Shown here: positions 1 through 64,000 of the stretch, one piece after another
How the letters are laid out: every line of letters begins with the position of its first letter
Position numbering within the stretch: the stretch's first letter is position 1
NCBI RefSeq assembly: GCF_000588875.1
Contig: NZ_JEMV01000027.1
Coordinates: 2,325 to 66,324 of the forward strand
Direction of reading: 5' to 3'
Source: Sphingobium sp. Ant17
Lineage (GTDB): Bacteria > Pseudomonadota > Alphaproteobacteria > Sphingomonadales > Sphingomonadaceae
DNA: 64,000 bases
Notes under the pieces: model-generated
Told to the model about the DNA's origin: nothing
Database searches by the model: none
Seen by the model: the letters and a program-made list of their open reading frames with translations, nothing else
Made by a program: the position numbers and the translations under genes

Positions 1-175
1 ATCATCACGTTGCCTGCCATGGCAGCATGATCAATCCGGCTTAGCCGGAGGTCGCTGTGGCTATCCCAGCGAACCTACACCACTTAACGTAATCGCCACA
101 CTCGACCTCCGCTTTGTTGCGGTAGGATGTCATTGCCGCTTCGGCGCTCGGCCGGAGTCGAACGTGGAGGACGTT

Positions 176-1207
176 ATGGGAGTTTTTGCAGCACTGGATG
201 TGTCACAGGAGGAGACGGCGATTTGCCTGGTTGGGGCGGAAGGTGAGATTCTCGCGGAGGCGAAGGTGCCGACCTGCCCTGACGCGATAGCCGACTGGCT
301 AGCGAAGCGCGCCGCGGATGTCGAACGGGTGGGAATGGAGACAGGTCCCCTTGCCGTCTGGCTCTGGAACGCGCTGACGAAGCGGCGTGTCCCGATCATT
401 TGCCTGGATGCGCGTCACGCTAATGCGGTCCTCAAAATGATGCCAAATAAAACCGACAGACATGATGCTCGCGGCTTGGCTCAGATTGTCCGCACAGGTT
501 GGTTCAAGGCTGCCCGGATAAAGAGTCATGAGGCCTATGTTAACCGGGCGATGCTGACAGCGCGCGATACGCTGGTTGGCATGCGTGTGAAGCTTGAAAA
601 TGAGATCAGAGGGTTGCTGAAAACGTTTGGCGTGATGTTCGGAAAACGGGTTGGGGGCTTCAAACGCCGTGCGACGGAGATCATCACAGGCGAGCTGGCA
701 GTCGCACCGGAGCTCATACCTATCTTTGAAGCGTTGATGCACGCCCGGAGTGAAATTCTAGCCCGTATTGCCGCTCTCGATGGCAAAATCCGGGCGGTAG
801 CCAAACAGCATGGTACGGTACGTCTTTTGATGACAGCGCCGGGAGTCGGACCGATCACCGCGATGGCGGTAACTGCAGCATTCGACGACGCCGAACGCTT
901 CAACCGATCTTCCAGCGCGGGCGCTTATCTCGGTCTGACGCCAAGGCGCTACGAATCTGGCGAAATCAGCCGGAACGGGCGCATCTCGAAAAGCGGTGAC
1001 AGGTTCGCTCGAAAATGCCTGTACGAAGCAGCAAATGCGATCTTGTCTCGAAAGCTTGGCGTCCCTCGCCTGCGTGAGTGGGCACAGGCGATCGCAGGCC
1101 GAACCGGGCCTCGCAAAGCGAAAGTCGCCCTGGCCAGGAAGCTGGCGGTAACATTGCACGCAATGTGGCGTACCAACACGACCTTCCGGGAGGCGGCCAT
1201 GGCCTGA
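176..1207 (+). CDS. IS110-family DEDD transposase/recombinase
   Basis: The 343-residue protein has the two domains of the family. The N-terminal RuvC-like DEDD domain shows D8 (ALDVS), E55 (METGP) and the D94/D97 pair (TDRHDA). The C-terminal Transposase_20 domain begins near LLMTAPGVGPITA and holds the serine-rich FNRSSSAGAYLGL stretch, where the family's catalytic serine is expected. The family moves by RNA-guided recombination through a circular intermediate. I chose ATG 176 because GGAGG at 166-170 is 5 nt upstream; an in-frame GTG at 164 is the alternative. No internal stops are seen, so it may be active. Confidence 0.92.
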   Translation: MGVFAALDVSQEETAICLVGAEGEILAEAKVPTCPDAIADWLAKRAADVERVGMETGPLAVWLWNALTKRRVPIICLDARHANAVLKMMPNKTDRHDARGLAQIVRTGWFKAARIKSHEAYVNRAMLTARDTLVGMRVKLENEIRGLLKTFGVMFGKRVGGFKRRATEIITGELAVAPELIPIFEALMHARSEILARIAALDGKIRAVAKQHGTVRLLMTAPGVGPITAMAVTAAFDDAERFNRSSSAGAYLGLTPRRYESGEISRNGRISKSGDRFARKCLYEAANAILSRKLGVPRLREWAQAIAGRTGPRKAKVALARKLAVTLHAMWRTNTTFREAAMA

Positions 1208-1311
1208 TCCAAATCCGAAGCAATACGCTGAACTCAAGCGCGACAGAACGCGTCCCGCTGGGACGCTTAGCGAGGGTGAGATCGTTCCCGCGAGTGCGGC
1301 ACGGACCGCGC
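1208..1311 (+). ncRNA. candidate guide (seek/bridge) RNA region of the IS
   Basis: In IS1111-group elements the guide RNA is encoded in the right-end non-coding segment after the transposase gene. Here that segment is about 104 nt and contains a perfect 7-bp hairpin, gcgtccc-gct-gggacgc (1250-1266). The assignment is by position and this stem only; no covariation or guide-target match could be tested. Confidence 0.3.
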
Positions 1312-1440
1312 ACACCACTTAGATTCACCCTACTTTGAACGCTAACATGCGGCGTCCAGCGCGACGACCGCGGAGAGAACCCTGGAGCCCAGCGCGCGTG
1401 ACGAACCGCAAAGAGGTCAGCTGTTGACAGTGGCGATTAG

Positions 1441-1620
1441 AGAACCCCGTGGGACACGACCGAAGTTCATATTCCCCTGCGCGTCATAGCCAATGGTGAT
1501 GGGGCAGAGGTCATGCTGACGCTGTTTCGCCAGCCCGGCATGACCGACGAGGATTTTGCGCGCGACGCCAAATGGATCACCCGCGATCTGCGGGCGCTCA
1601 AGACCTATGTGATGGGCTAA
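1441..1620 (+). pseudogene. 3' remnant of an SRPBCC-like gene
   Basis: An open frame of 59 codons follows a TAG at 1438-1440 and ends at TAA 1618-1620. It has no start of its own. The peptide includes TLFRQPGMTDEDFARDAKW and ends LRALKTYVMG, which looks like the C-terminal strand and long helix of a START/SRPBCC (AHSA1-like) domain. The 5' part is absent; the IS and about 120 bp of unrelated sequence lie where it should be. It overlaps the 3' end of the opposing nucleotidyltransferase gene by 23 bp. The family is inferred from the short peptide only. Confidence 0.45.
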
Positions 1621-2536
1621 GCGCTGCTTCCAGTTCCACGATCCGGGCACTGCACAGCGCGCCGACCGTCGCTTGCAGCATTGCGACCCGCTCGGCCAGC
1701 CAGTCCAGTTCCTCGGCGGTGATGACATATTCGCGGGAATAGCGGGCCTTGATATAGGCTTCGCGCAACAGATTATAGGCGCGCTTTTCGAACTTGCTGT
1801 CGGTCGGCCATATGGCGCGCAACTGGGGTTCCAGCTGCTCGGTCTGGGCGCGTAGCCGGTTCAGATTATGGGTCTTGGGGCTGTACAAGGTGCGGACCAG
1901 AAAGATGCAATGATAAAGCCGCTCTACTGACTGATGATAGTTGAACGCGGCAAGGTTGAGATGTCCTCTTCCCACATGAAATTCGGCACCCTCGACAAAC
2001 TCTTTTGCTGTGCCTGACCATTCCTCAAAATAGTCCCGCGTTTCCTTGAGGGCTTCCCCTGCCGATAGCCGCTTGGGTTCCACGAACGGATGTCCGGGCT
2101 CCTCATGCAGCAGGATGCCGTCGCGCAATATATCCATGAAGAAGTAGCGCCCAAGGCGCAGCTTCTCGTTCACATCGTCAAGGCTGTGATAGACCAGCCC
2201 GACCGGCGTACGCAGCCGCGTGCCCTCGGCCAGTTCCTCCAGCAGCCGGTCCTCGGTCTTTGTCCAGAATTCCGCAATGTCGGTCAGGTCTTCATGATCG
2301 ACGATGACGAGAATGTCATAGTCGGAGAAATAACGCCCCACCGGATCCTCGACCCAGTCGCCACGCGCATAGCTGCCGAACAGGATGATCTTGAGAATCT
2401 GTCCATTGCGAAAGCGGGGCTGGGTGCGATGGCGGATGGCCTGCGCAAAGCCCTCCCTGACGATGTCGACGACATGACCAAGCTCCCGACGCTTGGCGTC
2501 GGGCAATTTTATGTCTGGGTCGTCGAGCCTCTTCAT
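1598..2536 (-). CDS. nucleotidyltransferase-HEPN fusion protein
   Basis: The 312-residue protein has an N-terminal MNT-type nucleotidyltransferase domain with GSYARGD at residues 54-60 and the metal-binding SDYDILV at 71-77. Its C-terminal half is an all-helical HEPN-like domain (FNYHQSVERLYHCIF, then AYIKARYSREYV). In many genomes MNT antitoxin and HEPN RNase toxin are separate genes; here they are one chain. The role is unproven: self-neutralising toxin-antitoxin, AMP-transferase or defence protein are all possible. A hairpin, gccgcg-cagaat-cgcggc, sits 2 nt before the start codon and no good ribosome site is seen, so expression may be low or controlled. Confidence 0.8.
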   Translation of the reverse strand: MKRLDDPDIKLPDAKRRELGHVVDIVREGFAQAIRHRTQPRFRNGQILKIILFGSYARGDWVEDPVGRYFSDYDILVIVDHEDLTDIAEFWTKTEDRLLEELAEGTRLRTPVGLVYHSLDDVNEKLRLGRYFFMDILRDGILLHEEPGHPFVEPKRLSAGEALKETRDYFEEWSGTAKEFVEGAEFHVGRGHLNLAAFNYHQSVERLYHCIFLVRTLYSPKTHNLNRLRAQTEQLEPQLRAIWPTDSKFEKRAYNLLREAYIKARYSREYVITAEELDWLAERVAMLQATVGALCSARIVELEAALSPSHRS

Positions 2537-2562
2537 GATGCCGCGCAGAATCGCGGCAAATC

Positions 2563-2598
2563 ATCGCCTTGCCAAGCCCTGAAAGCGGGCAAGGCGAT
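2563..2598 (-). terminator. hairpin between two minus-strand genes
   Basis: The perfect 11-bp inverted repeat atcgccttgcc (2563-2573) and ggcaaggcgat (2588-2598) has a 14-nt loop. It lies 9 nt after the stop of the sigma region-4-like gene and before the nucleotidyltransferase gene. There is no T run, so it could be a weak terminator or a processing or attenuation stem. Confidence 0.35.
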
Positions 2599-2606
2599 TT
2601 AGCATC

Positions 2607-2810
2607 CTATTGCATTTTGCGCGCAATGATCCGGATGGCCATGAGCATGTGATCTTGCACCTGTTCGAGCGACATGCTCTCCCTTTGCGCAATCTCGACA
2701 TAACTCAGCCCCTCCACCTGACTGGCGAAAAAGACCCTATAGGCCTTGGGCGGCAGTTTCTCGATTGCCGCCTGCGCCTTGGCATGTTGGGCATTATCGG
2801 GCGTCGTCAT
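2607..2810 (-). CDS. sigma-70 region 4-like small HTH protein
   Basis: The 67-residue protein consists of little more than one sigma region-4 helix-turn-helix: LPPKAYRVFFASQVEGLSY, then VEIAQRESMSLEQVQDHM and a basic tail IRIIARKMQ. It lacks region 2, so it cannot be a complete sigma factor. It is probably a DNA-binding accessory regulator of the mobile region. Start ATG 2810 has GGAGG 6 nt upstream. It overlaps the 3' end of the ardC-like gene by 17 bp, so the two are co-transcribed and likely coupled. Confidence 0.75.
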   Translation of the reverse strand: MTTPDNAQHAKAQAAIEKLPPKAYRVFFASQVEGLSYVEIAQRESMSLEQVQDHMLMAIRIIARKMQ

Positions 2811-3720
2811 CGTCGCCTCCTGTGTCGCTGACGAAGTTCAGCAGATAGTCGGCGGCCTTGCTGGCCTGACTGGCGGCGCGAAAGATCGCCTTGCTGTCTT
2901 CGCGCAGGACCGAGAGCCATGCGCCCAGATAATCGGCATGGCGCACGGTCGGTACGATGCCGAGTTCCGCACACAGGAAGGCGCTGGCCATTTCGGCGAT
3001 CAGTTCCTCGCGCGCATAGGCGGGGCTACCAAAGCCGCTGTCGGGCAGGCGATCCAGCCGCAAGCGATGTCCGGTCCAGTGCCCTAGTTCATGCAGCGCG
3101 GTGCGATACCAGTTGATGGGTTCATGAAAATGTTCGGGCCGGGGCACGCGGATATAGTCGTCCTGCGGGGCATAATAGGCCTCCCCGCCGCCGATACGGA
3201 TATCCGCGCCGCTTGCCGCGATCAGCACCTCCGCGCGGGGCATGGAAATGGCCGGGTTCCATGTCGCAACGGGATCAGCCGATGGCGCGACGTCCAGTCC
3301 CTCGCACTGGTCGATGTTGAAAACGGTAAAGCGCTTCAAAAAGGCAATCTGACGCGGTTCGCCATCCGGTCCGATGCGTACAGTGTCGCCATCCTTGGGC
3401 GTGAACCTGTCGGCATAACAGACAGTCGTGCCCTGCTCCCCCTTACGCACATTGCCGCCCAATGCCTGCGCCTGCCGGTAGGTCAGCCAGCGCTGCGAAC
3501 CATAGCCCTGCTCGAACAGGCGGTGCCACAGGATCAGCACATTGATCCCCGAATAGCGCCTGCCGGTCCCGCCGTTGCGCGGCAAGCCCAGCGCCGCCTT
3601 GCCGTTATCCCATGGCCGCACCCATGGCAGGGTGCCTTCCTCCAGTTGGGCAATGATCCGGTCGGTCACCTCACTATAGAGGGTCGCGCCGGTGCGTATG
3701 GTCTTGTCCTGATACTCCAT
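2794..3720 (-). CDS. ArdC-family antirestriction protein
   Basis: The 308-residue protein has the ArdC layout. An N-terminal single-strand DNA-binding domain (about 5-130) includes LPWVRPW and the GGTGRRYSGINVLILW block. A C-terminal zinc metallopeptidase domain has HELGH at 210-214 with a downstream EELIAEMAS glutamate as likely third ligand. ArdC proteins protect incoming conjugative DNA from host restriction. Start ATG 3720 has AGGAG upstream; codons further upstream run into the leader and do not resemble the family. The gene sits behind a leader that is shared with the parB-like gene, which suggests common control on entry of the element. Confidence 0.93.
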   Translation of the reverse strand: MEYQDKTIRTGATLYSEVTDRIIAQLEEGTLPWVRPWDNGKAALGLPRNGGTGRRYSGINVLILWHRLFEQGYGSQRWLTYRQAQALGGNVRKGEQGTTVCYADRFTPKDGDTVRIGPDGEPRQIAFLKRFTVFNIDQCEGLDVAPSADPVATWNPAISMPRAEVLIAASGADIRIGGGEAYYAPQDDYIRVPRPEHFHEPINWYRTALHELGHWTGHRLRLDRLPDSGFGSPAYAREELIAEMASAFLCAELGIVPTVRHADYLGAWLSVLREDSKAIFRAASQASKAADYLLNFVSDTGGDDDDAR

Positions 3721-3763
3721 GACCTTTCTCCTTCCCGCATCGCACCGGCGCCGGAGTGGCGGG

Positions 3764-3904
3764 GGTGGGCGGCAGGAGCGAACCGGCAGGCTCCCCGACA
3801 GAGGCGGGCCGCACCCGCAAGGGCCGCAACGAACAGTGGAGGAGTTGGCGCGAAGCCCAACTTGCGGCACGTCGCGGGGGGACTAGAGGGTAGCGACGCC
3901 CACC
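3764..3904 (-). promoter_or_regulatory. structured leader (copy 1) upstream of ardC
   Basis: This stretch, 44 nt before the ardC start, repeats the leader of the parB-like gene in three blocks: 3764-3791 (26 of 28 bases equal to 5978-6005), 3806-3844 and 3883-3903. Its two ends pair, ggtgggcg (3764-3771) with cgcccacc (3897-3904), and an inner stem gttgg/ccaac lies at 3844-3861. A conserved, end-closed element before two co-functional genes fits a cis-acting RNA or a large operator. The remaining intergenic part, 3905-4135, shows nothing I can support. Confidence 0.6.
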
Positions 3905-4135
3905 CCCGCCGCGCCGACAGGCCGATCAGACAATGATACAACGCCATCGTGCCGATTGCGCGATGACCGCTGCCGAACCCTTCGCGCTGCCTTTCGCAGC
4001 GCTCCGCATGCCCCGGAAATTCCCGCAAACATCCACGCCGGGCGGCAAAGCCGACCGCGCAAAATTCCGCGCAGCCCCGTCCATGGGCAATTATGAAACA
4101 AGCGGGCGACGCTTCCGCGCCGCCCGCCCTATCGA

Positions 4136-5938
4136 TCAGGCTGCTTGCTGGACCGGTTCGTCCTCGCTGGCGATCACCTCTTCATCGCTGGTGTCTGTCG
4201 CGTCGGCGGCACCCTCTTCCGGCTCCCCCTCATCCTGTGGCTCGGTAAACGGCGCAACCACCTCCCACCGCTCGACGCTGCCAACGCCGCCCCGCTGCGT
4301 GTAGGATGATGGCGGAAAGGCCATCCAGCGCGGCACCCAGCCGTCCCGCTTCTCCCGGCCATTGGTTCCGGCAAGACAGTCCCGCACGATCTGCCGCTGG
4401 ATCTTGCCCGTTGCACCGCCATTGCCGGTTGCCACTTCCTTGCCTGCCACATCGGCAAGGATATGCCCTATCACCTCCCGGTCGCGGACAAGGTCAAGCA
4501 AAGCATCATCGGCCTGCCAGCAGGACGCCATATCCACGTCCATCTGAACGCCCAGCAATTCGACCAGCGCCGACCCGGCCTCCAGCGTTTCGCCCATGAC
4601 GATGGCAAGGATGCCCAGCACCATGGCGTCATCAAGATCGAGCAGCCGCAGATAAAGCGGGATCAGCTCCCGATCATAAGCATGGCCGGTCACGGTCGGC
4701 GTGTCGGGATTAAGGCCGAGGAGATCGAGCGCGATCCGCCGCTCCCTGTCGAATTCCGCTTCCGAAACGCAATTCTCGACACTCTCCGTGATCGCATCGC
4801 TCGTCCCGCGCTGGGACGCGACATCGACCCGCCATAAAGATGATCCGGCAATGACATGGGCGACCATCAAACGCAAAGCGATGGCAGGCGAAGCCCCGAC
4901 CTTCGCGCGCACGGCGGCATGACGGTGGAGATCGACATAACTGGCCAGCGGCGCGGACAGTTCGGGCCGAACCACCTTCTCGACGTTGCCGCCCTGTTCC
5001 AGCCTGCGCGCCTCCTTGAGGGTCACATAGCCTTCATGAAAGCTGACGTCGCCACCATGGCCGATGCTGATATAGACCCGCCCGCCCTTGGACTTGGGGC
5101 AACGCTCATGCTCCCATGCATGAAAGGCCTCGCCGCGCGCCATGATAGCAACATCCTGCCATCCCGCCTCGCGATAGGCATCGACCTTCTCGGCAATGGC
5201 CGCCTCCTGCATTTGCCAGAAGAGGTCGGCATCAGCGAAATAGCCATGATCGCCAAAAAGGTCGGCCACGATCTCGCCTGCATAGCCCGCCGGATCGAAA
5301 AGCGCCTTGTCGGTGCCGATGGCGCTGCCACCCAGCAGCCAAGCCTTCACATAATGGCCCATGGGCGGACGTGCATCCTCATCGTCCAGCAACGCCAGCC
5401 ATTCGCGCTGCCGGGCTTTCGACGCCAAGGTCAGATGCCGCACGGTGACAGCATCGATGCTGTCGTTGCGATAGAGGTTGCGGATGCGGGGCAGCAGATT
5501 GCCCAAGGCGAGCGTCCGTTTCACCTGCAAGGCGGTGAGGCCAAAGGTCAGCGAGATATCCTCGGGCGACCGGCCTTCCTTGACCAGTCGGGTGAAGGTT
5601 TCCCACCGCGTCACCTCATCGGGATCGAGCCGGGCGATATTCTCGATCAGCGAGGCTTCCAGCGCCGCCGCATCGTCGCCCGCTTCCATGATCGCGCAGG
5701 GCAGCGGTTCGACGCTTCCTTCCTCCTGCGCCACGATCAGTGCCGCATGATAACGCCGCTTGCCCGCGACAATCTCATAGGTCGTCGGAGAACCATTCTG
5801 CCGCACGATCAGCGGCACCAGCACCCCCCGCGCCCGAATGGACGGCAGGATATTGGTGAGGTCCGGCACCTTCTTCACGCCCCGCATGTTCGCAGGCGAA
5901 ACCGAAAGGCAGGCGATATCGATATGCTTGAGTTCCAT
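4136..5938 (-). CDS. ParB/RepB/Spo0J-type nuclease-like protein
   Basis: The 600-residue protein starts with a ParB-N (sulfiredoxin-like) domain, about residues 3-110, including SVSPANMR, GVLVPLIVR and GKRRYHAA. A helix-turn-helix linker domain follows (LIENIARLDPDEVTRW and SPEDISLTFGLTALQVKR). The long C-terminal half, about 220-600, is not one I recognise and ends in an acidic tail. It is twice the length of chromosomal ParB and is typical of sphingomonad plasmids and integrative elements, where it accompanies ardC. There is no ParA partner nearby, so a role in partition is doubtful. ATG 5938 has AAGGAG upstream. Confidence 0.88.
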   Translation of the reverse strand: MELKHIDIACLSVSPANMRGVKKVPDLTNILPSIRARGVLVPLIVRQNGSPTTYEIVAGKRRYHAALIVAQEEGSVEPLPCAIMEAGDDAAALEASLIENIARLDPDEVTRWETFTRLVKEGRSPEDISLTFGLTALQVKRTLALGNLLPRIRNLYRNDSIDAVTVRHLTLASKARQREWLALLDDEDARPPMGHYVKAWLLGGSAIGTDKALFDPAGYAGEIVADLFGDHGYFADADLFWQMQEAAIAEKVDAYREAGWQDVAIMARGEAFHAWEHERCPKSKGGRVYISIGHGGDVSFHEGYVTLKEARRLEQGGNVEKVVRPELSAPLASYVDLHRHAAVRAKVGASPAIALRLMVAHVIAGSSLWRVDVASQRGTSDAITESVENCVSEAEFDRERRIALDLLGLNPDTPTVTGHAYDRELIPLYLRLLDLDDAMVLGILAIVMGETLEAGSALVELLGVQMDVDMASCWQADDALLDLVRDREVIGHILADVAGKEVATGNGGATGKIQRQIVRDCLAGTNGREKRDGWVPRWMAFPPSSYTQRGGVGSVERWEVVAPFTEPQDEGEPEEGAADATDTSDEEVIASEDEPVQQAA

Positions 5939-5977
5939 TGTCCTTACTCCTTGCCAAACACCGGCCCCGGAAAGCGG

Positions 5978-6114
5978 GGTGGGCGGCAAGAGCGCACCGG
6001 CAGGCCCGGACAAGCGGTGGGCTGCATCCGAAGGACCGCAACGTCAGTGAAGGAGCCGCGCCACCGGCCGGCTTGCCGCCCGCCGCGACGGGCCTAGAGG
6101 GAAGCGACGCCCAC
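5978..6114 (-). promoter_or_regulatory. structured leader (copy 2) upstream of parB-like gene
   Basis: This is the second copy of the ardC leader, about 40 nt before the parB-like start. Shared blocks are 5978-6005, 6019-6055 and 6094-6114 (20 of 21 bases equal to 3883-3903). The ends pair, gtgggcg (5979-5985) with cgcccac (6108-6114). The middle segment has drifted between copies while the closing stem and terminal blocks are kept. The rest of the gap up to 6375 shows no gene. Confidence 0.6.
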
Positions 6115-6375
6115 ACCGCTTGGCCGGGACCGGCCCACGCCATCGCCCCAAGCGATGTCCGCCAGTGATCCGCTAAGGATCGCGCGTCAGCGATCAAAAC
6201 CCGGCAGGGCCGAGACAGGCGAAGCAGGCTCGGTGGAGCGCAGCGACATAGAGCGCGGCCCAAAGGGGACGCCCAGACAGCCCCCAAGCAAAACAGCTAT
6301 CCCTTGCCTGCTCCCCACAAGACAGGCCATTGTCCATACGGCGGTCGATACCGCATCTGGGGGGATAACAAGGCC

Positions 6376-7272
6376 ATGGCCTTTGGCGTTTTCATTCATC
6401 GGTCAGACTCGATCTACGACGACAGCCCGGCCGAACGCTATCAGTTCCCCGCCCAATATCTTGGCCGGGTCTCCGCCTGCATCCATGACTGGATCGTCTA
6501 TTACGAACCTGTGAAGGTCAGCGGCACCCGCGGCTATTTTGCCATAGCCAAAGTCAGCCAGGTCATTCCCGATCCCAAGGCGCCCGGCATGTATATCGCC
6601 ATGATCGAACCGGGCAGCTATCTTGAATTTGCAAACGCCGTGCCCTTCAACGGTCCCGACGGCCTGGCAGAGCGCGGCCTCCTCAACGAGGCCGGCAAGA
6701 TTTCCGGTCGCGCCCAGGCGGCGGTGCGCCCCATCTCGACGGCTGACTTCAACCATATTCTCGATCTCGGCCTGGACGAGCATGCCCCGCTCCTGCCACG
6801 CGTCGATGACGTGACGCCGCCCCTCTTTCAGGATGAGGCCATGCCCTTCCTCGCCGAGCAGGAGCGCCGCCGCACGACAACGCTTGTTTCCAGAATCGAG
6901 CGTGACCGCGTTTTCCGCCGTGTCGTGCTGCGCGCCTATGACGAGCGCTGCGCCATCACGGGCCTCAAGCTCATCAACGGGGGCGGCAGAGCAGAAGCGG
7001 AGGCTGCCCACATCCGGCCAGTCGAAGCCAATGGCCCCGACAGCGTCCAGAACGGTATCGCCCTGTCCGGCACCGTCCACTGGATGTTCGACCGGGGGCT
7101 TATCAGCCTCTCGGACGATCTCGACATCATGATTTCCCGTCAGGCCAATGACAGCGACAGCATCACGGGCCTTATCAACAAGAGCCGCCGTGCCACTCTT
7201 CCAATCCGCGCAGCAGACCGGCCACACCCCCATTTCCTGGCCTGGCACAGGGACAATGTCTTCAAGCTCTGA
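6376..7272 (+). CDS. HNH endonuclease with N-terminal sensor-like domain
   Basis: The 298-residue protein has an N-terminal domain (about 1-115; MAFGVFIHRSDSIYDD and HDWIVYYEP) that resembles modules found with restriction-like HNH proteins. The C-terminal HNH_2 domain carries AAHIRP (H212), N226 of VQNGIAL and H235 in TVHWMFDRGLISL. The zinc cysteines common in HNH folds are missing apart from C192. I chose ATG 6376 because homologous proteins start with this F-x-H-x-x-D-S pattern; an upstream in-frame ATG at 6304 would add 24 unrelated residues. It is probably a type IV-like or accessory nuclease of the island. Confidence 0.85.
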   Translation: MAFGVFIHRSDSIYDDSPAERYQFPAQYLGRVSACIHDWIVYYEPVKVSGTRGYFAIAKVSQVIPDPKAPGMYIAMIEPGSYLEFANAVPFNGPDGLAERGLLNEAGKISGRAQAAVRPISTADFNHILDLGLDEHAPLLPRVDDVTPPLFQDEAMPFLAEQERRRTTTLVSRIERDRVFRRVVLRAYDERCAITGLKLINGGGRAEAEAAHIRPVEANGPDSVQNGIALSGTVHWMFDRGLISLSDDLDIMISRQANDSDSITGLINKSRRATLPIRAADRPHPHFLAWHRDNVFKL

Positions 7273-7328
7273 ATGCCGAACGTGCCAAAGCAGCTTGCCC
7301 CCCCAGCATAGCCAAGGATCATCACCCC

Positions 7329-7529
7329 ATGGCCAAATCCCGCCCCATCATATTGGAAGGCCTGCTGATGCAGGAAGGCCGCCAGCTTATCCTGCAAATG
7401 GCCGACGGTGGGCAATGGCGGCTTCTTGCCCTGGGCAGGCAAGAGCATCTTTTGGGCCGCCATGTCCGCGTCGAGGGTGTGCGGGAAGACCATGATATTG
7501 TCGCCGTGGACAAGATCACCGCCAGATGA
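7329..7529 (+). CDS. DUF5818-like small protein
   Basis: The 66-residue protein has the compact pattern HxxxGxLxxxxxxxxLxxxDGGxWxL followed by LLGRHVRVEGVREDHDIVAVDKI. This matches the small OB-fold-like DUF5818 proteins common in sphingomonads. The function is unknown. It lies 56 bp after the HNH gene on the same strand, so the two may share a transcript. Confidence 0.7.
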   Translation: MAKSRPIILEGLLMQEGRQLILQMADGGQWRLLALGRQEHLLGRHVRVEGVREDHDIVAVDKITAR

Positions 7530-7703
7530 CGGGAACAGCAGCGGGGGCACCGCGAGCAGGCCATAATCACTCTCCGGCATGGCATGCGCAGAGCGCGCAG
7601 GTGAGACAATGTCGAGCCCAGCTGGAGCCTAAACATGACTCGGCGATCCCGACGGAACAATCCAACCGCCTGTCGGTCTTACCAAGGGGACGATAGGACA
7701 GAT

Positions 7704-8069
7704 ATGATGCGCAACGCCCTTGCCCAGACAGCCGAACGTCGTCGAAGCCCACGCGAGACTGCCAACGTCCCATGCACGGTCAACTGGTTGGGCCTCTATG
7801 AGTTTGCCACGATCAGAAATATGTCGATCTACGGAGCGCAGCTCGACGGGTTCGAATTTCCGCCAGCCGGTACGGCCGTGACGATCGTCGTCAATCGGGT
7901 CGAAATCTGTGCGTCGATCATTTGGGCGGATGGCGAGATATGCGGCGTGCTGCTTGCACATAATGTCGATCCCGCAGCCTTCATTCGCGAACATTCCATC
8001 CGGCCTCTGGGGCATGAAGCGCCCTCAATCGGCACCATCACGCAGATGAACGTTATCTGCGCCTGCTGA
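7704..8069 (+). CDS. PilZ domain protein
   Basis: The 121-residue protein has the PilZ signature: RRSPRE near residue 12, then a beta-barrel with IRNMSIYGAQLDGF (the D/N-x-S-x-x-G motif appears as NMSIYG) and ICASIIWADGEICGVLL. PilZ domains bind cyclic di-GMP through R-x-x-x-R and D-x-S-x-x-G. Here R12/R13 and R16 are present but the aspartate is asparagine, so binding may be weak. ATG 7704 was chosen over an in-frame ATG at 7635 because the upstream residues are not family-like. Confidence 0.75.
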   Translation: MMRNALAQTAERRRSPRETANVPCTVNWLGLYEFATIRNMSIYGAQLDGFEFPPAGTAVTIVVNRVEICASIIWADGEICGVLLAHNVDPAAFIREHSIRPLGHEAPSIGTITQMNVICAC

Positions 8070-8234
8070 ATGTGACGTCGCCGCACGCCCTGAGCTTCAG
8101 CTGGACCTCACAAGGCAGCTGAAGCAAAGATCCAAGCCGACAGCGCAACGTTCGACGTCCGACTAGGAAGAATGGGCAAAGTGCCTGCCAAAAATCGACC
8201 CCGTCAGCGAGCGACCGCTGAGAGGCCATCGCGG

Positions 8235-8438
8235 CTATTGATAGCCGCCTTCCTGTTCGCGCTTTTCCGCGGCATCCTTTTGGGCGTCCTCCAGTTCATC
8301 GGCGTCCTGCTCTTCCTCCTCGGCATCGACATCGACGTCGACATCCTCGTCGGTGCCGTCGGTGCCGGGTAAATCGTCCATGGACGTGCCCTTCATATCT
8401 GCCTGGTCATTTTCGCCTGGAATCTGTTCGGGGAACAT
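8235..8438 (-). CDS. small acidic hypothetical protein
   Basis: The 67-residue protein is strongly acidic (DEDVDVDVDAEEEEQDADELED) with a charged tail. I do not recognise a family. Support comes from ATG 8438 with AAAGGAGAG 8 nt upstream, one of the best ribosome sites in the island. The opposite strand holds an open frame (8172-8372) that would encode a hydrophobic peptide; that is mainly the mirror of acidic GAC/GAG codons. Confidence 0.55.
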   Translation of the reverse strand: MFPEQIPGENDQADMKGTSMDDLPGTDGTDEDVDVDVDAEEEEQDADELEDAQKDAAEKREQEGGYQ

Positions 8439-8873
8439 GGCTCTCTCCTTTCAGCTATGAACTCAGCCAACCGGTGGGAGGCGAGCATGTTCCGTCCGGC
8501 TTTCGTCTGGGCCGCCACATGTCCGTCGACAGCGTGCAGGAAACCCAACTTGTTGTGTCGTCGACTGGATCATGGACAAATGACGCTGACACAGGAGCAG
8601 ATTTCATGCTTCGCGGCGTCCATGCTTATCCGCAGCCATGGCGGCGAAGCAAAAATATAGGCCGACAGAAGAATTTCCGAGCTGACCGCAATCGGTGATG
8701 ACCAGGGCGTCGCCATGGCCAAGAAAATCGGCTGCTGCATCAATATGCTAAGCAGGACGGGACCATCAATTAGCGTCGTCATTTGATGTTATGCCTGCGT
8801 AACACTATCTCGCGCCTGTCGCTGTCCGTCAAAAGGCTGGCGATCCTCCTATCCTCCCTTCAGGAGCAACAAA
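8439..8873. other. 435-bp gap without a supported gene
   Basis: Short open frames here lack ribosome sites and recognisable products. The segment must hold the promoters of the divergent acidic-protein and MucR genes; I see no clear -35/-10 pair or repeat. Confidence 0.5.
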
Positions 8874-9350
8874 ATGTCAGAACAGCCGGTCGCACAGGAT
8901 ATGCTTATCACCCTCACCGCCGACATCGTTGCGGCGCATGTTTCCAACAATAGTGTCAGCGTCGGCGATCTGCCGCAGCTGATCGCCAACGTGCATCAGG
9001 CTCTTAACGGCCTGGGCACGAAAGAGCCGGAAACGGCCAAGCTCGAGCCCGCCGCCTCGATCCGTGCCTCGGTGAAGCCAGATTATATCGTCTGCCTCGA
9101 AGACGGTAAGAAGCTCAAGATGCTCAAGCGGCACCTGATGACCCATTATCAGATGACCCCGGATGACTATCGCGCCAAATGGGGCCTGCCCGCCGATTAT
9201 CCGATGGTCGCGCCCAGCTATGCCGCCACCCGCAAGGAGCTGGCGCTCAAAATCGGCCTGGGCCGCAAGCCCAAGGCAGCGGTTGCCGTGCCTGCCGCAA
9301 AGGCGCCGGGCACCCGCACCCGCAAAGCCCAGGAACCGGAACTCGCCTGA
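8874..9350 (+). CDS. Ros/MucR family transcriptional regulator
   Basis: The 158-residue protein has the Ros/MucR fold. A helical N-terminal oligomerisation part (ITLTADIVAAHVSNNSVSV) is followed by the prokaryotic zinc finger IVCLEDGKKLKMLKRHLMTHY and by MTPDDYRAKWGLPADYPMV, both diagnostic. The finger has one clear Cys and the His pair; the first Cys of classical Ros is not present, as in many MucR proteins. It binds AT-rich promoter DNA and often silences exopolysaccharide and acquired genes. ATG 8874 follows AGGAG. Confidence 0.93.
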   Translation: MSEQPVAQDMLITLTADIVAAHVSNNSVSVGDLPQLIANVHQALNGLGTKEPETAKLEPAASIRASVKPDYIVCLEDGKKLKMLKRHLMTHYQMTPDDYRAKWGLPADYPMVAPSYAATRKELALKIGLGRKPKAAVAVPAAKAPGTRTRKAQEPELA

Positions 9351-9378
9351 TCGAAACGCGAGGAAACCGAAATTTCAC

Positions 9379-9405
9379 CATGGGGCGGCATCATGTCGCC
9401 CCATG
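9379..9405 (+). terminator. hairpin after mucR, overlapping the next start codon
   Basis: Perfect 9-bp arms catggggcg (9379-9387) and cgccccatg (9397-9405) enclose a 9-nt loop, 29 nt after the mucR-like stop. The 3' arm contains ATG 9403 of the Excalibur gene. There is no T run. It may end mucR transcripts or mask the downstream start. Confidence 0.35.
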
Positions 9406-9746
9406 TCGTTCAAGAAGCCCTTCCTGGCCGTGCCCATCCGTGAAGGCGCTCACTATGCGGCGAAGAGGCGCAAGCGCCAGCAGCGAAGGCTTGCTACCAA
9501 ATTGGCTGCCGGAACACTGCTCGTCGCTGCCCTTGGGGGCGGGGCGTTCATGACAAGCGTTTACCATGAAACGCCCTCGCAGGATCGACCCGCACAAAAA
9601 CACGGTGACGGATGGTCCTATCCCCATTGCGATGCTGCCCGCGCCGCAGGCGCTGCGCCTTTACGAGCGGGCGAACTTGGCTATGGTCCCCATCTGGACC
9701 GCGATGGCGCCGCCACCCTTGCGAACCCTATGTTGGGCAACGCTGA
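9403..9746 (+). CDS. Excalibur-domain protein (frameshifted as read)
   Basis: A basic N-terminus and a membrane anchor (LAAGTLLVAALGGGAF) precede an extracytoplasmic Excalibur domain: YPHCDAARAAGAAPLRAGE and then HLDRDG. As read, the frame departs after LDRDGAATL and runs on to 9879. Moving one base near 9719-9720 restores CEPYVGQR and a stop at 9744-9746, which completes the DxDxDGxxCE calcium-binding motif at the right spacing. A one-base loss is therefore likely. No ribosome site is visible before ATG 9403, which lies inside a hairpin arm. Confidence 0.7.
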
Positions 9747-10001
9747 AAACGACGTCGGCTGCAACTGGCCGTCGGCCCTATTTGCCGGAACGGTCTGGAC
9801 GAATACCCTGCAACCCCTGCTCATTATCCGTAATGAACCGGCACAGGACATGCGGAATTTAGCTAAAATGGATCGATAATTCGGGGCTTTAAACCGGCAT
9901 ATGATCCGGCATGAATATCGCACGATGCGGCCTATGATGCCGGGGCGAAGGCTCATGGCATCAGGGACTTCGTGGTAGCATTGGTCTATGAATCTAACAG
10001 G

Positions 10002-10433
10002 CTATCGCCCTGCCAGCAGCTTCCGAGTGGCATCATCCCGTACACCGGAAAACCAGCGGTCCAGCGCGGCGCTAAAAAGGTCACCACCGCACGCCGATTC
10101 GAAAAGAGTAAGGGATGATCGCAGCTTCACGGCGTCTACTTCGCCAAACACCCCGGCCGCACTGTTGCCAAGGGGCAAAGCCTGTAGAGTTTGTACGCAT
10201 TCCCGCAACCGCGCGCCGAGCGTAATATGCTCCAAATACGCCACCGCCTCATCCAGCGACGCGATGGCATAATGCTGCGCGATATGGCTGCGGCCCAGAC
10301 CGGCAAGCTGCGGAAATATGAACCACATCCAGTGGCTGGTTTTTCTGCCCCTGTGCAGTTCGGCCAGTGCAATGCCGTAAGCGTCACGTTGGGCCTCGAT
10401 GAAACGCATCAGATTGTGGCATTCAGTAGTCAT
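10002..10433 (-). CDS. DUF1810 family protein
   Basis: The 143-residue protein has the family core: FIEAQRDAYGIALAELHRG, then KTSHWMWFIFPQLAGLG and YAIASLDEAVAYLEH. Length matches the family (about 140). Function is unknown; some members lie near macro-domain or stress genes. ATG 10433 is the start that fits the family N-terminus; the ribosome site is weak and an upstream in-frame start is possible. Confidence 0.9.
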   Translation of the reverse strand: MTTECHNLMRFIEAQRDAYGIALAELHRGRKTSHWMWFIFPQLAGLGRSHIAQHYAIASLDEAVAYLEHITLGARLRECVQTLQALPLGNSAAGVFGEVDAVKLRSSLTLFESACGGDLFSAALDRWFSGVRDDATRKLLAGR

Positions 10434-10771
10434 CCGGCTATGACGCTGTGGGGGCCAGGTCGTTCCCCATAACTGGAATGCGCCCATTGTCGCCATTACG
10501 CTACCCTGCGGCTTGACCGGGAAGCTGCCGTTCGCTCGGCAGATAGCGCTGGTGGCGAGCGGGTTGGCCTCTTTACGCGACCGCACTGTAACCTATCCCT
10601 TTCACGCTGGGCGGCGAATAGCTCGATGACAATTTACTGGAATTCGGAAAGACGGACACGACTGGAGGCGCCGAACTTGCCTTAACGATGTCCTTTTCAA
10701 TGTTTGTTTCGGATGCGCTGCTCGCTAACTCGTGTTAGCCCACAAGTATTCGACGAGCATGGGGGGACAAT
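10434..10771. other. 338-bp divergent intergenic region with an inverted repeat
   Basis: No gene is supported here. The segment separates the DUF1810 gene from the nitrilase-like gene. A perfect inverted repeat, gctaac-tcgt-gttagc (10724-10739), lies 33 bp before the nitrilase-like start and could be an operator. A G run at 10761-10766 is the likely ribosome site for the TTG start. Confidence 0.45.
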
Positions 10772-12583
10772 TTGCAGGTTATCGAATCCGAGTCGCACCT
10801 TAAGCCCGTAAACGGGATGCTCACGCTTCGAATCATCCAGAAGCATTCAGACACCGACCTGCTCGGCTCCCGCGATAAGTTCCGGACCGCACAGCGCCTC
10901 GAGAATGTGAGCGATGCGGAAGTCACTGAATTTTCTGAGCGTCTTGACCAGACCAGGCAAGGTGACCTTGCGGTGCTGTCCTTTCACCGCGGCATTGCGC
11001 ACAATCGCGAGAAGCTGCGGCAGTTGAGCGAGGATCGAACGATCGTGACGCTCGGTGGCGTGGATGCACAGCATCGTAACCTTGCGTTTATTGCCATGGA
11101 CGGCGTGGTGACCGAGCAGGAGAAGCTCTCACTTGCCTCAGAGGATCAGTTCGATGCGGTTGTAGCCGGTGACAAAATGCATTTCTTCAATGGTGCCGAC
11201 ATTGACGCGGTGAGATGGGCGGTACTTAACTGTCACGACTATACTCATGCCGATCTGATCGCCGAGCTTCTCGAGCGGCGCGTGGAACTATTGGTAGTTG
11301 TCACCTACAATAACGCTACTCAGCTCTACTGGGATTATGCTATCGCGGATATCCATCGGCTGTTCTGCTACGTCGTTATCGTTAATATCGCGGAGGTTGG
11401 CGGATCAGGGGTCTTTGTCCCGTTCCGCCGGGTCGGGACCGGCGACAACGCTTTTTTTCGCGCTGCCGGGCAGATTTTCTCTACCCGTGGGCCAGCCGAG
11501 ACCGTTGCGAGCCTGCCGCTGGACATCGGCGAACTGCGACGGCTCCGCGCGGAATACCGGTTGAAGGGGCTTTCGGGTCCTAAGGGCATGGGCAGCGAGC
11601 GCTATGCGCCGATGGCTCCCTCAGAGCATTTCATGGACACCTTTGATAGGCCCGCCGGTGCCCCAGCGGTGGAGGGCGTGCGGCAGATAAATCTAGCTTG
11701 GAATAGCGACGACCCCTTAGTGGCAGTCGGACAGTTGGCCTCCATGTCTGTCGAGTCCTACGTGGCAAGCCGCTATCGGCTGTCGCAGGCGGCAGGTGTT
11801 GAGCTCTTCGAGGCGAGGGTTGCCGCACATCTAGAGCATCTAGAGGTGCAACTTAACCTGCGTCCTGAGGGCGACCGGCGGCTTGATTTCCTTGTGCTGC
11901 CTGAGGTTTTTGTTCCACGAAGTTTTGTGGCTTCTCATATCGAGCCCTTTGCCGCGCGCAATGGCACGATCGTCATATGCGGCATCGATTATCCCGGCAT
12001 CGAGGAAGCTGATAACCGCAACTCTTGCATGGTGATCGGTCCAAACGGTCTCGCCGCCACTTACGACAAGATCACGCGCTCACAATATGACGCGATGGGT
12101 GCGACAGATAGGATGCAGATGCATCGCGGCGATAGTCTCTACCGCTTCGTCAACGCCGCCGGCCACGCATTCGGCATCCTGATCTGTTACGACTTCAGTC
12201 ACTTCGATCTCGTGCACCGGCTCAATGGCGAGTCCCGCGACCATCCGCTTGAGGTCCTGTTCGTCGTGGCACACAATCCGTTTGGGTCGCTGTACCGGAC
12301 GTGCTGCATCGCAGACTCTCACCGCTTCTACCAGCATGTCGTTCTGTGCAACGTCTCGCAATATGGTGGGAGCGGTGTATTCGCGCCGATGCGCAGCGGG
12401 GGCGCGCGGCAGACGTTGCTCGAAATTGGCCTAAACACCGAAGCGATCGGCCTCACGAAACTGAAGTTGAATGAACAGCGCGAAGCGCGCGGCGTCGATG
12501 ATGATGAGAAGCTGCAGCAAGGAAAGTTCATGCGCCGGCCCGGCACATTCCAAGGCAAACCCGCGCACCTCGGATGCGGATGA
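10772..12583 (+). CDS. tandem nitrilase-like (CN hydrolase) protein
   Basis: The 603-residue protein contains two nitrilase-fold units. The C-terminal unit (about 340-560) has the full triad: E378 (FLVLPE), K433 (TYDKI) and C472 (GILICYDF), then SQYGGSGVFAPMR. The N-terminal unit (about 60-260) repeats the pattern: K118, C154 (VLNCHDYTH) and AEVGGSGVFVPFR, but its glutamate position reads LSFHRG. Known nitrilases hydrolyse nitriles or amides; the substrate here is unknown. The start is TTG 10772, with GGGGGG 5 nt upstream and no family-like ATG. It precedes an HNH nuclease gene by 27 bp, so a two-gene defence cassette is plausible. Confidence 0.8.
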   Translation: MQVIESESHLKPVNGMLTLRIIQKHSDTDLLGSRDKFRTAQRLENVSDAEVTEFSERLDQTRQGDLAVLSFHRGIAHNREKLRQLSEDRTIVTLGGVDAQHRNLAFIAMDGVVTEQEKLSLASEDQFDAVVAGDKMHFFNGADIDAVRWAVLNCHDYTHADLIAELLERRVELLVVVTYNNATQLYWDYAIADIHRLFCYVVIVNIAEVGGSGVFVPFRRVGTGDNAFFRAAGQIFSTRGPAETVASLPLDIGELRRLRAEYRLKGLSGPKGMGSERYAPMAPSEHFMDTFDRPAGAPAVEGVRQINLAWNSDDPLVAVGQLASMSVESYVASRYRLSQAAGVELFEARVAAHLEHLEVQLNLRPEGDRRLDFLVLPEVFVPRSFVASHIEPFAARNGTIVICGIDYPGIEEADNRNSCMVIGPNGLAATYDKITRSQYDAMGATDRMQMHRGDSLYRFVNAAGHAFGILICYDFSHFDLVHRLNGESRDHPLEVLFVVAHNPFGSLYRTCCIADSHRFYQHVVLCNVSQYGGSGVFAPMRSGGARQTLLEIGLNTEAIGLTKLKLNEQREARGVDDDEKLQQGKFMRRPGTFQGKPAHLGCG

Positions 12584-12610
12584 CGGAATTCGAAGCAGCT
12601 AAAGGACGGC

Positions 12611-13414
12611 ATGACGGTGGGACGAAACTGGATTCATTTAGCCGGGGTAATCTGGCCTCTGCTGACCGAGGCAGGAAGCGCTGGAGAGACGCTAACCTAT
12701 ACCAAAGTTGCTCCTACCATCGCGACAAACCCGCTCAGTGTCGGGCTCGCACTGGGGCCCATCCAGACATACTGCATGGAGAATCGCCTTCCACCTTTAA
12801 CGGCGGTCGTAGTCGGGAAGAACAGCGGGATGCCTGGCGGCGGGTTCGTAGCTTGGGATGTTGATGACCTGGCGGCGGCCCTGTCCGCGGTTGCGGCCTA
12901 TAATTGGGAACTGATTGGCAATCCGTTTGCTGGCTTCGGAGCAGAAGACACCGAGGACACCTTCGCCGAGGCGCTGATCGACGATCCAGGCAACGCCGTC
13001 GATGTGTACCACCGAGTCCGCGACCGCGGCATGGCACAACGTATTTTTAGGAGGGCGCTGCTGCTCGCGTACGATGAGCGCTGCGCCTTCTGTGGCTTGG
13101 CCTTTCCAGACGCGCTCGAAGCGGCTCATATTGTGCCCTGGAGCAGTTGCGAGCCAGCGCAACGGCTCGACGTGCGCAACGGCGTACTACTTTGCGCGTC
13201 ACATCACCGGTTATTCGACCGCAACATCATGTGGCTGCAGGACAACTTCCTTATTACTTACTACGACCCGGAGGAAAAGGACGGCCGCTATCGCAAGGTG
13301 GACCGAGCTTTCACCATCGCGCTCCACGGAAGCAACATCCGGTTACCGAAGGACCCGACACATCATCCTGACTCGGCGAATTTACGCCGCCGCTTGGCAC
13401 TCGCGGCAAAGTGA
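12611..13414 (+). CDS. HNH endonuclease paired with nitrilase-like gene
   Basis: The 267-residue protein has a C-terminal HNH_2 nuclease domain: C158-x2-C161, H173 of AAHIVPW, N190 of VRNGVLLC, C195 and the SHHRLFD histidines at 198-199. The N-terminal domain (about 5-110; LTYTKVAPTIA, GPIQTYCMENRLPPLTAVV, GKNSGMPGGGF) resembles a small alpha/beta module found with other HNH proteins. All residues of a zinc-bound HNH active site are present. ATG 12611 has AAAGGA 4 nt upstream. The 27-bp gap to the upstream gene and the same orientation indicate an operon. Confidence 0.85.
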   Translation: MTVGRNWIHLAGVIWPLLTEAGSAGETLTYTKVAPTIATNPLSVGLALGPIQTYCMENRLPPLTAVVVGKNSGMPGGGFVAWDVDDLAAALSAVAAYNWELIGNPFAGFGAEDTEDTFAEALIDDPGNAVDVYHRVRDRGMAQRIFRRALLLAYDERCAFCGLAFPDALEAAHIVPWSSCEPAQRLDVRNGVLLCASHHRLFDRNIMWLQDNFLITYYDPEEKDGRYRKVDRAFTIALHGSNIRLPKDPTHHPDSANLRRRLALAAK

Positions 13415-13687
13415 GTGATGAAGAAACGAGCCGATAACCCCGGATATATATCACGCTATAGCAGTCTGCGAATCGAATTGAGTTTGTCCGATCTGCTCTC
13501 GCTGAGGGCGATTGGGGCCCCGTTGATACTAGTTTGCGAGCTATATGTCCGCTTTAGTCGCCTGCTTGCCCGGAAGCCGACAGTCCGTAAGCGGCCAGAA
13601 TTTGCCCTGAGAGCGCGGGCCAACACAAACAATCCGAGATGAGGGCGGTAAAACGCAACCATCACACGGGCAGCGAGTCCACAATCA

Positions 13688-14020
13688 ATGGCAACACCTA
13701 CAATTATCGAAATCCCGCATAATCTCGGCCGCGACGAAGCAAGGCGCCGCATGGCCGCGGGTATAGGCAAGCTGGCCTCCCATATCCCAGGCGGCGCGGC
13801 CACCGTCACCCACAGCTGGCCCAGCCAGGATCAATTGTCTCTGACCGTCACGACCATGGGCGTGGAGGTGCCCTGCACCGTTGATGCGCAAGATACTCGT
13901 CTGCGGGTGACCCTGCAATTGCCGGCCATGCTCGGCCTTATGTCAGGACCGATTAAAGCGATCGTTCAAAAACAAGGTGAGCGGCTGCTGCTCGACAAAA
14001 AGCCCGATCAAACGGCCTGA
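13688..14020 (+). CDS. polyhydroxyalkanoic acid system family protein
   Basis: The 110-residue protein matches the PHA granule-region family (PF09650 type): IEIPHNLGRDEARRRM near the N-terminus, then SWPSQDQLSLTVTTMG, and a C-terminal AMLGLMSGPIKAIVQKQGERLL. The family is encoded near PHA synthesis genes in some bacteria, but none are near here. Its molecular role is unknown. The ribosome site is weak. Confidence 0.85.
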   Translation: MATPTIIEIPHNLGRDEARRRMAAGIGKLASHIPGGAATVTHSWPSQDQLSLTVTTMGVEVPCTVDAQDTRLRVTLQLPAMLGLMSGPIKAIVQKQGERLLLDKKPDQTA

Positions 14021-14057
14021 CCCGAGCAGCGGCCGGGTCAGGCGACGTCAGCCTTCA

Positions 14058-14282
14058 TCAGGCCTTTCGCTGCCGCGCGTAGAGCAGCGCCGCAACAATA
14101 GCGGCGGAACCGATCCCAACCGCGGCGCCCAGGATTTTCGCTGGACCGGACATCTTGGCGTCCTGTTCGCCTTCTCTCGCATCGGTCGAAAGCTCTTCTG
14201 CCTGTATGCTTTCGGCATGCGGCGCTGGGTGTGCGGGATAGGGTGCCGTGCTGCCTGGGGGCACGGAAGGCCGATATGTCAT
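14058..14282 (-). CDS. small tail-anchored membrane protein
   Basis: The 74-residue protein has a proline-rich N-terminus, a polar middle (AESIQAEELSTDAREGEQDAK) and a C-terminal hydrophobic segment ILGAAVGIGSAAIVAALLY ending in basic RQRKA. This predicts a tail anchor with the N-terminus in the cytoplasm. ATG 14282 follows AAGGAGAG. I do not recognise a family. Confidence 0.6.
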   Translation of the reverse strand: MTYRPSVPPGSTAPYPAHPAPHAESIQAEELSTDAREGEQDAKMSGPAKILGAAVGIGSAAIVAALLYARQRKA

Positions 14283-14435
14283 ATATTCTCTCCTTGGACG
14301 GATCGAACGCTCCGGTGACGGCGCGGTTGCGCTCGAACCCAGTTGATCGGGCAACAGGCACGCCAAACAAGACAGCCTGCACCGGCGACGGCCCGATCTC
14401 GTCGTTGGAACGTGAGGTCGGACCGCCCCTGATCC

Positions 14436-14528
14436 TTATCTCCGTCCTTTCAAACTACGCCATAAAGTCGCGATGCTGGTCAGCACTGCCGCGATGCCAA
14501 GTAGAAATGATCCGTCGATTATCACCAT
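14436..14528 (-). CDS. 30-residue membrane peptide
   Basis: A 31-codon frame begins at ATG 14528 with a strong AAAGGAG 6 nt upstream and ends at TAA 14436-14438. The peptide has a hydrophobic stretch, FLLGIAAVLTSIATLW, and a basic tail RSLKGRR, the layout of a single-span small protein with a cytoplasmic C-terminus. It is too short for most gene finders. It could be a small stress protein or a type I toxin; no antisense RNA is evident. Confidence 0.5.
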   Translation of the reverse strand: MVIIDGSFLLGIAAVLTSIATLWRSLKGRR

Positions 14529-14593
14529 TGCCGACTCCTTTCCTGCCCTATATGTTCGCTATATGTTCTCATGTAGGAAAGAGGGATTTTGCA

Positions 14594-14929
14594 ATGTGCG
14601 TTTCGATCACCCCAATTCCAGATAGCGTACGCCTGCGGGTCTCTGGCGATGTCGAGACCGTGCTAACAGTGCCCTATGACGAAGATGAGCGGTTTCTGGT
14701 GGGTTTGAGCGACGGCACTTTGCTCATGGGCCATTATGATGAAGCCATGCAGTGTCGCTGGGAGGTAGCGCGCGACGGCGCTGGCATTGTCCGATTCGAC
14801 GGCAATGCTGCCCGGGTCGAGTGGCGCGTCGAATGGCTAACTGTCGCGACGTTCGACGCAAATGTGGTGGAGCCCGGCCTGCCGCCTGCCGTACCGCTGT
14901 TTCCCGAGCTTGATCGTTGGGCGGCGTGA
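14594..14929 (+). CDS. hypothetical protein, 111 residues
   Basis: The frame from ATG 14594 has AGAGGGA upstream and encodes a beta-rich acidic protein (SVRLRVSGDVETVLTVPYD, LVGLSDGTLLMGHYD). It has no signal peptide or membrane span. I do not recognise a family; island-borne relatives in sphingomonads are likely. An upstream extension to 14231 is possible in frame but has no ribosome site. Confidence 0.6.
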   Translation: MCVSITPIPDSVRLRVSGDVETVLTVPYDEDERFLVGLSDGTLLMGHYDEAMQCRWEVARDGAGIVRFDGNAARVEWRVEWLTVATFDANVVEPGLPPAVPLFPELDRWAA

Positions 14930-15014
14930 TAGCAGGCAAGCTCAGGGACCAGTGAGCCTGATCCAGATGCTCTGGGTCGGTTCGCGATACCCTGCGTTAC
15001 TGATGATCGGACTC

Positions 15015-15893
15015 TCAGCGATGCCGCTCACAAGCCGTGATGGAGAGGAAGGCGGGTTCCCCATATCCGCCATAGACGTCGCTTAGTAGCCAAGCGCGTT
15101 CAGCGTCGCGGTCCTGCTCTGCGATGCTTCTCCACCAGAAGCGCATGGTGGCGTCCCAGCGATACCCGCGAGATTTCAGCCGGTCCTTGGCATCGAAAGG
15201 AGCGTCGATGGCATTCACCCTATAGGTCTGCTGTTCCGAGCAGGCGATCAGCTTTGCCAGGATCGTCTCTCCATCCGGAAGGCCGTGAGAAAGAAGATAC
15301 AGAAGCGCCAGGATGTCGTTTTCTGCCCTGTGCCCTTCATAAAACCAGCCGCATTGCGAAACGAGATGCGCCAAGGCCCGCCCCTCGAACCCAAGCTCGA
15401 GCCAATCCAGCTCAGCCATCGAGCAGGCCCAGGGCTTGCCGGCGATGGCAGGCAAGCGACGATCCACGAACGGTCTGTCGAAGGCGGCATTGTGCGCGAC
15501 GATGATGTCGGCGGAGGAGAGAATGTCGATAGCGACCGATTCGTCGATCTGCTGCTCCGCAACGTCCGCATCGGCAAGACCGGTCAGGCTGGTAATTTTC
15601 GGATCGATCGGCATGCCGGGATCTTCACGCCAGACCCGGGGCACCCCGACCTGGATGATTCGTCCACGCTCATCGAACCGAAAACGCTGGATCGCCAGTT
15701 CGATGATCCGATCGGTCTCACGGTTGAGCCCGGTTGTCTCCACGTCGATCGCAACCCCGATACGGCTGGATGCCTCAGGACTTGCTGCATGAAAATGGGT
15801 GACGGGGCCAAGGCGCCGCTGCACCCGATAATCTGGATGCATGCCCAGCAGGCGTGCCGCCTGCGCGTCGCGATCGCTTGCAGCGTCGTTCAT
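15015..15893 (-). CDS. DnaQ-like 3'-5' exonuclease
   Basis: The 292-residue protein has the DEDDh exonuclease motifs: DVETTG (Exo I, about residue 50), AHNAAFDRPF (Exo II) and the GHRAENDI segment (Exo III, H-x4-D). The last 75 residues (from about 218) form an extra domain with KSRGYRWDATMRFWWR and WLLSDVYG, as seen in island-borne exonucleases. Its start is 16 bp after the repaired stop of the RES toxin gene, so all three minus-strand genes may be one operon. The substrate could be DNA or RNA. Confidence 0.88.
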   Translation of the reverse strand: MNDAASDRDAQAARLLGMHPDYRVQRRLGPVTHFHAASPEASSRIGVAIDVETTGLNRETDRIIELAIQRFRFDERGRIIQVGVPRVWREDPGMPIDPKITSLTGLADADVAEQQIDESVAIDILSSADIIVAHNAAFDRPFVDRRLPAIAGKPWACSMAELDWLELGFEGRALAHLVSQCGWFYEGHRAENDILALLYLLSHGLPDGETILAKLIACSEQQTYRVNAIDAPFDAKDRLKSRGYRWDATMRFWWRSIAEQDRDAERAWLLSDVYGGYGEPAFLSITACERHR

Positions 15894-15909
15894 CTGGCGG
15901 CGGCTCCGC

Positions 15910-16631
15910 TCATGCGCCCTCTACCACCCTGAACACAGCGCCGCTTCCCGCATCCCGAACAAGATCGACCCGTTCGCCGTTCCAGTGATAATCGATATGC
16001 CGACCTGAACGGGGTTCGAGGCGCAGTCCGGATAGAATAGCGCAACACACTCACCACCCCGCTGCCGGACGCTCGGATAGACGACACCGTCCGAGCCTGA
16101 ACTGCGCAGCGTCGCGGCGAGCTGCTGCGCCGCTTCGTAGCTGTCAGGATCGAGGCAAGGGCCCAATGCTGCTACATCCGCTCTGAGATCATGCAAATCG
16201 GCATCGACTTTCAGAATGATCTCCCGAAACTGCGATGTCCATCCGGCAGGCTCGGCCGTTCGGGCCATGAAGCTTGCATGATGATGGATCGTCTCGAACA
16301 GCGCTGTCTCATAGTTGCGCGCGACATAGAGTACGCCATGATGTCCGGCCGAGAACCGGCTTGGTCGATCGGGACTTACATGAGTGAATGACGCCATGAG
16401 ATAGGAGGCGCCAACGCCGCCGACCCGTCGCGCGGGAGGGACAAGATCGATATTGCCAACCGACGTCATGATCCGCGGATTTGTCTTCTGCTCGGCGGAG
16501 ATGAGGAGGGGCCAGTCTGCAGGGTCCGCAATGTCCTCGAACAGATCTATCGGAGGATAGATGCTGCGGATGATCCTGACCGCCCCCTCCCAATGGACCC
16601 TGTTGACCGGCGGACCATCAGTCACCGTCAC
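15910..16631 (-). CDS. RES-domain toxin (frameshifted near C-terminus as read)
   Basis: The protein has the RES fold: an RIIRSIYPP segment, a YETALFETIHHH helix and SDGVVYPSVRQRGGECVALFYP. Family members destroy NAD+ by phosphorolysis. As read, the frame after NPVQVG diverges and ends at 15921. One added base near 16000 gives the expected HIDYHWNGERVDLVRDAGSG and a stop at 15910-15912. The start is GTG 16631 within the antitoxin stop (GTGA overlap), the usual coupling of such pairs. Confidence 0.85.
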
Positions 16632-17041
16632 CAGCCGCCACGCTCCGCGTCCAAATAGCGCCGCACCCGCATGATGTCGGTCAATTCGCCGCCCAGCATG
16701 ACGGACAGCGCGCTTGCGCCATCAAAGACGGCGTTGGGCGCCTTCATCCAGTCATAGCCGCGCTGCGGCTCCTCAAAGATGATTCGCAAGGCCTTGTGGA
16801 TGCCCATGAGGTTGGACAAGCGCGCAAGGCCGTCACGCGAGATGCGGCCCGCCCCTTCAGCCTTCCACCGACGGAAGCTGCGCAAAGGCATATCGGTCAG
16901 CATAGCAGCTTGCTCGTCCGTGACGCCCCACTTGGCGAAAAGATTGAGGGCCGCACGAAACATCGCGCCGCCTTCATCCTGCGTGACAGGCTCAGGCCGG
17001 AACGGAGCTGGAACCGTCTCAATGGGTTGCAACATCATCAT
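16628..17041 (-). CDS. Xre/MbcA/ParS-type antitoxin (DUF2384)
   Basis: The 137-residue protein has an N-terminal Xre-like helix bundle (MFRAALNLFAKWGVTDEQAAMLTDMPLRSFRRWK) and the C-terminal antitoxin domain that binds RES toxins (ALRIIFE through VFDGASALSVMLGG and MRVRRYLDAERGGW). It neutralises the RES protein and represses its own promoter. Three consecutive Met codons begin the gene; ATG 17041 has GGAG 7 nt upstream. It is the first gene of the operon. Confidence 0.92.
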   Translation of the reverse strand: MMMLQPIETVPAPFRPEPVTQDEGGAMFRAALNLFAKWGVTDEQAAMLTDMPLRSFRRWKAEGAGRISRDGLARLSNLMGIHKALRIIFEEPQRGYDWMKAPNAVFDGASALSVMLGGELTDIMRVRRYLDAERGGW

Positions 17042-17049
17042 AAAGCATC

Positions 17050-17089
17050 TCCAATTGGCATTATATAAACAAATGATGCCAAATGGCAA
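17050..17089 (-). promoter_or_regulatory. xre-res promoter with palindromic operators
   Basis: On the minus strand TTGCCA (17084-17089) and TATAAT (17060-17065) form a near-consensus pair with 18-bp spacing. The -35 lies in a perfect palindrome, tgcca-aa-tggca (17077-17088). A similar half-conserved site, tcca-at-tggca, overlaps the other side at 17050-17060. Sites flanking the -10 suit autorepression by the antitoxin. Confidence 0.6.
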
Positions 17090-17324
17090 TATCGACATTC
17101 AGCGAGCCATTTCGCAAAAGCGCCGATTATGCGTTTAAAAGCACCCAGCACCCTTCTCACACCTGTTTCGATAGCGCCGTCCTAACCTCGCCTTGCTTAC
17201 CCTTTCAGCCACCGGGAGCAGGCCAAACAGTCGTTCCAATATTGCATCATCTTCGCCCGCTGGTTCCACGCTCCTTGGACAAAGCAGGTTTAACTCGGCA
17301 CTCGACCATAACGGTGGTGCTTCC

Positions 17325-18511
17325 CTAGCTTCTGGCAGCGCCATCCAGATAGTCCGACCAGGCCTGCATCATCGCTACTCGCTCATCCCAATATTCTCCG
17401 CGCGCATAAGCGCGCCTAACCGCGTCCGCCTCAGCGTGCGCCAACTGGCGTTCGATTGCATCGGGATGCCACTTGCCCATCTCGTTGAGCAATGTGCTCG
17501 CCATGGCTCGAAAGCCGTGACTCGTCATTTCATCGCCTGAATAGCCCAACCGTCGAAGAGCGCCGTTCAGCGCATTTTCGGACATGGGCCGCTTTATGGA
17601 CTGGAAGCCGGGAAACACATATTTACCCGTCCCGGTGACCTCCCTGATGGAAGACAGGACGGCAAGTGATTGCCGCGAAAGCGGGACGCGATGTGGGCGC
17701 CGCATCTTCATTTTTTCCGCAGGATCGACCATAACGCCTTGTCGAAATCGATCTCCAACCATTCGGCATGGCGCAATTCGCCAGGACGAACAAAAACATG
17801 CGGAGCCAGCCGCAAGGCGGCTCTCGTCACCGCATGACCGTCAAAACCATCAATCGCACGCATCAGCGGCCCGACCTGCTGGCTGTTGGTGATGGCAGCC
17901 AAATGCTTCACCCTTGGTGTCGTCAGAGCGTCGCGAAGATTGGCGGACAGATCATGCTCTGCCCTCCCAGTTGCGATTGCGTAACGAAACACTCTGCCGC
18001 AGACGCTCCTCAGTCGTCTGGCAGTTTCATGTCGGCCTCGCCCTTCGACCTCCCGCAAGACAGCAAGGAGTTCCATACTCGTGATCTCGCTCATTTTGCG
18101 ATCGCCCAGGCTGGGGTAGGCAAATTCGAGAAGCCATTTGATCTTGCCGATGGTGACATCCCCAAGTCCTTCCCGTTCTCGCTTGGCGAGCCACTCCTCG
18201 GCAACGGTGCGAAAACCAGTGGTCGCCTCGAAGGCTTCCTGGGCTTCAATTTCCTTTCGCATTGCGGTGGGATCCGAGCCGGCCGCCAAGAGCTTGCGGG
18301 CTTCCTCTCTTTTCTCTCGCGCCTCCGCCAAGGTGATCAATGGGAAGACGCCCATCGCCATCGTTTTGGCTTTGCCATCGAAGCGATAATTCATGCGCCA
18401 GTAGCGACCGCCTTGTGGCGTCACCAACAGATAGAGACCATGCCCGTCCGCGAGCTTGTAGGGCTTGTCTCTCGGCTTTGCCTTGGACAATGCGAGGGAT
18501 GAAAGTGCCAT
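17325..18511 (-). pseudogene. tyrosine integrase, frameshifted as read
   Basis: The gene encodes a P4-type integrase of about 395 residues. The N-terminal DUF4102 arm-binding domain (KPRDKPYKLADGHGLYLLV) starts at ATG 18511. The catalytic domain has the first Arg in VRPGELRHAEW, then HGFR and the Tyr in YARGEYWDER, with QLAH between. At about 17722 one C seems to be missing: ALWSI runs into a stop, while the next frame continues PAEKMKMRRPHRVPL. All catalytic residues remain, so this is either a sequencing slip or recent decay. It lies beside the tRNA-Leu 3' end. Confidence 0.88.
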
Positions 18512-18561
18512 GAGGGTATCTCCTGCGGCCCTGTTGGCCGATACCCGCAAAGATACCCTCA
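18511..18561. repeat. GATACCC inverted repeats before the integrase gene
   Basis: A perfect 10-bp inverted repeat, tgagggtatc (18511-18520) and gataccctca (18552-18561), frames the integrase upstream region, with a third copy of gataccc at 18540-18546. Such sites could bind the integrase arm domain or a directionality factor. Confidence 0.4.
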
Positions 18562-18612
18562 GCTACCCTGAATTCCCAAATCCACGAGCGGAAGCCGATG
18601 GACGCGAGACAC

Positions 18613-18641
18613 AAAAAAACCGCTGAATTCAGCGGTTTTTT
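18613..18641. terminator. bidirectional rho-independent terminator
   Basis: The perfect palindrome ccgctgaattcagcgg (18620-18635) is flanked by seven A on the left and six T on the right, so it works on both strands. It lies between the integrase gene and the tRNA and would stop transcripts of the tRNA at the island boundary. Confidence 0.85.
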
Positions 18642-18672
18642 CGATCTCTGCGGACTGGTCCGGAAGAACAAA

Positions 18673-18759
18673 TGGTGCCCAGAAGAGGACTCGAACCTCC
18701 ACGACCTTGCGATCGCCAGCACCTGAAGCTGGTGCGTCTACCAATTCCGCCATCTGGGC
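18673..18759 (-). tRNA. tRNA-Leu (anticodon CAG)
   Basis: On the minus strand the acceptor stem GCCCAGA pairs with TCTGGGC, followed by A and encoded CCA. The anticodon arm CCAGC-TTCAGGT-GCTGG gives anticodon CAG. The long variable arm and GGTTCGAGTCC T-arm are typical of leucine tRNAs. Length is 87 nt with CCA. Its 3' end faces the integrase, so it is the probable attachment site of the island. Confidence 0.95.
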
Positions 18760-18889
18760 ACGGGGTAGGAGCGCGCAACTAGCCGCTGCCTTTGGGGCTG
18801 TCAACGCATGTCGCGGATTATTTCGTTCCGCTTTGCAAAATCACGCTCTGGGGGTGGACGGCCGCAGTGCTGGAGCGGATGACGGGGCT

Positions 18890-19645
18890 ATGAGCCATGC
18901 CGATTCCACTCCGATCATCTTGCTCGCGCGCGCCGACGGGTTGCGCCTCGCCTGCCGTTCGCGCGCGGGGGAGGGGCCGACCATTCTCTTCCTGCCGGGA
19001 TATATGTCCGACATGGAGGGTGGGAAGGCGGTCGCGCTGGACCAATGGGCGGCAAGCCAGGGGCGCGCCATGGTGCGTATGGACTATGCGGGCAACGGGT
19101 CGAGCGAAGGGCGCTTTGCCGATGGCACACTGGCCAGTTGGCGCGACGATGTGCTGCTGGTGATGGATAGGGTGATCCAGGGACCGGTCCTGCTCGTCGG
19201 ATCGTCAATGGGCGGCTGGCTGGCGCTGCTGGTGGCGCTGGCCCGGCCGGGCCGGGTCGTGGGGATCGTCGGCATCGCGGCCGCACCCGATTTCACCGAC
19301 TGGGGCTTTACCGATGCCGACAAGGCCCTGCTCGCCACCGAAGGGCGGATCGAAGAGCCGACGCCCTATGGCGACACGCCCTATGTCACGACCCTGGCCT
19401 TCTGGGAATCGGGGCAAGCCGCGCGCGTGTTGGGCGATACCATTGCCATCGATTGCCCCGTGCGGTTGCTGCATGGGCAGCGCGATTCCGACGTGCCCTT
19501 CGACATAGCGTTGCAGACCGCCGCCCGGCTGCGTTCATCGGATGTGCAGACGCTGCTGATTAAGGACGGCGACCACCGCCTTTCCCGCGACGGCGACATC
19601 GCTCTGCTGATCCGCACCGTCGCCAGCCTGTTGGACAGCTACTGA
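18890..19645 (+). CDS. alpha/beta hydrolase
   Basis: The 251-residue protein is an alpha/beta hydrolase with nucleophile elbow GSSMGG (S about 105), acid in GQRDSDVP and His in KDGDHRLS. The oxyanion region LFLPGYMSDMEGGK resembles the ABHD10/palmitoyl thioesterase-like subgroup, so an acyl-thioester or glucuronide ester substrate is possible. ATG 18890 was chosen from the family N-terminus. Its TGA overlaps the next ATG (TGATG), so the two genes are coupled. Confidence 0.9.
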   Translation: MSHADSTPIILLARADGLRLACRSRAGEGPTILFLPGYMSDMEGGKAVALDQWAASQGRAMVRMDYAGNGSSEGRFADGTLASWRDDVLLVMDRVIQGPVLLVGSSMGGWLALLVALARPGRVVGIVGIAAAPDFTDWGFTDADKALLATEGRIEEPTPYGDTPYVTTLAFWESGQAARVLGDTIAIDCPVRLLHGQRDSDVPFDIALQTAARLRSSDVQTLLIKDGDHRLSRDGDIALLIRTVASLLDSY

Positions 19646-20514
19646 TGCCGCTATTTCTGCCCCTGATGCTTTTGGCCCAGGCCTATGATCCTGAGATCGA
19701 GGCGGTCATGAACCGCAGCCGCAAGGAGAAGCAGGCGGCGGTCGAGAGCGCTGCCGCTGTCCCCCCGCCCGCTACGCCCGCGCGAGAAGACGGGAAAATT
19801 CCCGTGCCCGCAAAGTTCGCCGTGCCTTTCCAGGCCTGCCTCGACCAGGCGCTTGACGATCCGAGTGCGGGGGTCGCCTTTGCCGAAAAATGGCGGATCG
19901 AGGGCGGGAGCTTCTATGCGCGCCATTGCATGGGCTTTGCCTTTGCGCGGGCCGAACGCTGGTCGCCCGCGATCATTGCTTACGAGCAAGCTGCCGAAGA
20001 GGCCGAGCGTGGTGGCGAAATGGCGCAGAGCGCGCGGCTATGGGCGCAGGCGGGCAATGCTGCGCTCGCCAGCGGGGATGCCGCCAAGGCGCGGGGCGAT
20101 TTCGACGCGGCGCTGGCGCGGGGCTTGCCCGATGGGCTGGAAAAGGGCGAGGTCCATCTCGATCGCGCGCGGGCTCTGGTCGCGCTGGGCGAGACGGATG
20201 GCGCGCGGGATTCGATCGACGTGGCCCTGACCCAGGCACCGAAGGATCCGCTCGGCTGGCTGCTGTCGGCGACGCTGGCGCGGCGCTCTGGCGAAATGAG
20301 CCTGGCCAAGGCGCATATCGCTCGCGCGGTGCAGCTATCGCCGGACGATGCGTCGGTTGCGTTGGAAGAAGGCAATATCGCGATCCTGACCGATCATGAA
20401 GATATCGCCCGGTCCGCCTGGCAGCGGGCGATGAAGTTGGAGCCAGACGGGGCCGCGGGCAAGGCAGCGTCGGACAATCTGTCCCGCCTGCCTGCGGCGA
20501 TGCCTCCGGGCTGA
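19645..20514 (+). CDS. TPR-repeat exported protein
   Basis: The 289-residue protein begins with a hydrophobic leader (LFLPLMLLAQA) that is probably a signal peptide. TPR-like helical pairs occupy about 80-275, for example FARAERWSPAIIAYEQAAEEA, AAKARGDFDAALARGL and AKAHIARAVQLSPDDASV. It is a likely periplasmic scaffold; the partner is unknown. It overlaps the hydrolase stop by one base. Confidence 0.8.
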   Translation: MPLFLPLMLLAQAYDPEIEAVMNRSRKEKQAAVESAAAVPPPATPAREDGKIPVPAKFAVPFQACLDQALDDPSAGVAFAEKWRIEGGSFYARHCMGFAFARAERWSPAIIAYEQAAEEAERGGEMAQSARLWAQAGNAALASGDAAKARGDFDAALARGLPDGLEKGEVHLDRARALVALGETDGARDSIDVALTQAPKDPLGWLLSATLARRSGEMSLAKAHIARAVQLSPDDASVALEEGNIAILTDHEDIARSAWQRAMKLEPDGAAGKAASDNLSRLPAAMPPG

Positions 20515-20606
20515 GATCCGTCCAGCAAGACTTTGTCACGGAACCGCTTTCCGGTTCGACCCGTTCGCTTGGAAAGAGCGGGACCCATGGAAACGGAGAA
20601 GAGACG

Positions 20607-20810
20607 ATGAACCCCAGGATGAAAAATATCGCTGTGATTGGCCTGCTGTTGGCGGGCGCAATGACGACGACGGCTTGTTCGCGTGGTGCGACGGCCGGCG
20701 GTTTGATCGGCGGCACCGGCGGCGCGGTGGTCGGCAGCGCGACTGGCCTTGGCACGACCGAGGGTGCGGTTATTGGCGGTGCGGCTGGTGCCGTGATCGG
20801 AGACGACTAA
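20607..20810 (+). CDS. small glycine-zipper lipoprotein
   Basis: The 67-residue precursor has a lipoprotein signal ending TTTAC (lipid Cys about 24) followed by a glycine zipper: GGLIGGTGGAVVGSA and AVIGGAAGAVIGDD. Such proteins insert in or beneath the outer membrane. ATG 20607 has GGAGAAGAG upstream. The 20515-20606 gap holds its promoter. Confidence 0.8.
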   Translation: MNPRMKNIAVIGLLLAGAMTTTACSRGATAGGLIGGTGGAVVGSATGLGTTEGAVIGGAAGAVIGDD

Positions 20811-20816
20811 ACCCCG

Positions 20817-21524
20817 CTATTGCAGGTAGAAGTCGACGGTCGTGACGACGCGCACCTTTTTGTAGGGCGTGTCGCTCGACCCGTCGCCGCCTTCGCCGTC
20901 GCGCGCGGCAATCGAGAAATAGCCCTGCGTGGCGCTCTTGATCCCGCCGACGCCCGAACCTGCATCCTTGGCGAATTGTTCGGCGGCGGCACGGGCGTCC
21001 TTGGTGGCGGCGGCCACCATCTGCGGCTTGACGTCGTTCAGCTTGGTGAAGCTGTAGCGCATGCCCGACCCTTCCTGCAGCGTGACGCCGCGCCGGACCA
21101 GGTCGAACTGCTGCGCGACGGCGCGCTGGGCGCGGGCGATGTCGGTTGTGCGCAGCAACATCCGCTGGGTGACGGTGATATTGTTCACGCCATTGTTGAG
21201 ATATTGGTTCACCCCGGCCCCGGTCGGGGTCAGCTCGTCGGGCTTGAAGCCCAGGCCGGTGAAATAGGACCGCAATTCCTTGGTATTATTGTCGATTTCC
21301 GCGCGCACGGTGGGTAGATCGAAGCCGGTGGCCGAATAGCTGATCGACCAGGTGGCAAGGTCTGCCGTCACGTCCTTTTCCGCCAGGCCCCGGACGGTGA
21401 CCGATCGATCCGCCGCCTTGGCGCGCCGCAGCCCGTCCCCCAAGAGATAGCCGCCACCGACGACGCCCAACGCCAGCAACGCCGCGCTGCCGAGCAATAT
21501 CTTGTCCCGCATGTCCAGTGCCAT
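20817..21524 (-). CDS. SIMPL domain (DUF541) protein
   Basis: The 235-residue protein has an N-terminal anchor (ILLGSAALLALGVVGGGYLLG) and the SIMPL domain: SVTVRGLAEKDVTADLATW, then a long coiled segment and KVRVVTTVDFYLQ. It is periplasmic or membrane-attached; relatives are oxidative-stress proteins of unclear mechanism. It converges on the glycine-zipper gene, with 6 bp between stops. Confidence 0.9.
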   Translation of the reverse strand: MALDMRDKILLGSAALLALGVVGGGYLLGDGLRRAKAADRSVTVRGLAEKDVTADLATWSISYSATGFDLPTVRAEIDNNTKELRSYFTGLGFKPDELTPTGAGVNQYLNNGVNNITVTQRMLLRTTDIARAQRAVAQQFDLVRRGVTLQEGSGMRYSFTKLNDVKPQMVAAATKDARAAAEQFAKDAGSGVGGIKSATQGYFSIAARDGEGGDGSSDTPYKKVRVVTTVDFYLQ

Positions 21525-21613
21525 ATCCTTGCCTCTTCCTTCTGTTGATGCGGGACCTTATCTTGAGAGCATCCCTGCCTTCGTGCAGATGAACCGTTGC
21601 TTTATGGCGGCGA

Positions 21614-22061
21614 ATGGAGAGAGACTTGCCCAAATTCCTGCATAGCATGATCCGCGTCAGTGACGTCGACAAGACGATCGCCTTTTTTCGACCTGCTTGG
21701 GCTCAAGGAGGTCAAGCGGTTCGACAGCGAACAGGGGCGCTTCAGCCTCGTCTATCTCGCCGCGCCGGGTGACGAGGATGCGCAGGTTGAACTGACCTAT
21801 AACTGGCCCCCGGAAGATGGCAGTCCGGCCGAAGCCTATGACGGCGGGCGCAATTTCGGCCATATCGCCTATCGGGTCGAAAATATCTATGAAACGTGCC
21901 AGCGCTTTGTGGATGCGGGCGTAACCATCAACCGCCCCCCGCGCGACGGCCATATGGCCTTCGTCCGCACCCCCGATGGCATTTCGATCGAATTGTTGCA
22001 GGACGGGCGGCTTGACCCAGCCGAACCCTGGGTGTCGATGCCTAATGTTGGACAATGGTAA
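21614..22061 (+). pseudogene. glyoxalase I-like VOC protein, frameshifted as read
   Basis: A short N-terminal frame ([21 protein letters not shown]) and a second frame ([18 protein letters not shown] to [14 protein letters not shown]) together make a full lactoylglutathione lyase-type VOC protein of about 148 residues. They are split at a run of six T (21683-21688); five T would join them. This is the only insertion-type slip in the window. The metal ligands H in SMIRV-adjacent HSM, the VELTYN Glu and the SIELLQ Glu are present. It overlaps gloB by 7 bp, so the two glyoxalase steps are one operon. Confidence 0.88.
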
Positions 22062-22789
22062 GCCCGATGCTGGAGGTGGTCCGCATCCCCGTACTGTCCG
22101 ACAATTATGTCTGGCTGCTGCATGACCCAACGAATGGCGAGACGGTCGCGATCGATCCCGCCGTTGCGGAGCCGGTGTTGGAAGCCGCGGCCGTGCGGGG
22201 ATGGACCATCGACCAGATTTGGAACACCCACTGGCATGGCGACCATGTCGGCGGCAATGCGGCGATCAAGGCCGCGACTGACTGCGTCATCACCGGGCCA
22301 GCGGCCGAGGCGGACAAGATCGCGACGCTCGATCGCCTGGTTGGTGAAGGCGATACAGTGCGCATCGGCGATCATGTCGCGACCGTGATGGCGGTCCCCG
22401 CGCATACGGCGGGGCATATTGCCTATCATCTGGCCGACGCACGCATGGCGTTCGTTGGCGATACGCTGTTCGCCATGGGTTGCGGCCGATTGTTCGAGGG
22501 GACGGCGGCGCAGATGTTCGCCAATATGGAACGTCTCGCGGCGCTACCGGAAGATACGGCTGTTTACTGCGCCCATGAGTATACGCTCTCCAACGGTCGG
22601 TTCGCGCTGATGGTGGAGCCGGACAATGTCGCGCTGGTCCAGCGCGTCGCGGTGGTGGAGGCCCAGCGGGCACGGGGCGAAGCGACGGTGCCGACGACGA
22701 TCGGGTTGGAGCGCGACACCAATATCTTCATGCGCGCGCGCGACGTGGCGCAACTGACCGAACGCCGCGCGGCGAAGGACGCGGCCTGA
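22055..22789 (+). CDS. gloB: hydroxyacylglutathione hydrolase (glyoxalase II)
   Basis: The 244-residue protein is a metallo-beta-lactamase-fold thioesterase with [10 protein letters not shown] metal site, [26 protein letters not shown] and AHEYTLSN substrate-binding motif. It hydrolyses S-lactoylglutathione to lactate and glutathione after glyoxalase I. ATG 22055 overlaps the upstream stop (ATGGTAA); ATG 22067 is an alternative start. Confidence 0.96.
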
Positions 22790-22844
22790 CGGCTTTTGCG
22801 CTATGGTGCCGTGGTTGAGTTGAACATCGACAAGGAGAGTTGCG

Positions 22845-23246
22845 ATGCGGGTATGGATATGGATGGCGCCCCTCCTGCTGGCGGGCTGCACCGGCAGCTA
22901 CACGCCCACGCCGCTGACCGAAAAACAGGCGGCGAAGCTGGAAAAGGCCTTGGACGGCAAGGTCGCCGGTGAAAAGATGAGCTGCATCAACCGTCAGCCG
23001 CAGACCAATTTAACCGTCATCAGCAATAATGTGCTGCTCTATCGGGTGAACAACCGGTTGATCTACAAGAATGAGCTGATCGGCAGTTGCAGCGGCCTCG
23101 TCTATGGGGACACCATGATCGTGCGCAGCTTCGGCTCGCAACTCTGTCGCGGCGATATGACCACGACCGCCAATCTGCTGACCGGAATGACCAGCGGCGC
23201 TTGCGCCCTGGGCGATTTCATTCCCTATCGCACGCCAGGTAAATAA
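22845..23246 (+). CDS. hypothetical lipoprotein
   Basis: The 133-residue precursor has a lipobox LLAGC (Cys about 18). The mature part has four further Cys residues (MSCIN, GSCSG, LCRGD, GACALGD), suggesting disulphides in the periplasm. ATG 22845 has AAGGAGAG upstream. I do not recognise a family. Confidence 0.75.
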   Translation: MRVWIWMAPLLLAGCTGSYTPTPLTEKQAAKLEKALDGKVAGEKMSCINRQPQTNLTVISNNVLLYRVNNRLIYKNELIGSCSGLVYGDTMIVRSFGSQLCRGDMTTTANLLTGMTSGACALGDFIPYRTPGK

Positions 23247-23340
23247 CCCGGCGCGATTCACAGGAGGCGGGCCGAAATCAGGGCGTGATCCGTCATTGCC
23301 GCGATCAGGCCCGGCTCCTGTCACTCAACCCGCAGGCCGA

Positions 23341-24066
23341 TCAGAATTTGAAGATGGTGCCCAGATAGACGGCCTGGCTGTCTTGCCGGTCGTCGGTCAT
23401 CGGGGTCAGGCGACCCGCGACATTATTATTGTAGCGCACACCGGCGGTGACGTTCAGGTTGCGCGTCAGCGAGTAGGAACTGGCGAGATCCAGCGAATAA
23501 TCCTTCTCCGCACCTGGATTGCGTGCTGCGGTGACGGCATCGCGGCGGGTTTCGATCAGCATCTTGGTGCTGAAGCGATCCTTCTTGCCCTCATCCAGCG
23601 AGAAGCTCTTAGCATCGACCATGGTTTCGACCGGCACCGGATCAAGCGCCTTGCGGCCGACCGATTCGGGCAGAGCGAATTTGCGCCAATTCTGCGCGCC
23701 GTTCAGGCTGAATGCGACGGGCTTGATGTCGATCGGGTCGATCGTGCGGGTCACGGTTGGGCGTTCACCGCTGGCGCGGACCATCACGGTGATCGAACGC
23801 TCGCCGCTCAGCGATCCGCTGGTCGGCGTAAAACGAAAACCCTGACGATTGGCGGACGCTGCGATTTTCGCATAAGCGGCGGCCAGTTGCGGGTCTTTGG
23901 TTGTGGGCGTGAAGGACGAAATGCTGCCGAGCGCGCCGAGCGACACGGGTGCATCGGCCTGCATCTGCACCAGCTTGCTGGCTGCGCCGATCGCAGGAGA
24001 CAGCATGAAGCCGGTCACGGTCAATGCCGCTCCCGCCAACGCTAAATGTCCCCTCTGTACGCGCAT
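23341..24066 (-). CDS. exported protein with outer-membrane-like C-terminus
   Basis: The 241-residue precursor has a signal-like N-terminus (LALAGAALTVTGFMLSPAIGAAS). The C-terminal 80 residues alternate in beta fashion (YSLTRNLNVTAGVRYNNN) and end in F (GTIFKF), a typical outer-membrane terminal strand. The domain is too small for a common barrel family that I can name. ATG 24066 was chosen because it gives a clean signal; upstream in-frame starts exist. Confidence 0.65.
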   Translation of the reverse strand: MRVQRGHLALAGAALTVTGFMLSPAIGAASKLVQMQADAPVSLGALGSISSFTPTTKDPQLAAAYAKIAASANRQGFRFTPTSGSLSGERSITVMVRASGERPTVTRTIDPIDIKPVAFSLNGAQNWRKFALPESVGRKALDPVPVETMVDAKSFSLDEGKKDRFSTKMLIETRRDAVTAARNPGAEKDYSLDLASSYSLTRNLNVTAGVRYNNNVAGRLTPMTDDRQDSQAVYLGTIFKF

Positions 24067-24310
24067 GTCCCGAATCTCGCCCCCGTGCATTGTTATGTGG
24101 TAACGCTCTACACGCGGAAAGCCTCCATTGGCTAGGGGGCGGGGGGCTTTTTGTCGGAGCTGTTGCAAGGAACACACAGAGTTTGGCGCGTAGCGGTTGC
24201 GTGCCCAAACGATGATCGCCCCGCCCCGACGCAGCGCCCCTTGCCCAACGCCGCACGGCCACTATAGAAGCAGCCTGTTTTTCGTCATTTTCCAAGCTAG
24301 GACATGCCTG

Positions 24311-24760
24311 ATGGTCCGCCGTTTTTCCGCTCCTGTTTCCGCCGGCCTGCTGCTGGTCGCGCTTCTGCCGTTGGCCGCCTGCGGGGGCGGGTCGAAGGAT
24401 CGGCCCGAAGCGGACCTTGCCGCGTCGCGAGTGACGACGATCGGCGTCAACGCCTATCTGTGGCGCGCGGCGCTCGACACGATTTCCTTCATGCCGCTGG
24501 TCCAGACCGATTCGAACGGCGGCGTGATCGTGACCGACTGGTATGCCAACCCTAACAGCCCCAATGAGCGGATGAAGCTGACCGTATCGATCCTGGACCA
24601 GGATCTGCGCGCTGACGCGCTGCGCGTCGCGGCCAGCCGCCAGGTGAGCCAGAACGGCCAGTGGCTCGACGCGCCGGTCAAGGCCGCGACCGTGCAGAAG
24701 CTGGAAGAGGTGATCCTGACCAAGGCCCGCGACCTGCGCCGCACGTCGATTGGCGGCTGA
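24311..24760 (+). CDS. DUF3576 lipoprotein
   Basis: The 149-residue precursor has the lipobox LAACG and then the DUF3576 core: VNAYLWRAALDTISFMPL, VIVTDWYANP and ERMKLTVSILDQDLRADALRV. It is an alphaproteobacterial envelope lipoprotein of unknown role, often next to leuS and lptE as here. Confidence 0.9.
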   Translation: MVRRFSAPVSAGLLLVALLPLAACGGGSKDRPEADLAASRVTTIGVNAYLWRAALDTISFMPLVQTDSNGGVIVTDWYANPNSPNERMKLTVSILDQDLRADALRVAASRQVSQNGQWLDAPVKAATVQKLEEVILTKARDLRRTSIGG

Positions 24761-24812
24761 TTCTTCTTCGCTTGGGCGGCGCGCAGGCACCGCCTTTGTT
24801 TTTTGACGGTTC

Positions 24813-24840
24813 GGGGCTGGGCTTGCAAAGGCCCAGCCCC
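24813..24840 (+). promoter_or_regulatory. stem-loop before leuS
   Basis: A perfect 10-bp stem, ggggctgggc (24813-24822) and gcccagcccc (24831-24840), with an 8-nt loop ends 24 bp before the leuS start. There is no T run. It may terminate the DUF3576 transcript or act in leuS attenuation. Confidence 0.4.
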
Positions 24841-24864
24841 CTCGCATTTGGGTAGGACGTGAAC

Positions 24865-27393
24865 ATGCAAAGGCGCTTCAATCCGCTGGAGGCCGACGCC
24901 CGCTGGCAGGCGATCTGGGACGAGAAGCAGAGCTTCAAGGCCGACGATATGTCGGACAAGCCGCGCAGCTATGTGCTGGAGATGTTCCCCTATCCGTCGG
25001 GCCGCATCCATATCGGCCATGTCCGCAACTATTCGATGGGCGACGTGTTGGCGCGGTTCCGCCGGATGACGGGGCATGAAGTGCTGCACCCTATGGGCTG
25101 GGACGCCTTTGGCATGCCCGCCGAAAATGCGGCGATGGAAAAGAAGGTCCATCCCGGCAAGTGGACCTATGAGAATATCGCCAACATGAAGGCGCAGCTC
25201 AAGAAATTGGGCTTTGCGCTGGATTGGAGCCGTGAACTCGCAACCTGCCACCCCGATTATTATGGCCATGAACAGGCGCTGTTCCTGGACATGCTGGAAG
25301 CGGGCCTCGTCTATCGCAAGGAAAGCGCGGTCAATTGGGACCCGGTCGACATGACCGTGCTGGCCAATGAGCAGGTGATCGACGGCAAGGGCTGGCGGTC
25401 GGGCGCGACGGTCGAGAAGCGCAAGCTGTCGCAATGGTTCCTCAAGATCACCCAGTTCGCCGACGATCTGCTGGAGGGGCTGAAAAACCTCGATCAGTGG
25501 CCCGAAAAGGTGCGGACGATGCAGGAAAACTGGATCGGCAAGTCGGTCGGCCTGCAATTCCACTTCAAACCGGTCGCGCCGTTCGAGCAGGAGATCGAAG
25601 TTTATTCGACCCGGCCCGATACGATCTTCGGCGCGAGCTTCGTCGCGATCGCCGCCGATCATCCGGTGGCGCAGCAGGTCGCGGCGGGGAACCCGCAAGC
25701 GCAGGCCTTCATCGACTTGTGCAAGGCAGGCGGAACGACCGCGGCCGAGCTGGAAACGGCCGAAAAGCTGGGCTTCGACACGGGCCTGACCGTCACGCAT
25801 CCGTTCGATCCCGACTGGCAGTTGCCGGTGTTCATCGCGAACTTCGTGCTGATGGATTATGGCACTGGCGCGGTGATGGGCGTTCCCGCGCATGACCAGC
25901 GCGACCTCGACTTCGCGCGCAAATATATGCTGCCCGTCGAGCGGGTCGTCGCAGCGGAAGGTGACGAAGCCAAGCCGATCCGGGGCGAAGCCTATGTCGG
26001 GCCGGGCAAGCTGGTGAACAGCCGCTTCCTCGACGGCATGAGCGTGGACGACGCGAAGGCCATGATCATCGCCCGCGCACAATCCGAAGGCTGGGGCGCG
26101 GGCAAGACCGTGTTTCGCCTGCGCGACTGGGGCGTGTCGCGCCAGCGTTATTGGGGCACGCCGATCCCGGTGATCCATTGCGAGACTTGCGGCGCGGTGC
26201 CGGTGCCCAAGGCGGAGTTGCCGGTCGTCCTGCCCGACGATGTGACCTTCGACATTCCGGGCAACCCGCTCGATCGCCATCCGACCTGGAAGCATGTGGA
26301 CTGCCCGAAGTGCGGCAAGGCGGCGGTGCGGGAAACCGATACGCTCGATACGTTCGCGGATTCGAGCTGGTATTTCATCCGCTTCGCCAGCCAGCCCAAG
26401 GACAAGCCATTCGATCGTGCGACGGTCGAAAAATGGCTGCCGGTCGGCCAATATATTGGCGGGGTCGAACATGCGATCCTGCACCTGCTCTACGCGCGCT
26501 TCTGGACGCGGGCGTTGCAGCATATGGGGCAATTGGGCTTTGCCGAGCCGTTCACCGGCCTGTTCACGCAGGGGATGGTAACGCATGAGACCTATAGCCG
26601 GGAGCAGGGCGAGGGGTTGCCGTCGGTCTATTTCGCGCCGGGCGAGATCGAACGGGCGGCCGAGGGCGCGACGCTGATCGCGGACAAGGCACCGGTCGAA
26701 GTCGGCCGGGTCGTCAAAATGTCCAAGTCCAAGAAGAATGTCGTCGATCCTGATGACATCATCGCCCAATATGGCGCGGACGCGGTGCGCTGGTTCATGC
26801 TGTCGGACAGCCCGCCCGAACGCGACCTGCCCTGGACCGAAAGCGGGATCGAGGGATCGTGGCGCTTCGTCAACCGCCTATGGCGTCTGTTCGGCCAGAT
26901 CGAGGCAGGGGCGGAAGGCACCGACAAGCCGCTCGACCGCAAACTGCACCAGACGATCGACGGGATCGCCAAGGATATCGAGGCGCTGTCCTTCAACAAG
27001 GCGGTCGCCAAAATCTACGAACTCGCCAACGCGGTCGAAAAGGCCGCGCCGTCCGCATCGCGCAACGCCGCCATCCGCGCGCTCGCCCTGCTGGTCGCGC
27101 CGATGACGCCGCATCTCGCCGAAGAAGCCTGGGCCGAGATGGGCGAAACCGGCCTGATCGCCGATGCGCTTTGGCCCACGGTCGATCCGGCGCTGCTGGT
27201 CGATGACGAAGTGACCATCGCCTGCCAAGTGATGGGCAAGCTGCGCGACACCATCACCGTGCCCAAGGGGACGGCGAAGGACGAGTTGGAGCGGCTGGCG
27301 CTCGCCGCGCCCAATGTCATGCGGATATTGGATGGCGCGACACCTAAGAAGATCATCGTCGTGCCCGATCGTCTGGTGAATCTGGTTATCTAG
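24865..27393 (+). CDS. leuS: leucyl-tRNA synthetase
   Basis: The 842-residue protein is a class I synthetase with HIGH ([17 protein letters not shown], about 50), the CP1 editing domain ([11 protein letters not shown], then [17 protein letters not shown]), zinc-like CETCG/CPKCG segments and MSKSKKN near 620. It charges tRNA-Leu. ATG 24865 was preferred to GTG 24859 because AGGA lies 7 nt before it. It leads the leuS-lptE-holA group. Confidence 0.97.
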
Positions 27394-27403
27394 CAGCGAA
27401 CAT

Positions 27404-27476
27404 CCGTTCGGGCTGGGCGAAGGGCCGTTACTTCGCTCCGCTCAGCAGAGGGCTTCGACAAGCTCAGCCCGAACGG
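27404..27476. repeat. REP-like palindrome between leuS and lptE
   Basis: ccgttcgggctg (27404-27415) is repeated inverted at 27465-27476, the latter as part of gcttcgacaagctcagccc. This is the repetitive extragenic palindrome family frequent in sphingomonads. A related unit occurs at 52528-52556. Confidence 0.65.
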
Positions 27477-27490
27477 TTAGAGGTGGTATC

Positions 27491-27991
27491 ATGAAGCGTC
27501 TCCTCCCCCTTCTCGCCATCCCCCTCCTGCTGACCGGCTGCGGCCTCCGCCCCGTCTATGGCGGGGGGACGCAGGGTGCGGTGGCGCAGGCGTTGGGCAA
27601 TGTCGATGTCGCGCCGATCGAAGGGCGCGGCGGCTGGCTGGTCCGCAATGCGCTCAACGATCGGCTGGGCGCGATGAGCGGCGGCAGCGGCCCACGCTAC
27701 AAGCTGGTGGTGAAGCTGGATGACCAGATCACCGGTTTCGGCTTGCGCGCCGACGCCGCCGTCACCCGTGAACGGCGCACCCTGCGCGCGCGCTACAAGT
27801 TGATCGACGAAGCGACCGGCGCCCAGATACTGGACGATACCGCTGGGTCCGACGCGGGCATCGACGTCACGTCGAGCGAATATGCGACGATCGCGGCCGA
27901 AGATACGGCACTGGAACGGCTGTCGCAGACGGTGGCGGACCAGATCGTCACCCGGCTGGCGCTGTTTTCGCGCAAGGCGGCCAATCCTTGA
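27491..27991 (+). CDS. lptE: LPS-assembly lipoprotein LptE
   Basis: The 166-residue precursor has the lipobox LLTGC and GLRPVYGG just after the Cys, typical of alphaproteobacterial LptE. It plugs the LptD barrel that inserts lipopolysaccharide or glycosphingolipid-linked sugars into the outer membrane. Its stop overlaps the holA start. Confidence 0.9.
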   Translation: MKRLLPLLAIPLLLTGCGLRPVYGGGTQGAVAQALGNVDVAPIEGRGGWLVRNALNDRLGAMSGGSGPRYKLVVKLDDQITGFGLRADAAVTRERRTLRARYKLIDEATGAQILDDTAGSDAGIDVTSSEYATIAAEDTALERLSQTVADQIVTRLALFSRKAANP

Positions 27992-29013
27992 AGGCCAGTC
28001 GCGGCCAGATCGAAAAGGCGCTCGACGCGCCACCTTCTGACGTCCGCTTCTTCCTGCTCTACGGCCCCGACGATGCCGGCAGCCAGGCGCTGCTCAAGCG
28101 GCTGGAGCGGGCGATGGGGCCACAGGCCGAACGCATCGACCTCGACGGATCGACCCTGCGCGACGACCCCGCCCGGCTGGCGGATGAGGCCGCATCCTTT
28201 TCCATGTTCGGCGACCGGCGCTGGATTCGCGTCAGCGGCATGGGCGAAGAATCGCTGCCTGCTTTGACCGCGCTGCTCGAAAGCCCGGCGGCGGGCAATC
28301 CGGTCGTGGCGGTGGCGGGTGCGCTCAAGGCCACGTCGAAGCTGCTCAAGCTGGCGCTGGATCATAAGGCGACGCTCGCCTTCATTTCCTACCAACCCGA
28401 CGCGCGCGAGTCCGAACAGATTGCGGTAGCGATCGCGCGCGAAGGCGGCCTGCGCCTGTCGTCCGATCTGGCCCGGCGGATCGTCGCGCTCGCCAATGGC
28501 GATCGTGCGCTGATGCAGGGCGAGGTCGAGAAACTGATCCTCTATCTCGACGCCGCGCCCGACCGGCCGTGCGAAGCGACGGCGGAGGCGCTGGACGCCT
28601 TGTCGGCGGATAACCCCGATACGGAGGTCGCGCCGCTGGTCAACGCCGTGCTGGGTGGTGACCTAAAGGCCATGCACCATGAACTCACGCGCCTGCATGA
28701 AACCGGCACGGCGATGGCATCGGTCATTCGCCCGCTGATGACCCGCGCGATGCTGATCGCCAATATCCGCACCAGTTTCGATGCCAGCGGTCGACTGGAA
28801 ACGGCGATGGACGCGGCGGGTAAGGCGGTGTTCTGGAAGGAAAAAGGGCTGGTGTCGCGCCAGGTACGGCAGTGGGACAGCAGTGGCATCGCGCGCGTGA
28901 TCCAGCGCTTGCTGGAGGCCGAGCGCGCCACCCGGTCGGGCCGGGGCACGGGCGATCTGCTGGTGCGCCACGAATTGCTGACCATCGCGCGGCAGGCGGC
29001 GCGGGAACGATAA
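27988..29013 (+). CDS. holA: DNA polymerase III subunit delta
   Basis: The 341-residue clamp-loader subunit has the delta pattern FFLLYGPDDAGSQALLKRL, VVAVAGALKATSKLLKL, ALANGDRALMQGEVEKLIL and the C-terminal helical collar. It opens the beta clamp during replication. The start is TTG 27988, which overlaps the lptE TGA; no family-like ATG precedes it. Confidence 0.93.
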   Translation: MKASRGQIEKALDAPPSDVRFFLLYGPDDAGSQALLKRLERAMGPQAERIDLDGSTLRDDPARLADEAASFSMFGDRRWIRVSGMGEESLPALTALLESPAAGNPVVAVAGALKATSKLLKLALDHKATLAFISYQPDARESEQIAVAIAREGGLRLSSDLARRIVALANGDRALMQGEVEKLILYLDAAPDRPCEATAEALDALSADNPDTEVAPLVNAVLGGDLKAMHHELTRLHETGTAMASVIRPLMTRAMLIANIRTSFDASGRLETAMDAAGKAVFWKEKGLVSRQVRQWDSSGIARVIQRLLEAERATRSGRGTGDLLVRHELLTIARQAARER

Positions 29014-29119
29014 GGCGGCTCCGGGCGCTTTGAAGGACTGAACAGGTCGCGACACGGTGGTACGCCCGGACCACTGCGCCAGCGCGCAACAAAGGCAGCG
29101 CATCATTTCCCTTACCGCC

Positions 29120-30157
29120 ATGATCCACGCCATCGGCACGGCCGTCCCGGACACCGACATCCATCCGGCCTTCATCGATTGGGCGGGCGAACGGATCGCC
29201 GACCGACGCGAACGGGCTTTGTTCACGCGCATGGCGCAGCGCAGCGGGATCGAGCATCGCTGGTCGGTGCTGGACGGCGGCACCGGATCGCCGACCGCGC
29301 AGGATGGCTTTTATGGCGGGCCATGGCCAACCACGGCGCAGCGCATGGCCATCTATGCCGACGCTGCCCCGATCCTCGCGACGCGCGCAGTCGCCGCGCT
29401 GGCCGACCAAGTGGCGATCGACGGGATCACCCATCTGGTGGTCGCCAGTTGCACGGGCTTCATTGCGCCGGGAATCGACCAGAAACTGGTGACGATGCTG
29501 GGGCTGGACCCGACGGTCGAGCGGCTGATGGTCGGCTATATGGGCTGCTATGCCGCGATCGTCGCCTTGCGATCGGCGCGCCATATCGTGCGGTCGGAAC
29601 CGGGCGCGCGGGTGCTGGTGGTGTGCGTGGAACTCAGCAGCCTGCATTTGCAGGACGATGCGCGGGTCGAACCATTGCTGGCCATGCTGCAATTTGGCGA
29701 TGGCGCGGCGGCGGCTTTGGTCAGCGCCGGGCCGGGCGGCATTACGCTCGGCCAGCCTTTCGCCATGACCGTGCCCGATACGGAGGCGCTGATCCGCTGG
29801 GATTTGGGCGATCATGGTTTCGCCATGCATTTGTCGGGCGAAGTGCCCGGCGCGATCGCGCAGGCGCTCGCCGGTACGATCGCCTTGCCGATTCCGGCGA
29901 ACAGCGTCGATCTGTGGGCGGTCCATGCCGGGGGCCGATCGATCCTGGACGCGGTGGCGCGGGCGCTCGATCTGGCCCCCGACGCGCTCGACCATAGCCG
30001 GGCGGTGCTGCGCGCCTTTGGCAACATGTCGTCGGCGACGCTGATGTTCGTGCTGGCGCGGATATTGGCGAGCGACGCGCGCGGGCAGGGGATGGCGCTG
30101 GCCTTCGGGCCGGGCCTCGCGGCCGAAGGCCTGACCTTCCACCGGGCGGACGTATGA
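29120..30157 (+). CDS. type III polyketide synthase
   Basis: The 345-residue protein has the chalcone synthase-like triad C111 (ASCTGF), H269 (AVHAGG) and N302 (GNMSS). It extends an acyl-CoA starter with malonyl-CoA. The two downstream genes overlap by ATGA, so a methylated and oxidised resorcinol, pyrone or quinone is the expected product type. ATG 29120 fits the family N-terminus. Confidence 0.93.
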   Translation: MIHAIGTAVPDTDIHPAFIDWAGERIADRRERALFTRMAQRSGIEHRWSVLDGGTGSPTAQDGFYGGPWPTTAQRMAIYADAAPILATRAVAALADQVAIDGITHLVVASCTGFIAPGIDQKLVTMLGLDPTVERLMVGYMGCYAAIVALRSARHIVRSEPGARVLVVCVELSSLHLQDDARVEPLLAMLQFGDGAAAALVSAGPGGITLGQPFAMTVPDTEALIRWDLGDHGFAMHLSGEVPGAIAQALAGTIALPIPANSVDLWAVHAGGRSILDAVARALDLAPDALDHSRAVLRAFGNMSSATLMFVLARILASDARGQGMALAFGPGLAAEGLTFHRADV

Positions 30158-30828
30158 AGCGATCGCTGGCGCCAGAGCAGATGGATGAGGCCGACCTGCC
30201 CGAAGCCGTCTATGCGCGGGTGCTGGCCGATCTCGACCGGGTCAATCGCGTCACACTGGCGGCGCGGCCGACGCTTCGCTTTCTCGATCGCGCGGTAACC
30301 GGCCCGTTCCGGCTGCTCGATGTCGGCTATGGCGATGGCGGCATGTTGCGGCGGATCGCGGCCTGGGCGAAGCGGCGCGGCATCGCCTGCACGCTCGTCG
30401 GCATCGACCTCAACCCGCGCAGCCAGGCGGTGGCGCAGGCGCGCACCAACCCGGCGTTGGCCATCGACTATCGCACCGGCGACTATGCCGCGCTGGCGGA
30501 TGAACCATGGGACATCATTATCTCCAGCCTGGTCACCCACCATATGGAGGATGCGGAGCGGCTGGCGTTCCTGCATTTCATGGAGGATCGGGCGCGCATG
30601 GGGTGGTTCGTCAACGACCTGCATCGCCACGGCTTTGCCTATCATGGCTATCCGCTGCTCGCCCGCCTGCTCGGCGTCCATCCGATCGTCCGCGCCGACG
30701 GGCAATTGTCGATCGCGCGCAGCTTCGTACCCGACGAATGGCAAGCGATGCTGGCGACGGCGCATATCGGCGATGCACGGATCGAGCGTGTCTTCCCCTT
30801 CCGGCTCTGCGTCGCCCGGCAGCGATGA
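30154..30828 (+). CDS. SAM-dependent methyltransferase, PKS cluster
   Basis: The 224-residue class I methyltransferase has LLDVGYGDGGML (SAM loop), VGIDLNPRS and DIIISSLVTHHM. It probably methylates the polyketide core made by the upstream enzyme. ATG 30154 overlaps the upstream TGA and its own TGA overlaps the next ATG. Confidence 0.9.
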   Translation: MKRSLAPEQMDEADLPEAVYARVLADLDRVNRVTLAARPTLRFLDRAVTGPFRLLDVGYGDGGMLRRIAAWAKRRGIACTLVGIDLNPRSQAVAQARTNPALAIDYRTGDYAALADEPWDIIISSLVTHHMEDAERLAFLHFMEDRARMGWFVNDLHRHGFAYHGYPLLARLLGVHPIVRADGQLSIARSFVPDEWQAMLATAHIGDARIERVFPFRLCVARQR

Positions 30829-31901
30829 CGCCGCCACTGATCCTGGGCGCAGGCCCGGCCGGTGCAGCGGCGGCGCTGCGACTGGCGCAGCTTGGCGCGG
30901 AACCGCTGCTGATCGATCGGCAACAGGTGCCGGGGGACGCGTTGTGCGGCGGGTTTCTCAGCTGGGCGACGATCGCGCAGATCGAGGCGCTGGGCATCGA
31001 CGCGGCCGCGCTAGGTGGCCACCGGATCGACCGGCTGGCGTTGTTTGCGGGCGGGCAAGAGATAGAACTGCCGCTCCCCGCACCCGGCATGGGTCTGTCG
31101 CGGCATCGGCTCGACACGCTGTTGCGCGCCGCCACGACCGACGCTGGCGTGACATTCCGGCTCGGCCATGCCGTTCGGACGCTGACGCCGACCGCGATCA
31201 CGCTGGACGATGGGCAGGGGCTTGACTGGGACAGCCTGTTCCTCGCCACCGGCAAACAGGATGTGCGTGGCGCGGCGCGGCGCCGTGACGGCGCAGACCC
31301 CGAACTTGGCCTGCGTCTGCGCCTGCCCGCCAGCCCCGCGCGCCAGCGCCTGATCGGCGGCCGCATCGAACTCCATTGGGTCGAGGGCGGCTATGTCGGC
31401 CTGTTGTTGCAGGAGGATGGCAGCGCCAATCTGTGCATGGCGGTGCGCAAGAGCCGTCTGACCGCCGCTGGCGGCCGCCCGCTCGGCCTGATCGCGGCGC
31501 TGGCCGATCGCTCGCCCGCGTTGGCCGATCGGCTGGGGGATTTGCCCGCCGATGCTGGCGTCGATGCGATCGGCGATGTCCCCTATGGCTGGCGCGCGAC
31601 CACGACCTGGCCCGGCCTTTATCGGCTTGGCGATCAAGCGGCCGTGATCCCGTCTTTGGCGGGGGAGGGGATCGGCATCGCGCTCGCCAGCGCCGAAGCG
31701 GCCGTGGCGCAATGGCAGGCGCAGGGGCGCGACGGCGCAGAACGCTATCAACGCCATTTCGCGCGACGGGCGCTGCTGCCCTTGCGCGCGGCGGCGGGTT
31801 TTCGCGCGCTCGGGCGCTATCCCGCCCTGTTGCGTGTCCTGAGCGCAACGCCGGGGGCGGCAGGCCTCGCCATGCGCCTCACCCGCATCGCCAACGCTTG
31901 A
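30825..31901 (+). CDS. FAD-dependent oxidoreductase, PKS cluster
   Basis: The 358-residue flavoprotein has an N-terminal Rossmann motif ([16 protein letters not shown]), CGGFLSW, a GLSRHRLD substrate segment and the FAD-binding [22 protein letters not shown]. It belongs to the geranylgeranyl reductase/hydroxylase-like group. It likely hydroxylates the methylated polyketide to a quinone-type product. It is translationally coupled to the methyltransferase. Confidence 0.9.
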
Positions 31902-31932
31902 TCGACGCGGCCTGCGCCCCCATATTGCCGCC

Positions 31933-32334
31933 ATGGAAAAGCTGACCCTGACCGATGCGGAATGGCGCGCGCGCCTTTCGCCCGAACGCTATCATGTGCT
32001 GCGCGAAGGCGGCACCGAGCGGGCCTTTACCGGCCATCTCAATGCCAACAAGGTTGATGGCCGCTATTATTGCGCGGGCTGCGGCACCGAATTGTTCGAT
32101 GCCGAGGAAAAATATGACAGCGGCTCTGGCTGGCCCAGCTTTACCGCCCCGGTGGATATCGACGCGGTCGAGGAAATTCGCGACGCCAGCCACGGCATGG
32201 TCCGCACCGAAGTCCGCTGCGCCAAGTGCGATGGGCATCTGGGCCATGTCTTCCCCGACGGGCCGGGCGTCAACGGCCTGCGCTATTGTATGAACAGCGC
32301 CTCGCTCGACTTCAAACCGCGCCAGGGCGAGTAA
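31933..32334 (+). CDS. msrB: peptide-methionine (R)-S-oxide reductase
   Basis: The 133-residue protein has zinc motifs CAGC and CAKC, the SGSGWPSF segment and the catalytic Cys in [12 protein letters not shown]. It repairs oxidised methionine using thioredoxin. The length is normal for the family. Confidence 0.97.
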
Positions 32335-32451
32335 CCGTTCATCCCGTGTAAAGCGGCCATCGTCATGGAGACGATCACGGCAATTTTCCCGGCAAAGCGT
32401 CTAAATCACGCTGGCCGGGGCCGGGATTAGCGCGTATCCGGGGCGGCACAG

Positions 32452-34538
32452 ATGGCAGGATCAGGCAAGAGCAAGGGCACGCGCAGCCGCGCGAGGATAT
32501 GGGCGCTGCGCGCGGTGAAGATCGGCGCGGCGGCGGCTGTGGCCGGGCTGCTGGCACTCGTGATCGCGGTGGTCATCGCGCTCCAGTCGCTGCCCGACTA
32601 TGGCAGCCTCAAATCCTCCCCCAATGGCCAGATGATCCGTGTCCATGCCGCCGATGGCAGCGTGATCGTGTCGCTGGGGCCGAGCTTCGGGCGCTGGCTG
32701 GACTATGACCAGATCCCGCAGGTGATGATCGACGCGATGGTGTCGACCGAAGACAAGCGCTTCTATCATCATCCCGGCGTCGATCCGGTCGGTATGGCGC
32801 GCGCGGCCTGGGTCGCGGTCGAAAATCGCGGCACCGGTCGCCGTCTGCAGGGCGCATCGACCATCACCCAGCAGGTGACGCGCAACATCTTCCTCAACAA
32901 CAGCTATAGTTTCGGCCGCAAGATCCGTGAGATGGTGCTGGCCCTGGCGCTGGAACGCAAATTCTCCAAGCGGCAGATCCTCGAACTCTATCTGAACAAA
33001 GTCTATTTCGGCGGCGGTGCCTATGGCATTGATGCGGCCAGCCGCAAATTCTTCGGCCATCCCGCCACGACGCTCGACCTGCCCGAAGCGGCGATCGTCG
33101 CAGGCTTGTGAAGGCGCCATCCAGCTATTCCCCCACCGCCGATGCGGAAGCCGCTATCGGCCGGGCCGGCGTGGTGCTGGACCTGATGGTGCAAAATGGC
33201 GTCATCAGCGCGGCGGACAAGGCGGCGGCGGACATTGCCAACGTCGCGCTAGCGCCCGAACCGCCGCAGAACAGCGTCCGCTATTTCACCGACTGGGCGC
33301 TACCGCAACTCGATGTGCTGATCGACGAGTCCAACGAGCCGCTGGAAGTCTATACCACCATCGACCTCACCATGCAGAATGCGGCGACGGCGGCGGTCAA
33401 GGCCAATGTGCCTTCGGGTACGCAGGGCGCGCTGGTCAGCCTGGACCGTGACGGCGCGGTGCGCGCGCTGGTCGGCGGCCTCGATTATGTGACGTCCAAT
33501 TATAATCGCGCGACCACGGCGACGCGGCAGCCGGGGTCGGCGTGGAAGATCTTCGTCTATATGGCCGCTCTGGAGGCGGGCTATACCCCCGACACCGGCG
33601 TCACGGACGAGCCGGTCGATATCAACGGGTGGAAGCCGCGCAACAGCTCCGGGCGTTTTTCGGGCGACATCGATATCCGCACCGCCTTCGCCTATTCGAT
33701 CAACACGGTCGCGGCAAAGCTGGGCGTCGAGGTCGGCTTCCCGACCGTCGCCGACATGGCCCGCCGCTTTGGCGTGACGACGCCGATCAACACCCATCCC
33801 TCGATGGTGCTGGGCACGTCGGACGTCCGCCTGATCGACATGACCCGGGCCTTCGCTTCGATCGCGCGCAAGGGCATCGCCGTTACCCCCTATGGCATTA
33901 CCAAGGTGACGACGGCCGACGGTCGCCTGCTCTACGAGCATGAGGATGATACCAGCCGCGTATTGGTCGCTCCCTGGGTCGCGGCGGGCATGACCGACCT
34001 GATGCAGACCGCCGTGTCCACCGGCACGGGCAAGGCGGCCCAGATCGGTCGCCCCGTGGCGGGCAAGACCGGCACGACCAGCAGCAACAAGGATGGCTGG
34101 TTCCTGGGCTTTTCCAGCGGCATCACGACCGGCGTGTGGATGGGCCGTGACGACGCGCGCGCGGTGGGTGTGCTGCAGGGTGGTCGCGCGCCTGCCCGCG
34201 CCTTTGCCGATTATATGAAAGTCGCCGTCGCCAAACGCCCGGTGGAAGAATTCGAAACCGAACTGACCTTGCCCGAATGGCAGCTGGAGCCGGACGAGGA
34301 GGCCTATTATGGCAGCCCCGATGGCGAGGCCGAGGGTGGCATGATGGTCGATGAAAATGGCTTCCCGGTCGACCGGGCGCGTTCCGAGGCGACGGAAGGG
34401 GAAAGCGACGACCAACAGATGGAAGTCGACCCGGAGGACCGGCCGCAGCCTCAGCAACTCGACCAGCAATGGATCGACAATGTGCTGGGTCGCGACCGCC
34501 AGCGCCAGCCACCGCCGCGTCCCAACCCTTATCCCTAA
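32452..34538 (+). pseudogene. class A penicillin-binding protein 1A, frameshifted as read
   Basis: The gene encodes about 695 residues: a cytoplasmic basic tail, one membrane span (AAAAVAGLLALVIAVVIAL), a GT51 glycosyltransferase (STEDKRFYHHPGVD, GASTITQQ, RKIREMVLALALE) and a transpeptidase with SAWK, SIN and KTG motifs, then an acidic Gln/Pro-rich tail. As read, VAGL ends at a TGA at 33109-33111. Adding one C near 33105 joins it to VKAPSSYSP. Both halves are otherwise perfect, so a sequencing slip is likely. Confidence 0.92.
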
Positions 34539-34547
34539 GGCCGGTGC

Positions 34548-35534
34548 CTAAGGGCGCACGTCGTTCGCCGCCAACTGCGTCTTGTTGAGCGCGCTCGCAT
34601 CGGGCAGCAGGAAGTCCACCTTGCCCCGGCCGAAGTCGATCGCGACCCTGTCGAACAGGCGCAGCGCGCTGATGCCGAGCAGCAACGCGGGCTTGTCCGC
34701 CATCCCCAGTTCCGCAAAGGGGCTGGCATCGACGAACAGGACCGGCACGTCGATCAGGTTGACCCGGCCCATCCGCACCGACTTGATCCGTCCGACTTCG
34801 CCGGTCAGCGTCCCGCCGGTCACGCTCGTCAATGTCGCTGTCAGCAGATCCGGTGCGCGCTTCTTAGCGATCAGCTTGTTGCGTAGCGCCATATTGCCGA
34901 TGCTGAAATTGGTGCCGGTGTCGAGCATGATGGCGACGCGCATGCCGTTGACGTTGGAATCGAGCAGGATCAACTGACCGCGCTTGCGCCGGGCCTCCAC
35001 CACGATCGTATCGGGATCGACCTTGGTGCTGCGGCGCGCGCTGCTGCTGGCGATGGCCATCTGTCCGCTGCGGAAATCCAGCGTCACCCGCTTGGCGTGC
35101 AGGCTGTCCAGCCCCAATAGGCCCGGTGCGCCCAGATGGTCGCCCTCCAGCACCGGGGCTTCGATATCATCGATCGTGCCGCCGGCAAAGCCCAGTCGCG
35201 GCACGGCCACGGTGGTCGCTTCCGACCTGCCGGTCATGCTGATGATGGTGACGTTGGTGCGCGCGGGGAGGGCCAGCCGTTCCGCCAGGTCGCGCGCGAT
35301 CACGGTGCGCTGCGACCCGGTATCGATGATGAAGTTCCACGGCCCCTTGCCGTCGATATGGATGGGGATCGTTACCCGCGCATCGAGCGACGGGCCGGTG
35401 CGGACGACGGCGGGCGGAATGTCGGGATCGAGCGCAGGAGCATCCTGCGCGGCCAGCGGGATCCAGGCCGTCGCCAGCCCGATCGCCAATCCCGCGAGGC
35501 GCACGGCGCGCAGCCCTGCGCGGTGCCGTCTCAT
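34548..35534 (-). CDS. retropepsin-like aspartic protease, two-domain
   Basis: The 328-residue precursor has a signal peptide (AGLAIGLATAWIPLAAQ) and two pepsin-like lobes: FIIDTGSQRT (about 73) and IMLDTGTNFS (about 210), each followed by the hydrophobic Gly segment (GLLGLD and LLLGIS). Two DTG motifs in one chain give a covalent version of the usually dimeric fold. It is likely periplasmic. ATG 35534 has AAAGGA upstream. Confidence 0.85.
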   Translation of the reverse strand: MRRHRAGLRAVRLAGLAIGLATAWIPLAAQDAPALDPDIPPAVVRTGPSLDARVTIPIHIDGKGPWNFIIDTGSQRTVIARDLAERLALPARTNVTIISMTGRSEATTVAVPRLGFAGGTIDDIEAPVLEGDHLGAPGLLGLDSLHAKRVTLDFRSGQMAIASSSARRSTKVDPDTIVVEARRKRGQLILLDSNVNGMRVAIMLDTGTNFSIGNMALRNKLIAKKRAPDLLTATLTSVTGGTLTGEVGRIKSVRMGRVNLIDVPVLFVDASPFAELGMADKPALLLGISALRLFDRVAIDFGRGKVDFLLPDASALNKTQLAANDVRP

Positions 35535-35804
35535 GTCCGCATCCTTTCCGCTTATCTTATGACCTCGCTCATAGCATGAATCCGGGGCATCGCGCCAGCG
35601 CCACCCCCTGGCCTCGAATCGCCGCCGCGCCGCGCTTTCCGTACCTGTTCGGCGCACTCCCGCCTTGACTTGGCGGGCCGCGCCTCGCTAAATGCGCGCA
35701 TGATCGACCTTGCCTGTTCGCGGCAAGCGTCTGGCAGCGTCCTGCTCGCCTGTTTCTCGCCGTTTCCGGCGCCTGTCTCCCTCTCTTCATCGGACCGACT
35801 CGCA

Positions 35805-37060
35805 ATGCATCTCAAGGACCTTAAGAAAACAGCGCCCGCCGACCTCGTGCAGCTTGCCGAGGAGCTGGGCGTCGAGGGCGCGTCGACCCTGCGCAAGCAG
35901 GATCTGATGTTCGCGATCCTCAAGGCCGAGGCGGAAAATGGCGAGCAGATCATGGGCGAAGGCACGATCGAAGTGCTGCCCGATGGCTTCGGCTTCCTGC
36001 GCAGCCCGGAAGCCAACTTCCTGGCCGGTCCCGACGATATCTATGTTTCGCCCAATCAGGTCCGCCGCTTCGGCCTGCGTACCGGGGACACGGTGGACGG
36101 CGAAATCCGCGCGCCCAAGGATGGCGAGCGCTATTTCGCGCTGGTGAAGCTCAACACCGTCAATTTCGACGATCCCGATGTGGTCCGTCATCGCGTCAAT
36201 TTCGACAATCTGACGCCGCTCTATCCCGAATCGAGCTGACGCTCGATCCGGGCGACCCGACCCAGAAAGACAAGTCGGCGCGCGTTATCGACATCGTCTC
36301 GCCGCAGGGCAAGGGCCAGCGCACGCTGATCGTCGCGCCGCCGCGCGTCGGCAAGACGGTGATGCTGCAGAACATCGCCAAGGCCATCACCGACAATCAT
36401 CCCGAAGTGTTCCTGATCGTCCTGTTGATCGACGAGCGCCCGGAAGAAGTCACCGACATGCAGCGCAGCGTGAAGGGCGAGGTCGTGTCCTCCACCTTTG
36501 ACGAGCCTGCCACCCGCCACGTCCAGGTCGCCGAAATGGTGATCGAAAAGGCCAAGCGCCTGGTCGAGCATAAGAAGGATGTCGTCATCCTGCTCGACTC
36601 CATCACCCGCCTCGGCCGCGCCTACAACACCGTCGTGCCCTCGTCGGGCAAGGTGTTGACCGGCGGTGTCGACGCCAACGCGCTCCAGCGTCCCAAGCGC
36701 TTCTTCGGCGCCGCGCGCAATATCGAGGAAGGCGGTTCGCTCTCCATCATCGCGACCGCGCTGATCGACACCGGCAGCCGCATGGACGAAGTCATTTTCG
36801 AAGAATTCAAGGGTACCGGCAACTCGGAAATCGTGCTGGACCGCAAGGTCGCCGACAAGCGTATCTTCCCGGCGCTGGATGTGGGCAAGTCCGGCACCCG
36901 CAAGGAAGAATTGCTGGTCGACAAGGGCACACTCAGCAAGATGTGGGTGCTGCGCCGCATCCTGATGCAGATGGGCACGATCGACGCGATGGAATTCCTG
37001 CTCGACAAGATGAAGGATTCCAAGACCAACGAGAACTTCTTCGACTCGATGAACCAGTGA
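35805..37060 (+). pseudogene. rho: transcription termination factor Rho, frameshifted as read
   Basis: The gene encodes a 418-residue Rho: N-terminal [15 protein letters not shown], the RNA-binding [23 protein letters not shown], the Walker A PPRVGKT, Walker [11 protein letters not shown] and the Q/R loops through to DSMNQ. As read it stops after LYPESS because one A is missing near 36234; AAG would give PESKLTLDPGD and continue. Rho is essential or nearly so in alphaproteobacteria, so the lesion is almost surely a sequencing error. The 270-bp leader before it (35535-35804) may hold Rho autoregulation but I see no clear motif. Confidence 0.95.
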
Positions 37061-37084
37061 CGGCGTGAAGGGGAGTAAGCGGGC

Positions 37085-37762
37085 ATGACCGACATTTGGG
37101 GCCATATCGTCACGGATTTTGCCGGGCTGTTTTCCGGCAGTGGATCGGCCTGGCTGGCTTTTGGTCAGGTGATCCTGATCGACATCGTGCTGGCGGGCGA
37201 CAACGCGATCGTCATTGGCGCACTGGCGGCGGGCCTGCCCGCCGATCAGCGCAAGAAGGTGATCCTGATCGGGATCATCGCCGCGCTCGTGCTGCGCATC
37301 GGCTTTGCGCTGGTGGTGACGCAGCTGCTGCAACTGATCGGCCTGGTCTTTGCGGGCGGCGTCCTGCTATTCTGGGTCGCCTGGAAAATGTATCGCGAAA
37401 TCGGTCATGGTGGTGAAAGCGCCGGGTCGCCCGAAATCGAAGGCGACGAACATTCGGGTATGAAGCCCGCCAAGAGCTTCGCTGCCGCCGCTTGGGCGGT
37501 CGCCGTGGCCGACGTGTCGATGAGCCTCGACAATGTGCTGGCCGTCGCTGGCGCGGCGCGGGATCATCCGGGCATCCTGATGGTCGGGCTGGTGATCGCC
37601 GTCGGCCTGATGGGCATCGCTGCCAACATCATCGCCAAATATATCGAGCGTTACCGCTGGATCGCCTGGGTCGGCCTGCTGGTCATCCTCTATGTGGCCA
37701 GCACGATGATCTATACCGGCATCACCGATCAGGAAGTCGGTCTGCTGCAGCTTTTTCGCTAA
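37085..37762 (+). CDS. TerC-family (YjbE-type) membrane protein
   Basis: The 225-residue integral membrane protein has about seven spans and the TerC acidic motifs: LIDIVLAGDNAIVIGALAAG and VAVADVSMSLDNVLAVAGAA, which are predicted metal-binding sites. Members export Mn2+ or otherwise handle divalent metals. It follows rho by 24 bp. Confidence 0.92.
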   Translation: MTDIWGHIVTDFAGLFSGSGSAWLAFGQVILIDIVLAGDNAIVIGALAAGLPADQRKKVILIGIIAALVLRIGFALVVTQLLQLIGLVFAGGVLLFWVAWKMYREIGHGGESAGSPEIEGDEHSGMKPAKSFAAAAWAVAVADVSMSLDNVLAVAGAARDHPGILMVGLVIAVGLMGIAANIIAKYIERYRWIAWVGLLVILYVASTMIYTGITDQEVGLLQLFR

Positions 37763-37779
37763 ATAGCTGATCCGAAATC

Positions 37780-37821
37780 AAAAAGGGGGGCGAAACCATT
37801 CCGGTTTCGCCCCCCCTTTTT
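37780..37821. terminator. strong bidirectional terminator
   Basis: AAAAA plus GGGGGGCGAAACC pairs with GGTTTCGCCCCCC followed by TTTTT. The stem is 13 bp or more with a short loop at 37798-37802. It separates the TerC gene from the convergent quinone reductase gene. Confidence 0.9.
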
Positions 37822-37840
37822 ATGTCCGCGGCTTCCCCGA

Positions 37841-38808
37841 TCAGGGTAGCAGGATCGTCGCCCCGGTCGTCTGCCGTGCCTCCAGTACCCGGTGCGCCTG
37901 CGCGGCATCCGCCAAGGCAAAGCGCTGCCCGATCACCGCGCGCACCACGCCACGCTGCATCCGGTCGAACAGGCGGTCAGCGGTTTGGGCCAGCGCCTCC
38001 GCCGTCGCCACATAGTCGAACAGCGTCGGACGTGTGACATAGAGTGAACCGCCCTTGGTCAGGTCCAGCAGGCTGACTGGCGGCACCGCGCCCGATGCAT
38101 TGCCATAGCTCACCATCAGCCCGCGCCGCTTCAGACAGGCGAGCGACGCGGCCCAACTGTCCTTGCCGACGCCGTCATAGACGACATCGACGCCCTTGCC
38201 GTCGGTCAGGTCGCGAACAGTGGCCGCCAGATCGGCGAACGGGCCATGCAGGCTATGGTCCGCATCGACCAGCGCAGCCTTCGCCGCCGATCCGCAATGG
38301 GCGATGACCACCACGCCCCTGTCACGTAGCCAGGGGACGAGAACCGATCCGACCCCGCCCGCTGCCGCATGGACGAGCGCGACCTGGCCTGCTTCGAGAG
38401 CGATCGTATCTTGGGCGAGATAACAGGCGGTCATGCCCTTGAGCATCATCGCCGCAGCATCCGCGCTCGACACGTCGTTGGGAATTTTCACCGCGCGATC
38501 GGCTGCAATGATGCGGTGTGTGGCGTAGGCGCCCAGGCCATGCGCGCAGCCGACCTTGTCGCCGACGACAAAGCCCGACACACCCGGCCCGACCGCGACG
38601 ACATGCCCTGCGCCCTCCGACCCCAACGGGTGGGGAGGGGGGCAGGGTAGAGGCCAGTGCGATAATAGGTGTCGATGAAGTTCAGCCCGATCGCCTCCTG
38701 CGCGATCAGTAGCTCGCCGTCACCCGGCAATCCCGGATCGAAATCCTCCCGCGCTATCACCTCCGGCCCGCCATGGCTGCGGGCCAGCATCCGCCAGGCG
38801 TCCACCAT
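37841..38808 (-). pseudogene. NADPH:quinone oxidoreductase, frameshifted as read
   Basis: Two frames together form a 322-residue zinc-independent MDR protein: GLNFIDTYYRTGLYP in the first, then GSEGAGHVVAVG, VHAAAGGVGSVL (NADPH site) and YGNASGAVPP in the second. They meet where ACCCGT should read ACCCCGT (near 38628). It reduces quinones by one or two electrons. Its start overlaps the dienelactone hydrolase stop (ATGA). Confidence 0.92.
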
Positions 38809-39509
38809 CAGGCGAGATACTCGGCGAAGAAATCGGCGGTGCGCTGGTCGGCCAATTGCGCGGCGTCCTCATGGCGACGGTCGCCCATCTCGGCAGCAAA
38901 GCCATGGTCCAGCCCGTCATAGTCATGCAGCGTGACATGGCGGTTCGACTCCAGCCCGTCATGCATCGCCTTCTGCGCATCGGGCAGGACGAAATGATCG
39001 GCGGTCGGAATGTGCAGCATCACCGGCTTGCCGATCGCTTGTTGTTCGCCCAGCAAACCGTCGATTCCGACGCCATAATAGGCCACGAACGCATCGCCAT
39101 CAGTGCGGCACGCCGCCATGAAGGCCAGCCGCCCGCCCAGGCAATAGCCGACCAGGCCGACCTTACCGCCATCGACGGCGGCACGCGCGACCTTGATCGT
39201 CGCTTCGATGTCGCGGATCGCCTGATCCTGATTGAGCTTCTGCATATGGCCGAGCGCTGCCTGAAACTCCTCCGGCACATCGGCGTCCAGTTCGACATGC
39301 GGCTTTTCGCGCCAGAACAGGTCGGGCGCATAGGCGACATAGCCCGCCTTGGCCCAATTATCGCATTTGCGGCGGATGCCTTCATTCACGCCGAAAATTT
39401 CCTGGATGACGATGATCGCCGCCTTGGCTTCGTCGCCTTCGGGTCGCGCCACATAGGCGTCGAACTGCGCATCGCCCTCCAGCGTCTGGATCGGGATAAA
39501 GCCTGTCAT
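38808..39509 (-). CDS. dienelactone hydrolase family protein
   Basis: The 233-residue alpha/beta hydrolase has VIQEIFGVNEGIR (oxyanion), nucleophile Cys in GYCLGGR, an Asp in the HIPTADHF region and His in GLDHGF. It hydrolyses dienelactone or related esters. ATG 39509 has AAAGGA upstream. It is the first gene of a pair with the quinone reductase. Confidence 0.93.
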   Translation of the reverse strand: MTGFIPIQTLEGDAQFDAYVARPEGDEAKAAIIVIQEIFGVNEGIRRKCDNWAKAGYVAYAPDLFWREKPHVELDADVPEEFQAALGHMQKLNQDQAIRDIEATIKVARAAVDGGKVGLVGYCLGGRLAFMAACRTDGDAFVAYYGVGIDGLLGEQQAIGKPVMLHIPTADHFVLPDAQKAMHDGLESNRHVTLHDYDGLDHGFAAEMGDRRHEDAAQLADQRTADFFAEYLA

Positions 39510-39668
39510 GTCGCATTCCTTTCCGCTGTCGGCCGTTGGGGCCGCACCGCATATTGGCGCATCGGGGTGGGCGCGCAACCATGGACCCACGCAAAAAAAT
39601 TTGCCACCATGCGCCTGTTTGCGGCATGACAGGGAACAGATGATAGAAGAACCAGAAGGGCAAGGATT

Positions 39669-39920
39669 ATGAAGGTAACCGTCGATGTGGATTGCAGCCC
39701 GGCCGAGGCGCGCGCCTTTCTCGGCCTGCCCGATGTCACGCCCATTCACGATAAATATATCCGCACCGTGCTCGACAGTTTCGAAGGGGTCGGCAGCGTC
39801 GAGCAAATGGAAACCCTGTTCAAGAGCTTCTCGCCCATGGGCGATGCCGGCGTGCGCCTGTTCCAACAGATGATGAACATCGGCCTGTCCGGCATGGGCG
39901 GGGCGGGCGACAAGAAATAG
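39669..39920 (+). CDS. DUF6489 family protein
   Basis: The 83-residue protein has the family pattern MKVTVDVDCSPAEARAFLGLPDVTPIHD and a FSPMGDAGVRLFQQMM helix. It is a sphingomonad-specific protein of unknown role, usually upstream of mnmE as here. AAGGA precedes the start. Confidence 0.88.
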   Translation: MKVTVDVDCSPAEARAFLGLPDVTPIHDKYIRTVLDSFEGVGSVEQMETLFKSFSPMGDAGVRLFQQMMNIGLSGMGGAGDKK

Positions 39921-39936
39921 GGTTTTGCGCGCACTG

Positions 39937-41214
39937 ATGAATGACACGATTTTCGCCCTGTCCAGCGGCGCGCCGCCCGCAGGGATCGCGGTGGTGCGTG
40001 TCAGCGGACCACAGGCGCGCGGCGCACTGGAGCGTTTGGCCCATCGTGTGCCGCCGCCGCGTCAGGCCAGCCTTGCGCTGCTCACCGATCCGCAGGATGG
40101 CGCGCCGCTGGATCGCGCGCTTATCCTCTGGCTTCCCGGTCCCGGCACCGTGACCGGCGAAGATCTGGTCGAACTCCATTGCCATGGCGGACGCGCCGTC
40201 GTCGCGGCTGTCGAGGCGGCGCTGGCCATGATGCCAGGCCTTCGCCGGGCGGAAGCGGGCGAGTTCACCCGCCGCGCCTTCCTCAACGGTCGGATGGACC
40301 TCAACGCGGTCGAAGGCCTGTCGGACCTGCTCGCCGCTGAGACCCAGCAACAACGCCGCGCTGCGCTGATGATGGCGGAAGGACATTTTTCCCGCCGGGT
40401 CGAAGGCTGGCGGCGCGACCTGCTCGACCTGTCGGCCATGGCCGAGGCCGCGCTTGATTTCTCCGACGAGGATGATGTGCCCGATGCCGCGATCGAGCAG
40501 CGGATTGGTGCTGGCATCGCGGCGCTCGGGGAAGATATCGTCACCGCATTGGCCGCGCCCTCGGCCGAGCGATTGCGCGACGGCATTCGCGTCGTGCTGG
40601 CGGGGCCCCCCAATGCGGGCAAGTCGACCCTGCTCAATGCGCTGGTGGGGCGCGAGGCCGCGATCGTCTCAGACATTGCCGGAACGACGCGCGACCGGAT
40701 CGAAGTGCCGGCTGCCATCGGCGGCACCGCCTTCCTCTTCACCGACACCGCCGGGCTGCACGAAGGGACTGGCGACGCGATCGAGGCGATCGGCATGGAC
40801 CGCGCGCGTGCGGCGCTCGATGCGGCGGACATTATCCTGTGGCTGGGCGATGCGGCCGACCTGCCGCGCGCCGATGCGCTGTTGATCGCCGCCCAGTGCG
40901 ATCGCGATGCGACCCGACCGGGTCTGCAATTGTCCGCGCGGACGGGGGAGGGGATGGACACCCTCGTCACCACCTTGCTCGATCGCGCTGCGCAACTCTT
41001 GCCGGGCGAGGGAGACTATGCCCTCCACGCCCGCCAACGCGCGCGGGTCGGTGAATTGCTCGCCCATGTCGAAGCTGCACGGCAAAGCAATGACTTGCTC
41101 GTCATCGCCGAAGAGCTGCGCCAAGCGCGCCGCGCGATCGATGCGCTTACCGGACAGGCCGGGACCGAAGATATGCTCGACCGCCTCTTTTCGGGTTTCT
41201 GCATCGGAAAATAG
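39937..41214 (+). CDS. mnmE: tRNA modification GTPase MnmE
   Basis: The 425-residue protein has the THF-binding N-domain (IFALSSGAPPAGIAVVRVSG), helical domain, G domain with GPPNAGKSTLLNAL and DTAGLHEG, and the C-terminal FCIGK motif whose Cys is required for tRNA modification. With MnmG it makes the cmnm5U34 wobble modification. ATG 39937 fits the family; TTG 39925 is possible. Confidence 0.96.
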   Translation: MNDTIFALSSGAPPAGIAVVRVSGPQARGALERLAHRVPPPRQASLALLTDPQDGAPLDRALILWLPGPGTVTGEDLVELHCHGGRAVVAAVEAALAMMPGLRRAEAGEFTRRAFLNGRMDLNAVEGLSDLLAAETQQQRRAALMMAEGHFSRRVEGWRRDLLDLSAMAEAALDFSDEDDVPDAAIEQRIGAGIAALGEDIVTALAAPSAERLRDGIRVVLAGPPNAGKSTLLNALVGREAAIVSDIAGTTRDRIEVPAAIGGTAFLFTDTAGLHEGTGDAIEAIGMDRARAALDAADIILWLGDAADLPRADALLIAAQCDRDATRPGLQLSARTGEGMDTLVTTLLDRAAQLLPGEGDYALHARQRARVGELLAHVEAARQSNDLLVIAEELRQARRAIDALTGQAGTEDMLDRLFSGFCIGK

Positions 41215-41219
41215 CGCGA

Positions 41220-41235
41220 TGTTCCACGTGGAACG
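41220..41235. promoter_or_regulatory. parS site 1
   Basis: tgttccacgtggaacg matches the alphaproteobacterial parS palindrome in 15 of 16 positions if the final A is allowed. It lies between mnmE and mnmG, 2.5 kb from parA. Confidence 0.75.
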
Positions 41236-41274
41236 CTTTTGACCGCAACGGCCTCCATCTGCTACAGGCCTCCC

Positions 41275-43123
41275 ATGCAAACTCGCTATGATGTGATTGT
41301 GGTCGGCGGCGGCCATGCCGGGTGCGAAGCGGCCGCCGCCGCTGCGCGCAAAGGCGCGCGGGTGGCGCTGCTCACTTTCGACCGTGCCACCGTTGGGGCT
41401 ATGTCCTGCAACCCGGCGATCGGCGGGTTGGGCAAGGGCCATCTCGTGCGCGAAGTTGATGCGCTCGATGGCCTGATCGGCCGCGCCGCAGACCAGGCCG
41501 CGATCCACTATCGCATGCTCAACAGCAGCAAGGGCGCAGCCGTCCAGGGGCCGCGCATCCAGGCGGATCGCAAACGCTATCGCGCCGCCATCCATCAGAT
41601 GCTCGATGCGCAGGATGGGCTATCCATCGTTGAAGGCGAGGCGGCTGTGCTGGTGGTGCGGGATGGATCAATCGCTGGCCTGTCCCTCGCCGATGGGCGC
41701 ATGCTGGAGGCTACGTCGGTGGTGCTGGCGACCGGCACCTTCTTGGGCGGCAAGCTGTTTCGGGGCGACGAACGCGAAGCGGCGGTCGCGTCGGCGAGCG
41801 GGCCGCGACCAGCCTGGGCGTCCAGTTACGCGATCTTGCTCTCCCCATTGGTCGGCTTAAGACCGGCACGCCGCCGCGCATCGACGGCCGCACGATCGAT
41901 TGGGCCATGCTGGAAGCGCAGCCATCGGACAGCGACGGCTGGACCATGTCGCCCCTGTCCACCGGTCGCCCGCTACCCCAACTCGCCTGCGCCATCACCC
42001 GCACCAATGCGCGCACCCATCAAATCATCCGCGACGGCCTTGGCCGATCGCCCTTGTTCAGCGGCGCGATCGAAGGACGCGGGCCGCGCTACTGCCCCTC
42101 GATTGAGGACAAAATTCAGCGCTTCGGCGATCGCGATGGGCATCAGATTTTCCTGGAACCCGAAGGGCTGGACGATCCACTCGTCTACCCCAACGGTATC
42201 AGCACTTCGCTGCCGACCGACGTGCAGGTTGCGATGCTGCGATCGATGGCGGGGCTGGAGCAGGCCGATATCGTCGTCCCTGGCTATGCAGTCGAATATG
42301 ACCATATCGATCCGCGCGCGCTCGACGCGACGTTGGAGGTGCGTGCTATCCTCGGCCTCTTCTGCGCCGGGCAGATTAACGGCACCACCGGCTACGAAGA
42401 AGCGGCTGCTCAAGGCTGATCGCTGGCGTGAACGCCGCCGCTCGCGCGCGCGGCGAGGCGACCATGATCCTTGATCGGGCTAGCAGCTATATCGGCGTGA
42501 TGATCGATGACCTCACCTTGCAAGGTGTGACGGAACCCTATCGCATGCTGACTGCGCGCGCTGAATATCGTTTGCGTTTGCGCGCCGATAACGCCGAGAC
42601 GCGCCTTGGCGCGATCGGCATAGGGCATGGCGTGATCGGCGCCGTCCGCCGCACGCGGTTGGCGGAGCGGGACGCCCTGCGCGCCGACATAGAGGCAGAA
42701 CTCACCCAGCCCATCGGTGCCACCACCATGGCCCGGGCGGGTGCATCGGTGCGGCAGGATGGCGTTCGCCGCAGCCTGTTCGAATGGGCGCGCTTCCCCG
42801 AAGTCGATCGTGCCTTGATCTTGTCGCTCGCCCCGCGCTTGGCTGCCGCCCCCGCCGACTTGCGCGCAGAGATATTGGAGGATGCGCATTACGCGCCCTA
42901 TCTCCACCGCCTGGATGCGGAGATAGCCGACCTGCGTCGCAACGAGCGAGTCTTCATCCCCGCCGATTTCGACTTTGCCAGTATCGGCGGCCTGTCCACC
43001 GAGATGATCGAACGGCTCGACGCGGCGCGTCCCGATACGCTCGCCGCAGCAGGCCGCATTCGAGGCGTTACCCCTGCGGCCCTCGCTGCCATCCTTGTCC
43101 ATGTCCGCAAGGTCGCAGCATGA
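41275..43123 (+). pseudogene. mnmG: tRNA modification enzyme MnmG, two frameshifts as read
   Basis: The frames together give a full-length MnmG of about 616 residues: the FAD motif [65 protein letters not shown] and C-terminal GVTPAALAAIL. Breaks lie near 41782 (GCGGCG for GCGGGCG) and 42416 (GGCTG for GGCCTG), each one base short. The MnmE partner is adjacent. Two independent lesions in a core gene argue for sequencing errors. Confidence 0.94.
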
Positions 43124-43764
43124 CTGAGGAGGAAGCCCGCGCCTGGCTGACGACCCAATTCGACGTTTCACGTGAAACAATGGCGCGTCTGGAACGCTTC
43201 GTCGCCATATTGTTGGAGGCGATGGGTGAACAGAATCTCATCGCCGAATCGACCCGCCCGCATGTCTGGGCGCGCCATATCATCGACTCTGCGCAACTCC
43301 TCAACCACGCCCAATCGGCAGGGGAGGGTGCATGGATCGACCTCGGATCGGGCGCTGGCCTACCCGGTATTGTTGTCGCTTGCCTGTCCGACCGACCCAT
43401 GTTGATGGTCGAATCCCGGCGCAAGCGCATCGACTTTCTCAACGAAGCCATCGCCACACTGGGCCTGTCGAATGCCACGGTCTTCGGTGGCCGGGTGGAG
43501 ATGGTGCCGCAACGCGCCGCCGCAGTGATTAGCGCGCGCGCCTATGCGCCGCTCCCGCGCCTGCTTGAATCCGCCGCGCATCTCTCCGACAAAAATACGA
43601 TATGGGTGCTGCCTAAGGGGCGAAATGCGCAAAATGAACTGGAGGCGACGCGCCCATCATGGCAGGGTGTGTTTCACGTGGAACCCAGCGTAACGGATGC
43701 CGATAGCGCCATCATTGTCGCATGCGCCGTCAAACCCGTCGCCAGAAGGAAAGGTCGCGCATGA
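43120..43764 (+). CDS. rsmG: 16S rRNA (guanine-N7) methyltransferase RsmG
   Basis: The 214-residue protein has IDLGSGAGLPGIVVA (SAM), VESRRKRIDFLNE and the ISARAYAPLPRLLE segment of RsmG/GidB. It methylates G527 of 16S rRNA. ATG 43120 overlaps the mnmG stop, and the stop overlaps parA, so the cluster is coupled. A parS site lies within its 5' coding part. Confidence 0.96.
   Translation: MTEEEARAWLTTQFDVSRETMARLERFVAILLEAMGEQNLIAESTRPHVWARHIIDSAQLLNHAQSAGEGAWIDLGSGAGLPGIVVACLSDRPMLMVESRRKRIDFLNEAIATLGLSNATVFGGRVEMVPQRAAAVISARAYAPLPRLLESAAHLSDKNTIWVLPKGRNAQNELEATRPSWQGVFHVEPSVTDADSAIIVACAVKPVARRKGRA
43164..43179. promoter_or_regulatory. parS site 2, inside rsmG
   Basis: cgtttcacgtgaaaca matches the parS palindrome TGTTTCACGTGAAACA in 15 of 16 positions. 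It is within the rsmG coding sequence, 600 bp before parA. Confidence 0.85.
43670..43685. promoter_or_regulatory. parS site 3
   Basis: tgtttcacgtggaacc matches parS in 14 of 16 positions. It lies in the 3' end of rsmG, about 75 bp before parA, where ParB binding could also repress parAB. Confidence 0.8.
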
Positions 43765-44543
43765 TCTGTATCGCCATCGCCAATCAGAAGGGCGGCGTGG
43801 GCAAGACCACAACGGCGATCAACCTCGCCACCGGTCTTGCCGCTACCGGTCTGCGCGTGCTGCTGCTCGATCTCGATCCGCAGGGCAATGCCTCCACCGG
43901 CCTTGGCGTCGGTCAATCCGAACGCACACGATCGAGCTATGATCTGCTCGTCGGCAATTGCGCGCTGGAGGACGCAATCGTCACGACCCGCGTGCCCAAG
44001 CTAGACCTCGTTCCCGCGACGCAGGATCTGTCGGGCTGCGAAATCGAGCTGATCGAATATGAGCAGCGCACCCACCGGCTCGAACGGGTGCTGGCCGAAG
44101 CCCCGATGGGGCGTTGGGACATTTGCCTGATCGATTGCCCACCCTCGCTCGGCCTGCTCACCATCAATGCGATGGTCGCGGCCCAATCCTTGCTGGTGCC
44201 ACTGCAATGCGAGTTTTTCGCACTCGAAGGCCTGTCGCAACTGCTCCAGACGGTCGAGCGCATTCGCGGCCGTTTCAATCCAGGCCTGTCGATCATGGGC
44301 GTCGCGCTCACCATGTATGACCGGCGCAACCGATTGACCGATCAGGTAGCCGATGATGTGCGCGCCTGCCTCGGCGATCTGGTCTTCACCACCGTCATCC
44401 CGCGCAATGTGCGCCTGTCCGAAGCGCCCAGCCATGGCGTCCCGGCCTTGATCTACGACTTCCGCTGTTCAGGATCGGAAGCCTATATGCGGCTCGCGCG
44501 TGAACTGATCGCGCGTCTGCCCCGACAGGAGGTTGCCGCTTGA
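43761..44543 (+). CDS. parA: chromosome partition ATPase ParA
   Basis: The 260-residue protein has the deviant Walker A KGGVGKTT, switch LLDLDPQGNAS and ICLIDCPPSL. It drives origin segregation with ParB. ATG 43761 overlaps the rsmG stop. Confidence 0.97.
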   Translation: MICIAIANQKGGVGKTTTAINLATGLAATGLRVLLLDLDPQGNASTGLGVGQSERTRSSYDLLVGNCALEDAIVTTRVPKLDLVPATQDLSGCEIELIEYEQRTHRLERVLAEAPMGRWDICLIDCPPSLGLLTINAMVAAQSLLVPLQCEFFALEGLSQLLQTVERIRGRFNPGLSIMGVALTMYDRRNRLTDQVADDVRACLGDLVFTTVIPRNVRLSEAPSHGVPALIYDFRCSGSEAYMRLARELIARLPRQEVAA

Positions 44544-45460
44544 GCGACGAAACGACTGATAAGCCCAAGATTGTGAAGCGGCCGCACGGCCTGGGACGCG
44601 GCCTGTCCGCGCTGCTTGGCGACGTCGCGCGCGAAGAACCGGTTGCGCCTGCTGCCTCGCCATCCAGCAAGGCCGTGCAGAATATCGAAGTATCGCTGAT
44701 CCAGCCGCACCCCGAACAGCCGCGTCGCCATTTCGACGAAGGCGCGTTGCAGGAGCTGGCCGACAGCATCGCCAAGCGCGGCGTGATCCAGCCGATCATC
44801 GTCCGCCCACATGGCGGCGGCTTTCAGATCGTTGCGGGCGAACGCCGCTGGCGCGCGGCGCAAAGGGCGCAGCTCCACCGCATCCCCGCCATCGTCCGCG
44901 ATTTCGATGAGCAGGAAACGCTCGAAATCGCCCTGATCGAAAATATCCAGCGCGAGGATCTCAACCCGATCGAAGAGGCCGAAGCCTATCGCAAACTGAT
45001 CGGCGACTTCCAGCATACGCAGGACGCCCTGGGCCGCATCGTCGGCAAATCGCGCAGCCATATCGCCAACCTCATGCGCCTGCTCGATCTGCCTCCGTCG
45101 GTGCAGCAGCAGGTGATGGAGCAGAAAATCAGCATGGGCCATGCCCGCGCCCTGATCGGCGTGCCCGATTGCGAAACATTGGCGCGGCAGGTCGAACAAA
45201 AGGGTCTGTCGGTCCGCGACACCGAACAATTGGTCCGCCGCATGAAGACTGGCGAGGACATGCCTGCGGCACGCCGCAACGGCGCGGCCCCGGAGCCGGA
45301 CGCGGACATTGCCTCGCTGGAACAGCATCTGGCCGACATATTGGGGCTGAAGGTCGATATCCGGCACGAAGGCAATGGCGGCGGAACGCTGACCCTGCGC
45401 TATTCGACCCTCGATCAGTTGGACATGCTGTGTCAGCGCCTGTCAGGCGAGCGGATTTAA
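44540..45460 (+). CDS. parB: chromosome partition protein ParB
   Basis: The 306-residue protein has the CTPase motif AGERRWRAA, ENIQREDLNPIEEAEAY, the HTH (QDALGRIVGKSRSHIANLMRLL) and a C-terminal dimerisation domain. It loads at the parS sites nearby. The start is TTG 44540, overlapping the parA stop, with AGGAGG upstream. Confidence 0.97.
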   Translation: MSDETTDKPKIVKRPHGLGRGLSALLGDVAREEPVAPAASPSSKAVQNIEVSLIQPHPEQPRRHFDEGALQELADSIAKRGVIQPIIVRPHGGGFQIVAGERRWRAAQRAQLHRIPAIVRDFDEQETLEIALIENIQREDLNPIEEAEAYRKLIGDFQHTQDALGRIVGKSRSHIANLMRLLDLPPSVQQQVMEQKISMGHARALIGVPDCETLARQVEQKGLSVRDTEQLVRRMKTGEDMPAARRNGAAPEPDADIASLEQHLADILGLKVDIRHEGNGGGTLTLRYSTLDQLDMLCQRLSGERI

Positions 45461-45528
45461 GCGGACACAGTGCGAAAAAGCGGGTGACGCCGCTGGTCTT
45501 TTCCCGGCCGTCTCCCTAACTTGGGGGA

Positions 45529-48126
45529 ATGGCCGACATGCACGCTTCCCCCGTTTCTCCCTCCATCATTCGTCGCTCGGATTATCGCCCGCCCGACTGG
45601 CTTGTGCCCGACATCGCGTTCGATTTCGACCTTGATCCTGCCCGCACCCGGGTCCGCGCGACCCTGATAGTCACGCGCAACGGCGATCATGATCGGCCTT
45701 TGCGGCTCGACGGCGATGGCCTCATCCCGTTGGAGGTCCGCATTGATGGCGAAACCGCCACGACCGACCAATGGCATATCGAAGCTGGATCTTTGTCCGT
45801 GTCGCTGTCCGGTTCAACACATAGCGTCGAAACGCTGGTCGAACTGGCCCCGGATGCCAACAGCAAGCTAATGGGCCTTTACGCCAGCGGTGGCCTGCTT
45901 TGCACCCAGTGCGAGGCGGAGGGGTTTCGCCGCATCACCTTCTTCCCCGACCGACCGGACATCTTGTCGCGCTATGATGTGACGTTGCGCGCCGACAAGG
46001 CGCGCTTCCCCATATTGCTCTCCAACGGTGACCCGGTCGCGCAAGGGGAGGGCGACGCCGGACAGCATTGGACACGCTGGGTCGATCCCTTCCCCAAGCC
46101 TTGCTATCTGTTCGCGCTGGTGGCCGCCGACCTCGCCTGCAATGTCGACAGCTTCGTGACGATGAACGGCCGTAACGTGCAATTGGGTATCTGGGTGCGC
46201 GAGGTAGACCTGCCCCGCACCGGCCACGCCATGCAGGCGCTCAAAAATTCCATGGCCTGGGACGAGCGCGTCTATGGCCGCGAATATGATCTCGATGTTT
46301 TCAACATCGTCGCCGTGGCCGATTTCAACTTCGGCGCGATGGAGAATAAAGGCCTCAACATCTTCAATTCCCGCTATATTTTGGCCGACCCGGAAACCGC
46401 GACCGACATCGACTATGATGGCGTCGAAGGCGTTGTGGCGCATGAATATTTCCACAACTGGTCGGGCAATCGCGTCACCTGCCGCGACTGGTTCCAACTG
46501 AGCCTGAAGGAAGGCTTCACCGTCTTTCGCGACCAGAATTTCTCGGCCGATATGGGTAGCCACGCGGTCAAGCGGATCGAGGATGTGCGCATCCTGCGCG
46601 CTGCCCAGTTTCAGGAGGATTCAGGCCCGCTTGCCCATCCGGTACGCCCGGAATCCTATATGGAAATCAGTAACTTCTACACCGCGACCATCTATAATAA
46701 GGGCGCGGAGCTGATCCGCATGATCGCGCTGATGCTGGGCCCGGAACGTTTCCGCGCGGGCACCGATCTCTATTTCGATCGCCATGATGGCCAAGCCGCC
46801 ACCTGCGAGGATTTCGTGTTGGCGATGGAGGAGGGGGGCGAGATCGACTTAACCCAGTTCCGTCGCTGGTATGAACAGGCCGGAACCCCACACGTCCGCG
46901 CCACGCTCGATCATGATCCGGTGACCCGGATGGTGAACTTGCATTTGCAACAGTCGCTTGCCCCCACGCCGGGTCAGCCGGACAAGGCCCCAATGGCGAT
47001 CCCGCTGCGTGTCGCCTTGTTCGATCCGACGACCGGCGCGCATCATGGCGATGAACTGCTGATGCTCACCGAGCCGCAGCAGAGCTTCACCTTCCCCGAC
47101 TTCGCTACTGCGCCGATCCTGTCGATCAATCGCGGTTTCTCCGCCCCGGTGATCGTCGATACCAACCGCAGCCAGGACGACCTCGCCTTCCTGTCGGCGC
47201 ATGATGATGATCCGTTCGCCCGCTATGAGGCGATGCAGCAGTTGATGGTCAATATCCTGGTCGGCCGCATCGCCGGGCAGGTAATGGATGACGACGCCGT
47301 GATCGCGGCAATCCGCCAGGTCATCTCTGACCCACTGCTCGATCCCGCCTTTGTCGCGGAAGCCATCCGCCTGCCCAGCGAAGCCTATCTCGGTGACCAG
47401 ATGGCACAGGTCGATCCCGACGCGATCCACGCCGCCCGCGAATCGCTGCAACAGCGGATCGGCGCGGAATTGGAGGTGGACTGGCGCGCGATCCATGCCC
47501 GCACCAAGGCTACCGAATTTTCCATCTCCGCTGCCGCCAAGGGGGCGCGCAAGCTGCGGAACAGCGCGCTCGGCTATCTGGTCGCCTCAGGCACGATGGA
47601 CGGCCCCGCAATGGCCTTCGTCCAGTTCGACGAGGCCCATAATATGACCGAGCGGCAAGCGGCCCTTGCCATCCTCGCCAGCGGTGAGAGTGCCGAACGG
47701 GTCGCCGCGCTCGACATCTTCTATAACCGCTATGGGGCCGACGCGCTGACGCTCGACAAATGGTTCCAGACCCAGGCCTTCGCCGTCCATCCCGATACGG
47801 TCGATCTGGTCGAGGAACTGGGGCGGCACAAGGACTTTACGCTGGCCAATCCCAATCGGGTGCGCGCCCTCTACGGCGCCTTCACGGGCAACCAATGGGC
47901 GTTCCACCATGTTTCGGGCAAGGGCTACAGGCTGGTGGCGGACTGCATCATCGCGCTCGACCGGCTTAATCCGCAAACGGCGGCGCGCCTGGTGCCGCCG
48001 CTCGGCCGCTGGAAGCGCTTCGACGAAACGCGCGCTACGCTGATGCGGGGCGAGCTCGAACGCATATTGGCGCAACCCGGCCTGTCCAAGGACGTGACCG
48101 AGCAGGCCGGTAAAAGTCTGGAATAG
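45529..48126 (+). CDS. pepN: aminopeptidase N
   Basis: The 865-residue M1 zinc aminopeptidase has GAMENKGLN, the HEYFHNW zinc site with a downstream Glu (LSLKEGFTVF) and the C-terminal helical PepN domains. It removes N-terminal amino acids from peptides in the cytoplasm. Length matches E. coli PepN. ATG 45529 gives a normal N-terminus. Confidence 0.97.
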   Translation: MADMHASPVSPSIIRRSDYRPPDWLVPDIAFDFDLDPARTRVRATLIVTRNGDHDRPLRLDGDGLIPLEVRIDGETATTDQWHIEAGSLSVSLSGSTHSVETLVELAPDANSKLMGLYASGGLLCTQCEAEGFRRITFFPDRPDILSRYDVTLRADKARFPILLSNGDPVAQGEGDAGQHWTRWVDPFPKPCYLFALVAADLACNVDSFVTMNGRNVQLGIWVREVDLPRTGHAMQALKNSMAWDERVYGREYDLDVFNIVAVADFNFGAMENKGLNIFNSRYILADPETATDIDYDGVEGVVAHEYFHNWSGNRVTCRDWFQLSLKEGFTVFRDQNFSADMGSHAVKRIEDVRILRAAQFQEDSGPLAHPVRPESYMEISNFYTATIYNKGAELIRMIALMLGPERFRAGTDLYFDRHDGQAATCEDFVLAMEEGGEIDLTQFRRWYEQAGTPHVRATLDHDPVTRMVNLHLQQSLAPTPGQPDKAPMAIPLRVALFDPTTGAHHGDELLMLTEPQQSFTFPDFATAPILSINRGFSAPVIVDTNRSQDDLAFLSAHDDDPFARYEAMQQLMVNILVGRIAGQVMDDDAVIAAIRQVISDPLLDPAFVAEAIRLPSEAYLGDQMAQVDPDAIHAARESLQQRIGAELEVDWRAIHARTKATEFSISAAAKGARKLRNSALGYLVASGTMDGPAMAFVQFDEAHNMTERQAALAILASGESAERVAALDIFYNRYGADALTLDKWFQTQAFAVHPDTVDLVEELGRHKDFTLANPNRVRALYGAFTGNQWAFHHVSGKGYRLVADCIIALDRLNPQTAARLVPPLGRWKRFDETRATLMRGELERILAQPGLSKDVTEQAGKSLE

Positions 48127-48136
48127 GTAGTATGCC

Positions 48137-48161
48137 CCCCATTCGCGCGCTGCGAACGGGG
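48137..48161. terminator. hairpin between convergent genes
   Basis: ccccattcgc (48137-48146) and gcgaacgggg (48152-48161) form a 10-bp stem with one mismatch. It lies between pepN and the opposing lipoprotein gene. It lacks a T run but is well placed to stop both transcripts. Confidence 0.5.
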
Positions 48162-48167
48162 CGGTCA

Positions 48168-48800
48168 TCAGTCCTTCATCGCCGCGACCCAGGCCGCGAC
48201 GTCGCCAGCCACTTTGTTCGCTGCCATGTTAAGCGGCGTTCCGACCGTCATCGACGTGATCTTCCCGCCCACCGGCTGGCTGGCGGTAAACCGTTGCCGG
48301 GCCAGCGCAACGCCATTGGGCGTGGTCAGCACGGCATCATAGGTGACCACTGCCATATTGCCCGGCGCGTCGAGACCAAAAGCGATCAACTCACCGGTCA
48401 ATCGTTGGCCACCATCGCCCGAAAACTGCCCCGAATCGAGCACGACCCGGTCGGTGGTCGCTGAAATCGTCTCGGCCAGCAGACGTCGGAACAGATGGCG
48501 CGGCGTGTCGGCCCATTGCACGTCCGTCACATAGGCGACGGACGTCGGGCTGGTCTGCACCGGGACACGTATCGTATCCAACATCTTGGGCGCGTCGGGA
48601 TCGGACACGATCAACGTCCGCCCTGCGCCTGCGCGCTGTGCCGTGCCAACCGGCACCTTCTGCACCGCATCCAAAGTCAGCAGCCGCTCGGGCACCTTGC
48701 CGCCGATGGATACGCAGCCTGACAGCAGGACGGCAGCGGTCAGCGCCGCCAGGGCACCGGTGGGTTTCGCATGGAACATGGTCCGCATCTCTCTCATCAT
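48168..48800 (-). CDS. ABC-type transport auxiliary lipoprotein
   Basis: The 210-residue precursor has the lipobox LLSGC and the PqiC/ABC_trans_aux layout (RTLIVSDPDAPKMLDT, SVAYVTDVQWADTPRHLF, LARQRFTASQPV). It is the outer-membrane partner of MCE lipid transport systems. Its ATG overlaps the mlaD stop (ATGA). Confidence 0.88.
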   Translation of the reverse strand: MMREMRTMFHAKPTGALAALTAAVLLSGCVSIGGKVPERLLTLDAVQKVPVGTAQRAGAGRTLIVSDPDAPKMLDTIRVPVQTSPTSVAYVTDVQWADTPRHLFRRLLAETISATTDRVVLDSGQFSGDGGQRLTGELIAFGLDAPGNMAVVTYDAVLTTPNGVALARQRFTASQPVGGKITSMTVGTPLNMAANKVAGDVAAWVAAMKD

Positions 48801-49759
48801 GGCTTATAGTCCGGCAGCTTGGGCGATCCGACCAGCGAACCCGCGCCCTGCTGGTCCAATTTCTCGGCAACGCCGCGGAATGCGCGCGACATTTCACGCA
48901 GGTCGCGGACCAACTGGTTCACTTCCGGCATGGTCTGGGTGCTGAACGCTTCCACGCCCGGCTGCGCCGCGCCGATGGTCTTGTCCAGCGTATCGATGCT
49001 GCGCGTTGCCGATTGCACGCTCTTGCGCAAGTCGGCCATCAGCGGCCTGCCTTCTTCGTTCAGCATCGCATCGGTTGTCGCCGCCAGCTTGCCGATCTGC
49101 TCGACGGCAACGCCGGTGCGCTGCACCGCGATACGCGCCTCGGCCAGGGTCGCGGCGATCTCGGGGCTACGGTCGGCCAAAGCGCCCGACACCCGCTCGA
49201 CATTGGCCAATATGCCGGCGATCGACTGTTGATTCTTGTCGCTCAGCACTTCGGTCAGCCGCTCGGTCAGCGTCGATAAGCGCTCCAGCAATTGCGGCGC
49301 GCTGTTGAGCAATTCGCCCAGTGCCCCCGGCTTGGTCGGGATGACGGGTACGCCATCGGGACATACGGCCTGAGGATTTTCCGCCGGACAGATGATCGGC
49401 GGCGCGCCCTTGACTGCGCCGTCCAGCACCACTTCGCTCACCCCGGTAAAGCCGACACCTGCAATGCTGGCGGTCGTGCCCTGCAGCACCGGTGTTCCGT
49501 CCTTCACCGTGATGCGCACCCGCACGAAGCCTGGGTCGCGCTTCCACAGGTCGATCGATTCCACCTGACCGGAGGGAACGCCCGCATAGTTGACGCTCGA
49601 TCCTTTGGCCAAGCCGCTGACCGACTGTTTGAAGAAGATGTCATATTGCTTGTTCTGCCCGTCGGAAATGCGGGAGAACCAGAAGGCAGCAATGATCACC
49701 GCCGCCAGCAGCAGCAGCGTGACCGTGCCCACCAGCACATGGTTGGAGCGGGTTTCCAT
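48797..49759 (-). CDS. mlaD: MlaD-family MCE lipid transport protein
   Basis: The 320-residue protein has one N-terminal span (LLLAAVIIAAFWFS) and a single MCE domain (SVNYAGVPSGQVESIDL, GVGFTGVSEVVLDG), then a long coiled region. The periplasmic MCE ring carries phospholipids. It is the third gene of the minus-strand operon. Confidence 0.93.
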   Translation of the reverse strand: METRSNHVLVGTVTLLLLAAVIIAAFWFSRISDGQNKQYDIFFKQSVSGLAKGSSVNYAGVPSGQVESIDLWKRDPGFVRVRITVKDGTPVLQGTTASIAGVGFTGVSEVVLDGAVKGAPPIICPAENPQAVCPDGVPVIPTKPGALGELLNSAPQLLERLSTLTERLTEVLSDKNQQSIAGILANVERVSGALADRSPEIAATLAEARIAVQRTGVAVEQIGKLAATTDAMLNEEGRPLMADLRKSVQSATRSIDTLDKTIGAAQPGVEAFSTQTMPEVNQLVRDLREMSRAFRGVAEKLDQQGAGSLVGSPKLPDYKP

Positions 49760-49762
49760 ATC

Positions 49763-50635
49763 CTATTGCCTTCCGTCGGGCGGGGTCTGTGCCGCCTTGT
49801 TCTTTTCCCGCGATACCGCCGCCGTCGCGGCGCGGCCACGCGGCCCATTGAAATATTCCTGAATCCACGGATGGTCGAGTGCCAGCAGTTCATCGATCGT
49901 GCCCACCGCGATCACCTTCTTGTCCGCCAGCACCGCCACCCGATCACAGATCGAATAGAGCGTATCGAGATCATGGGTGATGAGGAAGACGGTAAGACCC
50001 AAAGTCTCCTGCAATTTGCGCGTCTGCTCGTCGAACGCTGCCGCGCCGATCGGGTCCAGGCCCGCCGTTGGCTCGTCGAGGAACAGCAGGTCCGGGTCCA
50101 GCGCCAGGGCGCGGGCGAGGCCTGCGCGCTTCTTCATGCCGCCCGACAGTTCCGATGGATATTTCGGCCCCGCCTCGGCGGGCAGGCCGGTCATGCGGAT
50201 CTTGTAGGCGGCGATCTCGTCGCGCAATTGCGGCCCAATATTGGGATAATATTCGCGGATCGGCACTTCGATATTTTCCGCGACGGTCAGCGTGGAAAAC
50301 AGCGCGCCACCCTGGAACAACACGCCCCAGCGCTTGCGGATCGCCAGCGCATCGTCATCCAGCCGCCCGACCATCGATTCGCCAAAGACGTGGATCTCAC
50401 CTGCATCGGGCGTTTGCAGCCCGATGATCGCGCGCATCAAGACGGACTTGCCGGTGCCCGACCCGCCGACCACGCCCAATATCTCGCCCTTGCGTACGTC
50501 GAGGTCGAGGCCGTCATGAATGACCTGATCGCCAAAGGCATTGCGGATGCCGCGCACCGAAATGGCGATATCGGACTCCTCGACCGCCTGGGCGAGCCGC
50601 GCTTCTTCGGCCTGACGCTGTTCCTCTTCGTTCAT
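49763..50635 (-). CDS. mlaF: MlaF-type ABC ATPase
   Basis: The 290-residue ATPase has Walker A GGSGTGKS, signature LSGGM and Walker B LLFLDEPTAG, with the ITHDLDT switch. It powers MlaE. ATG 50635 overlaps the mlaE stop (ATGA). Confidence 0.95.
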   Translation of the reverse strand: MNEEEQRQAEEARLAQAVEESDIAISVRGIRNAFGDQVIHDGLDLDVRKGEILGVVGGSGTGKSVLMRAIIGLQTPDAGEIHVFGESMVGRLDDDALAIRKRWGVLFQGGALFSTLTVAENIEVPIREYYPNIGPQLRDEIAAYKIRMTGLPAEAGPKYPSELSGGMKKRAGLARALALDPDLLFLDEPTAGLDPIGAAAFDEQTRKLQETLGLTVFLITHDLDTLYSICDRVAVLADKKVIAVGTIDELLALDHPWIQEYFNGPRGRAATAAVSREKNKAAQTPPDGRQ

Positions 50636-51744
50636 CAGTTCCACCCCACCCAGGTGAAGAACACCGCGAAGAAAGCATCGATGACGATGACCAGGAAGAT
50701 CGCCTGCACGACGGCGGCGGTGGTGCGCAGCCCCACTTCCTCCGCATTGCCCTTGACCTGCATCCCCTGGAAACAGCCGGAAATGGCGATGATCAGGCCG
50801 AACACGGGTGCCTTGATCAACCCGACCCACAGGTCGGTGATCGGCACGACTTCGCGCAGCCGTTGAAAGAAGGTGATGGGCGGAATATCGAGCGCAATCG
50901 CGCACAGGAATGCGCCACCGATGATCGACATGATCGACGCGTAAAAGCCCAGCAGCGGCATCATGATGACGACGGCCAAGGTGCGCGGCAACACCAGCGC
51001 CTCCATCGGCGACACGCCGATGGTCCGCATCGCGTCGATTTCCTCGGTCAGCTTCATCGTGCCCAATTGCGCGGCAAAGGCCGACCCGGAGCGACCCGCG
51101 ACCATGATCGCGGTCATCAAGACGCCGAGTTCCCGGAAGGTCAGGCGGCCGACCAGGTTGATCGTCAACATCTCCATGCCGAACTGGCGCAACTGCACCG
51201 ATCCTTGCTGGGCGATGACGATGCCGATCAGGAAGCTCATCAGACCGATAATGCCCAGCGCCGCGACGCCGACGACCTCGAACCGCTGCACGACCGCATT
51301 GACGCGGAATCGGCTGGGGTGACGGATCAGGCTCCAGGACGCCACGAGCGTCGCGCCGAAAAAGCCGAGCAGCCCCAACAGCGTCGATGCCGCCGCATGC
51401 ACTGCTTCGCCGATCTGACCGACGACCCGGCGCAGCGCCGGAACATCGTCGGGATAAATCGACACCGGATCGTCCAGCGCACCGACCGTATCGATCAGTC
51501 GCTGCGCATCCGGGCGCGCGCCACTAATGTCGCTACCCAGCCGCTTGGCGGCGCGATGGACTGTCCACGCGCCGATCGTATCCATATGATCGACGTCGGA
51601 CAGGTCGATCGTGCCGACCGGACCCTGCACGGCATCCAGCCGATCGGGCAGGTCGTGCAGCGACGCGATTGCCAGCGAACCGGAAAGCCGCAGCACGCTG
51701 CCGCCGTCGCGTTGTTCTTCGGCCAGTGAAGCAGCTTTATTCAT
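50635..51744 (-). CDS. mlaE: MlaE-type permease with STAS domain
   Basis: The 369-residue protein fuses an N-terminal STAS domain (GTIDLSDVDHMDTIGAW) to the MlaE permease (GRLTFRELGVLMTAIMVAGRSGSAFAAQLGTM, EEIDAMRTIGVSP). In enterobacteria the STAS protein MlaB is separate. It is the first gene of the operon. Confidence 0.95.
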   Translation of the reverse strand: MNKAASLAEEQRDGGSVLRLSGSLAIASLHDLPDRLDAVQGPVGTIDLSDVDHMDTIGAWTVHRAAKRLGSDISGARPDAQRLIDTVGALDDPVSIYPDDVPALRRVVGQIGEAVHAAASTLLGLLGFFGATLVASWSLIRHPSRFRVNAVVQRFEVVGVAALGIIGLMSFLIGIVIAQQGSVQLRQFGMEMLTINLVGRLTFRELGVLMTAIMVAGRSGSAFAAQLGTMKLTEEIDAMRTIGVSPMEALVLPRTLAVVIMMPLLGFYASIMSIIGGAFLCAIALDIPPITFFQRLREVVPITDLWVGLIKAPVFGLIIAISGCFQGMQVKGNAEEVGLRTTAAVVQAIFLVIVIDAFFAVFFTWVGWN

Positions 51745-51842
51745 GCGGAGGGATTAGTGGTCCAATATCGGTTGCACGGCAAGCCGAAACGGCCCATCCG
51801 CAAGTCCGAACGAAGGGCAGCGGCAAAAGTTTCGGACACGGC

Positions 51843-52517
51843 ATGACGCACCGGTTGGCAATTTACGACATGGATCGCACGGTGACGTTCAGCGGCACCT
51901 ATACCGGCTTTCTCATTCATGTGGCGCGGGCAATGGCCCCGTGGCGGCTGATATTGCTGTCCTGCGTCGCGCTGCTGATGCTGGCCTATGTGTTCAAGCT
52001 GCTGTCGCGTCAGCGGCTCAAGGAACTTAACCAGGCGCTGATGATCGGATTTCATGTGGAACGCGCGCGGTTGATGCCGCATGTCGAAAGCTATGCCGAC
52101 AAGGTGCTGGCGACGAACCTGCGCGCCGATGCCGTGGCGCAGATCGCGCGCGACCGCGCCGATGGCTATCGCCTCGTCCTCGCCACCGCCTCCTACCGTC
52201 TCTATGTCGAACCGATCGCCCGGCGGCTGGGTTTCGACGCGGTGATCGCGACCGACCATCTCTCGCAGGATCTGCGCTATGTCCGCGCCAAGATTGCGGG
52301 CGAGAATTGCTACGACACTGGCAAGCTGCGGATGATCAAGGCCTGGATGGCGGCGCAGGCGATCGATCGCACCCAGACCCATATCCGCGCCTATTCCGAC
52401 CATGTGTCTGACGCACCGATGCTGGAATTTGCCGACGTCCCCATTGCCTCCAATCCGCACAAGCCGCTGGCGAAGCTGGCGGCGGCGCGCGGCTGGACAC
52501 GCGTCGACTGGAATTAG
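51843..52517 (+). CDS. HAD-IB family hydrolase
   Basis: The 224-residue protein has the catalytic YDMDRTVT (D9, D11), a membrane-like stretch (LILLSCVALLMLAYVF), VLATASYR and YSDHVSDAPML. It is a phosphatase of the SerB-like HAD-IB group; lipid phosphate substrates are possible. ATG 51843 was chosen because the catalytic motif must be near the N-terminus. Confidence 0.92.
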   Translation: MTHRLAIYDMDRTVTFSGTYTGFLIHVARAMAPWRLILLSCVALLMLAYVFKLLSRQRLKELNQALMIGFHVERARLMPHVESYADKVLATNLRADAVAQIARDRADGYRLVLATASYRLYVEPIARRLGFDAVIATDHLSQDLRYVRAKIAGENCYDTGKLRMIKAWMAAQAIDRTQTHIRAYSDHVSDAPMLEFADVPIASNPHKPLAKLAAARGWTRVDWN

Positions 52518-52527
52518 AAATAGACAT

Positions 52528-52556
52528 CCGTTCGTTTCGAGCGAAGTCGAGAAACG
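52528..52556. repeat. REP-like palindrome
   Basis: ccgttcgtttcgagcgaagt is followed by cgagaaacg, an imperfect palindrome of the sphingomonad REP type, between two convergent genes. It resembles the unit at 27404-27476. Confidence 0.55.
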
Positions 52557-52580
52557 CTCTAACCGAACCGATATGTCGGT

Positions 52581-54461
52581 CTAACGCATCGCTGACCGTG
52601 CCAGCGCGTCGCAATCCGCATCGCTGGCGCGGGGCACCTTGTCGCCACCGATCGCATCGCCGATCATCTTGATGATGCCCTTGGCCGATCGCGCTTCCTT
52701 GGGTACCTGAATGTCTGGTGCCTTGATCGTGCCGCGGATTGGCACCGTTCCTTTCAGCCGCAACAGACTGCCCTGTTTGGGCTGCCCGCTCAGCGTCAGC
52801 GCCAGCACCTCATCCGACAGGCGGATCGTGCCGGTGGCGCGGGTCTGCGCGCGGGACGTATCGATCAGCACCGGGTTGGTTCTGGCCACCCCGTTCTTGA
52901 CGTCGAACCGCGCGACCATGCAGCGCAGGACCGCCATCTTGTCCTTGTCGATGGTCAGCCCCTTGCCGACATCCTGCCCCATCAACGCCGCCGTGCGCGC
53001 CGGGATCGATCCATCGCGTGCGACCAGCGCGATCGTGCCCGACGACTGCCCGACCGATTGGCGGATGGTGCGCCCCGGCCCATTGAGCGCTATCCGCCCC
53101 ACCAGCCCACCGTCGATCCGCGTTTCGGGAAAGAAGTCGAGCAGCCGCGCTGACCGCAGGTCAAGCGCCAGGTCGAGTCGCGGCCCGCCATCGCGCTGAT
53201 CCACCGTCAACCGCCCGCCCAGCACCCCGCGGGTCAGGTCCATCCGCAACGGTTCGACCACCAGCCGACTGCGCTCCAGCGTCAGCACGCCCTTGAGCGA
53301 ACGGAACGGGCTGGACCCAGGCCATAACAGCCGATCCGCCTGTATCTCCAGGCGACCATCGGTGCGCGCCATATTGCGCAGGTCGATGGCGGTATCCGGG
53401 ATCAGCCGGTCGCCCAGCCGCGCGCGCTTGGCTGCGGCCTTGCGTCGGCCCTCGTCCGACGACAGGTCGTTGAAATCCAGTTGCGCCGCGCGGATCGTGC
53501 CGTCGATCCGGGTACGACCCTCGCGCTTGCGGACGGTGGCATGGCCCGCAATCTCGGACCGGCCAATCGTGCCTTTGAGCGATTCGATGATCCAGTCCGG
53601 CCGCTCGCGCACCACCTGTGCCGTCAGCCGCACGGGCTGCGTGCCCGGCAGGCCCGCTTCGATGATCGCGTCCAGCACCCGCAGGTCGATCGCATGACCC
53701 GTCACCTTGCCGCGCAGATGGCCGATGTCGAGCGGCCCATCCATCGTGCCGTCGAACGTCATGCCCACCGCATCGCCCGCGATCTCGGCCTGGAATGGCC
53801 AGCGCACACCCGCCTTATGCCCCAATATCGCCGCACCATTGGCGGTCACCGTCACAGGATGGCCACGTATGTCACCCTTGCCGGACAGGCGCAGCCCCTT
53901 GCCATCGACGATCAGCGCCGCGTCGACCGACCGCCTGCGTTTGTCGTCGCGATAGGCGATGCTGCTGTCGCTGACGGTCAGGGTGCGCAGCGCGGGGCGC
54001 TTGCCCTTGCTGTCATCGCCACCGCTACGCTCGCCGCGCCAGCTTTCGCGCCCATCGGCCGCGCGATAGAAGTTCAGGCGCGCGCGGCGCAGGTCCAGCG
54101 TCTCCACCACCGACCCGCCGGTCAGCAGCGCGAACGCCGAAAAACCCACCCGCGCCTCGCCGATCCGGGCGAGATCGCCATCCCCCTTGGCCCAGTCCGG
54201 TTGCGGCACCCGCATATCGGTCAGGCGCACGATGGGGTGAAAAGAAAAGCGATCCTCACGCGTCATCGCGCCGATCGTCACGGGCTTGCCGATCCGCGCC
54301 GACAGCCGTTCCTCGATCCGCTCTTTGAACAGGCCCCAGGGGAAGGCCGCCAGCAGCAGGACGGCAAGCACCAGCAGCACGACCAATCCGGCACCAATGC
54401 CTATGGCCCATCGCGATCCAGTCTTTGCGTTCGCCACCACCCGTCCCATCCCCCTGATCAT
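52581..54461 (-). CDS. AsmA family protein
   Basis: The 626-residue protein has one N-terminal span (WAIGIGAGLVVLLVLAVLLLA) and the AsmA fold: FPWGLFKERIEERLSARIGKPVTIG and then repetitive beta structure, ending with SGTIALVARDGSI. AsmA-like bridges span the periplasm and move phospholipids. ATG 54461 is preferred; an extension to 54533 is open. Confidence 0.92.
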   Translation of the reverse strand: MIRGMGRVVANAKTGSRWAIGIGAGLVVLLVLAVLLLAAFPWGLFKERIEERLSARIGKPVTIGAMTREDRFSFHPIVRLTDMRVPQPDWAKGDGDLARIGEARVGFSAFALLTGGSVVETLDLRRARLNFYRAADGRESWRGERSGGDDSKGKRPALRTLTVSDSSIAYRDDKRRRSVDAALIVDGKGLRLSGKGDIRGHPVTVTANGAAILGHKAGVRWPFQAEIAGDAVGMTFDGTMDGPLDIGHLRGKVTGHAIDLRVLDAIIEAGLPGTQPVRLTAQVVRERPDWIIESLKGTIGRSEIAGHATVRKREGRTRIDGTIRAAQLDFNDLSSDEGRRKAAAKRARLGDRLIPDTAIDLRNMARTDGRLEIQADRLLWPGSSPFRSLKGVLTLERSRLVVEPLRMDLTRGVLGGRLTVDQRDGGPRLDLALDLRSARLLDFFPETRIDGGLVGRIALNGPGRTIRQSVGQSSGTIALVARDGSIPARTAALMGQDVGKGLTIDKDKMAVLRCMVARFDVKNGVARTNPVLIDTSRAQTRATGTIRLSDEVLALTLSGQPKQGSLLRLKGTVPIRGTIKAPDIQVPKEARSAKGIIKMIGDAIGGDKVPRASDADCDALARSAMR

Positions 54462-54495
54462 CGTATCGCACCCAACGCACGACTCGTCGCTGGGT

Positions 54496-55425
54496 TCAGC
54501 CGCGCACCGGGGAGGGGAGCGGCGCTCCGGCAAAATGCGCCGCCAGATTGGCCAGCATCATCTGCGCCATTTGCGCCACTGCCTCATGCGTGGCCCCGCC
54601 GGTATGCGGGGTCAGCACGACATTGGGCACATCGGTCCAGCGCGCCGGATCGGTCGGTTCGGGATCATAGACATCGATTGCCGCGCCGCCCAATCGCCCG
54701 GACGTGAGCGCCGCGATCAGCGCCGCTTCATCCACCAACTGCCCGCGCGCGACATTGACCAGCAACCCCTCCGGCCCCAGCGCATCCAGGATCACAGCGG
54801 AGATCATACCCCGATTGCTCTCATCCGCCCGCGCCGCGACCAGCATTATGTCGCTCTCCCGCGCCAGCGCGTCCAGGCTGGCGGCGCGCGGCCAGGGGAG
54901 GGCGGGCTTCTCGCGCGGCCCCCACCAACGAACCTGCATCCGCATCGCCTGCGCCCGCTCCGCCACCGCCACGCCGATCGATCCCATGCCGACGATGCCC
55001 AGCTTCGCCCCACCCATCGACCGGGTCCGCGTCTTGGCCTCCATCGTCCATTGGCCCGCGCGCAAATGCCGGTCGCCGCCCACGATCCAGCGCCGATGCG
55101 CGATCATCAGGCCGATCGCATGATCGGCGACATCCTGCGCATTGGCGTCGCCCGCATGAGTCACCGCAATGCCGCGCTCCCGCGCCAGCGCCAGGTCCAC
55201 GCCGTCATAGCCCACGGTGAAGCAGGCGATCAGCGACAGGCGCGGCATCGCGTCGACCAGCGCCCGCTCCAGCACGAACTCGCCCGCCCAGATCACGGCG
55301 TCCACACGTGCCAGCGCCGCCGCATCGGGCTGTTCCCACAGCGTCATGACGTCATAATCCTGCGCCAGCAGGGGCACGACCGGGGCCAGCAAAGCCTGGC
55401 CCACCAAGAGAGCCGGTCGCGTCAT
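54496..55425 (-). CDS. D-isomer 2-hydroxyacid dehydrogenase
   Basis: The 309-residue NAD-dependent enzyme has GIVGMGSIGVAVAERA, a catalytic Arg in NVARGQLVDE, Glu in YDPEP and His in LTPHTGG. The substrate is not determinable (hydroxypyruvate/glyoxylate group). Its start is 4 bp after the PLP enzyme stop, so they are co-transcribed. Confidence 0.93.
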   Translation of the reverse strand: MTRPALLVGQALLAPVVPLLAQDYDVMTLWEQPDAAALARVDAVIWAGEFVLERALVDAMPRLSLIACFTVGYDGVDLALARERGIAVTHAGDANAQDVADHAIGLMIAHRRWIVGGDRHLRAGQWTMEAKTRTRSMGGAKLGIVGMGSIGVAVAERAQAMRMQVRWWGPREKPALPWPRAASLDALARESDIMLVAARADESNRGMISAVILDALGPEGLLVNVARGQLVDEAALIAALTSGRLGGAAIDVYDPEPTDPARWTDVPNVVLTPHTGGATHEAVAQMAQMMLANLAAHFAGAPLPSPVRG

Positions 55426-55429
55426 CGCC

Positions 55430-56767
55430 TTACCCGATCGCCCGCAACGCTTGCGCAAAGTCCGCGATCAGGTCGTCGGCATCCTCGCAGCCGATCGAGA
55501 TGCGCACCATATTGTCGCCGATCCCCAACGCCGCCTTGCGCGCGGCCGGCACCGACAGATGCGTCATTGCAGCGGGATGGCTCGCCAGCGTCTCGGTCCC
55601 GCCCAGGCTGACTGCCAGCTTGGCGATCTTGAGCGCATCGAGAAAAGCGAACGCCTCCGCCTCGCCACCGTTCAGATAGAGCGAGAAGGTCGATCCCGCC
55701 CCGGTGCAATGCCGCTCGTAAATATCCCGCTGCCGCTCGGTTTCGGGGAAGCCGAGATAGACGATCTTCTCCACCTGCGGCTGCGCGCGCAGCCAGGCGC
55801 ACACCTTGGCCGCATTCTCGCCCGCCCGGCTCATCCGCAATTCCAGCGTCTCCAAGCTGCGCATCAGCATCCAGGCCGAATGCGGGTCCAAAATCGTGCC
55901 GATCGTGTTGCGCATCAACCGGATCGTGGTGATCAACGCGCTGGACCCCAACACCCCGCCTGCGACCAGGTCGCTATGTCCGCCTGCATATTTGGTCAGG
56001 CTGTAGATCACCAGATCCGCGCCATGGGCGAGGGGCTTCAACCATAACGGCCCCAAAAATGTATTGTCGATCGCGATCGGCGGCACATGGCTCTCGCCCG
56101 CAAAGGCCAAGTCGCGCCGCGCAACCACTGCTTCGATATCGACCAGCACATTGGTCGGATTGGCCGGGCTTTCGAGATACAGTAGCGCCACGCGACCCAG
56201 CCCCTTGGCCTTCTCGATCACCGCGCCAATCTCGTCGTCGGTCGCGCCCGCAGGAAAATCGAGCCACTGCACCCCGAACTTGCCCAATATCCGCCCGATC
56301 AGTGATTCGGTCGCGGCATAGAGCGGCGCGGAATGGACGATCACATCGCCCGGTTGCACCATGGCGAGCAGGGTGGTGGCGATCGCCGACATGCCGCTGG
56401 AAAAGAGCAGCGCATCCTCGGCCTCTTCCCACACCGACAGCCGATCCTCGGCAATTTCCTGATTAGGACCATTGAAGCGCGAATAGACAAGGCCCTCCGA
56501 TCCGCCCGGCCTTATGCCCGTCACGCCCTCGAAATGCCGCTTCCCCGCCGCCGCGCTTTCGAACGCGAAGGTGGACGTCAGGAAGATCGGCGGCTTCAAC
56601 GATCCTTCCGACAGGGTCGGGTCATAGCCGTGCCCCATCATCAGCGTCGCGGGCTTCAGCTTGCGCCCATCAATCTCCATGATCGGCGGCTTGGGACGAC
56701 GGCGGTTGGACTCGACGCCCGTCAGATCGGCTTCGGTTTGGCCAGACATATCGTTGATCTCCTGCAT
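55430..56767 (-). CDS. cystathionine gamma-synthase family PLP enzyme
   Basis: The 445-residue enzyme has the PLP Lys in YSLTKYAGGHSD, the GMSAIATT cofactor loop and LGGTETLASHPA. It acts in trans-sulfuration or methionine degradation; the N-terminal extension of about 40 residues is typical of the subgroup annotated only as 'family protein'. ATG 56767 or 56749 may be the start. Confidence 0.92.
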   Translation of the reverse strand: MQEINDMSGQTEADLTGVESNRRRPKPPIMEIDGRKLKPATLMMGHGYDPTLSEGSLKPPIFLTSTFAFESAAAGKRHFEGVTGIRPGGSEGLVYSRFNGPNQEIAEDRLSVWEEAEDALLFSSGMSAIATTLLAMVQPGDVIVHSAPLYAATESLIGRILGKFGVQWLDFPAGATDDEIGAVIEKAKGLGRVALLYLESPANPTNVLVDIEAVVARRDLAFAGESHVPPIAIDNTFLGPLWLKPLAHGADLVIYSLTKYAGGHSDLVAGGVLGSSALITTIRLMRNTIGTILDPHSAWMLMRSLETLELRMSRAGENAAKVCAWLRAQPQVEKIVYLGFPETERQRDIYERHCTGAGSTFSLYLNGGEAEAFAFLDALKIAKLAVSLGGTETLASHPAAMTHLSVPAARKAALGIGDNMVRISIGCEDADDLIADFAQALRAIG

Positions 56768-56925
56768 GATGCGGCATCTGCTGCGCCGCTCTTGATGGCA
56801 GGATGGTAACGCAGGGATAGGCGGGACGGCCAGAGGGAAGGGTAAGAATATTTCGCCCTACCGTATTTATATTGCCATCTTCGCGCCTGCTTTCGCCAAG
56901 GCATCATCCACCCTACATCCACCCC

Positions 56926-59333
56926 ATGGATGCTCTCCCCCAAGTGCTGGAAGACTGGTTCGCCGGCCGCGGCTGGGCACCGCGTTCGCACCAGCGCGCC
57001 ATGCTTGCCGCCGCGCGCCGGGGTGATCATGCGCTGCTGGTCGCGCCGACCGGGGCGGGCAAGACGCTGGCGGGCTTCCTGCCGACCCTGGCCGACCTCA
57101 TTGATCGCCCGACCGACCGGCTCCACACTCTTTATGTCTCGCCGCTCAAGGCGCTAGCCGTGGACGTCCGCCGCAATCTCCTGACCCCGATCGAGGAGAT
57201 GGCGCTCCCGATCCGCGTCGAAACCCGCACCGGCGACACGCCGTCGGACCGCAAGGCGCGCCAGCGCGTCAAGCCGCCCCATATCCTCCTCACCACGCCC
57301 GAATCGCTCTCGCTGCTGCTCAGCTATCCCGATTCTGCCCTGATGTTCGCCGATCTGCAGACCGTTATCGTCGACGAAGTCCACGCCTTCGCCACACAAA
57401 AACGCGGTGATCTGCTCAGCCTGTCGATGGCCAGGCTGCAGACGATCAACCCCGCACTACGCCGCGTCGCCTTGTCCGCCACCGTGGCGGATGTCGACGC
57501 CTATCGCGCCTGGCTCGCGCCCGACGGCGATATCGACACCGTCGCGGCGGTATTGGGGGAGGCGGGGGCGGAGCCGAACGTCACCATTCTCATTCCCGAA
57601 GGTCGCGTCCCCTGGTCGGGCCATTCGGGCAAATATGCCGCCAATCAGGTGATGGCCGAAATCGCCGCGCATCAAACGACGCTCGTCTTCTGCAACACGC
57701 GGGGCCTTGCCGAACTCATTTTTCAGGAACTCTGGTCGGCAAACGACGCCAACCTGCCCATCGCCATCCACCATGGCAGCCTGTCGATTGAAGCCCGGCG
57801 CAAGGTGGAAAGTGCGATGGCCGACGGCAAACTCCGCGCTTTGGTCGCCACCGCCTCGCTCGACCTCGGCGTCGATTGGGGCAATGTCGATTGCGTCATT
57901 CAGATGGGCGCCCCCAAAGGCTCATCGCGCCTGCTCCAGCGAATCGGCCGCGCCAATCACCGGCTCGATCAGGCCAGCGAGGCGATCCTCATCCCCGGCA
58001 ACCGCTTCGAATATCTCGAAGCGCGCGCCGCCCTCGACGCGGTCGAGGCGGGCGAGCGCGACGCCGATGATTTCCGCGTCGGCAGCCTCGATGTTCTCGC
58101 CCAACACATCATGGGCCTCGCCTGCGCCGGTCCCTTTCACGAAGCCGCGATGCTCGCCGAAATCCAGTCCGCCACCCCCTATAGCGCACTGACGCCCGAC
58201 GCCTTCGCCTCCGTCCTCCATTTCATCGAAGGCGGCGGCTATGCCTTGCGCGCCTATGATCGGTTCAAACGGCTGGCTCAGGATGCGGACGGCACATGGC
58301 GCGTCGCCCACCCGCGCTTCATTCAGCAACACCGCCTCAACGCCGGTATCATCGTCGATCAGCCCGCGCTCGCCGTCCGCTTCGCCAATGGCCGCAAGCT
58401 CGGCACGGTGGAGGAGGGCTTCGCTGCCCAGCTTACGCCCGGCGACAGCTTCTTCTTCTCCGGCATGGCGCTCGAAGTGGTCAAGATGGACACCACCGAT
58501 CTGGTCGTCCGCGCCACCTCCAAACAGGCGCGCATCCCCAGTTGGGGCGGCAGCCGCATGGCCATGTCTACGCGCCTCGCCGACCGGGTCCGCGCCTTCC
58601 TCGCTAGCCCCGACCAATGGCATCGCTTCCCATCCGACGTACGCGAATGGCTGGACATGCAGAAACTCCGCTCCGTCCTGCCGCAACCGGGCCAACTACT
58701 CATCGAAACCTTCCCGCACGAAGGCCGCCATTATCTGCTCTGCTACAGTTTCGAAGGCTGGAACGCGCATCAATCGCTCGGCATGCTGCTCACCCGCCGG
58801 ATGGAGAGCCAGGGCCTCCTGCCCTTGGGCTTCGTCGCCAATGATTACGCCTTGGCAGTCTATGGCCTCAAACCCGTCACCGATCCGCACAGCCTTTTCT
58901 CCGCCGACATTCTCGATCATGAATTTGTCGATTGGGTCGAACAATCGAGCCTGCTCAAGCGCGCCTTCCGCGACGTCGCGGTCATCTCAGGCCTCATCGA
59001 GCGCCAGCATCCCGGCAAACGCAAGACCGGGCGGCAGGTCACTTTCTCCACCGACCTCATCTACGACGTGCTGCGCAAATATCAGCCCGACCATCTGCTG
59101 ATCAAGGCGGCCTGGGCCGATGCCCGTGCGCGGATGACCGATGTCGGGCGGCTGGGCGACCTGATCGACCGGGCCGCCACGACCATGCTGCATGTCACGC
59201 TCGACCGGGTCAGCCCGCTCGCCGTGCCGGTCCTCATCCTCATCGGCCGCGAACAAGTCGCGCAGAGCGCCGCCGAGGACGCGCTGCTGATCGAGCTGAA
59301 GCGCTGGTGGCGCAGGCGATGCGCCCGGACTGA
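56926..59333 (+). CDS. Lhr-type ATP-dependent DNA helicase (C-terminal slip as read)
   Basis: The protein of about 800 residues has APTGAGKT, DEVHAF, SATVAD, the RIGRANHRLDQ motif VI and the winged-helix and Lhr core domains of the ligase-associated DEXH helicase. It acts in DNA repair. As read, the end is RWWRRRCARTDPCCG and runs to 59382. One G more near 59295 gives EAEALVAQAMRPD and a stop at 59331-59333, the normal family end. ATG 56926 was chosen from the family N-terminus. Confidence 0.93.
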
Positions 59334-59437
59334 TCCTTGCTGCGGCAATGATCGAAAATCCCACTATCTGAAAGCTAGATAAGCCGTTTCTCTTGCGGAC
59401 CTTACGGGTCCATCCATCGTTTCCCAGTCCGAGGGGT

Positions 59438-59456
59438 GTCGATCGTCACGATCGAC
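59438..59456. promoter_or_regulatory. 19-bp palindrome upstream of catalase
   Basis: gtcgatcgt-c-acgatcgac has perfect 9-bp arms, 22 bp before the catalase start. It overlaps the leader just before the ribosome site and may be an operator or an mRNA stem. Confidence 0.5.
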
Positions 59457-59478
59457 AAAACAACAGAGGAACCTGATC

Positions 59479-61146
59479 ATGTCGAATTCACCGATTTCGG
59501 CCGCGCCCTTGCGCGGCCTGACCCTGGCTGCCGTCAGCCTGTCCGCGCTCGTCGGCGCACAGGCCTCGGCCCAGACCAACACGCAGGTCGCCCCGCGCAT
59601 GGCCACCGTCACCCTGCCGGCCGACGCCGGGCAGACGATGACCGTCCCCGCCGAAGCCGCACCCGCGACCGTCCCCAACCTCACGCGCGACAATGGCGCG
59701 CCGATCGGGGCCAACCGCAACAGCAAGACCGCGGGCGACCTTGGTCCGGTGCTGCTCGAAGACACCACGCTGATTGAAAAGCTCGCCCGCTTCGACCGCG
59801 AACGCATTCCAGAGCGCGTCGTCCACGCTCGTGGCACCGGCGCACACGGCGTGTTCCGCGCCACGACCGACATCAGCGACCTGACCCGCGCCTCGCTCTT
59901 TGCGGCGGGCAAGGAAACCCCGGTCTTCGTGCGCTTTTCCGCCGTCATCCACCCGTCGGGCAGCCCCGAAGGCCTGCGCGACCCGCGCGGTTTCGCCACC
60001 AAATTCTACACCGATCAGGGCAATTGGGATCTGGTCGGCAACAATCTGCCGATCTTCTTCATCCGCGACGCGATGCAATTCCCGGACATGGTCCATAGCC
60101 TCAAGCCTTCGCCGGTCACCAACAAGCAAGACCCCAACCGCTATTTCGACTTCTTCTCGAACACGCCCGAATCCACCAACATGCTGACCCAGCTCTATTC
60201 GAACCTGGGCACGCCTTCCTCCTACCGCACCATGGATGGCAATGGCGTCCACGCCTTCAAGCTGGTGAATGCGCAAGGCAAGGTGACCTTCGCCAAGTTC
60301 CGCTGGATCAGCCGCCAGGGCGTGAAGAATCTCTCCGGCCCGGATGCAAGCACGGCCCAGTTCAACTTCCTGACCGATGACCTCTATCGCGAAGTCGGCA
60401 AGGGCAATTTCCCGACCTGGGATCTGATGGTGCAGACCATGTCGCCCGAACAATTTGCAGGTCTCGACTATAATCCGTTTGACGATACCAAGGAATGGCT
60501 CGACGTGCCGTTCCGTAAGATCGGCGAGATGACGCTCAACAAGATGCCCGCCAACTATTTCGAGTTCACCGAACAATCGGCCTTTGCGCCATCCAACATG
60601 GTGCCCGGCATCGAAGCCTCGCCCGACCGTATGCTCCAGGGCCGCTTGTTCAGCTATGCCGACACGCAGCGCTACCGCGTCGGCGCGAACGTCTTGCAGT
60701 TGCCGGTCAACAAGCCGCTGGCACCGGTGGTCAATAATTCGCAGGACGGCGTGATGGACGCGACCGGCTCGACCTCTAACGTCAATTATTTCCCCGCGAT
60801 GGTGCAGAAGCAGGCCGCCGCCGAATATGGCCAGTCGACCTATGCCATCAACGCGACGGTCGATGCCAAGCCAATCGAAAAGACCAATAATTTCGCGCAG
60901 GCAGGCATTTTCTATCGCGCGCTGTCGACCAAGGACAAGGCCGACCTGATCGCCAACCTCGCGGGCGATCTGGGTCAAGTCACGTCCGACCGCACCCGCA
61001 CTATGATGGTCAGCTATTTCTACCAGGCCGACAAGGATTACGGCACCCGCATCGCCAAGGCGGTCAACGTGCCGATGGCAGAAGTGACCAAGGCCGTCAC
61101 CGAATATGAAGCCGCCTACCCGCAACAGCGCCTGACCGTGCGTTAA
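59479..61146 (+). CDS. exported heme catalase
   Basis: The 555-residue precursor has a signal peptide cleaved near AQASA-QT (about 32). The mature enzyme has the distal His H116 in VVHARGTGAHG, the FVRFSAVIHPSGSPEGLRDPRGFATKFY substrate channel and the proximal Tyr in RLFSYADTQRYRVG. It destroys periplasmic H2O2. AGAGGAA precedes ATG 59479. An ankyrin gene follows, as in katB-ankB of Pseudomonas. Confidence 0.96.
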   Translation: MSNSPISAAPLRGLTLAAVSLSALVGAQASAQTNTQVAPRMATVTLPADAGQTMTVPAEAAPATVPNLTRDNGAPIGANRNSKTAGDLGPVLLEDTTLIEKLARFDRERIPERVVHARGTGAHGVFRATTDISDLTRASLFAAGKETPVFVRFSAVIHPSGSPEGLRDPRGFATKFYTDQGNWDLVGNNLPIFFIRDAMQFPDMVHSLKPSPVTNKQDPNRYFDFFSNTPESTNMLTQLYSNLGTPSSYRTMDGNGVHAFKLVNAQGKVTFAKFRWISRQGVKNLSGPDASTAQFNFLTDDLYREVGKGNFPTWDLMVQTMSPEQFAGLDYNPFDDTKEWLDVPFRKIGEMTLNKMPANYFEFTEQSAFAPSNMVPGIEASPDRMLQGRLFSYADTQRYRVGANVLQLPVNKPLAPVVNNSQDGVMDATGSTSNVNYFPAMVQKQAAAEYGQSTYAINATVDAKPIEKTNNFAQAGIFYRALSTKDKADLIANLAGDLGQVTSDRTRTMMVSYFYQADKDYGTRIAKAVNVPMAEVTKAVTEYEAAYPQQRLTVR

Positions 61147-61160
61147 GAAAAACCGAAAAG

Positions 61161-61182
61161 CCCCTCCCCTTCAGGGGAGGGG
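61161..61182 (+). repeat. stem-loop between catalase and ankyrin genes
   Basis: cccctcccc-ttca-ggggagggg is a perfect 9-bp stem, 14 nt after the catalase stop. It lacks a T run and may act as a partial terminator or as a mRNA-stabilising element that sets the ratio of the two products. Confidence 0.5.
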
Positions 61183-61255
61183 TTTGGGGTGGGGGCGTGG
61201 CCGGCCAAATGCCAGCTCCGACAGCTAATCCCACCCTCACCAAGGACTCCCCATC

Positions 61256-61803
61256 ATGCTCTCCCTCCTCCTGGCCACAGCGTTGGCCGCCGCAACCCCC
61301 GCGCTGGACGCGCTCCCCACCCCCGACGCCGCCAGCAACTCTTGTTCGACGCCGCCCGGCTCGGGCGCACCGACATGATCGCGCCGCTCGTCAAGGCAGG
61401 CGTTGACCTCAACGCCACCGACGCACGCGGCTTCACCCCGCTGATTCTCGCGGCCTATAATGGTCAGGCGGACACGCTCGACGCGCTGATCGCCGCCGGT
61501 GCCGACGCCTGCAAGCCCGACGGATCGCAAGGCAACACTGCGCAAATGGGCGTCGCCTTCAAGGGCAATGACGCGATCGCCGCCCGGCTGCTAAATGCTG
61601 GCTGCGACGTCAACGCCCGTAACAAGGCCGGGCAAACCGCGCTGATGATGGCCGCGCTCTTTGGTCGCAGTGCCCAGGTCGCCATGCTGGTCAAGGCCGG
61701 TGCCGACCCAGCGCTCGCCGACGCCTCCGGCCGCACCGCCAAAGCCGTCGCACAGGGCCAGGGCAATGACGCGATGGTCAGGCAACTCGACGCCACGCCA
61801 TAA
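61256..61803 (+). pseudogene. exported ankyrin-repeat protein, frameshifted as read
   Basis: A signal peptide (MLSLLLATALAAATPALDA) begins at ATG 61256 with AAGGA upstream. One base lost near 61331-61333 shifts the frame; the next frame continues QQLLFDAARLGRTDMIAPLVKAGVD and four ankyrin repeats to 61803. The whole is about 182 residues. AnkB partners of exported catalases support their activity. The slip is likely a sequencing error. Confidence 0.85.
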
Positions 61804-61833
61804 CCGTTCCGGGCGGACATAACGGACAAAGCC

Positions 61834-61849
61834 TGTTCCACGTGAAACG
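61834..61849. promoter_or_regulatory. parS-like site 4, near gyrB
   Basis: tgttccacgtgaaacg matches the parS consensus in 14 of 16 positions. It is 18 kb from parAB and lies in the convergent gap between the ankyrin gene and gyrB. Confidence 0.7.
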
Positions 61850-61910
61850 GAAGATGCCGCTATTTCAGCCTCTTCCGATTCGCTGTGCTCCGGCAAAGCA
61901 GACATAGGGC

Positions 61911-61948
61911 GACATTGTACGGGAAGGCGAACCACCCCGTCCAATGTC
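61911..61948 (-). terminator. hairpin downstream of gyrB
   Basis: gacattg-t-acggg (61911-61923) pairs with cccgt-c-caatgtc (61936-61948), a 12-pair stem with one mismatch, 35 bp after the gyrB stop. It lacks a T run on the gyrB strand. Confidence 0.4.
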
Positions 61949-61983
61949 ATTTTCGCAAACCCATGTCCGCTTCGCTGTCCGTT

Positions 61984-64000
<2,017 letters not shown>

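Follow-up and report, generated by a model that had tools for sequence, protein, structure and literature searches.

The window, the whole stretch of 64,000 nucleotides of Sphingobium sp. Ant17 DNA that was analysed, carries a gene for a tandem nitrilase and a gene for an HNH_2 nuclease on the same strand, with an intergenic gap of 27 bp. These two genes and the features around them are located as follows.

10002..10586, minus strand: DUF1810 gene, the divergent left neighbour (profile match)
10772..12583, plus strand: tandem nitrilase gene (ORF with TTG start, 603 aa)
10976..11251, plus strand: active-site region of the N half of the nitrilase, with F71 at the Glu position, K118 and C154 (triad incomplete)
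11903..12187, plus strand: catalytic triad of the C half of the nitrilase (E378, K433, C472)
12611..13414, plus strand: HNH_2 nuclease gene (ORF with ATG start, 267 aa)
13688..14020, plus strand: PHA_gran_rgn family gene, the right neighbour (profile match)
17325..18550, minus strand: tyrosine integrase, frameshifted into two overlapping ORFs
18673..18759, minus strand: tRNA-Leu (cag), probable integration site

The coordinates, strand and spacing of the two genes, read from the ORF positions, agree with the original prediction, and the sequence feature itself, a two-unit nitrilase beside an HNH nuclease, is confirmed. The position of the TTG start is roughly consistent with the starts of relatives. 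Scans for promoters and terminators returned nothing on the plus strand and no more than expected by chance.

The nitrilase consists of an N half (approximately residues 16-262) and a C half (approximately residues 313-566). The two halves match each other by BLASTP (E=4e-19, 33% over 150 aa) and the PADLOC model RTasNitrilase matches each of them separately in a six-frame search (E 6.8e-22 and 1.4e-9), which bears out the claim of two units. The Pfam family CN_hydrolase gave no match to the window protein at E 0.1; among three relatives scanned it scored 39.1 bits in L013 (cut-off 23.2) and stayed below the cut-off in L002 and L047. In an AlphaFold2 model with a mean pLDDT of 67, the C half is predicted to adopt the alpha-beta-beta-alpha nitrilase fold (Z 21.8 to 2e11, rmsd 3.2, 233 aligned, residues 312-598). 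The fold comparisons mainly span residues 310-600, and thus bear on the C half and barely on the N half. The structural neighbours among the best 50 of each listing are metabolic amidases and related enzymes, of which the library mostly consists, and such PDB comparisons do not separate defence from metabolic nitrilases; the absence of DRT1 (9yfd) from the best 50 of either listing excludes nothing.

The catalytic triad of nitrilases is composed of Glu, Lys and Cys. Residues were counted in nine members including the window protein; the copy in G927 (L044 3190-5309) was left out, as it is divided into two frames and contains a stretch of N in one part. In the C half, Glu378, Lys433 and Cys472 are kept in all nine aligned members, and C472, singled out beforehand for mutation, is indeed the invariant Cys. 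For the N half, the triad positions were set by motif alignment of the halves with each other, and a full triad was found in none of the nine members. The position of Cys154 is Cys throughout (9/9), the Glu position holds Phe or Tyr in the three proteobacterial members and Glu in the six Bacillota members, and the Lys position holds Lys in the former and Gln in the latter. The N halves of the two lineages have therefore lost different parts of the triad. In a FastTree phylogeny of 18 halves, N and C halves formed two separate groups across phyla, the N halves being united with a support of 1.000, so that the doubling predates the split of the two lineages sampled. Across phyla, the identity to the window protein amounts to 27-31% for the N halves versus 41-44% for the C halves.

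The search of the PADLOC models yielded scores of 117.7 bits for RTasNitrilase (E=1.5e-34), 71.3 bits for UG5-nitrilase (1.5e-20), 63.2 bits for CARF_nitrilase (4e-18) and 54.1 bits for Drt1a (1.6e-15). Each of the nine members scanned, eight relatives plus the window protein, matched the same six PADLOC models, with RT-associated, UG5, CARF and DRT1 nitrilases as best matches. In NCBIfam, which includes metabolic nitrilases, the window protein reached 24.9 bits at best, and the best E over the nine members was 1.1e-5. PADLOC is without metabolic nitrilases, and the scores therefore go no further than to show that the protein is related to the immune branch. A sequence search of the PDB with the window protein gave a single chain, DRT1 9yfd, at E=0.018.

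Similarities and differences to the known systems were compared. Like the window protein, DRT1 (UG1) and UG5 have a sequence-related nitrilase part with a catalytic Cys, and the best stretches of the window protein on the DRT models fall in their C-terminal nitrilase part. However, DRT1 and UG5 contain the RT domain in the same protein, whereas the window protein has no RT and carries a second, degenerate nitrilase unit instead. In PMC13275509, DNA synthesis by the RT of DRT1 is described to activate the nitrilase effector, with DNA adducts driving dormant filaments that keep the nitrilase dormant until infection frees it. The systems tested in PMC9122126 include an RT-nitrilase of UG5 that comes with a transmembrane protein. 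The best match of the window nitrilase, the RTasNitrilase model, is with 397 positions too small to contain an RT, compared to the 603 aa in two units of the window protein. The name of this model suggests that it represents an RT-associated nitrilase. We considered an RT partner encoded on the same contig and rejected it, as RVT_1 gave no match on the contig that carries the nitrilase in five of five genomes tested, which cover five of the ten loci, the Bradyrhizobium plasmid being outside this set. In the PADLOC system CARF_m7--CARF_nitrilase, the nitrilase part matches the window protein, but the best stretch spans only model positions 306-388 of 457, and the roughly 15 residues before the first unit are too few for the CARF domain. 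A CARF module in the nitrilase was accordingly rejected: the best PADLOC stretch lies on nitrilase positions only, and no Pfam domain was found at E 0.1.

Tandem nitrilases are rare in the collections searched, which came to 2000 genome searches in samples that overlap and a single motif-limited scan of genome_contigs, besides the plasmid, phage and viral sets. Within the order, one of 396 genomes besides the window's own encodes a near-full-length relative (G304, 56%) and eight others gave partial matches only, while a phylum sample of 398 genomes searched at E 1e-20 returned the own genome only. One tandem nitrilase was present in 72,556 plasmid records (Bradyrhizobium, 51%), none in a phage record, and none in the viral contig collection in two scans with nitrilase alignments. 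The pattern scan of genome_contigs identified two Syntrophomonas MAGs; being based on no more than two short motifs of the N half, it may have missed many. Including these two, 7 of 63 genomes of the Syntrophomonas class carry a tandem nitrilase (the match in G927 begins at model position 71), and a sample of the phylum to which these MAGs belong (2/299 genomes) contained the same two.

The three proteobacterial loci (window, G304 and Bradyrhizobium) were all judged to lie on mobile or defence-type DNA. In G304, this DNA begins near a tRNA-Val and contains an integrase, a PDC-S06 candidate defence ATPase and a type I specificity-like gene; the next gene after the nitrilase, approximately 110 bp on, is a convergent integrase. 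The Bradyrhizobium nitrilase is located on a conjugative plasmid together with an HNH effector-like gene, a UvrD-type helicase and then GajB. The helicase (L011 16205-19621), 4.4 kb downstream of the nitrilase, has RTasHel as its best PADLOC match (4.8e-68), a point against the stand-alone reading of the nitrilase. Separately, a protein of 128 aa that matches no Pfam family (L011 9574-9960) overlaps the start of the Bradyrhizobium nitrilase gene and is a possible partner there.

In the seven Syntrophomonas-class loci, the nitrilase is found among ordinary genes (transporter, secD/F, regulator, peptidase) and not in defence islands. The 15 neighbours scanned across these loci include PhzF-like, UPF0014, transport permease, LysR, TetR, M48 peptidase, MFS, SecD/F and tRNA nucleotidyltransferase genes, and three have no Pfam match. 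These contexts are the chief result against a defence role; the lack of a relative in the viral contigs and phage records also counts against it. In G901, a gap of 2 bp separates the nitrilase from a same-strand ABC transporter gene with a cNMP-binding domain upstream (L045 1140-3329), and in G900 a same-strand LysR regulator gene precedes it by 17 bp. These direct upstream genes suit a metabolic role; the five remaining loci of the class show neither of the two arrangements.

The pair had been described as part of an integrase-bounded island. This holds on one side, where a tyrosine integrase adjoins the tRNA-Leu; its frame is broken, which may point to a stranded element (or to an error in the assembly), and the second boundary was not found. 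A second copy of the tRNA-Leu 3′ end was detected neither in the window (up to 3 mismatches) nor in the assembly (up to 1 mismatch), and a proof of the island by att sites was hence rejected. The left part of the window harbours an IS110-type transposase, a HEPN-nucleotidyltransferase, ArdC, ParB and a second HNH_2 gene, and the right part an exonuclease, a RES-Xre pair and, next to the tRNA-Leu, the broken integrase. The HEPN-nucleotidyltransferase fusion and the ArdC-type antirestriction protein are encoded at 1598-2536 and 2794-3870, both on the minus strand. The second HNH_2 protein (6304-7272, plus strand, 322 aa) resembles phosphorothioate-dependent restriction enzymes in its C-terminal part (104.6 bits, cut-off 180). 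The RES toxin/Xre antitoxin pair and the DEDDh-type exonuclease beside it occupy 15015-17098 on the minus strand. This block is 89% identical on a replicon of Sphingobium sp. RAC03 that is without the nitrilase-HNH pair, and the homology starts at 13815, past the HNH gene; the block is therefore independent of the pair. DUF1810, MucR and PHA_gran_rgn near the pair are not defence genes, and the region is thus mixed.

The claim of an HNH nuclease is likewise sound, since the C-terminal domain of the second protein matches HNH_2 in Pfam with 52.7 bits (cut-off 21), and H173, the other residue proposed for mutation, is the His of the AAHIVPW motif. Residues 1 to approximately 115 match no Pfam family at E 5, the PT-DNA_restrict score of 57.9 is far below the cut-off of 180, and the structure predicted from the single sequence was too poor to use (pLDDT 38.8). 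For the link to the nitrilase, the HNH protein was compared by tblastn (E up to 1) with the nine other tandem-nitrilase loci and extra flanks of G304. It adjoins the nitrilase in none of the nine; the contig of G901 ends 333 bp past the nitrilase, so eight loci are informative downstream. The check for conserved adjacency of the two families across genomes, which had been suggested with the original prediction, thus speaks against the pair as one system, and a conserved nitrilase-HNH operon was rejected. The only tblastn match, in Bradyrhizobium, is weak (54 aa, E=0.004) and corresponds to an HNH protein of another type on the same strand, 1.2 kb upstream of the nitrilase.

Homologs of the HNH protein were also sought at large. 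In the family, 58 of 199 genomes match, the own included; apart from the own gene, the listed matches start at residue 93 or later, and one match in a separate BLASTP starts from residue 63. In the class, five of 337 genomes (own included) pass 1e-12, the others starting at residue 75 or later. At 80% coverage, none of 104 plasmid records and none of six phage records matched. None of the sets searched (199 family genomes, 337 class genomes, viral contigs, phages and plasmids) thus yielded a full-length relative, and the pair could consequently not be seen twice. The N-terminal 115 aa match 14 plasmid records and 3 phage records, and gave weak matches (E 0.002-0.01) in 9 of 239 family genomes besides the own. 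On some plasmids this domain is also a separate small protein, annotated as such in four of the five stretches opened. In one of these five (L059), the protein lies beside DUF262 and EVE genes, in another, genes for a DNA methyltransferase and an HNH protein lie within a few kb of the domain, and in the remaining three no DUF262, EVE or methyltransferase neighbours were seen. Two plasmid proteins (L059 3902-4330 and L057 3968-4480) share the domain at approximately 30% identity, with LPPLT and PG.G motifs. The N-terminal domain is a possible new reader domain. As in the HNH type IV enzymes (ScoMcrA-like SBD-HNH, wH-HNH), the HNH domain of the window's HNH protein (HNH_2) is C-terminal, and the length of the whole protein is within the range of 224-283 aa that PMC11037411 gives for wH-HNH enzymes. 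It differs from the type IV enzymes in that the N-terminal 115 aa lack a Pfam domain and the PT-DNA_restrict score remains under the cut-off. Taken together, the protein would be an independent reader-plus-HNH nuclease, possibly modification-dependent and type IV-like.

We tentatively favour, at a probability of about 0.43, a one-gene reading: the nitrilase would be a stand-alone amidohydrolase from the clade of defence nitrilases, one half of it being a regulatory pseudo-enzyme, and the HNH nuclease would be an independent neighbour. The original interpretation as a whole is in part supported: its link to immune nitrilases stands, with all nine tandem nitrilases matching PADLOC defence nitrilase models and all three proteobacterial loci on mobile or defence-type DNA, and the two-gene nitrilase-HNH system is not supported. 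That the two genes form one immune system, in which the nuclease is gated through a signal that the hydrolase produces or detects, appears improbable. The short gap on one strand and a Shine-Dalgarno-like AAAGGA before the HNH start would agree with it, as would the similar GC3 of the two genes (67.4 vs 67.2%), a value of 64 to 86% in ten other genes and also within 2 points in three neighbours, and the different HNH protein upstream of the Bradyrhizobium copy. Yet this HNH protein is adjacent to no other tandem nitrilase, has no full-length relative in the sets searched, and contains an N-terminal domain that is elsewhere a protein of its own. Among the papers listed in a literature search limited to open-licence PMC papers, the nitrilase-HNH pair was not found as a described system; one paper names both the nitrilase of DRT1 and the HNH of a retron, but as parts of different systems.

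A stronger competitor, quite conceivable even if we lean away from it, is that the tandem nitrilase is metabolic cargo, an amidase or nitrilase hydrolysing or detoxifying an amide or nitrile nutrient and without an immune role. The ordinary chromosomal surroundings of the seven Bacillota loci, the transporter and the LysR gene directly upstream in G901 and G900, and the metabolic amidases among the structural neighbours, albeit from a library mostly of such enzymes, all point this way. Against it, the defence nitrilase models score far above any NCBIfam model, the proteobacterial copies share their mobile or defence-type setting (3/3), and no transporter or pathway gene was recognised adjoining the nitrilase in the window. 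A defence role of the tandem nitrilase is tentatively inferred.

Nitrilases need contact between subunits. For the stand-alone nitrilase with a pseudo-enzyme half, the N half may pair with the C half inside one chain and thereby replace the contact between subunits. It might restrain the C half or sense a ligand, and with its triad lost and its Cys kept it could bind one. Upon infection, the C half would hydrolyse a small molecule that the cell needs at a C-N bond and so halt growth, by analogy with the proposal for the nitrilase of DRT1. The HNH protein would be a separate nuclease, perhaps of type IV with an N-terminal reader, that landed in the same island. A broader proposal, which we regard as rather unlikely, is an RT-independent branch of nitrilase immunity, in which the pseudo-half senses infection and releases the active half to deplete an essential metabolite; it would be common to the proteobacterial islands and the Syntrophomonas relatives and locally joined to an HNH nuclease in the window.

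A nitrilase of about 600 aa that lacks an RT and combines a live centre with a dead one would make the search for the substrate simpler, and would likewise simplify tests of how activity is controlled by the pairing of units. That one lineage has lost Glu and the other Lys, while all nine members retain Cys, is a testable hint that the dead half may still bind something.
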